DNA of 46,261 bases, taken from positions 30,313 to 76,573 of the forward strand of contig NZ_AOMB01000007.1 of assembly GCF_000336675.1 (NCBI RefSeq), read 5' to 3'. The stretch's first letter is position 1; the number at the start of each line of letters is the position of its first letter. A program made the position numbers and the translations under genes. Under the pieces are notes generated by a model, which worked only from the letters and a program-made list of their open reading frames with translations, searched no databases and had not been told where the DNA came from. Below are positions 1 through 46,261 of this stretch, piece after piece. The stretch comes from Halococcus hamelinensis 100A6 (GTDB lineage: Archaea; Halobacteriota; Halobacteria; Halobacteriales; Halococcaceae).

Positions 1-3000
1 CCAGCCGATCGAGGAAGGCGTGGTACTTCTCGAAGAAGTGGTAGTGACTCAGGTCCCGCTCCCGAATAGGGTGCGCGACGTTGAAGACGAGACCTGGACG
101 CGATCGGCCTGCTCGGGAACTCGCTTGGATGTATTCAGCGGTTCCGCGAGGCATCCCGAAGAACGTCATCATGTTGAATCGGTCGACGTCCACCCCGTGG
201 GCGATCATGTTCGTCGCCGTGATGGTGTTTAGCCGACTCGCCAGCAACCAAGCGAGTGCCTCGCGAATTTCCTCGCTTACACGGGCGCGTTCGACGTCGA
301 ATCGGTCACTGTCGACCACCTCGTTCTCTTCATCGAGACTTGCCTCGAGTGTGCTTCGAAGCGATAGGACCGGTTCGGTCACGTCCTCTTCGAGTACCCC
401 TTGGTCGATCAGGCGGCTGAGGATCTGTTCGTCGGCTTCCTCGTCCCAGGGGTCCTCCACGATATCCAAGACTTCCATAATGGTCTCGAACCCGGTCCCC
501 CCAGTCATCCGCTCGGAAGCTAGCGGCGGTCGGTCGTCTTCTTGGAGGTAGGTATCGAGCTGGGAGACGATAGATTGGTCCAGTCGGTCACCATCCTTTT
601 TCGACAGCAGATAGGTGATACTGGTGCTATAGTAGCTGAGCAGCGCCAGCACCTCGTCGATAGAGTCTGCTTCGAGTGACGCCGTCGTGTCTGTTCCTTC
701 GAGGGCAGCACCCGTCAGTACTTGGCTCGGCTCGTTCAAGGACTTTCGGAATAGGTTCTGAATCTCTCGATGGTAGTAGAACAGGAGATCAATGATAGAG
801 TTGATATGGGTCTTCCCGTGGGGAACCAGCCCGATGTAGTAGCGCTGGGTCTCTGCACGCTCCTGTGCGTAGAAACTCTCCCGCAGGTATGGACCTGGAG
901 AGGGGAAGCGCTCGGCGGGCTTCATGAACAGGTTATGGACTTGGTCTTCAAACCCGGTGATGGTCGCTGTTGGTGCAATTACTTTCGTGGTTCCGGCCTC
1001 GACGAGCTCTTGTAGCTCAGCGACTCCTGTCTCGTAATGGCCGTCGAAGCTTCCCATGCTTTCTTCGAGCAAGTGAAGCTCGTCAGGAACCATCAGCGAT
1101 GGCGCAGGATCGTAGGGTTCGACCGGACGCGCCATGTCCGAGAAATCATCTCGGTCGATCGGACAGCCGTATTTTTCGGTACACTCACCTAAGCTTGCGA
1201 ACCCGTGAATGGGACACTCGAGCGTCATCTCGCCCGTAATGAGATGAGCGAACTTCCGCTGATAGCCGATAGCCGTGATTTTGTCGATGGTTCCCGCGAG
1301 AATCGTCGGTGCGTACCTGTAGAGCTCGTTGTCGACAACGTGAACTGGGAGTTCCTCCTCTGCGTACGTCTCGCTGGAGTCCAGCGAGCGCGACTGCCAC
1401 GGGCAGTCGAAGCTGCTCCCTGTACAACAGTGAGTTAGCCGGTGATCGTCCTCAGTAACTTGGACCTCGACATCCGCGCCGCACGCCGGACAGGTGGGAA
1501 CGACTTTCGCCTCACGGCGGAGACTTTCTCCAGATGGGCCCTGATACTGTTGGTGCTTGTCGTTGTCGTATCCGGTGAGGGCGTTCGGTGTGTTTGCCTT
1601 GCCGACGAGGTATCCCATTGAAAACGGACGGGAGGGATAAGAGCCAATATCAGACTGTTCGCGACGAACGAGGTCAGCGTACATCACCGTCTCTGTCATC
1701 CGCTGGAACTGCTGAAGTGAGAGGAGCCGAAGGGGGAACTTTGTCCAAGCAGTCACGCCAAAGTCCTTCTCGCGGAGCCGGTCGAAGAACATGCTCCAGA
1801 CGGCGACGCCGAGAAATGCCTCCGTCTTCCCACCACCTGTCGGGAACCAGAGTACGTCGACGACATTGAGGGGCGAATCGGCGTCCTCAGCGCGGTCCTC
1901 AGTCGAGCCATTACGCCAGTCGACCTCTCCCCACTCCTCGTACTCGCGGCTTGCGACGTCGGGTACCTCCATGACGATGAACACCAGCTGGAAGAGATGC
2001 CATCCTGGGAAATCGTGCATCTCGCCCATCGCCTCGTTCATCAACTCAAACGCACGCCCGACTGTTTCGGGGTGCTGGCGGAGGCACTCGATCCCGCGTT
2101 CAAAGCGTTTGATTTCGCGCTCGAACGCGTCACGGTCATCGTTGAAGTCGGCGAGATCACCAGTTTCGGGATCGTCGTCCCAGTCTTCGCGCTCACGATA
2201 CTGTTCGAGTGCGGCATCGTACTCTTCGCGGAGGTACTGCCGCATCTCGGCAGCGATTTGATCGAGAGTGTCGAGGCCACCACCCTCCAAGTCCGCGAGC
2301 ACCTCGAATGTCGCCTCGATGCCCCGATCTGCAGATTCGTAGACGAGTTGGCGGTACTCTGGGATGAACTGTGTCTCCAGTCTGTTCGCCGTCGGTGCTG
2401 CACCAGGTGCGCGACGACCTGGTGGGATTCCCTCTTCGTCCACTTGCTGGTCGTCACGTTCAGGGGCGGTAACCGTGCAATTACGCCCATGACCCCAGAG
2501 ATCGCGATTGTATCGAAAGTCCTCGGGAAGGGGGTCGAAAGTGAAAGGGACAAACTTGAGGTCTCCTGTCGTCTCCAGTCTGAGTCCCACCTCGAACAAT
2601 GTCGGGTCCCGGATGGTGTAGATAGCATCATCGCGCGATTGGATCGCGTCGTTGGCGACTTCGAAGTCGACGATGGTGCTGTTGTCTCCGCTCTCGTCAT
2701 CGGCCATCACCTCCACGGTCAGACCAGCATGCCAATCGGGGAGAACCAGAGATCCCTCGGCAGCGCGCTCAGCGAGGTACCCACGAAAGCTCGACTCGTC
2801 TTCTAGCGCAACTGTCGGGACGGCGTCGTCATCGTCCGTCTCAGCGTAGAGATCATAGTTCTCTTGAGCATACTCACGGGCGTCAGCAAATGCCGTCTGG
2901 AACGCTTCCCGAGCACGCTCTTGGATAATCTCTGGGGTAGTCCGGCTCGGTGTCCGAAGTCTAACTGCCGGGATCTCGATTGGAGGTACATCGAGTTCGA

Positions 3001-3412
3001 TTCGTTCGAACACTGGTAGTAGGCTGTCGCCTTCGTCGTCCTCGTCACGGTCTCCCAACGCAACGAAGGAATCTCGGTTCACCATTTCGTCGTACGTTGG
3101 GTTGACACGCACCCACACGCTGGCATTTACCGAAAGTATCAAGTCGTCGTCTTCGGTGCCACCTTGTACGCGAACGGTGGCGCCAAGGCCAGTCGGCTCC
3201 ATCTTCGACTGAAGGTCGTCATCTGGGTCGTCAAGCTGCTCCTCGCTTTCAGGAGCCAACGCGCCTGCGAAGAATCGTTCGCTGGGGAAGTCACGCTGGA
3301 CACGGTCGTCAATGTCGCCACGAGCCTGTTTCAGCACTGTCTCGCGAAGGTGTCGAGCAATCCGTTCGTCGTCGGCCGGGGGTTCGGTTCCGGCATTATT
3401 TACTGTTGACAT
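1..3412 (-). CDS. drmA: DrmA-like superfamily II helicase (C-terminus beyond window)
   Basis: About 1137 residues are visible and the frame runs off the left edge without a stop. Superfamily II motifs are clear: Walker A PTGGGKTE (residues 524-531), a DELH box (777-780), GVDVDRFN in the second RecA lobe, and SRAGR (1099-1103) as motif VI. Between the lobes lie cysteine pairs (C641/C644, C661-C669 and a later C-rich stretch) that look zinc-binding. The sequence after Walker A (PLRLLSLQQFQRM) and the DELH variant match the DISARM helicase DrmA, which typically ends in a DUF1998/MZB domain; that part would be off the window. It starts 4 nt after the paraMORC stop, so the two are co-transcribed and probably work together on incoming DNA. 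Helicase class is sure; the DrmA assignment is by motif memory only. Confidence 0.85.
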   Translation of the reverse strand, partial: MSTVNNAGTEPPADDERIARHLRETVLKQARGDIDDRVQRDFPSERFFAGALAPESEEQLDDPDDDLQSKMEPTGLGATVRVQGGTEDDDLILSVNASVWVRVNPTYDEMVNRDSFVALGDRDEDDEGDSLLPVFERIELDVPPIEIPAVRLRTPSRTTPEIIQERAREAFQTAFADAREYAQENYDLYAETDDDDAVPTVALEDESSFRGYLAERAAEGSLVLPDWHAGLTVEVMADDESGDNSTIVDFEVANDAIQSRDDAIYTIRDPTLFEVGLRLETTGDLKFVPFTFDPLPEDFRYNRDLWGHGRNCTVTAPERDDQQVDEEGIPPGRRAPGAAPTANRLETQFIPEYRQLVYESADRGIEATFEVLADLEGGGLDTLDQIAAEMRQYLREEYDAALEQYREREDWDDDPETGDLADFNDDRDAFEREIKRFERGIECLRQHPETVGRAFELMNEAMGEMHDFPGWHLFQLVFIVMEVPDVASREYEEWGEVDWRNGSTEDRAEDADSPLNVVDVLWFPTGGGKTEAFLGVAVWSMFFDRLREKDFGVTAWTKFPLRLLSLQQFQRMTETVMYADLVRREQSDIGSYPSRPFSMGYLVGKANTPNALTGYDNDKHQQYQGPSGESLRREAKVVPTCPACGADVEVQVTEDDHRLTHCCTGSSFDCPWQSRSLDSSETYAEEELPVHVVDNELYRYAPTILAGTIDKITAIGYQRKFAHLITGEMTLECPIHGFASLGECTEKYGCPIDRDDFSDMARPVEPYDPAPSLMVPDELHLLEESMGSFDGHYETGVAELQELVEAGTTKVIAPTATITGFEDQVHNLFMKPAERFPSPGPYLRESFYAQERAETQRYYIGLVPHGKTHINSIIDLLFYYHREIQNLFRKSLNEPSQVLTGAALEGTDTTASLEADSIDEVLALLSYYSTSITYLLSKKDGDRLDQSIVSQLDTYLQEDDRPPLASERMTGGTGFETIMEVLDIVEDPWDEEADEQILSRLIDQGVLEEDVTEPVLSLRSTLEASLDEENEVVDSDRFDVERARVSEEIREALAWLLASRLNTITATNMIAHGVDVDRFNMMTFFGMPRGTAEYIQASSRAGRSRPGLVFNVAHPIRERDLSHYHFFEKYHAFLDRL

Positions 3413-3416
3413 TTTA

Positions 3417-6152
3417 TCACTCCGTGATTCGGTCGAGCTGGTCGTCCGGGATGATGGTCGGCATAAGTGTAGGGGCGAGGGCGTTGATGCTACGGGCTAC
3501 AACCTCGGTTGTGATAAGGTCCGTGCCCTCGATACTCGTACCGTACTCCTCGACGTAATTACGGTACATGGTGATGGTGTAGAACACCATCGCAAGTTCA
3601 TAGTGCCGCTCGACGAACTCCTTCCAGTTGTCCTTAACGTTGCGCCCGACGATGAACGACCGGAGCGCGGCAGCATCCATGTTGATCGTAAGCGAGAGGC
3701 CGCTGATGGTGCCATCCTGACTCGGGTCGATGTGGATTAGCGTGTGTTCATTGAAGTCCTCCGCATCGTCCGCATTGAACTTCTCGGGGTCGAGCGGTTC
3801 CCCTTCGTCATCAGTTCGCCAGTTCTCTTCGTAGACGTACGCGATGTCAGGCATTTCGAAGTCCCAGTCGTCGGTCACACCATCGTCGCCTTCGGCACCA
3901 TCCTGGTCATCTGTGCCTGCCCCGTCGTCGCCAGAAGAGTCGGCGTCGCCTGTGTCTTCATCCCTCCCATCACCGGACGGTGAGTTCCATGGCTCGGGCT
4001 CTTCACTGCAGTACTCAAGGCGACAGCTCGCAGTCAGCGGGCTAATATCGACGTCTACGCCGCCGTCGGTGAGCATGCCGGCCCCAGCTTGTTCCGGGTA
4101 GGCCTCGGCCGGATCATCGATGGCGGAGCAGTCCCGCGGATCGGGGCGAGTCAGTGTAACCGATAGTGGGAACGTCTCTCCGGGTTCGGCGTCGTCGGAT
4201 GGGTCGATAGTCAGCGTGAGCAGACCGTCTTGAAGTTCCACCGCTCGCAGCTGACTGGGGTGGGAAACCTCCAGCGAGCCGGAGAGGACGTCGCGAGCGA
4301 GGTAGTTGCTTTGGGTGTCTGTTGCGAACCGGATCGTCGCCGGGCTGTCCACAGGAATCTCGACGGGCATGGGTCCATCGTCGTCCCAGAGCACGTGTTC
4401 GGCACTCCCGGGGTCGTATTCCTCGATCGGGGTGAGGAACGTCGGAAGTTTCGGTGCGTGCGGCCCGTCATCACCATCCGAATCACCGGCCCCTGTGTCC
4501 GTGTGGTCGGTGAGACTGTCGTCCGTAATATCAGGAGGAGTCGCCTCTCCCTCATCACTGGGGCGGATACGTGGTGCCCGGATCCGCTCGCCCGTGGCCA
4601 TGAAATTCCCGACTTCCGGATTCCGCTCGATGAACTCAGCGAACGTCTCGGTGTTCGTCGCCGGGTCGGTATTTCCGCGCTGGGCCCGTCGGCGTTCCTC
4701 CTCGTCGGTGAGCAGGTCACTTCCCTCGAGGGCGTCCTCGAGCGCACTGAGGAACTTGTTGGCTTGTGGGGAGTCTTTCAGCGTGTCCCGAGACGGACTG
4801 AACATATTGACCATCCCAAGGTTCGCGAGGTCATCGAATTCGACGACTACGACGGTGTCAGAGGCGACCTTGGAGTAGCCAAGCGACTTCAAGAAATACT
4901 TTCTCTTGCTCGCGTGGGTCTGGCCGTTGATCGTGAGCATCACGGCGTGGTCATTCTGAACCCCTGTCCGTCCCGAGGAGTCCCTATGCGTCGACGTATC
5001 GGAGACGAACTTGCTCTTCTCGGTTGAGTCCTCGAGCCTGTCATCGTCCTTAAACAGCAACACCGTGATGTCCCGTTCTCCCAGCGTTTCCGAGCCTGTG
5101 TCGACGGAGAGATGCTCTTTGCCCTCGAGCAGGTGCTCGTTGCCGTCCTCCAGCTCTTGCAGGAAGCCCCGTGTGGAGCTCTGCGGGAACTTCGAGTTGT
5201 AACGGAGGTCGGTCAACTGGATGGGATACGGTGAGTCGACGACGGAGCGCTCGAACTTGTGCCGGAACCCCTCATCGCCGCTGATCATCGTTCGCGAGGC
5301 GTTCGTCTGGTAGTCGTACACCTTGACAAAGGCACCATGGCTCTGCGGGTCAGGTATCGTCGTGTTCTTCTCGAAATCGTACTTCTCAGGGTAACTCTCG
5401 CGGAACTTCTCCGTGAGCGCCTCGCCAAACGTGCCATCAAAGGTGGGGAATTCGCCGTTCACCGTGAGGTACTCGACCTGACTCTTGCGAGGTTTGTCGT
5501 GGATGAGCGTCCACGACCACTCTCCGGGCTCGTGGACGGAGGCGCTTGCGATGAACTTGAACGCCCGCTCGTTGTACTCCTCTTCGATATTCCCGGCAAA
5601 CTGCATCACGGCCGTACTTCCCATGCCATACTGACCCTGCAGGAAGTCGAAATCCTGCTTCTTCAGTCCGGGCGCGTGCAGCCCAACGAAGTCTTCGAAC
5701 TCAGAGCGGGCCTTCCCCTTGCCGTTGTCGCGGACAGTAAGGTTGAGCTGGTTCCCCTTCTTCGGTGCGGAGCCATCAGCGATAATCTCGAGCTCAGCAG
5801 CCTCGAGATCGACCCAATCTGCTTGTGCAGCTTCCTTCATTGAGCGGGCCCTTGGGTTATCGCCGATCGCGAGTGCTTCTTCGTAGAAGCGGAGAGTAAG
5901 CGAATCCTCTGCGTTGAGTGGCAGTTCCGAGAACGCCGCCATTGGAGAACTCGCCTGCGTGTAGACGTCGGAGTAGTTGTTCTCATCGTTTCCGAGGGGT
6001 ACCCATTTGATCTCAGACGATTCCTCCTGTTCGGAGAGGGAACGTTCCAGCTCGTCGATAACGCTTTGTACCTCATCTGGGCTATTCGAAGTGAGCAGCC
6101 GTTCGGCGTACGTCTTGGAGTTGGCTCCTGAGAGCCGCACGGGCTCACTCAT
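3417..6152 (-). CDS. GHKL ATPase of the paraMORC type, restriction-associated
   Basis: A 911-residue protein with a Bergerat (GHKL) ATP-binding fold: N-box E76-xxx-N80-xx-D83, DNGKG at 142-146 and the glycine lid GQYGMGSTAVM at 173-183. A basic-rich segment near 413-461 sits where the S5-like half of the ATPase module would be. Two Asp/Gly-rich linkers (about 533-566 and 717-763) separate a beta-rich, possibly Ig-like segment (about 590-670) and a C-terminal domain (770-911) I do not recognise. Prokaryotic MORC-like and paraMORC ATPases are known from restriction-modification neighbourhoods with SF2 helicases, which fits: drmA-like gene 4 nt downstream, methyltransferase divergent. The start is fixed by an in-frame stop just upstream; its ATG overlaps the stop of a 33-aa ORF (ATGA). 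ATPase call firm; subfamily inferred. Confidence 0.8.
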   Translation of the reverse strand: MSEPVRLSGANSKTYAERLLTSNSPDEVQSVIDELERSLSEQEESSEIKWVPLGNDENNYSDVYTQASSPMAAFSELPLNAEDSLTLRFYEEALAIGDNPRARSMKEAAQADWVDLEAAELEIIADGSAPKKGNQLNLTVRDNGKGKARSEFEDFVGLHAPGLKKQDFDFLQGQYGMGSTAVMQFAGNIEEEYNERAFKFIASASVHEPGEWSWTLIHDKPRKSQVEYLTVNGEFPTFDGTFGEALTEKFRESYPEKYDFEKNTTIPDPQSHGAFVKVYDYQTNASRTMISGDEGFRHKFERSVVDSPYPIQLTDLRYNSKFPQSSTRGFLQELEDGNEHLLEGKEHLSVDTGSETLGERDITVLLFKDDDRLEDSTEKSKFVSDTSTHRDSSGRTGVQNDHAVMLTINGQTHASKRKYFLKSLGYSKVASDTVVVVEFDDLANLGMVNMFSPSRDTLKDSPQANKFLSALEDALEGSDLLTDEEERRRAQRGNTDPATNTETFAEFIERNPEVGNFMATGERIRAPRIRPSDEGEATPPDITDDSLTDHTDTGAGDSDGDDGPHAPKLPTFLTPIEEYDPGSAEHVLWDDDGPMPVEIPVDSPATIRFATDTQSNYLARDVLSGSLEVSHPSQLRAVELQDGLLTLTIDPSDDAEPGETFPLSVTLTRPDPRDCSAIDDPAEAYPEQAGAGMLTDGGVDVDISPLTASCRLEYCSEEPEPWNSPSGDGRDEDTGDADSSGDDGAGTDDQDGAEGDDGVTDDWDFEMPDIAYVYEENWRTDDEGEPLDPEKFNADDAEDFNEHTLIHIDPSQDGTISGLSLTINMDAAALRSFIVGRNVKDNWKEFVERHYELAMVFYTITMYRNYVEEYGTSIEGTDLITTEVVARSINALAPTLMPTIIPDDQLDRITE

Positions 6153-6250
6153 GCGTTCTCACGCTCTACGGGATGAATGCCGGAACAATCGTTCGGCCGG
6201 TGCTGCGTCGGAGCTACGGCGTCGTGTGGGCCTGTAGTGGTGCGGGCCAT
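6149..6250 (-). CDS. 33-aa leaderless ORF translationally coupled to the paraMORC gene
   Basis: A short ORF begins at an ATG 26-30 nt downstream of the TATA-like box that lies inside the 6262-6297 palindrome, the spacing expected for a leaderless haloarchaeal transcript. Its TGA stop overlaps the ATG of the downstream ATPase gene (ATGA), a classic coupling arrangement. The 33-residue product is hydrophilic with three His and one Cys (H9, H17, C22, H26), so a small metal-binding or regulatory peptide is imaginable, but no family is recognised. Without this ORF the operon would have an unusually long leader (about 100 nt). Coding status rests on promoter spacing and overlap only. Confidence 0.6.
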   Translation of the reverse strand: MARTTTGPHDAVAPTQHRPNDCSGIHPVERENA

Positions 6251-6261
6251 GTCTCCACAAA

Positions 6262-6297
6262 CAGACCCCGTCCTCATAAATATTCGGACGGGGTCTG
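6262..6297. promoter_or_regulatory. Perfect 12-bp inverted repeat enclosing the operon TATA box
   Basis: Left arm CAGACCCCGTCC (6262-6273) and right arm GGACGGGGTCTG (6286-6297) are exact reverse complements, separated by 12 nt that contain ATAAATAT. Read on the minus strand, TATTTATG (6283-6276) is a good TATA box, about 26 nt before the 33-aa ORF start at 6250. A dimeric repressor bound here would block TFB/TBP, so this is a likely operator for the defence operon. It could also be read as a stem-loop, but it lies upstream of the predicted transcript. Confidence 0.65.
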
Positions 6298-6300
6298 GTT

Positions 6301-6378
6301 AGTAACTTAACGCGCTCGCGGGCGAGCGTCGCGCGCTCGGTCCCGCGCGCGTGTGCGCGCACGTGCGTGCTGCAGCAC
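6301..6378. repeat. Cluster of palindromes and alternating purine-pyrimidine DNA
   Basis: In the spacer between the divergent defence genes: CGCTCGC-GG-GCGAGCG (6313-6328), a strictly alternating pyrimidine-purine tract of 27 nt (6344-6370, CG/TG/CA steps) capable in principle of Z-DNA, and the perfect palindrome GTGCTGCAGCAC (6367-6378). No gene is seen here. These could be binding sites for a regulator, or methylation targets at which the methyltransferase controls its own expression; neither is shown. Confidence 0.5.
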
Positions 6379-6483
6379 AGGCGAGTGAATTGGAAGTGAC
6401 TCTATCCGCTCGACGGGCGGAAAATCTGTCTGTAAAATCAATCGTGTCCACAAAAGTCGGCGTTGAACGGCCGTGAGTGATGT

Positions 6484-6495
6484 TAGAATAAATAG
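6484..6495 (+). promoter_or_regulatory. TATA-like element for the methyltransferase gene
   Basis: TTAGAATAAATA is the only A/T-rich block ahead of the methyltransferase and would place transcription start near 6515. That favours the ATG at 6544 (leader near 30 nt) over the GTG at 6502, which lies too close to the box. Confidence 0.4.
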
Positions 6496-6543
6496 TACCA
6501 AGTGATCCTGGAGTTTATCCCCGGTGACGAGGTACACTCAAAT

Positions 6544-8784
6544 ATGCCTGAATCGGTCACGGGTTCTGATTCGCCCATGGCGCTACTACGGTCAGCGCCA
6601 ACCTCAGAGCGTGACACTCATCGGCAGCTACTTTTCGACAATATCGAGTTTCTCATTGATACGATCACAGCAGCCCATATGCGCACTCAACGAATGGCTC
6701 CTGTTGGCTGTCCAATGTCAACGCCGGAGCGCCTAGCGCGGCAGCGCGACAGAAACGGTGACGACTGCCGATACGCAATACTGACCTCTGCTCAAGGCGA
6801 ATCGAAGGACGCGCTCTGCTCCTGTGACGACCCGCTCTGTGGGAGCGACGACCCGCTGGATGCTGTGGCTGCGGTCGTCTTGGGATCTACCGTTGACGCC
6901 CCAGCGGAACGCTTCTTTCAGCGTCAACCTAGGCGAACAGTCAGTGAGCTTCGGGAGCAATACGGGAGCTGGGAAACTCTCGCTTCGATGAGTCGCGATG
7001 AACTGTCCGAGGCCCTTCACACTGCTTGCTCACTAAAAGGAGTAGGAAAGTGTCGGGTTTCCCGTCTCGAAGAGCTTCTTATGGCTATTCGAGGGTTTGA
7101 GTATACGGATGGAGTGACCCTCCGGGACCCCTCGCGGATGCGGTACCAGAGCTATGTCGACTTCCTTACGAGTATCCCCGGAATTGGACAGGATGATGGA
7201 TGGTGGCTCCTGCAGACAGCCTTCGATAAACCGGTTTGGCCGACAGATCCTTGCGTCGATGAACTTCTGTGTGCACTCGGATTGCTTGATCCAGATAATT
7301 TGCACACATCTGAAAGTCGTCGCCAAGTTCTTGAAGAAGAACTGACCGACCGTCAGATTGCTCCTCTCTATCGGGCACTTGCCACGCACGCAGTTACTGC
7401 AGGAACAGATGTTTGTGGAGAAGACTGCGAAATTCGCAAGTTCCTACTTACACATCGCCTTCGACAGCAACAGAAGGACCGAAATGGCCCAACCGTTGTC
7501 GACCTCTTTTCCGGAGCCGGTGGCCTTTCATGTGGATTACGCCGAGCGGGCTACGATATCGAATGGGCGATCGATATTAATACAGACGCTGTGGCGACGT
7601 ATCGACTGAACCACCCCGAAATCCCCCACCAAAACGTCGTCTGCGGGGATGTCCGCGAGGTTGATCTTACGGCAAGAATCCAAGATGCCGTAAGCGAGCC
7701 CGATTTGCTAGTTGGTGGCCCACCGTGTCAGTCGCTCTCAAAGGCAGGATATCGGTCGCGTCGTAGTGCTGACGAGGACTACAGTATCCTTGATGACGAA
7801 CGGACAACGCTCTACACTCAGTATGTGAAAGCTGTCGAAGAGCTCCGGCCGAAGGGGATCGTAATGGAGAATGTTGAAGGCATGGTCAGTGAGGTGGAAG
7901 ATACTGGCATCCGTGTTATTGATTGGGTACTCGAGGATATCGAAAGACTTGGCGAAACGGGGCCGGGATATGATGTTGAATTTGAATTGCAGGATATGTC
8001 TGAAATCGGCATCCCACAAAAACGAGAACGCGTACTTCTGGTCGGGATTCGCGACGAACTCTCGGAGCATGTAACAGCAGATGAACTGCTAAATGAAATC
8101 TCGGAAGGGGGCAAGGCATGGGATATCCAGCAAGGGCTATCTGGGCTCCCCCGCCTTCGGCGAGGGGAGGGTGGAAGAGTCCTCTCGAAGACGGGACGTG
8201 GCCCTAAAAGTGGCTACGTGAGTACTCATAGTCTCAATAAAGGAACTAACCTCTGTTTCAATCACCGAGCTCGAGAACATCCGATGGACAGAGATCAGAT
8301 TCTATTTGATGAGGCTCTGAGTCCTGGTGATACTGGATGGGATGTGAAGTATAATTCTGACGGAGAGTATTCGCAATACATCGAATATGATGTCGGAACT
8401 ATCGAGAACAGGCGCTTTGGGGACAAATACCGTATGCTCGAGTGGTCTAAGCCTTCTCCGACGATCGTAGCTCATCTAGCCAAAGACGCAAATAGCTACG
8501 TGTTACCGGATTATTACAGACATGCGTGTTCAAGCCCAGAGCGGGCGGATCCAGAGCGAAATCGTGGTATTACTCCCCGCGAAGCAGCACGATTACAATC
8601 ATTCTCAGATGATTATATCTTCTTGGGATCCTTCACGAGTTGGTTCAAGCAGATCGGTAACGCAGTACCACCTGTTGCAGGGAAACGAATTGGCCAAGCA
8701 CTCAGCTCGCTTGTTGAAGCAGGGGAGCCCCTATCAATCAATGCGGACGCATCAAGCTCCGGTCAAGCCGCTTCCGATGACTGA
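6544..8784 (+). CDS. HhH-GPD glycosylase-like domain fused to C5-cytosine methyltransferase
   Basis: Numbering here is from the GTG at 6502 (subtract 14 for the ATG used). Residues about 115-315 resemble endonuclease III/MutY/thymine-glycosylase HhH-GPD domains: a helical segment with SLKGVGK (177-183), the hairpin IPGIGQDDG (225-233) and the following WPTDPCVDELLCALGL with the expected catalytic Asp (D249). The catalytic Lys of bifunctional enzymes is replaced (D231), so a monofunctional glycosylase or an inactive domain is expected; only two cysteines (C305, C309) remain where a 4Fe-4S loop would be. Residues 330-735 carry all C5-methyltransferase motifs: DLFSGAGG (334-341), GGPPCQS with nucleophile C409, ENVEG (456-460), QKRER (506-510), TPREAARLQSF, QIGNAVPP. 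It methylates DNA cytosine and is likely the self-protection enzyme for the divergent paraMORC-helicase operon. Codon use is more A+T-rich than in the chromosome. Confidence 0.88.
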   Translation: MPESVTGSDSPMALLRSAPTSERDTHRQLLFDNIEFLIDTITAAHMRTQRMAPVGCPMSTPERLARQRDRNGDDCRYAILTSAQGESKDALCSCDDPLCGSDDPLDAVAAVVLGSTVDAPAERFFQRQPRRTVSELREQYGSWETLASMSRDELSEALHTACSLKGVGKCRVSRLEELLMAIRGFEYTDGVTLRDPSRMRYQSYVDFLTSIPGIGQDDGWWLLQTAFDKPVWPTDPCVDELLCALGLLDPDNLHTSESRRQVLEEELTDRQIAPLYRALATHAVTAGTDVCGEDCEIRKFLLTHRLRQQQKDRNGPTVVDLFSGAGGLSCGLRRAGYDIEWAIDINTDAVATYRLNHPEIPHQNVVCGDVREVDLTARIQDAVSEPDLLVGGPPCQSLSKAGYRSRRSADEDYSILDDERTTLYTQYVKAVEELRPKGIVMENVEGMVSEVEDTGIRVIDWVLEDIERLGETGPGYDVEFELQDMSEIGIPQKRERVLLVGIRDELSEHVTADELLNEISEGGKAWDIQQGLSGLPRLRRGEGGRVLSKTGRGPKSGYVSTHSLNKGTNLCFNHRAREHPMDRDQILFDEALSPGDTGWDVKYNSDGEYSQYIEYDVGTIENRRFGDKYRMLEWSKPSPTIVAHLAKDANSYVLPDYYRHACSSPERADPERNRGITPREAARLQSFSDDYIFLGSFTSWFKQIGNAVPPVAGKRIGQALSSLVEAGEPLSINADASSSGQAASDD

Positions 8785-9504
8785 GTTGAGTTAATCCCTC
8801 TCTGAACGATTGTCATTGGTTTGGCTCATGATATCATCGGCTATAACGTGATTCCGGCGTCTCTCAGTAGTGGCTTGTGGCCAGATTTTCTTTCCAGTTA
8901 TGAACGGTTTCGACCACGCCGACGTGAGGAGTCATTCACTCTTTCGCCGGCCGACGAACTGGCCAGTTAGGCTTCCTCCTCAGTGAGGCGGACCATCTTG
9001 CCCGTAGAGCTTTCCGCGGGCGCGCATGGGTTCCGCCGATTTCCGCCGAGTAGACCCCCGATGTGGACGCCTGAGAGGCCATCCGGGCACGTCACGATTC
9101 GTTTGCGAACCGCCCCGAGCGTTTCGCGAACGCCGGATGGGGTCTCGCCGAAGCTGACGCGCTTCGTGACCTCTCGCGGGCCGGATCGCCGGGGGAAAAG
9201 TCACGGCCGTTTTGGGCCGATTTCACCCGGACGATTCTTAAGCGGCGGGGCGTTCCGCCGTCGCTTCGCCGTCGGGCCGGCCGAGGCGTGCCGTCACTCC
9301 ATCCTATGTCTTCTTAACCAGCGCCTCGGCTCGGATTCAACAGTTCATAAGCCCCGCCTCGCTCACGCCCTCGGTAGGCCGTGGTCTCGGCTCTCGCTCG
9401 GGGGCGGGTATCGGATCACGGCTGGCCTCGGTGGGCCGTCGGTGGCCGTGGTCTCGCGGCATGTGGTCGGTGGCCGTGGCCTCTCCGAGGGCGAGCGCTC
9501 GGTC
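8785..9504. other. Gene-poor stretch after the methyltransferase
   Basis: No confident gene. It holds the palindrome AACTGGCCAGTT (8957-8968), short repeats of GGCCGTGGTCTCG near 9377 and 9439, and a minus-strand open frame ending at 8967 with GTG at 9095 (42 codons) whose composition (Asp/Glu-rich end, TGKMVRLTEEEA) looks coding. A TATA-like CTTAAGAAT at 9243-9235 precedes a GTG in a different frame (9204), so a broken small gene is possible. The plus-strand frame that stays open from 8983 to 9732 has no motif and is taken as non-coding. Confidence 0.4.
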
Positions 9505-9669
9505 TCAGTTGTCAACGCGTCGGCCGGTCATGTAGACCTGCTGCGCGCCGGAGGCGGCGATGGTCTCGGGTGCATCGATCGTGACGCCCTGCGAGAGGAC
9601 GTGCGCGCTGGTGCCGGCAGCCTTGATGGCGGCTTTCTGCCCGTGGAGCGTGCCGCCGCGGGTCTCCAC
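9505..9669 (-). CDS. Short beta-helix-like module, copy A (5' end possibly lost)
   Basis: The frame opens after a TAG at 9715-9717 and ends at 9505; the first usable start is a GTG at 9669, giving 54 aa, but similarity to copy B (10446-10631) begins before it (WSIGGEQVE), so the 5' end may have been cut off. The two copies share about 35 of 60 residues, including KAAGTS and the C-terminal GRRVDN. The Gly/Val-rich repeating pattern resembles one or two turns of a right-handed beta-helix, as in the larger protein at 10628-11512. Function unknown; probably a structural or adhesive viral protein tail. Confidence 0.45.
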   Translation of the reverse strand: METRGGTLHGQKAAIKAAGTSAHVLSQGVTIDAPETIAASGAQQVYMTGRRVDN

Positions 9670-9732
9670 CTGCTCGCCGCCGATGGACCATTCAAGCGTA
9701 ACGGCCTTACGGCACTAGGCCTTTTCGGTGGT

Positions 9733-10449
9733 ATGGCCGAATATGGAGAGGCCGCGTACCGAAATGAGCGCGTTCTCCACAACCTGTACGTCGAGGAGGA
9801 CATGGAGAAGAAAGCCATCGCGGATGTGGTCGGTTGTAGCCAGCGGACCGTCAGGAAGTACGTGCGGGAGTTCGGCTTGAAACGCCGCCATCGGGACCCG
9901 GACGTGCTCCGAGAACTCTACGTCGAACGGGGGCTGACGGCCACCCGGACGGCCGAGGAGTTGGGCGTCCACCGAGACACCATCTCGACGGCGCTCGACG
10001 ATTTCGACATCGAGCGGCACGGGCCGAGCGAATACCGCCGAAAGGCCCACCTGTCGAAGCCCGTTCCGTTGCAGATGTTCGGCGGTTACGAGATGTGGCA
10101 ACACTCCACCGGGCTTCACACGCCGGCTGAGAAGGTGTTCGTACACCGATTGCTGGCTGTCGCCGTGTACGGGTTCGAGGCGGTCGTCGGTCACGACGTT
10201 CACCACGAGAACGAATGCAGGTTCGACAACCGCCCCTCGAACGTCGTGCTGAAGACGCGTAGCGAGCACACCGCCGAGCACAACCCTCGGCACTTCACCG
10301 ACGAGGAGGCGACTGCGATACGCCGTCGATACGAAACTGACGACGGCGTGACGCAGAAGGCGCTCGCTGACAGCTACGGGGTCTCACGCTCGTTGATTGG
10401 GAAGGTGATTCACGGTCGAGGCGGCTATTCGGAGCCAACCCCGTCTTAG
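9733..10449 (+). CDS. HNH endonuclease with multiple HTH segments (homing-type)
   Basis: A 238-aa protein. Two helix-turn-helix stretches lead (about 27-47 and 68-88), then the HNH core GHDVHHENECRFDNRPSN (153-170; H157/H158, N160, D165, N166) followed by LKTRSEHT, then a third HTH near 206-226. This is the plan of homing or phage-borne HNH nucleases. It is the only plus-strand gene in the provirus part and sits exactly between two diverged copies of one module; its stop overlaps the end of copy B by 4 nt. I start at 9733 because the open frame upstream to 8983 has no recognisable protein character. Likely a DNA nuclease with site-specific binding; target unknown. Confidence 0.85.
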   Translation: MAEYGEAAYRNERVLHNLYVEEDMEKKAIADVVGCSQRTVRKYVREFGLKRRHRDPDVLRELYVERGLTATRTAEELGVHRDTISTALDDFDIERHGPSEYRRKAHLSKPVPLQMFGGYEMWQHSTGLHTPAEKVFVHRLLAVAVYGFEAVVGHDVHHENECRFDNRPSNVVLKTRSEHTAEHNPRHFTDEEATAIRRRYETDDGVTQKALADSYGVSRSLIGKVIHGRGGYSEPTPS

Positions 10450-10631
10450 TTGTCTACCCGGCGGCCGGAGACGTACACGGCGTCAGCGCCGCTCGCCTCA
10501 ACTCGCTGCGGAGCGTCGATATTGACGTTCCCGGTGAACGCGTGCCTCGAGGTTCCCGCCGCTTTGACGGCGGCGCGCTGGCCGTGAATTGCGCCGTTGC
10601 GCATTTCAACCTCCTCTCCCCCTATGCTCAC
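10446..10631 (-). CDS. Short beta-helix-like module, copy B
   Basis: A 61-aa protein beginning at a GTG that overlaps the TGA of the upstream beta-helix gene (GTGA), implying translational coupling. It is paralogous to copy A (9505-9669), sharing SIGGE, HGQ, KAAGTS, IDAP, ASGA and GRRVDN. Because it begins right where the larger protein stops, it could also be the frame-shifted C-terminus of that protein rather than a separate gene. Function unknown; it probably belongs to the same structural or adhesive unit. Confidence 0.55.
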   Translation of the reverse strand: MSIGGEEVEMRNGAIHGQRAAVKAAGTSRHAFTGNVNIDAPQRVEASGADAVYVSGRRVDN

Positions 10632-11512
10632 ACACCGTACCACTCGGCGGGCTTGCCGTTCCGCGTTCGGCCGACGTCACACCCGTTGAGCGTCTTCGGG
10701 AACGCCTTCCCGGAGAAGGCGGCCTTGCCGTTGCCGCGGAGCTTGCAGTTGATGAACTGGCCCGCGCCGTAGCACTGCGTGATGTAGCCGAGGGTGGCGT
10801 TCTTCACGCGGAAGTGGTCGGTCTTGCCGACGATGCCGCCGTTGATGCCGGCGTCCATCTTGTGCCCGTTGCCTTCGACGTGGAGGTGGGCTTGCTCCTT
10901 GAGTCGGAGCGGGCCGGTGTGGATGCCGGGGCCCTCGCCGCGGGTGTTGCTCACCTGCTCGAAGTCGACGTCGTGGAAGCAGACTCGGGGCAGCATGTTG
11001 AACGCCGTCTGGACGTTCGCGACGTCGCCGCCCGAGCCAACGTCGAGGTTGATGCGACGGGTGGAGTACATCGGCCGGGAGACGAGGCCGATGTCGGGGT
11101 CGGTCTCCTCCAGCACCATCCACGGCACGCCGTCGTCGTCGACGGGGACGCCGGTGATGTTGTCGATGAGGTCGCCGAGACCGCCCTCGGCCAGCTCGGC
11201 GGGCAGGTCAACGTCGATGTTGTCGTCGGTGGTCTTGGGTGGTTCGGGCGCGTTGGCGATGGGCTGGGAGTCACCTGAGCCCGCGCCCCACGGGGTCCAC
11301 TCGCCGAAGCCGGTGAGGTCGTCGACCCGCTGGCCGTTCGGCTTCACGGCGAAGACGCGGTCCCGGTCCTCGACGGAGAGGCGGACCCGCGCGCCGGTGT
11401 AGGCGATGGTGTCGGTGCCGTTGTAGAGCGAGCCGGTGACCCGAAGGTTGCCGTTCGGGAGTTCGACTACTCGGTCGGCTTTGTCGATCGTCGCGCCGCG
11501 CTCGGCGCTCAT
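10628..11512 (-). CDS. Right-handed beta-helix-like protein, putative viral spike or adhesin
   Basis: A 294-aa acidic protein. The N-terminal part looks like a small beta-sandwich; from about residue 150 onward Gly/Asn/Val-rich repeats (HLHVEGNGHKMDAGINGG, RVKNATLGYITQ, QFINCKLRGNGKAAFSG) have the periodicity of a pectate-lyase-like beta-helix. In haloviruses such proteins are often receptor-binding or tail-associated, which I infer here from context only. The annotated ATG at 11512 is the first in frame, but a probable true N-terminus lies upstream out of frame (see 11513-11598). Copy B follows with a GTGA overlap. Confidence 0.6.
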   Translation of the reverse strand: MSAERGATIDKADRVVELPNGNLRVTGSLYNGTDTIAYTGARVRLSVEDRDRVFAVKPNGQRVDDLTGFGEWTPWGAGSGDSQPIANAPEPPKTTDDNIDVDLPAELAEGGLGDLIDNITGVPVDDDGVPWMVLEETDPDIGLVSRPMYSTRRINLDVGSGGDVANVQTAFNMLPRVCFHDVDFEQVSNTRGEGPGIHTGPLRLKEQAHLHVEGNGHKMDAGINGGIVGKTDHFRVKNATLGYITQCYGAGQFINCKLRGNGKAAFSGKAFPKTLNGCDVGRTRNGKPAEWYGV

Positions 11513-11598
11513 TTCGGCGTCGCCGTCGATGTCGAGGATGTATTCGACGGGGCCGGAGTCCGATGCTCGGGGTCGGTCAGGGTGAACAGATGTGGCAT
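11513..11598 (-). pseudogene. Out-of-frame N-terminus of the beta-helix gene
   Basis: ATG at 11598 opens a plausible start (MPHLFTLTDPE), which then turns Ser/Thr/Pro-rich and stops. In the frame of the downstream gene, the same stretch reads ASDSGPVEYILDIDGDAEM straight into the annotated start. One missing base near 11565 would join them. Either a real frameshift mutation, programmed shift or sequencing error. Confidence 0.45.
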
Positions 11599-11664
11599 TT
11601 GCGTTGCTCTCGGTTGTGGTCGTGCTGCTGCGGGGTGGTCGTCAGTCGGTACACTGCGGGGGTG

Positions 11665-11841
11665 CTATCGGCTCGTGCGTCGGGCGCGTGCCGATGGGCC
11701 GAACACGGCGGGGGTCTTGTCGTCGCCCGCCCATTTGGAGCCGAAGATTCGATTCCATACCTCGTCGGCCACCGGGATGGCGATGACGAGCGCCGCCTCG
11801 AAGGTCGCCCCGGAGAACTCATTGCCGAGGAGGTAGACCAT
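11665..11841 (-). CDS. Small hydrophobic protein, 58 aa
   Basis: Starts at the ATG in the only long open frame of this interval and ends at a TAG. Residues 1-6 continue a hydrophobic stretch that begins upstream of the ATG (KTVFIGFAADVMVYLLG), and residues 11-24 (GATFEAALVIAIPV) form a second one; the tail is basic. It may be a two-helix membrane protein of viral origin. The same frame is open upstream back to the TAA that ends the 11896-12195 gene, so the true N-terminus may lie earlier, or the TAA may be a mutation. Family unknown. Confidence 0.5.
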   Translation of the reverse strand: MVYLLGNEFSGATFEAALVIAIPVADEVWNRIFGSKWAGDDKTPAVFGPSARARRTSR

Positions 11842-11895
11842 GACGTCGGCGGCGAAACCGATGAAGACGGTCTTGCCAGCGTACTTAAGGTTGGA

Positions 11896-12195
11896 TTACT
11901 GTGTTCGTGCCGCCGCGGCTGAAGCGCGCTGTGTAGTAGGGTTGAATACCTCGATGACCTCGCGGCTCTTTTCGTGATCCTCGGTCGTGATCCGTTCGAC
12001 CACGGCCTCTTCCCCGTTCTCGCTCAGATAGATCCGGTGCTCGGCGTGGTCGCCGTCTTTGGTGAGGCCCATTGTCGAGAACGCCCACGCTTGGTGGTCA
12101 CCGTCGGCCCACCGCGTGGTGTGGATTGCCCACCGCTCGCCCCAACGCTTGCGTGCCTCGGCTTCCAGCATCGCCACTCTGTTCTCAAGGTCCAT
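11896..12195 (-). CDS. Conserved-looking small viral-type protein, 99 aa
   Basis: A hydrophilic 99-residue protein with an N-terminal helix (LENRVAMLEAEARKRWGERW) followed by a beta-rich segment and an Ala-rich tail. A TATA-like box (TACTTATTC, about 12218-12226 on the minus strand) lies about 26 nt before the ATG, so it is probably leaderless and the first gene of its own transcript. No catalytic motif is visible. It reads as one of the many small proteins of unknown role in haloarchaeal proviruses. Confidence 0.65.
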   Translation of the reverse strand: MDLENRVAMLEAEARKRWGERWAIHTTRWADGDHQAWAFSTMGLTKDGDHAEHRIYLSENGEEAVVERITTEDHEKSREVIEVFNPTTQRASAAAARTQ

Positions 12196-12259
12196 ACCAC
12201 GCGAAGGAGGTCGACGAATAAGTATTCAGAGGGCGAACACGTCGGCTACTCGACTGGCC

Positions 12260-12669
12260 TCAGCTTCGACGTACCCCGAACTCGGCGGTCTTGCCGGCAC
12301 ACTTCAGGTCAGGTTTGCCGAGGCGGCCGTCATTGCTCGTGGACGTCACCCAGAACCCGGGAATGGTGTGGGTGACGATACTGATCGTCGTTTTGAGGTC
12401 GTCTTTGGGTCAATGCCTGTCGTTTTGAGTAGTGGGGTCATGGTCGTATCGTGCACCCACTTCTCGATCGCGGGCCAGTAGCCCGCAATGTAGATGTCTG
12501 ACCAACGAGGCCCATCATATGGGAATTCCCCCTTAGGGAGTGTGCCTAAGGGCACCCGACAAAGGTACATCACCCCGTACCGCGCCGAAGGTTCCACTCG
12601 ATCCATCCGAAACGGGGGTTCACGCGCGGAGAAAGAGGGGGTTTCAGAGGCTCGAGATAGCGTTGCCAC
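12260..12669 (-). pseudogene. Frameshifted small provirus gene
   Basis: The first frame (from 12669, or the internal ATG at 12570) has coding character through WSDIYIAGYWPAIEKW and MTPLLKTTGID, then becomes Arg/Ser/Pro-rich, which is typical of a wrong frame. In the neighbouring frame the protein-like sequence continues from the same point (KTTISIVTHTIPGFWVTSTS, ending KTAEFGVRRS) to a TGA at 12260. A single-base change around 12395-12410 would restore one gene of roughly 100-135 aa. No family recognised. Confidence 0.45.
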
Positions 12670-12684
12670 TCGCTGCGCGCCGCG

Positions 12685-14343
12685 TCAGCTGAGGGCCGTC
12701 ACCTGACCAGCGGCTGTCAACGGGAGATCCATCTTGCCATGCGAGGCCGTCCCGACCTGCCCCGCTTCGCCGTTCTGGATCCAGCGAGCGATCCCGTTGA
12801 CGAACCTACGCCTTTTGCGACCCGAGCGGAGCCACGCCCTCAGCCCCTTGCGGACCACCGCCTTCATGTCCGCGTCGTCATTGACAGTCCCGTAGTCAAG
12901 CGTAATGGGTGAGATACCATCCCGCGCGTCGGGCAGGAGATCGTCGACGGCTGGCCCGTACTCGGCGAGATACGCCGACCATGCCGAGGAACCGCGCTCG
13001 CCGTCCTTCTGGATGGTGGTGCTCGCGGTTGAGAGCAGGCCGGTAAACTGGTCGGCGTAGAACTCGCTGGCGAAGCCGATCGTGCCGTTGTTGTTTGTCA
13101 CCACCTCGCCGAGCGCGTCGAGTAGTCGGTAGACTGTGGAGCGCGAGCGACCGATGGTCTCAGCGAGCGCTGTCACGTCCTGTTTACCGTCGTTGGTGAG
13201 CGCGCGGAGCGCCGCCTGCTCGGTGTCGTTCGCGCTAGGATCGTCGGCGGTGGGGTCGCCGAGCAAGATACGTCGCGCCTCCACAAACTGCTCGTCACGC
13301 ATGGCCGTTGTCGGATCCTCAATGAGCATGAGCGAGCTCACCGAGTCGTCTGGATCGAAGTAGGCGTCCTCAATGTAGGTTTCACCTACAGGCCGCGTTG
13401 GGAGGCCGGCCCACGACAGCAGGTTGAGCAGTGTCTCGTCCAGCTCACGTCGAAGGGTGGCGCGCTCGGCCCACGGCACTGACCCCGAGGTAGTGGAAGT
13501 TGTCTTGATCGAGACGCCGATCTTCGGATGATAGAGCGGGTCCTCGGAGTCGTGGCGTGGGTGCTTGGGATGGTAGTGTTTGATGCACTTACCGTACTGG
13601 TGCGTCGGGATGAGTGACGCGCACGCCGCCGAGTCAAGCACGACACGGTGGTGGAAGCCCTCGACGCCGTTCCGGTCGTCCTCACGTAGCTCCCGGAACT
13701 TACCCTTACCGTCAACATAGCGGAAGATACGCTGCATCGGACTATCGGTACCGAATATGCTCTCTGCGAGGTCGCGACGGGTGCGGACATAACGCTCGAA
13801 CGCAAAGACGTTGGAGTAATCGTGGGGCTCAACTACGTACTTGGCGTTGATACCGAGCGCGGAGAGCGTCGGACCGAGCAATCCGAGATAGTCGTCCAAC
13901 GGTATGTTCGCGCCCTGTGCCGTCACATTGATGCCGGTCATGTCGGGCATTCCCCGAATCTGTGAACCATCTTCCTTTCGCATGTCGGGCCAACGCGGCG
14001 AGATATTGTAGTGGACCTTCTTCTCACCGTTCAACGGATCCTCGTTAGATACGACGTGAAGTTCGTACTCGTGAACGTTTTCGATGCGAAAGTTCGGGTC
14101 ATCGCGCGGAGCGAACGGGCAGTCACTGTACCCGAGCGTGGCCGTCCACTCTTCGTCATCGTACTGGAAGGAGACACTATCCGTGCCGCTACCTCTGTCG
14201 ACTACGGAGTAGAGCACATAGAAGGGCTGAAGCTCGTATTCGGTGAACAGCAAGTTCGCGCCGGCTTCGTGCGGCGCGGGGTCCAAGAAGAACCCCCTTT
14301 TCCGCTCTGAGACTCCGACGGACTCCGGAGCGGACGTGCTCAC
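12685..14343 (-). CDS. Winged-helix protein of haloviral type, function unknown
   Basis: A 552-aa protein from the GTG at 14343, chosen over a TTG at 14373 because a TATA-like GGTTTACT lies just upstream. Residues about 375-426 form a winged helix-turn-helix (ALAETIGRSRSTVYRLLDAL plus wing). A His-rich patch (KHYHPKHPRH, about 255-264) could bind metal. The long N-terminal two thirds match nothing I can name with certainty; similar large HTH-containing proteins of unknown function (a DUF7845-like type) occur in haloarchaeal proviruses beside tRNA genes. It is the gene nearest the tRNA attachment end and is a candidate replication or regulatory protein. Confidence 0.6.
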   Translation of the reverse strand: MSTSAPESVGVSERKRGFFLDPAPHEAGANLLFTEYELQPFYVLYSVVDRGSGTDSVSFQYDDEEWTATLGYSDCPFAPRDDPNFRIENVHEYELHVVSNEDPLNGEKKVHYNISPRWPDMRKEDGSQIRGMPDMTGINVTAQGANIPLDDYLGLLGPTLSALGINAKYVVEPHDYSNVFAFERYVRTRRDLAESIFGTDSPMQRIFRYVDGKGKFRELREDDRNGVEGFHHRVVLDSAACASLIPTHQYGKCIKHYHPKHPRHDSEDPLYHPKIGVSIKTTSTTSGSVPWAERATLRRELDETLLNLLSWAGLPTRPVGETYIEDAYFDPDDSVSSLMLIEDPTTAMRDEQFVEARRILLGDPTADDPSANDTEQAALRALTNDGKQDVTALAETIGRSRSTVYRLLDALGEVVTNNNGTIGFASEFYADQFTGLLSTASTTIQKDGERGSSAWSAYLAEYGPAVDDLLPDARDGISPITLDYGTVNDDADMKAVVRKGLRAWLRSGRKRRRFVNGIARWIQNGEAGQVGTASHGKMDLPLTAAGQVTALS

Positions 14344-14421
14344 GCCCGAGACCCCCGACAGTAAACCGGCCAAGCGTAGCCACTCTGCCTTGTCGTGGTA
14401 AGATGTGAAGGATTTGTTATG

Positions 14422-14493
14422 AGCCTAGGCCGGGATTTGAACCCGGGGTCTCGTCCTTACCAAGGACGCGCTTTACCGCTAAGCTACCCAGGC
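14422..14493 (-). tRNA. tRNA-Thr (GGT anticodon)
   Basis: A 72-nt cloverleaf: acceptor GCCTGGG paired with CCTAGGC (one G-T), D-stem GCTT/AAGC, anticodon stem CGTCC/GGACG with loop TTGGTAA (anticodon GGT at 14461-14459), 5-nt variable loop, T-stem CCGGG/CCCGG with TTCAAAT. CCA is not encoded. A TATA-like GATAAACGC lies about 30 nt upstream (near 14524). The 3' end borders the accessory region and is its likely integration site. Confidence 0.95.
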
Positions 14494-14535
14494 GCCATCC
14501 ACGACTATCGGCGAATCGCGTTTATCCGTTTCGAT

Positions 14536-15183
14536 TCACGGATCGGTCGCCGACCCGACGCCCGCCGGTTGGACCCGAGTGTCGACGTGGGCGGCGAGCG
14601 ATTCGCGGGTCGTGGGGTCGAACGCGTCGTCCGCCGGCGGGAGTTCCCCGTCGAACGACCCCGCGAGGTCGGCGACGAACTCGCGACACGCCGCCGAGGG
14701 GTGGGCGTCGACCGCCGTCAGGCCCGCGACGAGCGCGAGGTCGAGGACGTCGGCTTCGAGCGGGCCGACGGGGTCGTCCGCCGGCGAGGCGGCGGTCCGG
14801 TCCCGGCCGAACGCCCGGACGGTCTCGACGGCGCGCTCGGCGGCTTCCGTGCGCGCGAGGAGGTAGAACCCGCGGGCGACGAGGACGTCCGCCACGAGGA
14901 CGTCGAGGTTCGCGTCGGTGTCTCCGTCCTCCCACGGCGCGTCGTGGGCCAGCGCGCGGGTCAATCGGAGCCCCTCGTAGATGAGTTGGGTGCCCGCGGC
15001 GCGGGTGGCGACCGTCTCGAAGCCGACCGGCTCGTCGGCGGCGCGTGCCGATAGGACCACGAGAACGCCGGGGGCCATCGACCCGCTCTCGACGACCGTC
15101 TCGATGGCGTCGCGGAACGCACCGGGGTCGACGTCACGGACGGCCTCCCGTGCGGCACGACGGACGTGGGAGGCGTCATCCAT
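14536..15183 (-). CDS. Conserved haloarchaeal protein (DUF7114-like)
   Basis: A 215-aa acidic, largely helical protein with many Ala-rich helices and no catalytic motif I can see. It resembles a haloarchaeal family sometimes annotated as polyprenyl-synthetase-related, but the DDxxD motifs of isoprenyl diphosphate synthases are missing, so no enzymatic role is claimed. It ends 43 nt before the tRNA-Thr gene on the same strand and is divergent from the crotonase gene at 15243, with about 60 nt between starts. Confidence 0.6.
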   Translation of the reverse strand: MDDASHVRRAAREAVRDVDPGAFRDAIETVVESGSMAPGVLVVLSARAADEPVGFETVATRAAGTQLIYEGLRLTRALAHDAPWEDGDTDANLDVLVADVLVARGFYLLARTEAAERAVETVRAFGRDRTAASPADDPVGPLEADVLDLALVAGLTAVDAHPSAACREFVADLAGSFDGELPPADDAFDPTTRESLAAHVDTRVQPAGVGSATDP

Positions 15184-15242
15184 CGGGCTGAAAGAGGCGC
15201 GCGGAGGGCAAAGGCCTTTGGAAACCGTACACAGTCGTCGAC

Positions 15243-15932
15243 ATGATACGCATCGAAACCGACGGTCGCGTCGGCTCGCTGACGATCGACCGCCCGGAGA
15301 AACGGAACGCGCTCACCGCCGACGCGCTGACCGCCCTCGAAACCGGGATCGAACGGCTCGAAACCCCCGTCGTCCGTCTTCGCGGCGCGGGACCGGCCTT
15401 CTGTGCGGGGGCCGACCTCGAAGCGGTCGCGGCCCTCGACGGCGAACGCGCGGCCGAGTTCGCCCGACGCGGACAGCGGGTCGCGAACGCCATCGAGGGG
15501 TCGTCGTCGGTCGTGGTCGCGGTCGTCGACGGCCCGGCGCGCGGCGGCGGGGTCGAACTCGCGCTCGCGTGTGACCTCCAGGTCGCCACGCCCGACGCGA
15601 CGTTCGCCGAACCCGGCGTGAGACTCGGGCTGTTCGGCGCGTGGGGCGGCACGCACCGCCTCCCCGACGTCGTCGGGGACGGCAACGCGCTCGACCTCTC
15701 GCTCACCGGACGGGTCGTCGACGCCGACGAGGCGCTTCGGATGGGACTGGTCTCGCGGGTCGTCGAGGACCCGGAGACGGTCGTAGCCTCGGTCGCGGGG
15801 AACGACGCCGCCGCGCTTCGAGCGGTGAAGGAACGCCTCCGCGACGACGCGTCGGCAGCGACCCAGGACGACCGTGAGGCCGAGGCGTTCGCGGGACTCG
15901 TCGAGCAGCAGGACCTCGCGAACCGCGGCTGA
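15243..15932 (+). CDS. Enoyl-CoA hydratase/isomerase family protein
   Basis: A 229-aa crotonase-fold protein, slightly shorter than the usual 255-260. The oxyanion-hole segments are present: GPAFCAGADLEAV (about 50-62) and PARGGGVELALACDLQVAT (about 98-116), followed by FAEPGVRLGLFGAWGG with an acidic residue in the active-site region. It would act on a CoA thioester (hydration, isomerisation or related). Substrate cannot be told. With the thiolase at 37814 and the acyl-CoA dehydrogenase at 40736 it suggests fatty-acid or branched-chain oxidation, although they are not adjacent. Confidence 0.85.
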   Translation: MIRIETDGRVGSLTIDRPEKRNALTADALTALETGIERLETPVVRLRGAGPAFCAGADLEAVAALDGERAAEFARRGQRVANAIEGSSSVVVAVVDGPARGGGVELALACDLQVATPDATFAEPGVRLGLFGAWGGTHRLPDVVGDGNALDLSLTGRVVDADEALRMGLVSRVVEDPETVVASVAGNDAAALRAVKERLRDDASAATQDDREAEAFAGLVEQQDLANRG

Positions 15933-15935
15933 CGG

Positions 15936-16607
15936 TTATCGGCGACGCCAGCGGACGAACGCAATCGCGCACGCTGCGACGACGATCCCGAGAAGCGCGA
16001 CGGAAACGAGGTCGTTGCCCGTCCCTTCGCCCTGAGTCGTTACATCCGAACCGAAGATCGACCAGTCCGCTTTGACCGCGATTTCGACACAGTCGATCTG
16101 TCGGGGAACCGCCGCTCGCACGTCGTTCACTGCCCACGGTTTGACGCTGACCACGACCTTCTGCGTCGATTTGCCCCGAATCGTAGTTTCCTCCGATGTA
16201 GTTATCCACGTGGATTCGACGACGGACGTGTCGTCCACCCACTCTGGGAGACGCCTGTTGACGACCCGATCGACGTGATCGACCCGGTTAGTGTAAACCA
16301 GCCACGCGGCAGGAACGGTCGCGGTTTCGGCGACCTGCGTGCCGGACATTAGCGTCGGCACGCTCACGTTCCCGCGGGTCGACGCCGAGACCGAACAGTT
16401 CCCGGCCAGAACGGAGGAGTTGAGCGGCACTGTGACGTTACTCTCGTTTCTGACAGCGGTTCCCGCGACCGACCCCTGGCCCGACGTGTTCGCTGGCGTG
16501 GTAGTCCCCACCTGATTGACTGACCCGGTCGCGACTGCAACACCGGCAACGAGGCTCACACAGGCCGCCCCGACGACCAGCAACGTGACGACCGTCAGTC
16601 GTTTCAT
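15936..16607 (-). CDS. Exported, membrane-anchored protein
   Basis: A 223-aa protein with a signal-peptide-like N-terminus (MKRLTVVTLLVVGAACVSLV), a Ser/Thr/Asn-rich extracellular domain with several NxS/T sequons, and a C-terminal membrane helix followed by RWRRR. It is therefore predicted to sit on the cell surface with a cytoplasmic basic tail. The ATG at 16607 is chosen over the upstream frame because TATTTATC lies about 26 nt before it, giving a leaderless transcript. No known domain. It ends 4 nt from the crotonase stop (convergent). Confidence 0.7.
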   Translation of the reverse strand: MKRLTVVTLLVVGAACVSLVAGVAVATGSVNQVGTTTPANTSGQGSVAGTAVRNESNVTVPLNSSVLAGNCSVSASTRGNVSVPTLMSGTQVAETATVPAAWLVYTNRVDHVDRVVNRRLPEWVDDTSVVESTWITTSEETTIRGKSTQKVVVSVKPWAVNDVRAAVPRQIDCVEIAVKADWSIFGSDVTTQGEGTGNDLVSVALLGIVVAACAIAFVRWRRR

Positions 16608-16674
16608 ACGACGAACCCAAGCGGTATCGATAAATACCTCCCGGTGTTGCAAGAATCGACCCGACGAACGCGAC

Positions 16675-17526
16675 CTATTCGAGCGCATCGGGTGCGGGCG
16701 GCATCTCACGTTTGTGTTCGCTCCGGGCCACGAGGGTATCGACGGTGTCGATCTGTTCGGGGTCGATGTCGAGCTCGCGCGCGGTCGCGGTCTTCGAGAG
16801 CGGGCCGTCGACGTGGAGCGCGAGCACCGCATCGAGGGTGTCGTAGTTCATCCCCATCTCCTCTTCGTCCGTCTGGCCGACCCACATCCCCGCCGTCGGG
16901 GTCTTCTCCACGAGGTCGTCGGGCACGCCCACGTGGCTCGCGAGCTGGCGGACCTGCTGTTTGTAGAGGTTGCCGATGGGGTGGCAGTCCACCGCGCCGT
17001 CGCCGTACTTGGTGTAGTAGCCCGCGAGCGCCTCGCTCCGGTTTCCGGTGCCGAGCACGATCCGGTTCTCGTGGTTGGCGACGAAGTAGTTGAGCACCGC
17101 GCGGGTCCGAACCCGGACGTTGCCGACCGCGGTTCTGAGTTCCTCGGATTCGACCTCGTCGCCGACGGGTTCGGGGAACGCGTCGACGAACGCGTCCACG
17201 ATGGGTTCGATGGCGATCACCTCGTACTCGATCCCGAGGTCCTCGGCGACGCGCTCGGCGTCGCTCATGTTGTCGTCGGCGTTGACCTCGCTCGGCATCA
17301 CGATGCCGTGTAGTCCGTCCTTCCCGAGGGCGTCGACGGCGAGGTAGGCCATCAGGGTGGAATCGATGCCGCCCGAGAGCCCCAGCACGCCGCCGTCCGC
17401 CCCCGCGTCCGCGACGGTGTCGGCGACGAAGTCGGTGATCCGGTCCTTCGTGGCGTCGAGTTCGTCGTCGGAAAACGAGAGGTCGAGCGGTGCGTCGGGC
17501 CGGACGGCAGAGTCGGTGTCGGACAT
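16675..17526 (-). CDS. nadE: NAD+ synthetase (ammonia type)
   Basis: A 283-aa PP-loop ATP pyrophosphatase: SGGIDS at 51-56 binds ATP; further on come LGTGNRSE, YTKYGDGAVD and EKTPTAGMWVGQTDEEEMG, all typical of NadE. It converts nicotinic acid adenine dinucleotide to NAD+ with ATP and an amino donor, the last step of NAD synthesis in the cytoplasm. There is no N-terminal glutaminase domain, so ammonia is the expected donor. Length fits archaeal single-domain NadE. It stands alone on the minus strand between the exported protein and the DUF63 gene. Confidence 0.95.
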   Translation of the reverse strand: MSDTDSAVRPDAPLDLSFSDDELDATKDRITDFVADTVADAGADGGVLGLSGGIDSTLMAYLAVDALGKDGLHGIVMPSEVNADDNMSDAERVAEDLGIEYEVIAIEPIVDAFVDAFPEPVGDEVESEELRTAVGNVRVRTRAVLNYFVANHENRIVLGTGNRSEALAGYYTKYGDGAVDCHPIGNLYKQQVRQLASHVGVPDDLVEKTPTAGMWVGQTDEEEMGMNYDTLDAVLALHVDGPLSKTATARELDIDPEQIDTVDTLVARSEHKREMPPAPDALE

Positions 17527-17656
17527 TACCGGTCGTACGGATTCGCGTTACTAATAGCTACCACCCGACGCACAGGAATAGCCGTTCGATCGATCGTTTC
17601 CGGTCGTGACGGGGCCAAATCCGGGAAAGCGACGAAAGCGCTCGTCGGGGAGGCTC

Positions 17657-18496
17657 TCACGACGCAATCGTGAACAGGAGGAGGTTGTGTGCGCCGGGAC
17701 CGAGCCCCACCGCGGCGACCGCACCGAGCAGGAGGTAGCCCTCGCCGGGTTCCTCGCGAACGTAACTCGCCAAGAGGACGAGCACCGCCGCCGCGAGCGC
17801 GAGTTTGACGACGACGAACAGCCAGCCGGCCCCCAGAAGGGAGGCGGTCGGAAGCGTGGCGGCGAACTCGATGATCGCCCGGGAGAACGGCGAGCGCTCG
17901 CCGAAGCCCAGCACGTCGATCCCGACGGCGGTCGAGACGCCGTCGAGCGCGTGGCCGAGAACGCAGAGCCCCCCGACCGCGCCGGTCACGCGGGTCGCGG
18001 GCACCAGCCGTCGGATCGCCACCCAGACCGCCGCCGCACAGACGACCGCGACCGCCAGCGCCACCCCTGGCCACACCGGTTCGAGGTCCGGCGCGCTCAT
18101 CGCGAGCGCCCAGCCGACCACGACGACCGCCAGAACGGCACCCGAGAGACCGACCACGCTCGGGACGGATGGGGGCCGCCAGCGGTCGGCGGGGAGGCCG
18201 GCGGCCGCGCTCGCCGCCCAGACCGCGCCCGCGAGCACCGCGACCGAGACGTAGACCGTGGGCGAGGAGAAGAAGGGTTTGAGAAGGAACGAGGACGTAT
18301 CGTGGACCTGATAGAGCACGTAACAGGACGACCCGACCACCATCCACGGCGCGAACGAGACCACCACCCGGTCGGTGACGCGCGGCCCGACCCGGCGGAG
18401 CGCGAGCGCCACGCCGGCGAGCGCGAGCACGAGCACGACGAGATAGGCCACCGGCGGCAGCGTCGAACCCTCGGGGAGGACCTGGAGGATCTGCAT
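17657..18496 (-). CDS. DUF63 family integral membrane protein
   Basis: A 279-aa protein with about seven to eight hydrophobic segments. Features shared with archaeal DUF63 proteins include [19 protein letters not shown] and [14 protein letters not shown] in the membrane regions. Function of the family is not established. The ATG at 18496 is chosen since the frame upstream overlaps the divergent deoC gene in a non-protein-like way. Starts of this gene and deoC are 81 nt apart, so they have a shared divergent promoter region. Confidence 0.85.
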
Positions 18497-18577
18497 AGCG
18501 AAATCGGCAGTGGGGCGGGCGAAAGCGTTGCGGTCGGCCGACCGCGGAGTTATCCGGATCGACCGTCTCACGCGGGC

Positions 18578-19219
18578 ATGGACCGCACCGCGCTCGCCGC
18601 CGCCGTCGACCACACGGTCCTGGGTCCCGAAACCACCCCAGGGGACGTCGAACGGGTCGTCGGCGAAGCCGCCGAGTACGGCATGAACGCCTGTGTACCG
18701 CCGTGCTATCTGGACATCGCCCGCGAGGCGGGACCCGACGTCACCCTCGCCACCGTCGTCGGCTTCCCGCACGGCCAGCACGCTCCCGAGACCAAACGCG
18801 ACGAGGCGGTGCGGGCGTGGGAGGTCGGCGCGGACGAACTCGACGTCGTCCTCAACGTCGGGCGGCTCCGCGCGGGCGAGGACGACGCCGTGGCCGACGA
18901 ACTCGCCGAGGTGGTCGCCGGCGTGCCCGTCCCGGTGAAAGTCATCATCGAAGCCCCCCTCTTGGGCGACGAGGAGAAACACCGTGCGTGCGAGTGCGCC
19001 GTCGCCGCCGACGCCGACTTCGTGAAGACCGCGACCGGCTTCGCCGGCGGCGCGACCGTCGCGGACGTCGAACTGATGAGCGAGTACCTCCCGGTGAAGG
19101 CCAGTGGGGGAATCGGCAGTTACGAAGCGGCGAGCGGGATGTTCGAAGCGGGTGCGGAGCGGATCGGTGCGTCGAGCGGCGTCGCCATCCTCGAGGGGTT
19201 CGACGCGGCGAACGAGTAG
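18578..19219 (+). CDS. deoC: Deoxyribose-phosphate aldolase
   Basis: A 213-aa class I aldolase. The Schiff-base lysine is K150 in [10 protein letters not shown]174 in VKASGGIG and the acidic residue D89 in [10 protein letters not shown] are the other catalytic positions. It cleaves 2-deoxyribose-5-phosphate to acetaldehyde and glyceraldehyde-3-phosphate in nucleoside breakdown. Length is normal for archaeal DeoC. The frame is open far upstream, but that part is antisense to the DUF63 gene and non-coding. A small membrane-protein gene converges from the right, its stop 7 nt away. Confidence 0.95.
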
Positions 19220-19226
19220 GGAGGCG

Positions 19227-19511
19227 CTACTCGACGGCCTCGATGGCGCGAACCACGCCGCTCACCACGAGCCACGGCACCGCCCAGAGCCCGACGAACC
19301 CCGCGACCGTGGCCGCGAGCACGCCGCCGAACGCCGGGATGCCGTAGACCACCAGCCACACGGCGAGGAGCGCGAGCGCACCCCCCGCCAGCCAGCGCAG
19401 CGCGGCCGTGATGGACGCTCCCGCGCCGCCAGGGGCGGGGATCCGACCCCCGAAGTCGGTGCTCGACCGCTCGATACGCCCTCCGGTATCCGCGAAGCCA
19501 TCGTAGTTCAT
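19227..19511 (-). CDS. Small membrane protein, two transmembrane helices
   Basis: A 94-aa protein with a short polar, Gly/Asp-rich N-terminus and two adjacent hydrophobic helices (about 45-65 and 68-90). The ATG at 19511 is preferred to a TTG at 19541 because a TATA-like ACACTTATT overlaps the latter and sits about 30 nt upstream of the ATG. No family is recognised. It lies between deoC (convergent) and the ArsR-type regulator gene upstream on the same strand. Confidence 0.6.
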   Translation of the reverse strand: MNYDGFADTGGRIERSSTDFGGRIPAPGGAGASITAALRWLAGGALALLAVWLVVYGIPAFGGVLAATVAGFVGLWAVPWLVVSGVVRAIEAVE

Positions 19512-19632
19512 CTCTACTCCATCGTAGTCCACCGTTCCCAATAAGTGTTATCTGAAATACATTTCTGTAATCCGTTCAACCGAAGGCGATTTATGTAAGA
19601 TTTCAAATCTTTCGGGAGTTCGGGCGGCGGAA

Positions 19633-20499
19633 CTACTCGCGTGTCACGTCGAGCACCCGCACGTCGCCGTCGATGGTGAGCGAGAGGGTCTCGTCGTCGG
19701 CGGGGATCGTGAACCGCACCCGCCAGGGGTCGGTGGAGTCGACCACCACGTACTGGTCGTCCCAGAGGTACTCGATCTCCCAGGAGGGGGTGCGCCGGAC
19801 GTCGATGCCGTGGTCGTAGAGGAAGGCGACGACGGGAGGCGAGGACTGGAAGGTCTCGCCGACGGCGGTGTGCATGTCGGCCCCGCAGCGCCGGCAGGTG
19901 TGGACGACCGTCGGCGGGTCGTCGGGGTCCTCGCCGGCGACGAGTTCGGAGGTCCGTCGGCCGAAACACCACGTACAGAGGCCGTCGACAGCGAGCGCGG
20001 TCTGGGCGCGCATCCAGCCGTCGTAGACCCAGAGGAGGTCGTCGGTGTCCCGGCCCGCGAGGGTTCCCGGCGGAAAGGGGAAGTCGTGGAACTCGATCCC
20101 GCAGTCCGGACAGCCGATCACGACGTACTCGTGGTCGTAGCGCGCCACGAGGGTCGCCCCGCAGTCGTAGCACTCGCCGTCGAGGGCGAACGGCTCAACG
20201 CTGTGTTCGTCGGCGAACGACGCGAGCATCGACCGACAGACCGCGAGGCCGCTGAACAGGAGGGCATAGCCCTCGTCGGTCCGGTAGATGAACCGTCCGG
20301 TGAGCTGTTTGAGGTGGTAGTTGAACCGGCCGCTGTCGCCGAGCCCGACCCGATCGTTGAGGTCGGAGAAGGACACCACCCGGTCGGGGGAGTCGTAGAG
20401 CGCGAACAGGATCCGGATCCGGGTCTCGCTCGCCAGGGTCCGAAACGCACTTTCGAGGCGGTCGGTCGGCACCGTGGCCGCCGTGGTCTCCTGTTTCAT
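19633..20499 (-). CDS. ArsR-type winged-helix regulator with zinc-ribbon domains
   Basis: A 288-aa protein. Residues about 12-85 are an ArsR-like winged helix (ESAFRTLASETRIRILFALY, then FNYHLKQLTGRFIYRTDEGY). Then come three CxxC-containing zinc-ribbon-like segments (ECYDCGA, GCPDCGIEF, LCTWCF and CRRCGADM) and a C-terminal beta domain. This architecture is frequent in haloarchaea (helix-turn-helix plus DUF7351-like region). It is a probable DNA-binding regulator that senses an unknown ligand or redox/metal state. It is divergent from the phosphatase gene at 20584. Confidence 0.8.
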   Translation of the reverse strand: MKQETTAATVPTDRLESAFRTLASETRIRILFALYDSPDRVVSFSDLNDRVGLGDSGRFNYHLKQLTGRFIYRTDEGYALLFSGLAVCRSMLASFADEHSVEPFALDGECYDCGATLVARYDHEYVVIGCPDCGIEFHDFPFPPGTLAGRDTDDLLWVYDGWMRAQTALAVDGLCTWCFGRRTSELVAGEDPDDPPTVVHTCRRCGADMHTAVGETFQSSPPVVAFLYDHGIDVRRTPSWEIEYLWDDQYVVVDSTDPWRVRFTIPADDETLSLTIDGDVRVLDVTRE

Positions 20500-20583
20500 T
20501 GCTCGCTCCGGCAGGCGGTGATCGTCATGGCGGTGAGTGGAATCGGGTCATGATAAACGCACGGCACGAGGCGGAGCCGACTT

Positions 20584-21090
20584 GTGCGGGCGAGCCGAGC
20601 CGTCGACGTGGTTCGGGACGAGAACCGTTCGCTGATACGGCCGTTCGGCTACGTCGAGGACTACCCAGTGGTCCGCCGCATCGGCGAGTACGACCTGTTC
20701 CTCGGGAACCGGCTCGCGGCCGACCCCAGCCATCACGACCGGGAGTTCGCGTTCGTGCTCACGCTCGCCGGCGACGCGGAGCCGCTGACGACCCATCACT
20801 GCCCGCTCGTCGACGGTCCCGGTAACGACTGGTCGGCGTTCGAGACCGCCGTCGACACCGCTCGACGGCTCTTTCGCCGGGACGGCTCCCTCTTGGTCCA
20901 CTGCACTGCCGGGGTCTCGCGGAGCAGCACGGTACTCGCGACGACCCTGGCCGCGGAGGAGCGGACGAGCCTCGCGGCGGGGTTCGATACCGTGCTCGAC
21001 GCGCGCCCGTCCGCCGTCTCCCACCCGGCGCTCCGCGAACTGGCGGTCGTCTATCTCGCCGCTCGGGCGGAGTCCCCGTCTCGCGGGTGA
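20584..21090 (+). CDS. Dual-specificity protein phosphatase family protein
   Basis: A 168-aa cysteine phosphatase: signature HCTAGVSRS at 106-114 with nucleophile C107 and phosphate-binding R113; the upstream D77 (PLVDGPG) could act as general acid. It removes phosphate from proteins or small molecules. The GTG start at 20584 lies about 29 nt after a TATA-like CATGATAAAC, so the transcript is probably leaderless. The stop codon falls inside an 18-bp tandem duplication (21080-21115). The next gene, the methylthiotransferase, starts 71 nt later. Confidence 0.85.
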   Translation: MRASRAVDVVRDENRSLIRPFGYVEDYPVVRRIGEYDLFLGNRLAADPSHHDREFAFVLTLAGDAEPLTTHHCPLVDGPGNDWSAFETAVDTARRLFRRDGSLLVHCTAGVSRSSTVLATTLAAEERTSLAAGFDTVLDARPSAVSHPALRELAVVYLAARAESPSRG

Positions 21091-21115
21091 GGCCGCGCTC
21101 GCGGGTGAGGCCGCG
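21080..21115. repeat. 18-bp perfect tandem duplication over the phosphatase stop codon
   Basis: CTCGCGGGTGAGGCCGCG occurs twice in tandem, at 21080-21097 and 21098-21115. The first copy contains the phosphatase TGA, so the duplication does not alter the protein. Confidence 0.9.
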
Positions 21116-21161
21116 AGTCCGTCGCGTTTTTGCCCGCGCGGCCCCGAACGACGGTGACCGG

Positions 21162-22436
21162 ATGGCCAGCTATCACATCGAAACCTACGGCTGCACCGCG
21201 AACCGCGGCGAGAGCCGCGAGATCGAGCGCCGGCTCCGCGACGGGGGTCACCACCCCGCCGAGGGCCCCAAAGCAGCCGACGTGGCCATCCTCAACACCT
21301 GCACCGTGGTCGAGAAAACCGAGACCAACATGCTCCGGCGGGCACGCGAACTGGAAGAGGAAACCGCCGACCTCGTCGTCACGGGCTGTATGGCGCTCGC
21401 CCAGGGTGAGCAGTTCGCCGACGTCGACGCCCGGGTCTGTGGCTGGGACGAGGTCCCCGAAGTCGTCCGGAACGGCGAGTGTCCCACCACCGCCCCCGGT
21501 ACGGAACCGATCCTCGACGGGGTAGTCGGGATCCTCCCGATCGCGCGGGGCTGTATGAGCAACTGCTCGTACTGCATCACGAAACACGCGACGGGGAAGA
21601 TCGACTCACCACCAATTGAAGAGAACGTCGAGAAGGCCCGCGCGCTGGTCCACGCCGGCGCGAAGGAGATCCGGGTGACGGGGCAGGATACGGGTGTCTA
21701 CGGCTGGGACGAGGGCGAGCGAAAGCTCCACCGGCTCCTCGACCGGATCTGCGACATCGAGGGGGACTTTCGAGTACGCGTCGGGATGGCGAACCCGAAA
21801 GGGGTACACGGAATTCGTGAGGAGCTCGCCGAGGTCTTCGCGGAAAACGAGAAGCTCTACGACTTCCTCCACATCCCAGTGCAGTCGGGCAGCGACGACG
21901 TGCTCGGCGCGATGCGCCGCCAGCACCAGGTGCGCGAGTTCCGCGAGGTGGTCGAGACGTTCGACGCACACCTCGACCACTGGACCCTCGCCACCGACTT
22001 CATCGTGGGTTTCCCCACGGAGACCGACGCCGACCACGAGGCCTCGATGGAGCTCCTCCGGGAGACGACACCCGAGCGGATCAACGTCACGCGCTTCTCG
22101 AAGCGCCCCGGCACCGATGCCGCCGACATGAAGGGACTGGGTGGGACACTGAAGAAGGAGCGCTCGTCGGCGATGACGGACCTGAAGATGGACGTGGTCG
22201 AGAACGCCTACCGCTCGATGGTCGGCGAGTGCCACGAAGTGTTGGTGGTCGAGCAGGGAACCGGGGATTCGGTGAAGGCCTACGACGAGGCCTACCGCCA
22301 AGTGATCATCCGCGAGGCGGACGAGCGCGGCATCGAGCCCGGCGACGTCGTGGAGGTCGTGGTGACCAGTCAAAACACGGTCTACGCGTTCGGCGAGCCG
22401 GTCTGGGCCGAAGCCGACCCCGCTCCCGTCGTGTGA
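21162..22436 (+). CDS. tRNA threonylcarbamoyladenosine methylthiotransferase (archaeal MtaB type)
   Basis: A 424-aa radical-SAM methylthiotransferase. The N-terminal UPF0004 domain has three cluster cysteines (C11 in ETYGCTANRGES, C47 in NTCTVVEKTE, C76 in VTGCMA); the radical-SAM motif is CMSNCSYC with C131, C135, C138; a TRAM-like C-terminus follows (about 360-420). It adds a methylthio group to t6A at position 37 of tRNAs reading ANN codons, using two 4Fe-4S clusters and SAM. ATG at 21162 is the natural start; the 75 nt of open frame upstream consist of repeat sequence. Followed convergently by the HTH gene ending at 22470. Confidence 0.93.
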   Translation: MASYHIETYGCTANRGESREIERRLRDGGHHPAEGPKAADVAILNTCTVVEKTETNMLRRARELEEETADLVVTGCMALAQGEQFADVDARVCGWDEVPEVVRNGECPTTAPGTEPILDGVVGILPIARGCMSNCSYCITKHATGKIDSPPIEENVEKARALVHAGAKEIRVTGQDTGVYGWDEGERKLHRLLDRICDIEGDFRVRVGMANPKGVHGIREELAEVFAENEKLYDFLHIPVQSGSDDVLGAMRRQHQVREFREVVETFDAHLDHWTLATDFIVGFPTETDADHEASMELLRETTPERINVTRFSKRPGTDAADMKGLGGTLKKERSSAMTDLKMDVVENAYRSMVGECHEVLVVEQGTGDSVKAYDEAYRQVIIREADERGIEPGDVVEVVVTSQNTVYAFGEPVWAEADPAPVV

Positions 22437-22469
22437 GCGCGCGGTCGGGGTGGTCGATGGCTGTCGGGA

Positions 22470-23372
22470 TCACTCCTCCGTGGCCGTCGCGTCGTCGGCG
22501 TGCGAGCGCACCCAGAGTTCGCCGATCCGCGAGAGCTTCGTGCGGTGGGATTTGCCCCGTGAGTCCTGTTCGATGTAGCCCTTGTCGCTCGGCCCCAGCC
22601 TGTCGACGTTGTAGATGACCTTCGAGCGGAAGCTGTCGGTGTACTCCTCCGCGAGTTCACGCGCGAGGGCCTGTGCGAGTTCGGAGACGCTCTCGAACGG
22701 GCCGTCCTCGCCGAGTTTGAACAGGATGAGCTCCTCGAAGGGTTTGACGTTCGAGAAGGAAGCTACGGGAATTTCGAGGATGTGGCTCCCGTCGACGGCC
22801 TTCGCGCCGATGGTGGTGCCGCGCTCGTCGAACTCCGCGAGGAGGTCCCGGGCGCTCTCGACACGCTCGCCGATCCGGTCGTCGTCGAGCTCGGTGTCGA
22901 GGTCGTCGAGGAGGTCGGTCTGGCGGCGGAGCTCCTCCGCGAGCTCGGTTTCGAGGTACTTCTCCGGCACCGTGTAGTAGGTGTGGATCCGCTCGCGGTC
23001 CTCGCTGCGCTCGACCCCGATGGAGTGGGCCGCGGTGGCGAACGCGAAGCTCACGGGCCGGGGCATCGCGCTGACGTTGGCCCAGACGTCCCGGCCCGCG
23101 TCGAGTTCGGCGTTGATGAGGCCGTAGGCCTGCTCGAACGCCGCGTCGTAGTCGTAGACGTCCTCGACGACGAACCGCTCGGTTTCGGCCCCCAGGAGGT
23201 TCCTGAAGTCCTGTTCGAGCTTCGCCGCGAGGTTTCGGGAGTACTCGACGTTCGCGGCGCTCCCGACTGCGCCTTCGAGGAGGATCACCCGGTCGACGTC
23301 GAGCTTGTCCCGGACCAGCGGGGCGATGAGCCGGTCGTAATCGAACCCGACGGGGACGATGTGGGTCTGCAT
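22470..23372 (-). CDS. HFX_2341/DUF6293 family HTH regulator
   Basis: A 300-aa protein. The N-terminal 140 residues form an alpha/beta domain starting MQTHIVPVGFDYDRLIAPL and resembling CARF-like nucleotide-sensing folds; the C-terminus contains a winged helix (about 230-290, PSDKGYIEQDSRGKSHRTKL). Haloarchaea have several such regulators. It probably senses a small ligand and controls a nearby operon; the divergent MFS gene starts 143 nt away and is the obvious target. Ligand unknown. Confidence 0.75.
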   Translation of the reverse strand: MQTHIVPVGFDYDRLIAPLVRDKLDVDRVILLEGAVGSAANVEYSRNLAAKLEQDFRNLLGAETERFVVEDVYDYDAAFEQAYGLINAELDAGRDVWANVSAMPRPVSFAFATAAHSIGVERSEDRERIHTYYTVPEKYLETELAEELRRQTDLLDDLDTELDDDRIGERVESARDLLAEFDERGTTIGAKAVDGSHILEIPVASFSNVKPFEELILFKLGEDGPFESVSELAQALARELAEEYTDSFRSKVIYNVDRLGPSDKGYIEQDSRGKSHRTKLSRIGELWVRSHADDATATEE

Positions 23373-23514
23373 ACACGACCTACCCGTGAACGACGAATAA
23401 ACGTTGTCGAGCGGTTTCGAAGAAATAGAGTCTTCAAAGTCGGCTATTTCTGTAGACGACCCGTACAACTAAGTGAGAAAGGATCTGTGTATTCGATAGA
23501 GGCGATCGAACACG

Positions 23515-24903
23515 ATGGAACGAAACGAAGCGGTCACCGTCTCGGAAGTACTCGACAGAATTCCCGTCGGGCGGTTTCACCACCGTCTGCTGGCGATCTG
23601 CGGCGGCGCGTGGGCGTTCGACGGGATGGAGGTCATCATCATCAGCTTCACCCTCCCGGTGCTCATCGGCGCGTGGGGGCTCTCGGGGCTCACGGCGGGG
23701 CTGCTGGGCGCGGCGAGCTTGATGGGGATGATCGTCGGCAACTGGTGGTGGGGCTGGTACGCCGACCGCCACGGTCGGAAGGGGGCCTTCCAGTGGACGG
23801 TGTTGATCTACTCGGTGTTCACCGGGCTGACCGCGCTCTCGGTCGGGTTCTACTCGGGCTTCGGGCTTCGATTCCTCACTGGCGTCGGCCTCGGCGGCGC
23901 GCTCGCGGTCGACACCTCCTATCTCTCCGAACACCTCCCGACGGATCGCAGAGGACGGTATCTGGTCTACCTCGACGCCTTCTGGCCGATCGGGAACGTG
24001 CTCGCCGTGGCGCTCGCGTGGGTCTTCCTCGCCCAGCTCCCCACCAACGGCATGGTCGCCCTGCCGGTACTCGGTGCTGTCGAGGGCTGGCGATTGCTGT
24101 TCGTGAGCGCTTCCATGCCCGCGCTGCTCGTGTTCGTGATCCGCTCACAGCTCCACGAGACGCCGTACTTCCTCGCGCAGTCGGGCGATCTGGAGGCGGC
24201 GAACGACCGGCTCAGGACGATCGCCGAGACCAACGGCGAGTCCTACGAACCGATCGAGGGTCCCGTCACGACCCGTCCCGCCGCCGGGATCCGACGGCTG
24301 TTCGAGGCGGACCTCCGGCGGCGAACCGTGATGATCGCGGTCGCGTGGTTCGCCATCAACTTCGGCTACTACGGGGTGTTCATCTGGCTACCCCAGACCG
24401 TGGGCGCGTCGGGGGTCGTGGGGAGCATCTACGGCTACTTCATCCTCATCGGGGTCGTCCAGATCCCGGGCTACTTCAGCGCGGCCTACCTCGTCGAGCG
24501 GGTCGGCCGAAAGCCCACGCTCGGCGCGTACCTCGTTCTCTCGGGCGTCTTCACCTTCGTCTTCGCCGCCTCGATGCCGGGGGTAGACTTCCTCGGGCTC
24601 GGACTCTCGGGCTTCTGGCCGTTCTTCGGCGGACTGCTCGCCGCCTCCTTCTTCACGCTCGGCGCGTGGGGCGCGATCTACGCCTACACGCCCGAACTCT
24701 TCCCGACGAACGCGCGCGCGACCGGCAACGGCTTCGCGGGCGGTGTGGGAAAGATCGCCGCCGTCATCGGCCCGATCCTCGCGGGGGCACTCGTCCCGCA
24801 GGGCTATCTGGTCGCACTCCTGCCCCTCGCCGCGGCGTTCGTCGTTGGAGGAGTCGTGGTGCTCGCCTTCGGCCGCGAGACGATGGGCGAGCCGCTCACC
24901 TGA
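23515..24903 (+). CDS. MFS transporter (sugar/aromatic-acid type)
   Basis: A 462-aa protein with twelve predicted membrane helices. The loop 2-3 motif GWYADRHGRKG and the equivalent after helix 8 (VERVGRKPTLG) mark the major facilitator superfamily; the acidic DGMEV in helix 1 resembles aromatic-acid and niacin/sugar symporters of the SV2/AAHS kind. It should import an organic solute with protons or sodium. Substrate unknown. Divergent from the DUF6293 regulator, which may control it; the intergenic stretch has short inverted A/T-rich words (AAATAG, CTATTT). Confidence 0.88.
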   Translation: MERNEAVTVSEVLDRIPVGRFHHRLLAICGGAWAFDGMEVIIISFTLPVLIGAWGLSGLTAGLLGAASLMGMIVGNWWWGWYADRHGRKGAFQWTVLIYSVFTGLTALSVGFYSGFGLRFLTGVGLGGALAVDTSYLSEHLPTDRRGRYLVYLDAFWPIGNVLAVALAWVFLAQLPTNGMVALPVLGAVEGWRLLFVSASMPALLVFVIRSQLHETPYFLAQSGDLEAANDRLRTIAETNGESYEPIEGPVTTRPAAGIRRLFEADLRRRTVMIAVAWFAINFGYYGVFIWLPQTVGASGVVGSIYGYFILIGVVQIPGYFSAAYLVERVGRKPTLGAYLVLSGVFTFVFAASMPGVDFLGLGLSGFWPFFGGLLAASFFTLGAWGAIYAYTPELFPTNARATGNGFAGGVGKIAAVIGPILAGALVPQGYLVALLPLAAAFVVGGVVVLAFGRETMGEPLT

Positions 24904-24931
24904 GCCGCTGAACCGTCCGATATTCGCCGAA

Positions 24932-25276
24932 TCAGTACACCCGCGTTCCGTTCTCGACCTCGCTCTCGGGCTGGAGATGGATCACACCACCATCACCATC
25001 ATCCACACCGGTGACGAGACACTGGCTCTCGAAGCCCGCGATGGTGACCGCCCCGAGGTTCGTCACCGCGACGACCTGGCGACCCACGAGGTCGTCCTTC
25101 TCGTAGCGGGTCAGCCCGGCCGCCGACTGTCTGGTCTCGCCGCCGAAGTCCACCTCGAGTTTGTAGACGTCCTTTCGCGCCTCGGGGAACTCCTCGACCG
25201 AGACGACCTCGCCGATCCGCATCTCGACATCCGAGAGAAACGTTTCGGGATCGATGTCGGGTTCGTCGATGCCCAT
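24932..25276 (-). CDS. tRNA-binding (EMAP/CsaA-like) domain protein
   Basis: A 114-aa OB-fold protein: DVEMRIGEVVSVEEFPEARK, YKLEVDFGGETRQSAAGL and GRQVVAVTNLG are the signature strands of the domain found at the C-terminus of methionyl-tRNA synthetase and in CsaA. It likely binds tRNA or acts as a chaperone-like accessory factor in translation. The acidic N-terminal 14 residues are typical of halophilic proteins. It converges with the MFS gene, 28 nt from its stop. Confidence 0.88.
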   Translation of the reverse strand: MGIDEPDIDPETFLSDVEMRIGEVVSVEEFPEARKDVYKLEVDFGGETRQSAAGLTRYEKDDLVGRQVVAVTNLGAVTIAGFESQCLVTGVDDGDGGVIHLQPESEVENGTRVY

Positions 25277-25351
25277 GCGCCGCCATTGGGTTCGGGATGT
25301 ATGATTCCAGCGGAGCTTTCGCCAGCGTTCCTCGACGGAGCGGACCGCCGT

Positions 25352-26803
25352 CTACGCCGAGAGGATCTCGTCCGCCAGGTCCTTCGCGTAGGTCGACGTG
25401 ACGCTGCTCACGGCGACGAACACGACGACCGTGACGACGAGGCCGATGAACCCGTAGTACAGACCGAACTCGTACCGGCTCGGGATCCAGCCGAGGAAGT
25501 AGCCCAGCACGACGGCCTCGCCGACCACCATCGACGCGATACTCCCCTCGGCGGTGGCCCCGTCCCAGTAGAGCGTGAAGTACAGCGTCGGGGCTATCGG
25601 GCCGTGCATGACGACGGCGAGCGCACCGAGCTGGAAGATGGTCGCCGGCCGAATGTACGCCAGAACGAGGGCGACGGCGATCAGCGCGAAGAGGATCACC
25701 TGCGTCGCTTGGACTTCCCGCTTCTCGCTCGCGTCGGGATTGATGTGCCGCCGATAGATGTCACGGCCGATCAGGGAACTCAGCGACAACAGAAGCGAGT
25801 CGGTCGTGGACATCAGCGCCGCGACGGCTGCCGAAAGGATGATCCCGGACACGACCGGCCCCGTGATCTCAAGGAAGACCTCCCCGATCGCGTAGTCGGG
25901 GTTCTGGATGTCCGGGACGATACCGATCGACCAGACGCCGATGACGATCCCCGCGAGCGACATCAGGAGCCCGAGGATCGGGAGCAGTACCGCCGACCGC
26001 TTCATCGAACGGGTCGAGTCAGCAGCCAGGAACCGCTGGAAGAGGTGTGGGAGACTCGTCGATGCGACGGCGAACCCCAAACCGAACGTGACGACGAACA
26101 GCGGCGTCCACGACCCGACCGGTCCCTCGAACGTGAACAGGTCGGCGTTCACGTTCTGAACGCCACTCACCAGTTCGCCCGGCCCGATGATGACCAGTAT
26201 GGCGACGACCGCACCGATGAGACTGAGGAACATCATGGACCCCTGTATGGTGTCGGTCCAGGCGACGCCGAGCATCCCGGAGACGTGGATGTAGATGGCC
26301 ATGAACGCCGCCATCGCGACGATGGCGTAGACGTACGGCACGTCCATCAGGATGTTCAGCGCGACCCCGCCGCCGATGATCTGGACCGTGGCGTAGCCGA
26401 TCAGGGCCAGCGTCGTCAGCGCGATGTAGACGATGGGCACGACTTCGTTGTCGAATCTGGCACGGACGTACTCGGCGGGCGTGATGTAGTCGAATCGGTC
26501 GCCGACGCGCTTCACCTTCGTTCCGAAGGACGCGAACATCGGCCCCCAGAAGACGACGTTGATGATGAACACGGCCGCCACGCCGAGACCGGTCCCTCTC
26601 GCCTGTGCGCCGAGCCCGAAGAAGGTGAACGAACTCAGGATGGAGGACATCAACGTGAAGAGGAGGATGACGGTGCCGAGGCCCTTATCGGCCACGTAGA
26701 AGGAGCTCGGCGTATCCTCGATGTAGCGTGAGGCGAACAGTCCGATGCAGAGTACCCCCAGCATGTAGACCGCGAAGACGACCGTTTGGACGACGGCGAC
26801 CAT
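25352..26803 (-). CDS. Sodium:solute symporter family protein
   Basis: A 483-aa membrane protein with about thirteen helices and hallmarks of the SSS family: the start AVYMLGVLCIGLFASRY, a GLGAQARGTGLG loop, ITPAEYVRARFDNEVVP and AALMSTTDSLLLSLSSLIGRD. It couples sodium influx to uptake of an organic acid, amino acid or vitamin; pantothenate- or acetate-type permeases are the nearest in style. It begins directly after the stop of a small two-helix membrane protein (TGA then ATG), as is common for this family. Confidence 0.9.
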   Translation of the reverse strand: MVAVVQTVVFAVYMLGVLCIGLFASRYIEDTPSSFYVADKGLGTVILLFTLMSSILSSFTFFGLGAQARGTGLGVAAVFIINVVFWGPMFASFGTKVKRVGDRFDYITPAEYVRARFDNEVVPIVYIALTTLALIGYATVQIIGGGVALNILMDVPYVYAIVAMAAFMAIYIHVSGMLGVAWTDTIQGSMMFLSLIGAVVAILVIIGPGELVSGVQNVNADLFTFEGPVGSWTPLFVVTFGLGFAVASTSLPHLFQRFLAADSTRSMKRSAVLLPILGLLMSLAGIVIGVWSIGIVPDIQNPDYAIGEVFLEITGPVVSGIILSAAVAALMSTTDSLLLSLSSLIGRDIYRRHINPDASEKREVQATQVILFALIAVALVLAYIRPATIFQLGALAVVMHGPIAPTLYFTLYWDGATAEGSIASMVVGEAVVLGYFLGWIPSRYEFGLYYGFIGLVVTVVVFVAVSSVTSTYAKDLADEILSA

Positions 26804-27052
26804 TCACTTCACTCTCGACGTCCGCGTCGTTCGATCGGCGGAGGCGCTTCCAGGGTTGGTGATGAAGACGACGACGAGGGCGTACATCACGAGCGCGACG
26901 GCGAAACACACCCAGAACCAGACCGGAAGCCCGAGGAAGAACCCATCGAGCGACCCCGCCAGCGGGGCGACGACGAACGGGAACATCGTCACCACCACTA
27001 GCGCGACCAGTGCGGTCCACTGAACCGAGGTGAGGTGTATGTTAACAGCCAT
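26804..27052 (-). CDS. Small membrane subunit of the sodium:solute symporter
   Basis: An 82-aa protein with two hydrophobic helices (about 12-30 and 42-64) and a basic tail, similar in plan to DUF3311/DUF485 partners encoded just before SSS permeases. ATG at 27052 is selected because ACTTTTTTGATG lies about 26-30 nt upstream, giving a leaderless message that continues into the symporter. Probably assembles with or stabilises the permease. Confidence 0.78.
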   Translation of the reverse strand: MAVNIHLTSVQWTALVALVVVTMFPFVVAPLAGSLDGFFLGLPVWFWVCFAVALVMYALVVVFITNPGSASADRTTRTSRVK

Positions 27053-27181
27053 GACTACCGTAGCGTATATCTCCATCAAAAAAGTTCTGGTTCGTTAATG
27101 ATGGTTGTCCAGTCGTCCACTCGGTTGGTCGCGGTCGCGCGCACCCGGGAACGGTGACAGACCGTGTCCGGACCCGATACG

Positions 27182-27259
27182 AACACCCTCGCGGTCATCG
27201 CTGTCGATGCGCCCGCCGCCCGTCACGAGCGCGGTCCTGTCGGCGAGTCCGAGATCCAT
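27182..27259 (-). pseudogene. Remnant of a short-chain dehydrogenase N-terminus
   Basis: From ATG at 27259 the frame reads MDLGLADRTALVTGGG, the standard opening and nucleotide-binding TGxxxGxG approach of haloarchaeal short-chain dehydrogenases. The glycine motif then breaks off (RIDSDD) and nothing dehydrogenase-like follows. The rest of the gene is gone, presumably deleted and replaced by the repeats. Confidence 0.5.
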
Positions 27260-27359
27260 AGACGAGGGTTCGCCGGGTTCGATCAAAGCGAGCGCTCCCG
27301 TGATGATGGGCTGTGGATGGCGGCTCGGCCGACTCGGGAGGGGACCCGCTGATGCGGTG

Positions 27360-27455
27360 GTGGTTGCGGCGCGGGAGCGGCACGGTAGTGGTTGCGGCGC
27401 GGGAGCGGCACGGTAGTGGTTGCGGCGCGGGAGCGGCACGGTAGTGGTTGCGGCG
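27360..27455. repeat. 28-bp tandem repeat, 3.4 copies
   Basis: Units at 27360-27387, 27388-27415 and 27416-27443 are identical; a fourth is cut after 12 nt. Each contains GTGGTTGCGGCG and GGGAGCGGCACGGTA. There are no spacers, so it is not a CRISPR. Copy number should vary between strains. Confidence 0.92.
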
Positions 27456-27571
27456 GTGGTGGACGGTTGGCGCGCGCTCGCGGTCGTGCGCGAACGGGCG
27501 TGAGCGCGCGACCGCGAACACTGCGCGAGGGATGACGGAGACGAGTGAGCGACGCGAACGAGTCGACGGAA

Positions 27572-27627
27572 TCGGCTGGGGAGGCGTGTGGCCGTCGCGG
27601 GGTGGTGCTGTGCGGTAGCGGGGCGGT
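27572..27627 (-). repeat. Dispersed intergenic sequence, copy 1
   Basis: Its reverse complement shares CCGCCCCGCTACCGCA and CCGCGACGGCCAC with 46041-46097, and GCGACGGCCAC is followed in both by a CCTCCCCAGCCGA block. A weaker relative is at 32246-32290. All three lie in intergenic regions. Confidence 0.7.
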
Positions 27628-27843
27628 CTCTCAGTTGCGTCGTGCGAGTTGGTAGTCATAGTACTCATCCGATAGATCATCCTCCTTAGGCGCTCGCCCC
27701 GATACCAACCCTCATTCGGGCAGCCGTGGAGCGGTGCGATTGCGGGGCGGTCCCTCAGTTGTGTCGTGCGAGTTGGCGATCGCGTCAAACATCTCCCTCG
27801 GTCATCCCCCCTTGGCGCTCGCTCCGATACCAACCCTCATTCG
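27612..27843. repeat. Imperfect tandem duplication, about 110 bp units
   Basis: Units 27612-27718 and 27731-27843 share GGGGCGGTC, CTCAGTTG, GTCGTGCGAGTTGG, TTGGCGCTCG-like and CCGATACCAACCCTCATTCG blocks; the middle of each differs. The second unit ends 20 nt before the gene at 27864. Confidence 0.75.
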
Positions 27844-27863
27844 ATCGCCCGTCCCATCCCCGC

Positions 27864-28484
27864 ATGACCACCGTCGTCTGCCTCCGCCACGGCGAAACCG
27901 ACTGGAACGCGACCCGCCGGCTCCAGGGCTGGGCTCCCACCCCGCTGAACGACCGCGGCCGCGAACAGGCCGCCGCGGCGGGAGCCCACCTCGCCGCGAG
28001 CTACGACGTCGACCGGCTGCTCGCCTCCGACCTCCGGCGAACTCGCGAGACCGCCACCGTCCTCCACGAGTCGGGGGTCGAACCCGCCCCCGTCTTCGAG
28101 TCGACCTGGCGCGAACGGGACTTCGGGGTCTATCAGGGCCTCACCTACGACGAGATGTTCTCGGAGTATCCCGAGTTCGCGGTCGGGCGGTCGGGCGAGT
28201 CCGCGCTCGCGCTGACCCCCGAGCGCGGCGAGAGCCTGCTCGACCTCCGCGAGCGCGTGGTCGATGGGTTCGACCGCCTGCTCGCCGATTCGGGAGCCGA
28301 CGAAACGGTCCTGGTCGTCACCCACGGCGGGGTGCTCTACGCCCTCGTCAGCCACCTCACGGACACCGACTTCGTGACGGTCGTCGACGAGGGCGGACAG
28401 GGCAACTGCGCCGTCAACGAGTTTCGAGCGGTGGACGATGGGGTCGAAGCGGTCCGGACGAACGACACGAGCTATCGGGAGTGA
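27864..28484 (+). CDS. Histidine phosphatase family protein (phosphoglycerate-mutase-like)
   Basis: A 206-aa protein with the RHG signature near its N-terminus (VVCLRHGETDWN, phospho-accepting H9), the acidic residue in STWRERDFGVYQG and the second histidine in VVTHGGVLYAL. Such enzymes dephosphorylate sugars, nucleotides or cobalamin precursors, or act as cofactor-dependent mutases; substrate is not predictable here. ATG at 27864 is chosen because the upstream open frame is repeat DNA. It converges with the HAD gene, stops 5 nt apart. Confidence 0.88.
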   Translation: MTTVVCLRHGETDWNATRRLQGWAPTPLNDRGREQAAAAGAHLAASYDVDRLLASDLRRTRETATVLHESGVEPAPVFESTWRERDFGVYQGLTYDEMFSEYPEFAVGRSGESALALTPERGESLLDLRERVVDGFDRLLADSGADETVLVVTHGGVLYALVSHLTDTDFVTVVDEGGQGNCAVNEFRAVDDGVEAVRTNDTSYRE

Positions 28485-28488
28485 GTTT

Positions 28489-29160
28489 TCAACTACCGTT
28501 CGCGATCCGCCGCACCGCGTGGAGGTCCGCGACCTCGTAGGTCGGCGAGACGGAGAGATCCAGCCCCTCGCGGTGGGGCCGGCGGACGAACGCCGAGTCG
28601 ACCGCCGCCCGGTCCGCGGCCACGACGTCGCTCTCGCTGTCGCCGACGTAGAGCACCCGGTCGTCGGCCGCGTCAAGGTCCGCCAGCGCGCGCTCGATGT
28701 AGTGGGGGTTCGGCTTCCGGCGCGCGAGGTTTCCGATCCCGTTTTCGCGACCGTAGTAGGTCTCGAAGAGGTGTTCGAGGTCGAAGAAATCGAGCACGAA
28801 CTCGATCGTCGCGTGGTGGTTGTTGCTCACGACGCCGCGCGTTCCCGCGATGTCCGCGATCGCGCTCACGTCGTCGTAGGTCGTCCGCGAGCCGTCCTCG
28901 AAGGCGCGCTCCTGGAAACGCTCGTCGTGGCGCTCGCGGGCGTTCCAGACCGCCTCGGGGTCGACGTCGTGGGTCGCCGCGAGGTCGCCGATCCGGTCGG
29001 CGCTCGGGTCGGTGACGAGCCCCGCGAGTGCCTCGCGGTCGACGTCCTCTATCCCGAGGTCGTCGAACGCCGCCCGCGCCGCCGCGACCTGGGCGTCGTG
29101 CCGGGGCGGCGCGACGAGGATCCCGTCGCTGTCGAACACCACCGCGTCGTATTCGCTCAC
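28489..29160 (-). CDS. HAD-superfamily hydrolase
   Basis: A 223-aa haloacid dehalogenase-type phosphatase. Motif I FDSDGIL (D10, D12), motif II within VVSNNHH, the lysine of RRKPNPHYI and motif IV VGDSESDVVAA are present, with a helical cap domain in between (about 18-85). It acts on a phosphorylated small molecule, possibly phosphoglycolate-like. The GTG start at 29160 places motif I at the usual distance from the N-terminus. A second HAD gene lies at 40164. Confidence 0.85.
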   Translation of the reverse strand: MSEYDAVVFDSDGILVAPPRHDAQVAAARAAFDDLGIEDVDREALAGLVTDPSADRIGDLAATHDVDPEAVWNARERHDERFQERAFEDGSRTTYDDVSAIADIAGTRGVVSNNHHATIEFVLDFFDLEHLFETYYGRENGIGNLARRKPNPHYIERALADLDAADDRVLYVGDSESDVVAADRAAVDSAFVRRPHREGLDLSVSPTYEVADLHAVRRIANGS

Positions 29161-29221
29161 GTACGGATCGTGCGTCCGCGAGGAAATCGGTGTTCCGGTC
29201 CCGGCTATCGTGGGTGGCCGT

Positions 29222-30070
29222 TCAGTCGGTCGAGGTCGGATACTCGACGTCGAGGTCGAGGTCGTCGTTCGCGGGGCTGACGCTGCCCGTCCGGTAGCCG
29301 TCGAGGTCGAGGGTGACGTGGTCGAAACCGATGTCGGTGAGGTGGTCGCGGGCGGCCCGCGCGAAGTCGGGATCGAGCGCGCGCTCCAGTTCGTCGGGCG
29401 CGACCTCGATGCGCGCGAGGCCGTCGTGGTCGCGGACCCGGAACTGCTCGAAGCCCCAGGTCCGGAGGAGGGTTTCGGCCCGTTCGACCCGACTGAGGCG
29501 CTCTTCGGTGACTTCCAGTCCCGTGGGGATCCGCGAGGAGAGACAGGCCATCGAGGGTTTGTCGGCCACCGAGAGGCCGTAGTCGCGGGCGATCTCGCGG
29601 ACCTCCTCCTTGGTGATGTCGTGGTCGAGCAGCGGCGAGTAGGCGTCCAACTCCTCGACCGCGCGGAGGCCGGGCCGGTGGCCCTCGCCGGGGTCGGAGG
29701 CGTTGGTGCCGTCACAGACCGTCTCGATCCCGCGCTCGCGCGCGGCGTCGAACATCGCCGAGAGCCGCATCGTGCGGCAGTGATAGCACCGCTCGCCGTC
29801 GTTCTCGACGAACGCCTGGCTGTCGAGCTCCGAGAACTCGGCGAGCTCGTGGCGGATGCCGATCTCCTCGGCCACGCGTTTCGCGTCGTCGAGCTCCGCT
29901 TCGGGCAGCGTCTCGCTTTTGGCGGTACACGCCACCGCACCGTCCCCGAGCGCGTCGTGGGCGAGCGCCGCGACCACGCTCGAGTCCACCCCGCCCGAGA
30001 AGGCGACGAGCACGCCGTCGCGCTCGGCGAGCGATTCCCGGACGGCGGCGGCCTTTGCCTCCGTGTTCAT
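29222..30070 (-). CDS. larE: ATP-dependent sacrificial sulfur transferase LarE
   Basis: A 282-aa PP-loop protein. SGGVDSS (25-31) binds ATP; C176 in KPSMACLSSRIPTG falls at the position of the sacrificial cysteine of Lactobacillus LarE. In lactate racemase cofactor synthesis LarE adenylates the pyridinium dicarboxylate and donates its cysteine sulfur, leaving dehydroalanine. No larA, larB or larC is in the window, so in this organism it may serve that pathway from elsewhere or another sulfur transfer. It is divergent from the MutS-like gene, with 84 nt between starts. Confidence 0.87.
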   Translation of the reverse strand: MNTEAKAAAVRESLAERDGVLVAFSGGVDSSVVAALAHDALGDGAVACTAKSETLPEAELDDAKRVAEEIGIRHELAEFSELDSQAFVENDGERCYHCRTMRLSAMFDAARERGIETVCDGTNASDPGEGHRPGLRAVEELDAYSPLLDHDITKEEVREIARDYGLSVADKPSMACLSSRIPTGLEVTEERLSRVERAETLLRTWGFEQFRVRDHDGLARIEVAPDELERALDPDFARAARDHLTDIGFDHVTLDLDGYRTGSVSPANDDLDLDVEYPTSTD

Positions 30071-30154
30071 GTCCGTTCCTCGTGACGAGTAGCCAAAAAC
30101 GCGTTGTCCCGCACCCCGGTTGGTTTTTCTCCCCGGCGCGACTCGACGGATGCG

Positions 30155-32137
30155 ATGGAGTTCGAATCCATTGTCGGGGTCGGGGCGAAGACCGCGGAGC
30201 GGCTCGCAGCGCTCGACGACCCCGAACGCGCCCTCAGCGAGGGCGACGTCGCGGCGCTCGCGCGCGCACCCGGCATCTCGACCGGCCGGGCGGCCGCCAT
30301 CGCCCGCGCCGCCATTCGCGACGAACACGACGACGCCGGGGAGTTCCTCGCCACCGACCGCGCCCGCGAGATCTACCGCGACGCCCTCTCGCTCCTCCAG
30401 GAACGGGCGGTGACCGACCACGCGGCCCACCGCCTCGAAACCCTCTATCCCACCGGCAGCGAGTCGCGGGTGACGGAGGTCCGCGAGTGGGTCGCGACCG
30501 CGATGGAGCGCGAGCCCCGCCAGGACGTACTGGACGCGCTCGACGGGGTCGCACCGCTCGACGACCCCTCTCGGGACCGGATCCGCGATCGCTGTCTCGC
30601 GACCGCCGACGCCGAACGCCACGCCGAGGCACAGGACGAGTTCCCCGAGCTCTCGGTCGAGGTCGTCGAGGACGCCCGTGGGCTCGCCGACCTCGCCAAG
30701 GGCTACTCGACCGTCATCGCGCTCGACGAAGCCTTCGCCGGCGTCGACATCGCGGGCGACGTTCAGGTCAGACCGGACGCGCTCGAAACCCCGGAAGAGG
30801 TGGTCCCCGAGCGCGTGCTCTCCTTTTTCGCCCACAACCGCGAGCGCCTCGAAGCCGCCGCCAGGGTCCACCGCACAACCGACCTCGATCCTCCCGTGGA
30901 CCTCGCGAGGCTCGACGAGGCGCTCGCGGGCCTCACCGAGGAGGGCACCATCGTCGGCGACGAGGAACTCGATAGACTCGGACGAGCGGTCGACGACCTC
31001 GACGCGGCGGTCTCCACAGCCGAAAGCGTCGCCAACGACCGGCTTCGCGAGGCGATCGAGGAGCGCGACGTCACCATCGAGGGCGCGGATCTCCTCTCAC
31101 TCGTCGAGCAGGGCGCGGGCGTGGACTCGCTGCTCTCGCGCGAACTCGCCGACGAGCACGCCGCCGCCATCGACGCCGCCCGCGACCAGCTCGTTGATTC
31201 GCTCCAGCTCGACACCGGCGAGGCCGAACTCGCCACCCGCGCGTTCCCCGAGGAGCCGACGTTCCCGGTCGAGCACGACGAGGGGGTCGTCAACCGCCTC
31301 CGCGAGGACCTCACCGCCGCCCGCGACCGCCGGGCGACGCGGCTGAAACGCGACCTCGCGACCGAGTTCGCCGACCTCCAGGCGGGCTGTGACGACCTCG
31401 TCGGGGCGGCGCTCTCGCGCGACCGCGAACTCGCGGTGGCGCGCTTCGCCAGCGATTTCGACTGCGTGCTCCCCGAGTTCGGCGGCCGCGGGGTGGCGGT
31501 CGAGGGCGGGCGCTCGCCGCTGCTCGACTGCGCCTTCGAGGACGTCGAACCCGTGGACTACGCCGTGGCGGGGCCGACGCTGCTCTCGGGGGTCAACTCC
31601 GGGGGGAAGACCTCGACCCTCGACCTCCTCGCGCTCGTCGCGGTGCTCGCTCACATGGGGCTGCCCGTGCCCGCCGACGAGGTCCGGATCGAGCGCTACG
31701 AGGCGCTCCACTACCAGGCCAAGACCCAGGGCACCCTCGACGCGGGCGCGTTCGAGGCCACCCTCCGGGAGTTCGGCGAGCTCGTCTCGGGCGGGCGGAA
31801 ACGACTGGTGCTGGTCGACGAACTAGAGAGCATCACCGAACCCGGCGCGTCGGCGGTCATTATAGCTGGTATCCTCGAAGCGCTCGACGGCGAGACCACG
31901 GGGGTGTTCGTCTCCCACCTCGCCGGCGAGATACGCGAGGCCGCCGGGTTCGAGGTTCCCGTCGACGGCATCGAGGCCGTCGGCCTCGTCGACGGCGAAC
32001 TCGAGGTCGAGCGCTCGCCGAAGAAGGACAGCCTCGCGCGCTCGACGCCCGAACTCATCGTCGAGAAGCTCGCGACCGAGGACGCGACGGACGAGAACGA
32101 GGTCTTCTACGAACGGCTGCTGGAGAAGTTCGAGTAG
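30155..32137 (+). CDS. MutS-like ATPase with N-terminal helix-hairpin-helix
   Basis: A 660-aa protein. The N-terminus has an HhH (GVGAKTAERLAAL, then RAPGISTGRAAAIARAA), the middle is coiled and helical like the MutS core and clamp, and the C-terminus is an ABC-type ATPase: Walker A GVNSGGKTST, Walker B LVLVDELESITEP and the switch FVSHLAG. The mismatch-recognition domain of MutS and the Smr nuclease of MutS2 are both absent. It probably binds branched or recombination DNA structures. ATG at 30155 is the natural start, close to the HhH. Confidence 0.85.
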   Translation: MEFESIVGVGAKTAERLAALDDPERALSEGDVAALARAPGISTGRAAAIARAAIRDEHDDAGEFLATDRAREIYRDALSLLQERAVTDHAAHRLETLYPTGSESRVTEVREWVATAMEREPRQDVLDALDGVAPLDDPSRDRIRDRCLATADAERHAEAQDEFPELSVEVVEDARGLADLAKGYSTVIALDEAFAGVDIAGDVQVRPDALETPEEVVPERVLSFFAHNRERLEAAARVHRTTDLDPPVDLARLDEALAGLTEEGTIVGDEELDRLGRAVDDLDAAVSTAESVANDRLREAIEERDVTIEGADLLSLVEQGAGVDSLLSRELADEHAAAIDAARDQLVDSLQLDTGEAELATRAFPEEPTFPVEHDEGVVNRLREDLTAARDRRATRLKRDLATEFADLQAGCDDLVGAALSRDRELAVARFASDFDCVLPEFGGRGVAVEGGRSPLLDCAFEDVEPVDYAVAGPTLLSGVNSGGKTSTLDLLALVAVLAHMGLPVPADEVRIERYEALHYQAKTQGTLDAGAFEATLREFGELVSGGRKRLVLVDELESITEPGASAVIIAGILEALDGETTGVFVSHLAGEIREAAGFEVPVDGIEAVGLVDGELEVERSPKKDSLARSTPELIVEKLATEDATDENEVFYERLLEKFE

Positions 32138-32612
32138 CCCACTCGCTCGCATACTCGTTTCGCGTCTCGATTCCGTTCGGAGTCTCGGTTTCGTTTGTTC
32201 ACTCATTAGCCGATCCGACGACGGCAATACCCGACGAAACCGAGGGACCGCTACCGTCCCGCACCGCCCCGTACTGGCCACGAACCTCCCGCACCCACCT
32301 TTTTCTTCGTCGGGGGAACCTCCCACAGGGAGGCGACCACTCCTCGAAAAACCTGTCCTCGTGAGGGAAGCGAACGAAGCCGTTTCGAACCACGTCTTCC
32401 GGCGGACGAAGAGGGGCGCTCGCTCCCTCCGGTGCTCATCCCTCGCACGCCGATTCGCGTCGAGACTCACTTCGTTCGTCCCGACGCGAGCGCGCGCCGT
32501 CCATGGCGGTACCACGCCCGCTCGCCGGCTGGCGATAGTCATCGAGCACGTCTTGAACCTCCTGTCTCGTCCGCTGCGAAGAATTGAAACCCGTCTATTC
32601 CGTAGCGGGCGC
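32138..32612. other. Intergenic region with dispersed-repeat relatives
   Basis: No gene seen. 32246-32290 (CCGCTACCGTCCCGCACCGC then CCCGTACTGGCCACGAACC) resembles the dispersed sequence at 27572-27627 and 46041-46097. The block ending CCTCCGGTGCTCATCC (near 32440) recurs in similar form near 46128-46142. The promoter of the KH-domain gene must be in the last part (GAAGAATTGAAACC, 32577-32590, is the nearest A/T-rich word). Confidence 0.6.
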
Positions 32613-33161
32613 ATGCAACACGTGACGATTCCGCAGGACCGTATCGGCGTGCTGATCGGCGAGGGCGGCGCGACGATGCGCGAGATCGAGGAGGAGGCCG
32701 AGATCCGGCTCGATATCGACTCCGAGACGGGCTCGGTCGGCGTCGAGACCGTCGGCGACCCGGTCCAGGGGCTCAAGGGCCCCGATATCGTGAAGGCCAT
32801 CGGCCGTGGTTTCGCGCCCGACGAGGCGCTGACCCTGCTCGACGACGACGTGATGACCCTCCAGGTCGTCGACGTCGAGTCCGCGACCAGGAACAAGAAC
32901 GACCTCACGCGGCAGAAGGGCCGGCTGATCGGCGAGAACGGTCGGACCCGCCAGCTGATGGAGGAGCTCTCGGGGGCCTCGGTCGTGATCTACGGCACGA
33001 CGGTGGGGATCATCGGTCTCCCGCAGGCCGTCGAGGTGGTCCGCAACGCGGTCGAGATGATCCTCGACGGCGCGCCCCACGGCGCGGTCTACTCCTACCT
33101 CGAACGCAAACACAACGAGCTCAAGAACCCCGGCATGGAGTACCACCAGTTCACCGGTTGA
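32613..33161 (+). CDS. KH-domain RNA-binding protein (archaeal Dim2/Pno1-like)
   Basis: A 182-aa protein with two KH domains: the first has GEGG (VLIGEGGATMREIEE, about 13-27), the second GENG (RLIGENGRTRQLMEEL, about 107-122). Archaeal relatives of Pno1/Dim2 bind the 3' region of 16S rRNA and partner with translation factor aIF2-alpha in small-subunit maturation. The product is the normal length for the family. ATG at 32613 is the first start that gives the canonical N-terminus. The ABC gene follows 71 nt later with its own promoter. Confidence 0.9.
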   Translation: MQHVTIPQDRIGVLIGEGGATMREIEEEAEIRLDIDSETGSVGVETVGDPVQGLKGPDIVKAIGRGFAPDEALTLLDDDVMTLQVVDVESATRNKNDLTRQKGRLIGENGRTRQLMEELSGASVVIYGTTVGIIGLPQAVEVVRNAVEMILDGAPHGAVYSYLERKHNELKNPGMEYHQFTG

Positions 33162-33232
33162 TCCGACCCCGGCACGTCTTCCGCACGCGGGACCGGCGCG
33201 GCTCTTAAACCACTGCCTGTCATTCGGTTCGC

Positions 33233-34243
33233 ATGAGCGCGATCGATGCCGAGAACGTCGTCGTCACCTACGCCGACGGCACCGAGGCGGTCCGCGGGGT
33301 GGACCTCACCGTCCCCGAGGGCGAGTTCTTCGGCTTTCTCGGACCCAACGGCGCGGGCAAGACCACGACGATCAAGACGTTTACCACGCTCTTGCGCCCG
33401 ACCGGCGGCACCATCCACGTCAACGGCTTCGACGTGCTGAACGAGGCCCAGTCGGTCCGCGAATCCATCGGCTACATGGCCCAGCACACCAGCGTCGACG
33501 AGGAGCTCACCGCGCGCGAGAACGTCAAGTTCGCCTGCGAGGCCTACGGCGTCCCGCGCGCCGAACGCGCCGACCGGATCGGCGAACTCCTCGACCTCGT
33601 GGATCTGGCCGACGTCGCCGACAAGGAGGCGAGCGAGTTCTCGGGCGGGATGAAAAAGCGCCTCGACGTGGCGACCGCGCTGGTCCACGAACCGCCGCTG
33701 GTCTTCCTCGACGAACCGACGACGGGGCTGGACCCGAAGGCACGGATCCGCCTCTGGGAGTACTTCCGGGAGATAAACCGCCAGGGGACGACGGTGTTCC
33801 TCACGACCCAGTACCTCGAGGAGGCCGACGAGCTCTGTGACCGGCTCTCGGTGATTCAAGACGGGGAGATCGTCGCCACCGACGCGCCCGACACGCTCAA
33901 ATCCCAGGTCGGCGGCGACGTGCTGGAGGTCACCATCGAGGAGCCCAGTGACGACCGAAAGGAACGCGCTCGCGAGGTAGCCCACGAGTCCGGGCTGTTC
34001 GCCGACGGCACGATCGAGACCACCGAGGACGGCCTCTCGGTCGCCGCCGAGAACGCCCGACGGGCGGGGACCGACCTCCTGGTGGCACTTCGGGACGCGA
34101 GTTTCACCGTGACCGGCTTCGACATCCGCTCGCCGACGCTCGACGACGTCTTCCTCGCCATCACCGGCGAACCCACGGACGAGGAGAGTGAGGCGGGGTC
34201 GAATGCCGAGGCCGAACCCGTCGCGTCGGGGGCCGCCCGATGA
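33233..34243 (+). CDS. ABC transporter ATP-binding protein (drug/antibiotic exporter type)
   Basis: A 336-aa ATPase: Walker A GPNGAGKTTT, signature FSGGMKKRLDVA, Walker B LVFLDEPTTGLDP and the switch FLTTQYLEEADELCDRL; a C-terminal DrrA-type extension follows (about 230-335). It energises an ABC-2 exporter. TATA-like CTCTTAAACC lies 26 nt before the ATG, so the message is leaderless. The permease gene overlaps its stop by 4 nt (ATGA), so the two are one operon. Confidence 0.93.
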   Translation: MSAIDAENVVVTYADGTEAVRGVDLTVPEGEFFGFLGPNGAGKTTTIKTFTTLLRPTGGTIHVNGFDVLNEAQSVRESIGYMAQHTSVDEELTARENVKFACEAYGVPRAERADRIGELLDLVDLADVADKEASEFSGGMKKRLDVATALVHEPPLVFLDEPTTGLDPKARIRLWEYFREINRQGTTVFLTTQYLEEADELCDRLSVIQDGEIVATDAPDTLKSQVGGDVLEVTIEEPSDDRKERAREVAHESGLFADGTIETTEDGLSVAAENARRAGTDLLVALRDASFTVTGFDIRSPTLDDVFLAITGEPTDEESEAGSNAEAEPVASGAAR

Positions 34244-35166
34244 CCGCGGCGGACGGCTCGGTCGAGGCCGAGACGGGAACCGGAGCCGGAAGCACCCCTC
34301 GAACCACCCACTCCAACGGCTTCCTCACGGACGTCTGGATCAACCTCAAACGCTGGATCGTCAAGACCACCCGCAACCCGTTCGTGATCTTCGGCTCGCT
34401 GATCCAGCCGATCCTCTTCCTCGTGCTCTTCACCTCCGTCTTCGGCCAGGTCACCGGCGGCGCGCTGACCCAAGCGCTCGGCGAGGACGTGAGCTACGTC
34501 ACCTACCTCGTGCCGGCGATCGTGATCCAGTCGGCGCTGGTGGCGGCCGCCGGTTCCGGGATCGGGCTGGTCGACGACATGGAGAACGGGATGTTCGAGA
34601 AGGTCCTCGTCTCGCCGATCAACCGCGGCGCGATGTTCCTCGGGAAGGCGCTCTCGGAGGTCGTCCGGATCGTGATCCAGACGTTCATCATCCTCGGGCT
34701 CGGTTACGTCCTCGTCTGGCTCGACACCGGTGGTTCGATCGGGAGCTACATCCGAACCGGCTTCCTCGGTGCGGTCGGGGTCGTCGTCGTGGCGGTGGTC
34801 TTCGCGATCTGGTTCACCGCCTTCTCGAACATCGTCGCGCTCGTGACCCGCGACCAGGAGTCGACGATCATCGGCGCGAATCTCCTCCAGTTCCCCCTCC
34901 TCTTCGTGTCGAGCGCGTTCCTCCCGGTGAGCGTCCTCCCCGGATGGGTCCGGACCCTCGCGACGGTCAACCCGATCACCTACGGCGTCGACGCCGCCCG
35001 GGTCCTGATGCTCGGCGAGAACGTCCCCTCGGTGCTCGACATCACTACGTTCGGCGGGATCTGGGACGTCCTGATCCCGGCGCTCGCCATCCTGCTCGCG
35101 CTCGACCTCGTGCTCGGCGCGATAGCGGTCAGGTCCCTGAACCGGGCGTCGAGTTCGGCGACGTAG
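34240..35166 (+). CDS. ABC-2 type permease
   Basis: A 308-aa membrane protein with six helices, a polar N-terminal tail (about 45 residues) and the ABC-2 family motifs PFVIFGSLIQPILFLVLF and NPITYGVDAARVLML. It forms the transmembrane channel with the ATPase encoded immediately upstream (ATG overlaps TGA). Such pairs export drugs, lipids or peptides, sometimes for self-resistance; substrate unknown. Confidence 0.92.
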   Translation: MTAADGSVEAETGTGAGSTPRTTHSNGFLTDVWINLKRWIVKTTRNPFVIFGSLIQPILFLVLFTSVFGQVTGGALTQALGEDVSYVTYLVPAIVIQSALVAAAGSGIGLVDDMENGMFEKVLVSPINRGAMFLGKALSEVVRIVIQTFIILGLGYVLVWLDTGGSIGSYIRTGFLGAVGVVVVAVVFAIWFTAFSNIVALVTRDQESTIIGANLLQFPLLFVSSAFLPVSVLPGWVRTLATVNPITYGVDAARVLMLGENVPSVLDITTFGGIWDVLIPALAILLALDLVLGAIAVRSLNRASSSAT

Positions 35167-35215
35167 CGAGCGCCGCCAGCCGTAATTCATACTGTGCCCG
35201 CTGCGAAACGATGGT

Positions 35216-35533
35216 ATGAATCGAGAGCGTCGGTTTCGCCTCGCGTTCGTCGCGATGGCCGTAGTCGGCATCCTTGGAGCGGGCGCTGGCACGTGGTTGG
35301 AGATGGGGGTCGAATTCGTGGCGTTCTGCGTTGTGGTCGGCGTCGGTGCGCTCGCGATTCTCGTCCGCGGCGAGTCGTCGGTCGCACCGGTCACGTTCTC
35401 GGTCGGGCTGTTCGCGGTCGTTCTCGCGGTCGGCTATGGCGTCCGTGATACCCTCACCGGCGCGTCGTTCGCCGTGCTTGCGGCAGTCGCTATCGCACGG
35501 GACTCACAGTACTACCGTGCCTACAATACGTAA
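35216..35533 (+). CDS. Small integral membrane protein, four helices
   Basis: A 105-aa protein with four closely spaced hydrophobic helices and the short basic N-terminus MNRERRFRLAF. It has no recognisable family. An A/T-rich GTAATTCATACT about 27 nt upstream of the ATG suggests an independent leaderless transcript. Its last 13 nt overlap the convergent MBL-fold gene. Confidence 0.6.
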   Translation: MNRERRFRLAFVAMAVVGILGAGAGTWLEMGVEFVAFCVVVGVGALAILVRGESSVAPVTFSVGLFAVVLAVGYGVRDTLTGASFAVLAAVAIARDSQYYRAYNT

Positions 35534-36339
35534 CGTTCGCCGTCGACCGCGAGCGGCTCCTCGAACGCCTCGTCGGCGGGGTAGAAGTGGGCGGTGTGAA
35601 CCAGTCTCGTCTCGCTCGCGTCGAGTTCGTCGGCCAGCGCTAGCGCGCCCTCGCGGGTCATGTGTTTGGTGGCGAACGTACGGGGGATCCCGCTTTCGTC
35701 GTAGTGGTCGCCGCCGGCGGGGTGGCCCTCGCACATCGAGGCGGGGACGATCGCCTCCGCAAGCAAGAGGTCGGGATCGGCGAGGCGTGCGCGCGACTCC
35801 GCGGGGATCCCGAAGTTGGTGTCGCCGGTGACCGAGAGCTTCGCGTCCGCGGATTCGATCACGACGCCGTAACAGACGAGCGGCGGGTGTTCGACCGGCA
35901 CCAGCGTCACCGAGAGGCCACAGACCTCGAACGACTCGAAGGGGGTGCGGCCGTGGAGCGTGACCCGGTCGAGGTAGTCGTACCGGTCGGCCACGCCCTC
36001 GGCGACGCTCTCGCCCGTCTTCGGGTCGGTCTCGTTCGCGGCGTAGACGGGGAGGTCCGAGAACACCCGGAAGGCGTTGCCGAGGCCGTCGACGTGGTCG
36101 AAGTGGATGTGGGTTATCAGGGCGGCGTCGGGGAGCGCGACGTCGTTCGTGAGGAACTGGTGTCGGAAATCCGGGCTACAGTCGATCAGGAGCGACTCGT
36201 CCGTTCGCTCGTTGCGGACGTGGACCGAGAACCGACTCCGCTCGACGCCGCGCTCGCGGGCCGCCGTGCAGGTCTCGCAGTCACAGCCCACCGTCGGGGT
36301 CCCGGTGGTGTCGCCGGTCCCGAGCAGCGTGACCTCCAT
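35521..36339 (-). CDS. MBL-fold metal-dependent phosphodiesterase (PhnP-like)
   Basis: A 272-aa metallo-beta-lactamase-fold protein: the N-terminal GTGDTTGTPTVGCDCETC carries a CxCxxC zinc site as in PhnP, followed by the metal-binding HIHFDHVDGLG, the acidic TGDTNFG and C-terminal HTAHF. Family members hydrolyse cyclic phosphate or phosphodiester bonds. Its ATG comes 1 nt after the stop of the AAA ATPase gene, so the two are one operon. Confidence 0.88.
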   Translation of the reverse strand: MEVTLLGTGDTTGTPTVGCDCETCTAARERGVERSRFSVHVRNERTDESLLIDCSPDFRHQFLTNDVALPDAALITHIHFDHVDGLGNAFRVFSDLPVYAANETDPKTGESVAEGVADRYDYLDRVTLHGRTPFESFEVCGLSVTLVPVEHPPLVCYGVVIESADAKLSVTGDTNFGIPAESRARLADPDLLLAEAIVPASMCEGHPAGGDHYDESGIPRTFATKHMTREGALALADELDASETRLVHTAHFYPADEAFEEPLAVDGERYVL

Positions 36340-36340
36340 C

Positions 36341-37690
36341 TCAGTGGTCGTGGTCGTGATGGCTGTGGTCGTGGTCGTCGTGACCGCCGCCGTCGGCGCT
36401 GATGTCGCCGCCGGCCACGAGCGCGTCGTGGTCGCCCTCGATCATGTCGAGGTCCTTCAGGCTGTCGCGCTCCTCGAAGTCCTGGACGGCGGCTTCGAGG
36501 TCGGCCTGGGTCAGCGCGGTGCGCTCCTCGGTCAGCGCGTCGAGCACCGCCTCGCGGAGCACGAGCCTGAGGTCGCTCCCGGTGAGACCCTCGGTGTCGT
36601 CGGCGAGCGCGTCGGGGTCGAAGTCCTCGATCTCCATCTCCTGGGTGATGATCCGGAGGATGTCCGAGCGCATCAGCGAGTCGGGCTTCGGGAAGTTCAC
36701 GATCTCGTCGAAGCGCCGCCACGCCGCCGCGTCGAGCTGGTCGGGGTGGTTGGTCGCGCCGATCAACAGCACCTCGTCGTTGATCAGGCTGATCTCGTCG
36801 ATCGACTTCAGGAGGGTGTTGACCGCGCGCTTGAGCGCGACGTGTTCGTCCGAGTTCCTGGTCTTGGCGACGAAGTCGAACTCGTCGATGAAGAGGATAC
36901 ACGGCGAGAGGCGTTTGGCGACCTCGAAGGTCTTCTCGACGTTCTTGGCCGTCTCGCCGAGATACTGGCTCGTCACCATCGAGAGTTTGACCTCGACGAA
37001 GGGGAGGTCGAGTTCGTGGGCGAGCGCACGCGAGGTCGTGGTCTTGCCCGTTCCCGGCGGCCCCACGTAGAGGAGTTTCCCGATCTCGCGGAGGCCGATC
37101 TGGGCGAGGTAGTCGCGGTGTTCGATCGCCTTCATTATCTTCTGGATCTCGTTCTTCTGGTCCGCGGTCAACACGAGGTCGTCGAGGGTCATCTCGACCT
37201 CCTCGGGCGCACGGATCTCCACGAGGTCAAGCATCTCCTCGTCCTCCTCGTCGTCGAAGTACTCCTCCAGCAGGCTGTCGATCCAGACGCGGTCGGCGTG
37301 CATGGGCCGGTTCGCCTCGCGGGCGGTCTCGTAGTCGACCCCGTCGACGTCGACCGCCGCCGCGAGCGTCGGGTTCGCCAGCAGCCGGTCGGCGTCGGCG
37401 CGGTCGGCGAACCACTCGGTCGCCATCTCGTGTTCGGTGAGGGTGATCGAACCCGCGAAGTCGTCGTGGTCGGTGAACATCAGCCCCGAGACCGCCCCCC
37501 ACGGGTCGCCGACGCCGGTGGCCTCGCGGGCGTTGGTCTCGTTCGCGGTGAGCGGTCGCTCGATCCCGCCGCCGTCCCAGAGCGCGCGCCGGTAGGCGGG
37601 CGGGAGGTCGTCGGGGTCGCGGTCACGGTCGTTGTTGTAGAGATGCGTCGTGAGCAGAAATTCGACGACGTCAAGTTCCGAGCTGCTCAT
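36341..37690 (-). CDS. AAA ATPase with His/Asp-rich C-terminal tail
   Basis: A 449-aa AAA protein: N-terminal domain (1-170) unlike proteasomal ATPases, Walker A GPPGTGKT (210-217), Walker B ILFIDEFD (265-272), sensor 1 IGATNHPDQLD, arginine finger in AAWRRFDEIVNF, and a C-terminal helical lid. The last 15 residues are nearly all His and Asp, a plausible metal-binding tail. It is a candidate remodelling or unfolding ATPase. A TATA-like CTTATTCG lies 27 nt before the ATG; the MBL-fold gene follows in the same operon. Confidence 0.88.
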   Translation of the reverse strand: MSSSELDVVEFLLTTHLYNNDRDRDPDDLPPAYRRALWDGGGIERPLTANETNAREATGVGDPWGAVSGLMFTDHDDFAGSITLTEHEMATEWFADRADADRLLANPTLAAAVDVDGVDYETAREANRPMHADRVWIDSLLEEYFDDEEDEEMLDLVEIRAPEEVEMTLDDLVLTADQKNEIQKIMKAIEHRDYLAQIGLREIGKLLYVGPPGTGKTTTSRALAHELDLPFVEVKLSMVTSQYLGETAKNVEKTFEVAKRLSPCILFIDEFDFVAKTRNSDEHVALKRAVNTLLKSIDEISLINDEVLLIGATNHPDQLDAAAWRRFDEIVNFPKPDSLMRSDILRIITQEMEIEDFDPDALADDTEGLTGSDLRLVLREAVLDALTEERTALTQADLEAAVQDFEERDSLKDLDMIEGDHDALVAGGDISADGGGHDDHDHSHHDHDH

Positions 37691-37813
37691 TCCGGGCCGT
37701 TAGACGTTCCGAACGAATAAGACCGTCGAAGCAGGGCGCGGGTCGCGTAAACCCCGATGAAAGAACGGCGAGTTTAGGTGGGATTTAACCGGATTCGGCC
37801 CCGAAACGGAGGT

Positions 37814-38953
37814 ATGGCCGATACCACTCCGGTGGTCGTGGCGGCGTATCGAACGGCCCAGGGCAAGGAGGACGGCGTGTTCTCGGCGGTCCGGAGCGAG
37901 GACCTCTCGATCCCGCTGATCAACGAGATCCTCGCCGAGACGGGACTGGCGGGTGAGGACATCGATGACCTGATGTGGGGCTGTGCCCAGCAGCGCGGCG
38001 AACAGGGCAACAACGTCGCGCGGATCATCTCGTTGCTCTCGGATCTGGGCGAATCGGTCCCCGCGACGACGATCAACCGCTGGTGTGCCTCCTCGGCGCA
38101 GTCGATCATCTCGGCCTCGGACGCGGTCCGGGCGGGCCAGCGCGACGCCGTCCTCGCGGGCGGCGTCGAGAACATGAGCCGGGTGGAACAGGGGGCGAAC
38201 CGGCAGAACATCCATCCCCGCCTCGCCGAGGAGCACAACATCGCCGCCCTCTCGATGGGGATGACCGCGGAGGAGGTCGCCGAGCGCTACGACGTGAGCC
38301 GGGAGGCACAGGACGAGTACGCCGCGCGATCCCAACAGCGTGCGGTCGAGGCCACCGAGGAGGGCCGCTTCGACGACCAGATCGTCCCCGTCGACAACGG
38401 CGAGGAGACGATCGACACCGACGAGGGACTCCGGCCGGGGACCACACCGGAGGTGCTCGCCGACCTCCCCACGGTGTTCAAATCCGAGGGCACGGTGACG
38501 CCGGGCAACGCCTCGCAGATCTCCGACGGCGCGGCGGCGACGCTGATCACGAGCCGCGAGTTCGCCGACGACCACGGGCTGGAGGTACTCGCCGAGGTCG
38601 GGGGCAACAACGTCGCGGGCGTCGAACCCGAGGTGATGGGTATCGGTCCCGTGCCCGCCACGCGGGGACTGCTCGACCGCGTCGGCCGGGATATCGACGA
38701 CTACGGGCTAGTCGAACTCAACGAGGCGTTCGCCTCCCAGACCCTCTACAGCCAGCGCGAACTCGGTATCGACGACGAGAAGTTCAACGTCAACGGCGGC
38801 GCGATCGCGATCGGTCACCCGCTCGGGGCGAGCGGCGCGCGCCTCCCCGTGACGCTGATCCACGAGATGAACCGGAGAGGGGTCGACCGCGGGATCGCCA
38901 CCGAGTGCGTCGGCTTCGGTCAGGGCGCGGCGATCGAGTTCTCGCGGCCGTAA
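37814..38953 (+). CDS. Acetyl-CoA acyltransferase (thiolase)
   Basis: A 379-aa thiolase. The acyl-accepting cysteine is C91 in NRWCASSAQS; the C-terminal catalytic histidine and cysteine are in GGAIAIGHPLGASGA and ATECVGFGQGAA; NEAFA is also conserved. It cleaves 3-ketoacyl-CoA to acetyl-CoA in beta-oxidation, or condenses acetyl-CoA units. A purine-rich GGAGGT sits 1 nt before the ATG, so initiation is probably not Shine-Dalgarno driven but leaderless. Convergent with panB. Confidence 0.93.
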   Translation: MADTTPVVVAAYRTAQGKEDGVFSAVRSEDLSIPLINEILAETGLAGEDIDDLMWGCAQQRGEQGNNVARIISLLSDLGESVPATTINRWCASSAQSIISASDAVRAGQRDAVLAGGVENMSRVEQGANRQNIHPRLAEEHNIAALSMGMTAEEVAERYDVSREAQDEYAARSQQRAVEATEEGRFDDQIVPVDNGEETIDTDEGLRPGTTPEVLADLPTVFKSEGTVTPGNASQISDGAAATLITSREFADDHGLEVLAEVGGNNVAGVEPEVMGIGPVPATRGLLDRVGRDIDDYGLVELNEAFASQTLYSQRELGIDDEKFNVNGGAIAIGHPLGASGARLPVTLIHEMNRRGVDRGIATECVGFGQGAAIEFSRP

Positions 38954-39033
38954 CCGAGCCGCCCCTCGTCGTTCGACCGTTCGAACCGACCACCCACCGT
39001 TTCTTCGCGATACGACAGCGCTCCCGGCGGGTT

Positions 39034-39840
39034 TCAGTAGAGGTCGTCGAGGTCGGCCTCGACGTGGCTGTGCTTCTCGGCCGGGAACGCGCCGGTCTCG
39101 ACGGCCTCGACGTACGCCGACAGCGCGCTGTCCATCTCGCTCTTGACGTCGCCGAACGCCTCGGCGAACGGCGGCAGGCGGTCGCTGAGCCCGAGAACAT
39201 CGTTCACCACGAGCACCTGGCCGTCGCAGTCGGGCCCCGCACCGATGCCGATCGTCGGGATGTCGATCGCCTCGGTGACCTGGGCCGCGAGGTTCGCGGG
39301 GACGTGTTCGAGCACCAGCGCGAACGCGCCCGCATCGGCGTGGGCGGTCGCGAGGTCGGCGATCTCGCTGGCGGCCTCCTCGGACGTTCCCTGGCGGGCG
39401 TAGCCGAGCTGGTTGACCTTCTGCGGGGTGAGCCCGAGGTGGGCCATCACCGGGATCCCCACCGCCGCGAGCCGTTCGGTGAGCTCCACGGTGTGCGGGC
39501 CGCTCTCGAGTTTGACGGCGTGGGCGTTCGCCTCCTTCATCATCCGGCCCGCGTTCTCGATGCTCTCGGCCTCGCTCACCCCGAAGCTCAGGAAGGGCAT
39601 ATCGGCGATCACGAGCGTCTCGTCGGTCGCGCGGGCGACCGCGGCGGTTCGGGAGGCGACCTCCGCGACCGTCACGGGGATGGTCGAGTCGTAGCCGAGC
39701 GCCGCGTTGCCCATGCTGTCGCCGACCAGCACCGCGTCGACCCCCGCCGTCTCGCAGGCCGCCGCGGTCGGCGCGTCGTAGGCGGTCACCATCGTGAGCG
39801 GCGCGTCGCCCGACCGGAACTCCCTGACTGTCGTCGGCAT
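39034..39840 (-). CDS. panB: 3-methyl-2-oxobutanoate hydroxymethyltransferase
   Basis: A 268-aa TIM-barrel enzyme. VTAYDAPTAAACETAGVDAVLVGDS gives the metal-binding Asp residues; MPFLSFG, HLGLTPQKVNQLGYARQG and the glutamate in LVLEHVP are typical of PanB. It transfers a hydroxymethyl group from methylene-carrier to 2-oxoisovalerate, the first committed step to pantothenate and CoA. It is the only pantothenate gene here. ATG at 39840 is used because an upstream extension has no similarity to the family. Confidence 0.93.
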   Translation of the reverse strand: MPTTVREFRSGDAPLTMVTAYDAPTAAACETAGVDAVLVGDSMGNAALGYDSTIPVTVAEVASRTAAVARATDETLVIADMPFLSFGVSEAESIENAGRMMKEANAHAVKLESGPHTVELTERLAAVGIPVMAHLGLTPQKVNQLGYARQGTSEEAASEIADLATAHADAGAFALVLEHVPANLAAQVTEAIDIPTIGIGAGPDCDGQVLVVNDVLGLSDRLPPFAEAFGDVKSEMDSALSAYVEAVETGAFPAEKHSHVEADLDDLY

Positions 39841-39928
39841 GGCGGATCCTCCACCCGCCGCCGGGGTAAACGTATCCAAACCGGCCCGATCGGACGGGTT
39901 TATGCGCTCGCGGTCCGATGGACCCCCA

Positions 39929-40162
39929 GTGCCCGAACTCGTCGAGACCAGCGACCCCGAGGGGGTCGACTACGGCTGGGTGATGCAGACCACCTTCGTG
40001 CTCACCATCGTGGTCGGCGCGCCCATCGTGGCGGCGCTCTCGGTCGGCACCCCGCTCGCCTCCTGGGAGTCGCGGGTCTCCTTCGCGGTCCGGGTCGGCG
40101 CGGTCGTCTGGGTGCTCGTCGCGCTCGCGGTCTATGGCTACGCCCGCCGGTTGAGTACGTGA
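39929..40162 (+). CDS. Small membrane protein (DUF5822-like)
   Basis: A 77-aa protein with two hydrophobic helices (about 20-40 and 52-70) after a conserved-looking PELVETSDPEGVDYGWVMQ N-terminus. The GTG at 39929 is preferred because a TATA-like GTTTATG lies about 28 nt upstream, which makes the message leaderless; the ATG at 39902 falls inside that box. Function unknown. Its stop is adjacent to that of the HAD gene on the other strand. Confidence 0.72.
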   Translation: MPELVETSDPEGVDYGWVMQTTFVLTIVVGAPIVAALSVGTPLASWESRVSFAVRVGAVVWVLVALAVYGYARRLST

Positions 40163-40163
40163 G

Positions 40164-40739
40164 TCAGAGGGTCGTCGGCCCGTCGCCGACGTAGGCGAAT
40201 CGCGTGCCGGCGCGGTCGGCGGTCGTCTCGTCGCTCGACGAGTCCCCGACGAACAGCGTCCGCTCGGTGCGCGCACCGAGCCCCTCGACCGCCGCCAGCA
40301 GCGGTTCGGGTGCGGGTTTTCGCTCGGCAACCGAGTCGCGGCCGACGACGGTCCCGATGGAGCCGCCGAGGTCGTGGGTGTCGAGCGCGATCCGGCAGGC
40401 CGCCTCGCAGTTGAGCGAGCAGACCGCCGTCGGCAGCCCGTGGTCGATGTCGTCGGCGAGCGGGAGTCGGGTCGAGGCGTGTGCGCCGTCACGTTCGGCG
40501 GCCGCGATCAGCGATCCCACCTCGGGGATCCCGGCCGCTTCGGCCTCGTCGAGCAGTTCCCACGCGTCGCGGTCGCCGGGTTCGATGCCGGACTCCCGGA
40601 GTACGGCCTGTATCTCGATTTCGAGTTCGACCCAGTCGACCGCGAGGCGAACCAGCGTTCCATCGAGGTCGTAGACGACCGCCTCGACGTCCGCCGGGAT
40701 CTCGACGGTGCCTGGATCGGCCGAGCGCTCGTCCGTCAT
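40164..40739 (-). CDS. HAD-superfamily phosphatase, phosphoglycolate-phosphatase-like
   Basis: A 191-aa protein with motif I YDLDGTLV (D24, D26), a short helical cap, the lysine in AERKPAPEPLL and motif IV FVGDSSSDETTADRAG. It would dephosphorylate a small metabolite. Its ATG overlaps the stop of the acyl-CoA dehydrogenase gene (ATGA), so it is the second gene of that operon. The pairing does not reveal the substrate. Confidence 0.87.
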   Translation of the reverse strand: MTDERSADPGTVEIPADVEAVVYDLDGTLVRLAVDWVELEIEIQAVLRESGIEPGDRDAWELLDEAEAAGIPEVGSLIAAAERDGAHASTRLPLADDIDHGLPTAVCSLNCEAACRIALDTHDLGGSIGTVVGRDSVAERKPAPEPLLAAVEGLGARTERTLFVGDSSSDETTADRAGTRFAYVGDGPTTL

Positions 40740-41884
40740 CGGTCGAGGACCTCGCGGGCGATGACGTCCTTCTGGATCTCCGAAGTCCCCTCGTAGATCG
40801 GCAGGATCTTCGCGTCGCGGTAGAGCCGTTCGACCCCGCCCTCCGTGGTGTAACCGTAGCCGCCGTGGATCTGGACGGCTTCGTTCGCGACCGAGACGGC
40901 CGTCTCGCTCGCGGCGTACTTCGCCATGCTCGCGGCCTCGCGGTAGTCCTCGCCGGCGTCGGCCCGCCGCGCCGCGTCCCGCACGAGGAGCCGTGCGGCC
41001 TGGGTGTCGGTCCGCATCTCGGCGAGTTTGTGGCGGATCGTCTGTATGTCGCCGATGGGACCGCCGAACTGCTCGCGCTCGCCGGCGTACGCGACCGACT
41101 CGTCGAGGGCGTGCTGGGCGAGGCCGACGGCCTGGGAAGCGATGGCGATCCGGCCCCCGGTCAGGATCGAGAGCGCCGCCGAGAGCCCGCGTCCCACCTC
41201 CGTGAGTCGGTTCTCGGCCGGTATCCGAGCGTCGTCGAAGGTCAGCGTGGTGGTGTCGCTCGCCCGGAGACCGAGCTTGTCCTCCTTCTTCCCGACGCTG
41301 AGGCCGTCGGTGTCCTTCGGCACCACGAACTGCGTGATGGTGCTATCGTCGTCGCGGTCGGTCTTCGCGAAGAGGATCACCACGCCCGAGCGCTCGCCGT
41401 TTGTGATCCACTGCTTCTCGCCGTCGACGACGTACTCCTCGACCTCGCCGTCGGATCCCTCGACGGGTTTCGCTTGTGTCGTCATCGCTGCGGGGTTCGA
41501 CCCGGCGTGGGGTTCCGAGAGCGCGAACGCACCCACCGGTCTTCCGCCACTCATCTCGGGGAGCCAGCGCTCGCGCTGGGTCTCGTCGCCGAACTCCGCG
41601 AGGCAGGAGGTGGCGAGACAGTGGACCGAGAGCGCGGTCGCCACCGCGAGGGTCCCGCCCGCGAGCTCCTCGTTCACCAGCGAGTAGGTCACCGAATCCG
41701 CGTCGAATCCCCCGTAGGCTTCGGGGGTCGTCAGTCCGGTGAGGTCGAGGTCGGCGAGGTCGTCCCAGACGTCCTCGGGGAACGACTCCTCGCTGTCGGT
41801 GCGGGCCGCGAGCGGGCGGATCTCCTCGCGGGCGAACTCCCGGACGGCGTCCCGGATCGCGCGCTGTTCGGCGGTGAGGTTCAT
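40736..41884 (-). CDS. Acyl-CoA dehydrogenase
   Basis: A 382-aa flavoprotein. ALSEPHAGSNPA and the FAD-binding QWITNGERSGVVILFAKT are in place; the catalytic-base region and the C-terminal signature IYEGTSEIQKDVIAREVL are complete. It oxidises acyl-CoA to enoyl-CoA, feeding electrons to ETF. Together with the crotonase (15243) and thiolase (37814) it supplies a beta-oxidation set. TATA-like TGCTTTTTG lies 29 nt before the ATG at 41884. Confidence 0.94.
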   Translation of the reverse strand: MNLTAEQRAIRDAVREFAREEIRPLAARTDSEESFPEDVWDDLADLDLTGLTTPEAYGGFDADSVTYSLVNEELAGGTLAVATALSVHCLATSCLAEFGDETQRERWLPEMSGGRPVGAFALSEPHAGSNPAAMTTQAKPVEGSDGEVEEYVVDGEKQWITNGERSGVVILFAKTDRDDDSTITQFVVPKDTDGLSVGKKEDKLGLRASDTTTLTFDDARIPAENRLTEVGRGLSAALSILTGGRIAIASQAVGLAQHALDESVAYAGEREQFGGPIGDIQTIRHKLAEMRTDTQAARLLVRDAARRADAGEDYREAASMAKYAASETAVSVANEAVQIHGGYGYTTEGGVERLYRDAKILPIYEGTSEIQKDVIAREVLDR

Positions 41885-41926
41885 ACCCTGCCCTCGGCGG
41901 CGGGTCGGCAAAAAGCACCCGCTCGG

Positions 41927-42445
41927 TTACTCGTCGACGAGGCGGACGTCGAGCCGGGATTCGAGCGCCGCCACGACCGACCCGCCGACGCCGGCCCGTG
42001 CCGCGCCGCCCTCCTCGACGGCCCGAACGTCGTTCGGGTCGACGTCGAGCTCGTCGGCGAGCTCCTCGACGTCGAGCCCCGCGTCCTCGCGCGCGTCCCG
42101 TGTACGCTCGCCGTAGCCAGACACGAGGTAGGGGAGCTGGTCCGACTCGTAGTTGGTTCCCTCCTCCTCCCAGTGTGTGGAGTCACCCATCCCCGCGTCG
42201 GCGAAGCGCGCGACGTTCTGGGCCGCGCGCCGGCGGCTGCCCTGTTCGCGCTGGCTCTCGGTGTCGTGGTCGTCGTGGGCCGATTTCCGCCGCTCGGTCG
42301 TCGTCTCGCCGTGCGGGACGCAGTCCCGACAGAGCTGGAGTTCGGCCCCCGCGACGGTGGCGGTCGTGAGGTCGCTGGTCTCCGTTCCACAGAGTTCACA
42401 CGAGTCCCCGCCACCGCTCGAATCGCCGGTGGAGTATTTGGGCAT
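41927..42445 (-). CDS. Multiprotein-bridging factor MBF1-like protein
   Basis: A 172-aa protein with an N-terminal zinc ribbon (CELCGTET and LCRDCVPHG) and a C-terminal Cro/C1-type helix-turn-helix (RTRDAREDAGLDVEELADEL, about 108-160). This is the archaeal MBF1 plan, linked to translation or transcription coupling. A TATA-like GGATTATTATCG lies 25 nt before the ATG. It is divergent from the uracil-DNA glycosylase gene, with 76 nt between starts. Confidence 0.9.
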   Translation of the reverse strand: MPKYSTGDSSGGGDSCELCGTETSDLTTATVAGAELQLCRDCVPHGETTTERRKSAHDDHDTESQREQGSRRRAAQNVARFADAGMGDSTHWEEEGTNYESDQLPYLVSGYGERTRDAREDAGLDVEELADELDVDPNDVRAVEEGGAARAGVGGSVVAALESRLDVRLVDE

Positions 42446-42521
42446 GGCACGATTTGGGGGCCCACGATAATAATCCGTCCGCAAACCGGGCGATTAAACC
42501 GCCGCTCCGCGTGTGGGGCGT

Positions 42522-43148
42522 GTGAGCGCCGACAGCGACGAGGACGAGACGAATGGGCTCGACGTGACGGCCTGTGAGCGCTGTCCCGACCTCTGTGATT
42601 CTCGAAATCGGATCGTCAACGGCACCGGGCCCGAGGACGCCGCAGTCGTGTTCGTCGGGGAGGGCCCCGGCGAACAGGAGGACCGCGAGGGCGAGCCGTT
42701 CGTGGGCCGGAGCGGCAGCGTGCTCGACGACGCGCTCCGGGACGCGGGCCTCGCGCGACGCGACGTCCGGATCACCAACTGCGTGCGGTGTCGCCCGCCC
42801 GAGAACCGCGACCCGCACACCGACGAACTCGACAACTGCCGGGAGTACCTCGAAGCCGAGATCCGCGGGATCGACCCGGAGGTCGTCGTCAGCCTCGGAA
42901 AAGTTCCCTCCCAGCACCTCCTCGGGCGCGACGTCGCGGTGACGAAGGAAGCCGGGGAGATCGAGGAGGTCCGGTTCGCCGGCGCGGCCCACCGGGTGCT
43001 CGTCTGTGTCCACCCCGCGGCCACCCTCTACGATGCCTCCCAGCAGGAGACCTTTCGACGAACCATCGCGACGGCGGCGGAGTTCGGCGGAGCGGCGGAC
43101 GCGGGCGGGGAGGGCGGAAGCGGCCAGTCGCGGCTCGATGGGTTTTAG
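42522..43148 (+). CDS. Family 4 uracil-DNA glycosylase
   Basis: A 208-aa protein from the GTG at 42522, chosen because CGATTAAACC lies about 26 nt upstream. Motif A is GEGPGEQED (46-54), motif B is HPA (164-166), and C18, C21, C90 and C106 are at the positions of the 4Fe-4S ligands of family 4 enzymes. It removes uracil from DNA. Motif A has Gly where many members have Ala. A hairpin separates it from hisH. Confidence 0.92.
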   Translation: MSADSDEDETNGLDVTACERCPDLCDSRNRIVNGTGPEDAAVVFVGEGPGEQEDREGEPFVGRSGSVLDDALRDAGLARRDVRITNCVRCRPPENRDPHTDELDNCREYLEAEIRGIDPEVVVSLGKVPSQHLLGRDVAVTKEAGEIEEVRFAGAAHRVLVCVHPAATLYDASQQETFRRTIATAAEFGGAADAGGEGGSGQSRLDGF

Positions 43149-43164
43149 CGCAAACGATTTGCGC
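43148..43164. terminator. Hairpin between udg and hisH
   Basis: GCGCAAA-CGA-TTTGCGC, perfect 7-bp arms with a triloop, starts at the last base of the uracil-DNA glycosylase stop codon and ends 20 nt before the hisH start. It could be a terminator, a processing site or an operator; no T-tract follows, so terminator is a weak guess. Confidence 0.35.
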
Positions 43165-43184
43165 CGGCCCCTCGAACCCCGACC

Positions 43185-43838
43185 GTGAGCCTCGAAGCAC
43201 AGCGAACCACGGCGGCATCGGTGGTCGTGGTCGATTACGGCCTCGGCAACCTCCGGAGCGTGACGCGCGGCCTCGAACGCGCCGGGGCGGCGGTCGAGAT
43301 CACCGACGACCCGGACGAGTTCGATGCCGCCGACGGCATCGTCCTCCCCGGTGTGGGCGCGTTCCGGGAGGGCGTCGAGAACGCCGACCCCTACCGCGAA
43401 CCGTTGCTCGACGCCGCCGAGAGCGAGATTCCGGTGTTCGGGATCTGCCTCGGGATGCAGATGCTCTTGACGACGAGCGAGGAGGCCGACCACGCCGGCG
43501 AGGGTGACGTCGAGGGCCTCGACCTGATCCCCGGTCGGAATCGTCGATTCGACGGCGACCTGAAGGTGCCCCACATGGGCTGGAACGAACTCGACACCAC
43601 GCGGGACCATCCGCTCGTCGAGGGTGTGAATGGCGAACACGCCTACTTCGTCCACTCCTACTACGCCGACCCCGCGGACGAGAACGCGGTGGTCGCCACC
43701 ACCGACTACGGTCACGACTTCCCGTCCATCGTGGCCGACGAGTCGGGGACGGTCTTCGGCACGCAGTTCCACCCCGAGAAGTCGGGCGAGACCGGCCTCC
43801 GGATCCTCCGGAACTTCGTCGACATCTGCGCCGACTGA
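43185..43838 (+). CDS. hisH: Imidazole glycerol phosphate synthase glutaminase subunit
   Basis: A 217-aa class I glutamine amidotransferase. The catalytic triad is C88 (FGICLGMQM), H196 and E198 (GTQFHPEKSG); DYGLGNLRSV and GWNELD are HisH-specific. It supplies ammonia to HisF for imidazole glycerol phosphate in histidine synthesis. No other his gene is in the window. The GTG start at 43185 adds a short N-terminal extension (about 11 residues) relative to bacterial HisH. Confidence 0.94.
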   Translation: MSLEAQRTTAASVVVVDYGLGNLRSVTRGLERAGAAVEITDDPDEFDAADGIVLPGVGAFREGVENADPYREPLLDAAESEIPVFGICLGMQMLLTTSEEADHAGEGDVEGLDLIPGRNRRFDGDLKVPHMGWNELDTTRDHPLVEGVNGEHAYFVHSYYADPADENAVVATTDYGHDFPSIVADESGTVFGTQFHPEKSGETGLRILRNFVDICAD

Positions 43839-43917
43839 GTCTCGATCGAAGCGAGGGAGCCGACGCGGCCGGTAGCAGGGCGAAAGAGCCTTTGTGCGGA
43901 GGCGCGCGTCACGGACA

Positions 43918-44865
43918 ATGGCCGAGAGCAAGTCCGTCGTCATCGCCGCCCTCATCGCCAACGGTGCCATCGCGATCCTGAAATTCGTCGGCTATCTCCT
44001 CACCGGGAGCGCCGCGATGCTCTCGGAGACCTACCAGTCGGTCTCCGATACCGGCAACCAGGTCTTCCTCCTCATCGGGATCCGGTATTCGAAGAAGCGC
44101 GCCGACCAGCGACATCCCTTCGGTTACGGCAAGTCACAGTTCTTCTATAGTTTTCTCGTCTCCGTCCTGCTGTTCGGCGTCGCGGGGATCGAAAGCGTGC
44201 GGAAGGGCTACGAGACGATCTTCGGCGAGAGCACCTTCCACATCAGCAACGCCACGCTGCCGGTGGTCGGCGTCACGCTCTCTGGCGCACAGATCAGCTA
44301 CCTCGTGCTGTCGCTCGCGATCCTCTTCGAACTGTACGCGCTGAAGAAGGCCTACACCGAGATCCAGCGTCAGATCGACGACCACGACTGGAGCGGTCTC
44401 CGGGAGGCCTTCCGGAAGACCAGCGACGTGACGACGCTGACCGCGCTGACCGAGGACTCGCTCGCGCTCGCCGCGGCGGCGATCGGGATGGTCGGCATCT
44501 ACCTCACCGAACAGACGGGCAACACGATGTACGACGGGGCCGCCGCGCTCGTGATCGGGATCCTCCTGATGGGCTTTGCGGCTGCGCTCGCCTGGCAGAA
44601 CAAGCGCCTCCTCCTCGGCGAGAGCCTCCCGACCGACGACGAGCGCCGTCTCCGAGAGCTCGTCGCCGACTGGGACGGCGTCGACCGGATCGTCGACTTC
44701 AAAACGGTGTACTTCGGTCCGGAGGAGGTCATCCTCGCCGCCGACGTGGCGTTCGACCGCGACCTCGATACCACCACGATCGACGACCGCATCAGCGCCA
44801 TCAACGACGCGCTCATGGAGACCAACCCGCAGATCCGCAACGCGTACATCGAGCCCGAGGCGTAG
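43918..44865 (+). CDS. Cation diffusion facilitator transporter, copy 1
   Basis: A 315-aa CDF protein with six predicted helices: LTGSAAMLSETYQSVSDTGN and the cytoplasmic HPFGYGKSQFFYSFL, then a histidine-poor TLTALTEDSLALAA metal site (D/E instead of the usual HD pair), and a C-terminal cytoplasmic domain. It exports divalent metal ions by proton antiport. The start is the ATG at 43918; a nine-residue upstream extension is unsupported. It is strongly similar to copy 2, which follows after 64 nt. Confidence 0.9.
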   Translation: MAESKSVVIAALIANGAIAILKFVGYLLTGSAAMLSETYQSVSDTGNQVFLLIGIRYSKKRADQRHPFGYGKSQFFYSFLVSVLLFGVAGIESVRKGYETIFGESTFHISNATLPVVGVTLSGAQISYLVLSLAILFELYALKKAYTEIQRQIDDHDWSGLREAFRKTSDVTTLTALTEDSLALAAAAIGMVGIYLTEQTGNTMYDGAAALVIGILLMGFAAALAWQNKRLLLGESLPTDDERRLRELVADWDGVDRIVDFKTVYFGPEEVILAADVAFDRDLDTTTIDDRISAINDALMETNPQIRNAYIEPEA

Positions 44866-44929
44866 CGCGCTTCAGGTCGGCCATCCCCGCTACGAAAGAG
44901 ACTTTTGACGAAAGCGCGCGTCACGAGTC

Positions 44930-45877
44930 ATGGCAGAAAGCAGGTCCGTCGTTATCGCCGCCCTCGTCGCCAACGGTGCCATCGCTATCCTGAAGTTCGT
45001 CGGCTTTCTCATCACCGGGAGCGCCGCGATGCTCTCGGAGACCTACCACTCGATCTCCGACACCGGCAACCAGATCTTCCTCCTCATCGGGATCCGCTAC
45101 GCCGGCAAGGACGCCGACCGCCAGCACCCGTTCGGCTACGGGAAGGCCCAGTTCTTCTACAGCTTCCTGGTGTCGGTGCTCCTGTTCGGCATCGCGGGCT
45201 GGGAGAGCGCGCGCCACGGCTACGACGCCATCGTGCATCCCCACGCACCCGGCGAGGGCACCGCCGTCCTCCCGCTGGTCGGGGTCGAGATCCCCGGCGT
45301 CTGGGTCAACTACGTCGTCCTCATCGGCGCGATCCTCTTCGAAGCCTACGCCCTCCGGAAGGCCTACCTCGAGATGAACCGCCAGCGCGAGGAGCACGGC
45401 TGGGAGAGCTTCCGCGAGGCCTTCCGGAAGACCAGCGACGTCACCACCCTCACCGCCTTCACCGAGGACACCATCGCCGTCAGCGGCGCGGGCATCGCGC
45501 TCTTCGGGGTCTACCTCTCGCGGGTGACCGGCAACCCGATCTACGACGCCGTCTCCGCGCTCCTCATCGGCCTCCTCCTGATGGGCTTCGCGATCGCGCT
45601 CGCCTGGGAGAACAAGCGCCTCCTCCTCGGCGAGAGCCTGCCCGCGAACGAGGAACGCGAACTCCGGCGGGTGGTCGCGGGCTGGGAGGGCGTCGACCGT
45701 ATCGAGGACTTCAGAACCGTCTACTTCGGTCCCGAGGAGGTCATCGTGACTGGCGACGTCGAGTTCGACCCCCACCTCGACACCGGGACGATCGACGAAC
45801 GGATCACCGAGATCGAAGAGCGGCTTCTCGAAACCAACCCCCAAGTGCGGAAGATCTACATCGAGCCCGAGGCCTAG
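44930..45877 (+). CDS. Cation diffusion facilitator transporter, copy 2
   Basis: A 315-aa CDF protein, very close to copy 1 throughout (same length; identical blocks such as LTGSAAMLSETY-type TGSAAMLSETYHSISD, HPFGYGK, FRKTSDVTTLTA, YFGPEEVI and the end YIEPEA). The promoter sequences also match (GAAAGAG, CTTTTG, GCGCGCGTCAC), so the pair arose by tandem duplication. Differences cluster in the loop after helix 3 (HPHAPGEGT) and in the metal-site helices, so metal specificity may differ. Confidence 0.9.
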   Translation: MAESRSVVIAALVANGAIAILKFVGFLITGSAAMLSETYHSISDTGNQIFLLIGIRYAGKDADRQHPFGYGKAQFFYSFLVSVLLFGIAGWESARHGYDAIVHPHAPGEGTAVLPLVGVEIPGVWVNYVVLIGAILFEAYALRKAYLEMNRQREEHGWESFREAFRKTSDVTTLTAFTEDTIAVSGAGIALFGVYLSRVTGNPIYDAVSALLIGLLLMGFAIALAWENKRLLLGESLPANEERELRRVVAGWEGVDRIEDFRTVYFGPEEVIVTGDVEFDPHLDTGTIDERITEIEERLLETNPQVRKIYIEPEA

Positions 45878-46162
45878 ACACCCACCTCTCGCACCCCACC
45901 TTTTGCTGCGCTCGGTCGCTCGCTGACACTCGCTCCTTCACTGGCAAAATGTGGATCGAAAGCCTCCTCCTTCCTTTCAGTCAGTCGTCGGCCCGCTCGT
46001 TCGGCCTCCGGCCTCACTCACGGTACAAGGACTAACTCCTCCGCTACCGCCCCGCTACCGCAACCGCCCCGCGACGGCCACGAGCCTCCCCAGCCGACTG
46101 CGCTCCTCGCTCCCTGCGGTCGCTTCACTCCGGTGCTCATCCGCTGGCAGAGCAAAGTCGTT
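45878..46162. other. Intergenic region with dispersed repeat
   Basis: No gene. 46041-46097 is a copy of the dispersed sequence found (minus) at 27572-27627 and more weakly at 32246-32290. CACTCCGGTGCTCATCC (near 46128) resembles the block near 32440. Confidence 0.65.
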
Positions 46163-46261
46163 CGGGAGAGCGAAGCTCTCCCGTGATCGTCAAAAGAGTC
46201 TCCGACTCTTTTGGACCTCGCGGAGCTTCGCTCCGCTCAGTGACGAAAATCGGAGATTTTC
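46163..46261. repeat. Four successive triloop hairpins
   Basis: Perfect stems with 3-nt loops: CGGGAGAGC-GAA-GCTCTCCCG (46163-46183), CAAAAGAGTC-TCC-GACTCTTTTG (46191-46213), GCGGAGC-TTC-GCTCCGC (46220-46236), GAAAATC-GGA-GATTTTC (46245-46261, continuing past the edge). They are 7-8 nt apart and differ in stem sequence. They might form a series of RNA or cruciform structures downstream of the CDF gene. Confidence 0.85.

Follow-up and report, generated by a model that had tools for sequence, protein, structure and literature searches.

A probable class 1 DISARM in the haloarchaeon Halococcus hamelinensis, with a GHKL ATPase before drmA and a methyltransferase fused to an HhH-like domain

The stretch of DNA analysed here, referred to as the window, comprises 46,261 nucleotides of the genome of Halococcus hamelinensis 100A6 (contig NZ_AOMB01000007.1, abbreviated C7; C7:30313-76573), and the large genes under study lie within window positions 1-8784. 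Three large genes occur in this region, two on the minus strand and one transcribed divergently on the plus strand, and the minus-strand series continues to the left of the window. The features are listed below in window coordinates unless the contig is named.

2..3412, minus strand: DrmA, YprA-family SF2 helicase, N-terminal 1137 of 1271 residues (PADLOC, NCBIfam, motifs)
C7:29819-30311, same direction as drmA, left of the window: rest of DrmA
3417..6152, minus strand: GHKL ATPase, 911 residues, first large gene of the operon (motifs, AlphaFold2/Foldseek)
6149..6250, minus strand: leader ORF of 33 codons, sharing an ATGA overlap with the ATPase start
6262..6297, no strand: inverted repeat CAGACCCCGTCC-12 nt-GGACGGGGTCTG, candidate DISARM operator
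6544..8784, plus strand, divergent: C5-cytosine methyltransferase with HhH/EndoIII-like N-terminus, 746 residues
about 6916-7437, plus strand: Cys-rich HhH/EndoIII-like N-terminal domain of this methyltransferase
about 7492-8703, plus strand: its C-terminal methyltransferase domain (Pfam DNA_methylase, E=1.5e-58)
C7:27852-29822, co-oriented, downstream of drmA: DrmB, 656 residues
C7:26898-27827, co-oriented, after drmB: DrmC (PLD), 309 residues
C7:22624-26781, co-oriented, after drmC: DrmMI, 1385 residues
C7:18411-21353, co-oriented, after drmMI: DrmD/BrxHII-type SNF2 helicase, 980 residues
C7:16987-18363, co-oriented, after the drmD-type gene: second C5-methyltransferase, 458 residues
C7:14544-15857, beyond the second C5-methyltransferase: integrase gene

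The operon thus reads GHKL ATPase, drmA, drmB, drmC, drmMI, drmD and C5-methyltransferase, with the HhH-C5-methyltransferase diverging from it. A first-pass annotation made from the window alone had described a GHKL ATPase gene separated by 4 nt from a gene for a DrmA-like helicase (start at 3412, minus strand), a divergent C5-cytosine methyltransferase and a 33-residue leader ORF, all of which are borne out by the reading frames and profile matches. The left edge of the window falls on a scaffold join (C7:30223-30401) in which a single N is flanked by an identical 89 bp on either side; this duplication is an assembly artefact, two pieces having been joined without merging their overlap. When one 89-bp copy is omitted drmA translates as an unbroken frame of 1271 residues, and the helicase is therefore most likely intact despite the join. 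A tRNA-Thr gene (window 14421-14493, minus strand) to the right of the locus and the integrase gene on its left suggest a mobile island; integration at this tRNA gene was considered and rejected, as no att-like repeat of at least 14 bp is common to both sides. Between drmMI and drmD lies the remnant of a gene for an AspBHI-type (modification-dependent) HNH endonuclease (L003:10353-10603, plus strand), which is intact in Halarchaeum sp. CBA1220 (L148:32583-33626).

The class I DISARM of Ofir and colleagues reportedly consists of DrmA, DrmB, DrmC, DrmD and DrmMI. The helicase encoded next to the ATPase is matched by the DrmA models of PADLOC (E=4.7e-144) and NCBIfam (DISARM_DrmAS, E=1.5e-113, under its cut-off) and contains the motifs TGGGKT, DELH and QASSRAGR. 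The genes that follow encode a DUF1998/MZB protein (PADLOC DrmB, E=4e-53), a phospholipase D-like protein with the motif HAKVMLFD (Pfam PLDc_2, E=1e-13; PADLOC DrmC, E=4e-13), an adenine methyltransferase with the motifs DPAMGSG and NPPW (PADLOC DrmMI, E=1e-99), a helicase matched by DrmD models (PADLOC, E=3e-114; NCBIfam DISARM_DrmD, E=3e-127, under cut-off) and outscored there by the PADLOC model of BrxHII (E=2e-169), and a second C5-methyltransferase (PADLOC DrmMII, E=3e-81). The helicases, DrmC and the methyltransferases carry their active-site motifs. None of the DISARM proteins of the locus reaches an NCBIfam cut-off, which indicates that they are divergent archaeal members of their families, and DrmE does not appear among the best 25 PADLOC matches of any of the eight operon proteins. 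In PADLOC, type I DISARM is defined by DrmA, B, C, D and MI without DrmE (PMC9252829), and all five required genes are present on one strand of one contig.

On these profile matches the locus is very probably a complete class 1 DISARM, in a haloarchaeal variant to which a GHKL ATPase has been added. The window alone had been read as an unusual restriction-type defence system apart from DISARM; that reading falls, because the left flank supplies DrmB, DrmC, DrmD and DrmMI and so completes the class 1 core, and no new kind of restriction system need be assumed. The first-pass annotation had itself named such a flank as refuting its reading if the ATPase were a standard component, but neither PADLOC nor NCBIfam lists the ATPase as belonging to DISARM. 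The gene order is identical in Halarchaeum rubridurum, N. pallidum and Halarchaeum sp. CBA1220; it is alike in part in N. gari, in which the contig ends after drmB, and in Natronobeatus the GHKL, drmA and HhH-methyltransferase genes are seen before the record ends inside drmA. The defence context remarked on earlier stands, and the remark on a gene order outside described DISARM agrees with the literature searched (which excluded Ofir et al. 2018), where neither this order nor a GHKL ATPase in DISARM was found described, and the combination is likely novel.

The GHKL ATPase is only weakly matched by Pfam (HATPase_c_3, E=0.004, below cut-off) and not at all by the PADLOC models, DrmE included, or those of NCBIfam; a profile of the family compared with PDB sequences gave no meaningful match. 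Its N-box (ELPLNAEDS), G1 motif (DxGxG; DNGKG) and G2 motif (GxxGxG; GQYGMG) are all intact, the key residues are invariant across nine homologues, and the segment VNMFSPSRD is taken to correspond to the basic finger region in an S5 domain. An AlphaFold2 model of moderate quality (mean pLDDT 61.5, pTM 0.48) has its best Foldseek matches in GRP94 (E=9e-10) and GyrB 43K (E=1e-8), and the alignments to GyrB/ParE 43K and GRP94 span 413-503 columns (E 9e-10 to 2e-6). The model accordingly presents, with moderate confidence, an ATPase with an S5 transducer placed behind the Bergerat fold. The protein had been named a paraMORC ATPase at first; the GHKL part of that name stands and the paraMORC part is conjectural: the MORC S5 motif GhXhhpXXRhl is absent from the 911 residues in a regular-expression search, and "paraMORC" is here a contextual label, what is demonstrated being GHKL plus S5. 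No nuclease domain is recognized in the C-terminal part. Values of dN/dS against four relatives (0.12-0.15) indicate purifying selection, by which the ATPase is maintained as a protein. Two possible relationships were tried and rejected: to DrmE (two sets of DrmE-like sequences, for which hhalign gave probabilities of 0.2% and 0.1%) and to a protein of about 880 residues upstream of drmA in Afipia, which itself has no match in Pfam or PADLOC.

The divergent gene had been described as a glycosylase-methyltransferase. Its ORF opens at GTG 6502, and translation probably begins not there but at ATG 6544, because the corresponding Met is invariant in 12 homologues. Motifs I, IV, VI, VIII, IX and X are all present, and with these motifs and the Pfam match the C5-methyltransferase half is certain. 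The glycosylase half is a weak and divergent HhH domain: Pfam HhH-GPD matches none of the 12 homologues, NCBIfam MonDNAglycDR2438 matches at E=0.002, and among stand-alone ORFs the best match (E=4e-9) reads as an archaeal EndoIII, so that the similarity to EndoIII appears real but remote. In alignments read by eye, the position of the catalytic Asp of EndoIII (Asp249) is not Asp in at least 3 of the 12 homologues and the Lys position is not Lys, while four Cys (70, 89, 106, and 108) are invariant. As the catalytic residues are not kept throughout, the region is named an HhH/EndoIII-like domain and its catalysis is considered putative. The protein shows dN/dS of 0.12-0.14; an AlphaFold2 model computed from 4 rows (pLDDT 30) was unusable.

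In a survey of 243 genomes of the order, for which the statistics ignore kinship, this N-terminus of about 310 residues is fused to a methyltransferase in 13 genomes, 12 of which also encode DrmA (p=9e-12, the genomes not being phylogenetically independent), and plasmid records contain the fusion only three times, always in haloarchaea. A separate observation concerns a stand-alone HhH-GPD protein (Pfam E down to 3e-17) adjoining several haloarchaeal DISARMs (L056:8839-9630, L113:9306-10088, L115:8527-9306, L121:3910-4695, and L145:16441-17085); PADLOC calls two of these genes a nicking endonuclease. Mig.MthI is a thymine glycosylase partner of an archaeal C5-methyltransferase, and the stand-alone protein carries VDAN and GPYTA features that we take to be those of Mig.MthI. 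It is possibly a mismatch thymine glycosylase, and a repair function for deaminated 5mC suggests itself. The stand-alone gene is absent at the H. hamelinensis locus, and homology between it and the HhH fusion was rejected, hhalign being not significant although the alignment is colinear.

Full-length relatives of the ATPase (at least 44% identity) occur in six of the 243 genomes, and a DrmA match at E<=1e-20 in 29; in five of the six the ATPase gene stands immediately before drmA (Fisher p=1e-4, again with genomes that are not phylogenetically independent). Two plasmids carry further cases (81-83% identity), and a gap of 2-5 nt between the two genes recurs among close relatives. In the DrmA tree the seven systems with the ATPase or its remnant form one clade (support 100/100), which sits inside a larger clade with five ATPase-less systems whose DISARM genes are the same and which all include the HhH-methyltransferase; the simplest reading of this tree is that the ATPase was gained once, in the seven-system clade. 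In N. pallidum a frame change, possibly a sequencing error, splits the gene, and the phalar01 plasmid of strain DL31 retains only its last 60 or so codons (L151:15810-15995, CP002989.1), with an annotated, full-length drmABC kept behind them. The ATPase would therefore be dispensable at least there, and it reads as an add-on that can be lost. The co-occurrence assumed by the first-pass annotation thus holds for the methyltransferase with DrmA, and for the ATPase within a single DISARM sub-clade, two members of which show it decayed. We consider it likely that the ATPase is a functional part of the defence.

The place directly before drmA is not reserved to the ATPase. In DrmE-type haloarchaeal DISARMs it is occupied by a DrmE-like protein, and in DISARM-like operons of three proteobacterial plasmids by a protein of 834-943 residues (L153:10096-12738, L155:9677-12508, and L156:9829-12333) that has no Pfam or PADLOC match. 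Similar GHKL proteins are also found without DISARM. Distant relatives (L059-L065, L149:11872-14340 and L150:11908-14175) stand alone or by unrelated genes in Haladaptatus, Halorubrum and Halohasta, and more distantly in Hymenobacter, where the gene adjoins a cluster of SIR2, DUF262, PAPS-reductase and DUF4007 genes, and in Pontibacillus. In genome G075 a relative with 27% identity belongs to an ARMADA-like operon (L040:3146-15319 and L050:1034-8707) together with a BrxHII-like helicase, a PglX-like methyltransferase, an OLD-like ATPase and a YprA-type helicase of 1764 residues with an MZB domain. No case was found in phage records.

This distribution bears on whether the locus might combine two adjacent systems, namely a class 1 DISARM and an inserted, self-sufficient module of GHKL ATPase, C5-methyltransferase and HhH-C5-methyltransferase. 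Exactly these three genes form a block in genome G153 (L039:12147-18704), which has no DrmA match at E<=1e-20, so that the ATPase and both methyltransferases can also exist as a module, and the solitary, distant GHKL genes of Haladaptatus and others point the same way. However, both methyltransferases also occur in related DISARMs without the ATPase and are thus not merely its partners, and the ATPase gene, 2-5 nt before drmA in close relatives, lies with the core genes under one common promoter element. We regard two independent systems as unlikely, and prefer a single DISARM that acquired the ATPase.

The common promoter element is a perfect 12-bp inverted repeat (6262-6297) between the divergent genes, with a TATA-like ATTTATG in its loop (6274-6285). 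Of 13 related DISARMs, 11 carry such a repeat at the operon promoter, the loop measuring 10-21 nt (L058:4087, L057:9856, L148:17856, L152:15852, and L151:15666; further L056:9825, L049:896, L113:17346, L115:16114, and L116:12337); it is absent from the operon start in 19 scanned loci of DrmE-type or other DISARMs; shuffled regions yield one in at most 0.5% of trials. Across species, 5 of the 12 arm pairs have changed on both sides (eight aligned sequences), and the arm covariation score is 0.327 versus 0.115 for shuffled arms and at most 0.08 for slid versions. Since the arms change together, selection keeps the symmetry of the repeat and not its sequence, as would be expected either of an operator with a co-evolving binding protein or of a structure into which a single strand folds.

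The TATA-like loop precedes the start of the leader ORF by about 30 nt. This spacing is what one expects of leaderless transcripts in haloarchaea, and the start is probably leaderless. The ORF's length of 33 codons and its overlap with the ATPase are kept in N. gari, N. pallidum, CBA1220 and Natronobeatus; elsewhere it has 35 codons (H. rubridurum) or about 6 (G156). Selection on the peptide itself was rejected (pooled pN 0.27 versus pS 0.28, pN/pS about 0.95), and conservation of length and ATGA overlap only would fit translational coupling.

As the first large gene behind this conserved element, with GyrB and Hsp90 as its nearest folds and lost in two relatives that kept the core, the ATPase might instead regulate operon expression or DNA topology and take no part in defence. 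Against this, profile searches (Pfam, PADLOC, and NCBIfam) found no DNA-binding regulator domain in it, and the inverted repeat also occurs at the promoter of three ATPase-less systems (G197, G205, and G232). A purely regulatory ATPase seems quite improbable to us, and a role within the defence is retained as the preferred reading.

When the locus is set beside known systems, it has the five core genes of DISARM type I together on a single strand and contig, and differs in the extra GHKL ATPase before drmA, the HhH-like N-terminus of a C5-methyltransferase, the covarying inverted repeat around the promoter and a DrmD gene nearer BrxHII. The pairing of adenine and cytosine methyltransferases is also found in the Serratia DISARM (PMC9142583). 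In type II (DrmE, DrmMII), too, drmA is directly preceded by a large additional gene, and the C5-methyltransferases of the present locus match DrmMII models; that upstream gene is here GHKL and not DrmE, with neither profile similarity nor a DrmE_C match, and DrmD and DrmMI are present. A further comparison is with ARMADA, whose operon has three genes including a YprA homologue of its own clade, and with BRIGADE, which is restricted to halophilic archaea (Bell et al. 2025 preprint, PMC12458937): at the present locus the DrmA-model matches and the separate DrmB and DrmC genes speak against ARMADA, and 7-deazaguanine genes are not seen among the operon genes. GHKL motifs and an S5 domain, as well as a nearby SF2 helicase, methyltransferases and PLD nuclease, are shared with MORC/paraMORC proteins, including the paraMORC3-type Shedu VcSduA, from which the present ATPase differs in lacking the MORC S5 motif and a recognized C-terminal nuclease domain and in having DrmA as its neighbor helicase. 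Although paraMORC GHKL proteins do sit by SF2 helicases, methyltransferases and nucleases (Iyer et al. 2008, PMC2292703), a paraMORC-type restriction-modification system functionally unrelated to DISARM is scarcely credible here, the helicase being DrmA followed by drmB, drmC, drmMI and a DrmD-type gene in a complete PADLOC type I core.

Published work on DISARM regards methylation as the likely mark of self and describes DrmAB as autoinhibited, activated by DNA with a 5' overhang and weaker as an ATPase on methylated DNA (PMC9142583). By analogy, DrmMI and the two C5-methyltransferases would mark the host DNA, DrmAB would load onto unmodified viral DNA with single-stranded overhangs and translocate along it, and the PLD protein DrmC and the DrmD helicase would help to destroy or block that DNA. 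GyrB, MutL and Hsp90 form nucleotide-dependent dimer clamps. The GHKL protein, with less certainty, may be an ATP-gated dimer clamp on DNA or protein beside DrmA, acting from the slot that DrmE holds in other DISARMs and making the activation of DrmAB, or the hand-over to a nuclease, depend on the state of the DNA. In VcSduA the GHKL (paraMORC3) domain is required for defence (PMC12137116). That the clamp would gate DrmAB or a downstream nuclease is an analogy that we offer tentatively. For the HhH moiety of the methyltransferase, DNA binding is probable and action on T:G mismatches arising from deaminated 5mC possible. A factor bound to the inverted repeat around the TATA box probably silences the operon. 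A bolder proposal, which we hold to be rather doubtful, is that of a third DISARM architecture in which an ATP-driven GHKL/S5 clamp would replace DrmE as the activator of DrmAB and a fast-evolving palindromic operator at the TATA box would set expression; were the HhH-C5-methyltransferase itself to recognize this operator, methylation capacity would gate the weapon.

As a whole, the locus is best described as a class 1 DISARM of haloarchaeal type that has acquired a GHKL ATPase and whose divergent methyltransferase is fused to an HhH-like domain. The slot before drmA thus appears changeable in DISARM, being held by DrmE, by another protein in Proteobacteria or by a GHKL ATPase. Near relatives in which the ATPase is present, broken or missing constitute a natural experiment on its contribution, a question that GHKL ATPases pose in several immune systems, and the covarying promoter repeat offers a concrete way to test how archaea may silence an operon that encodes a dangerous defence of many genes.
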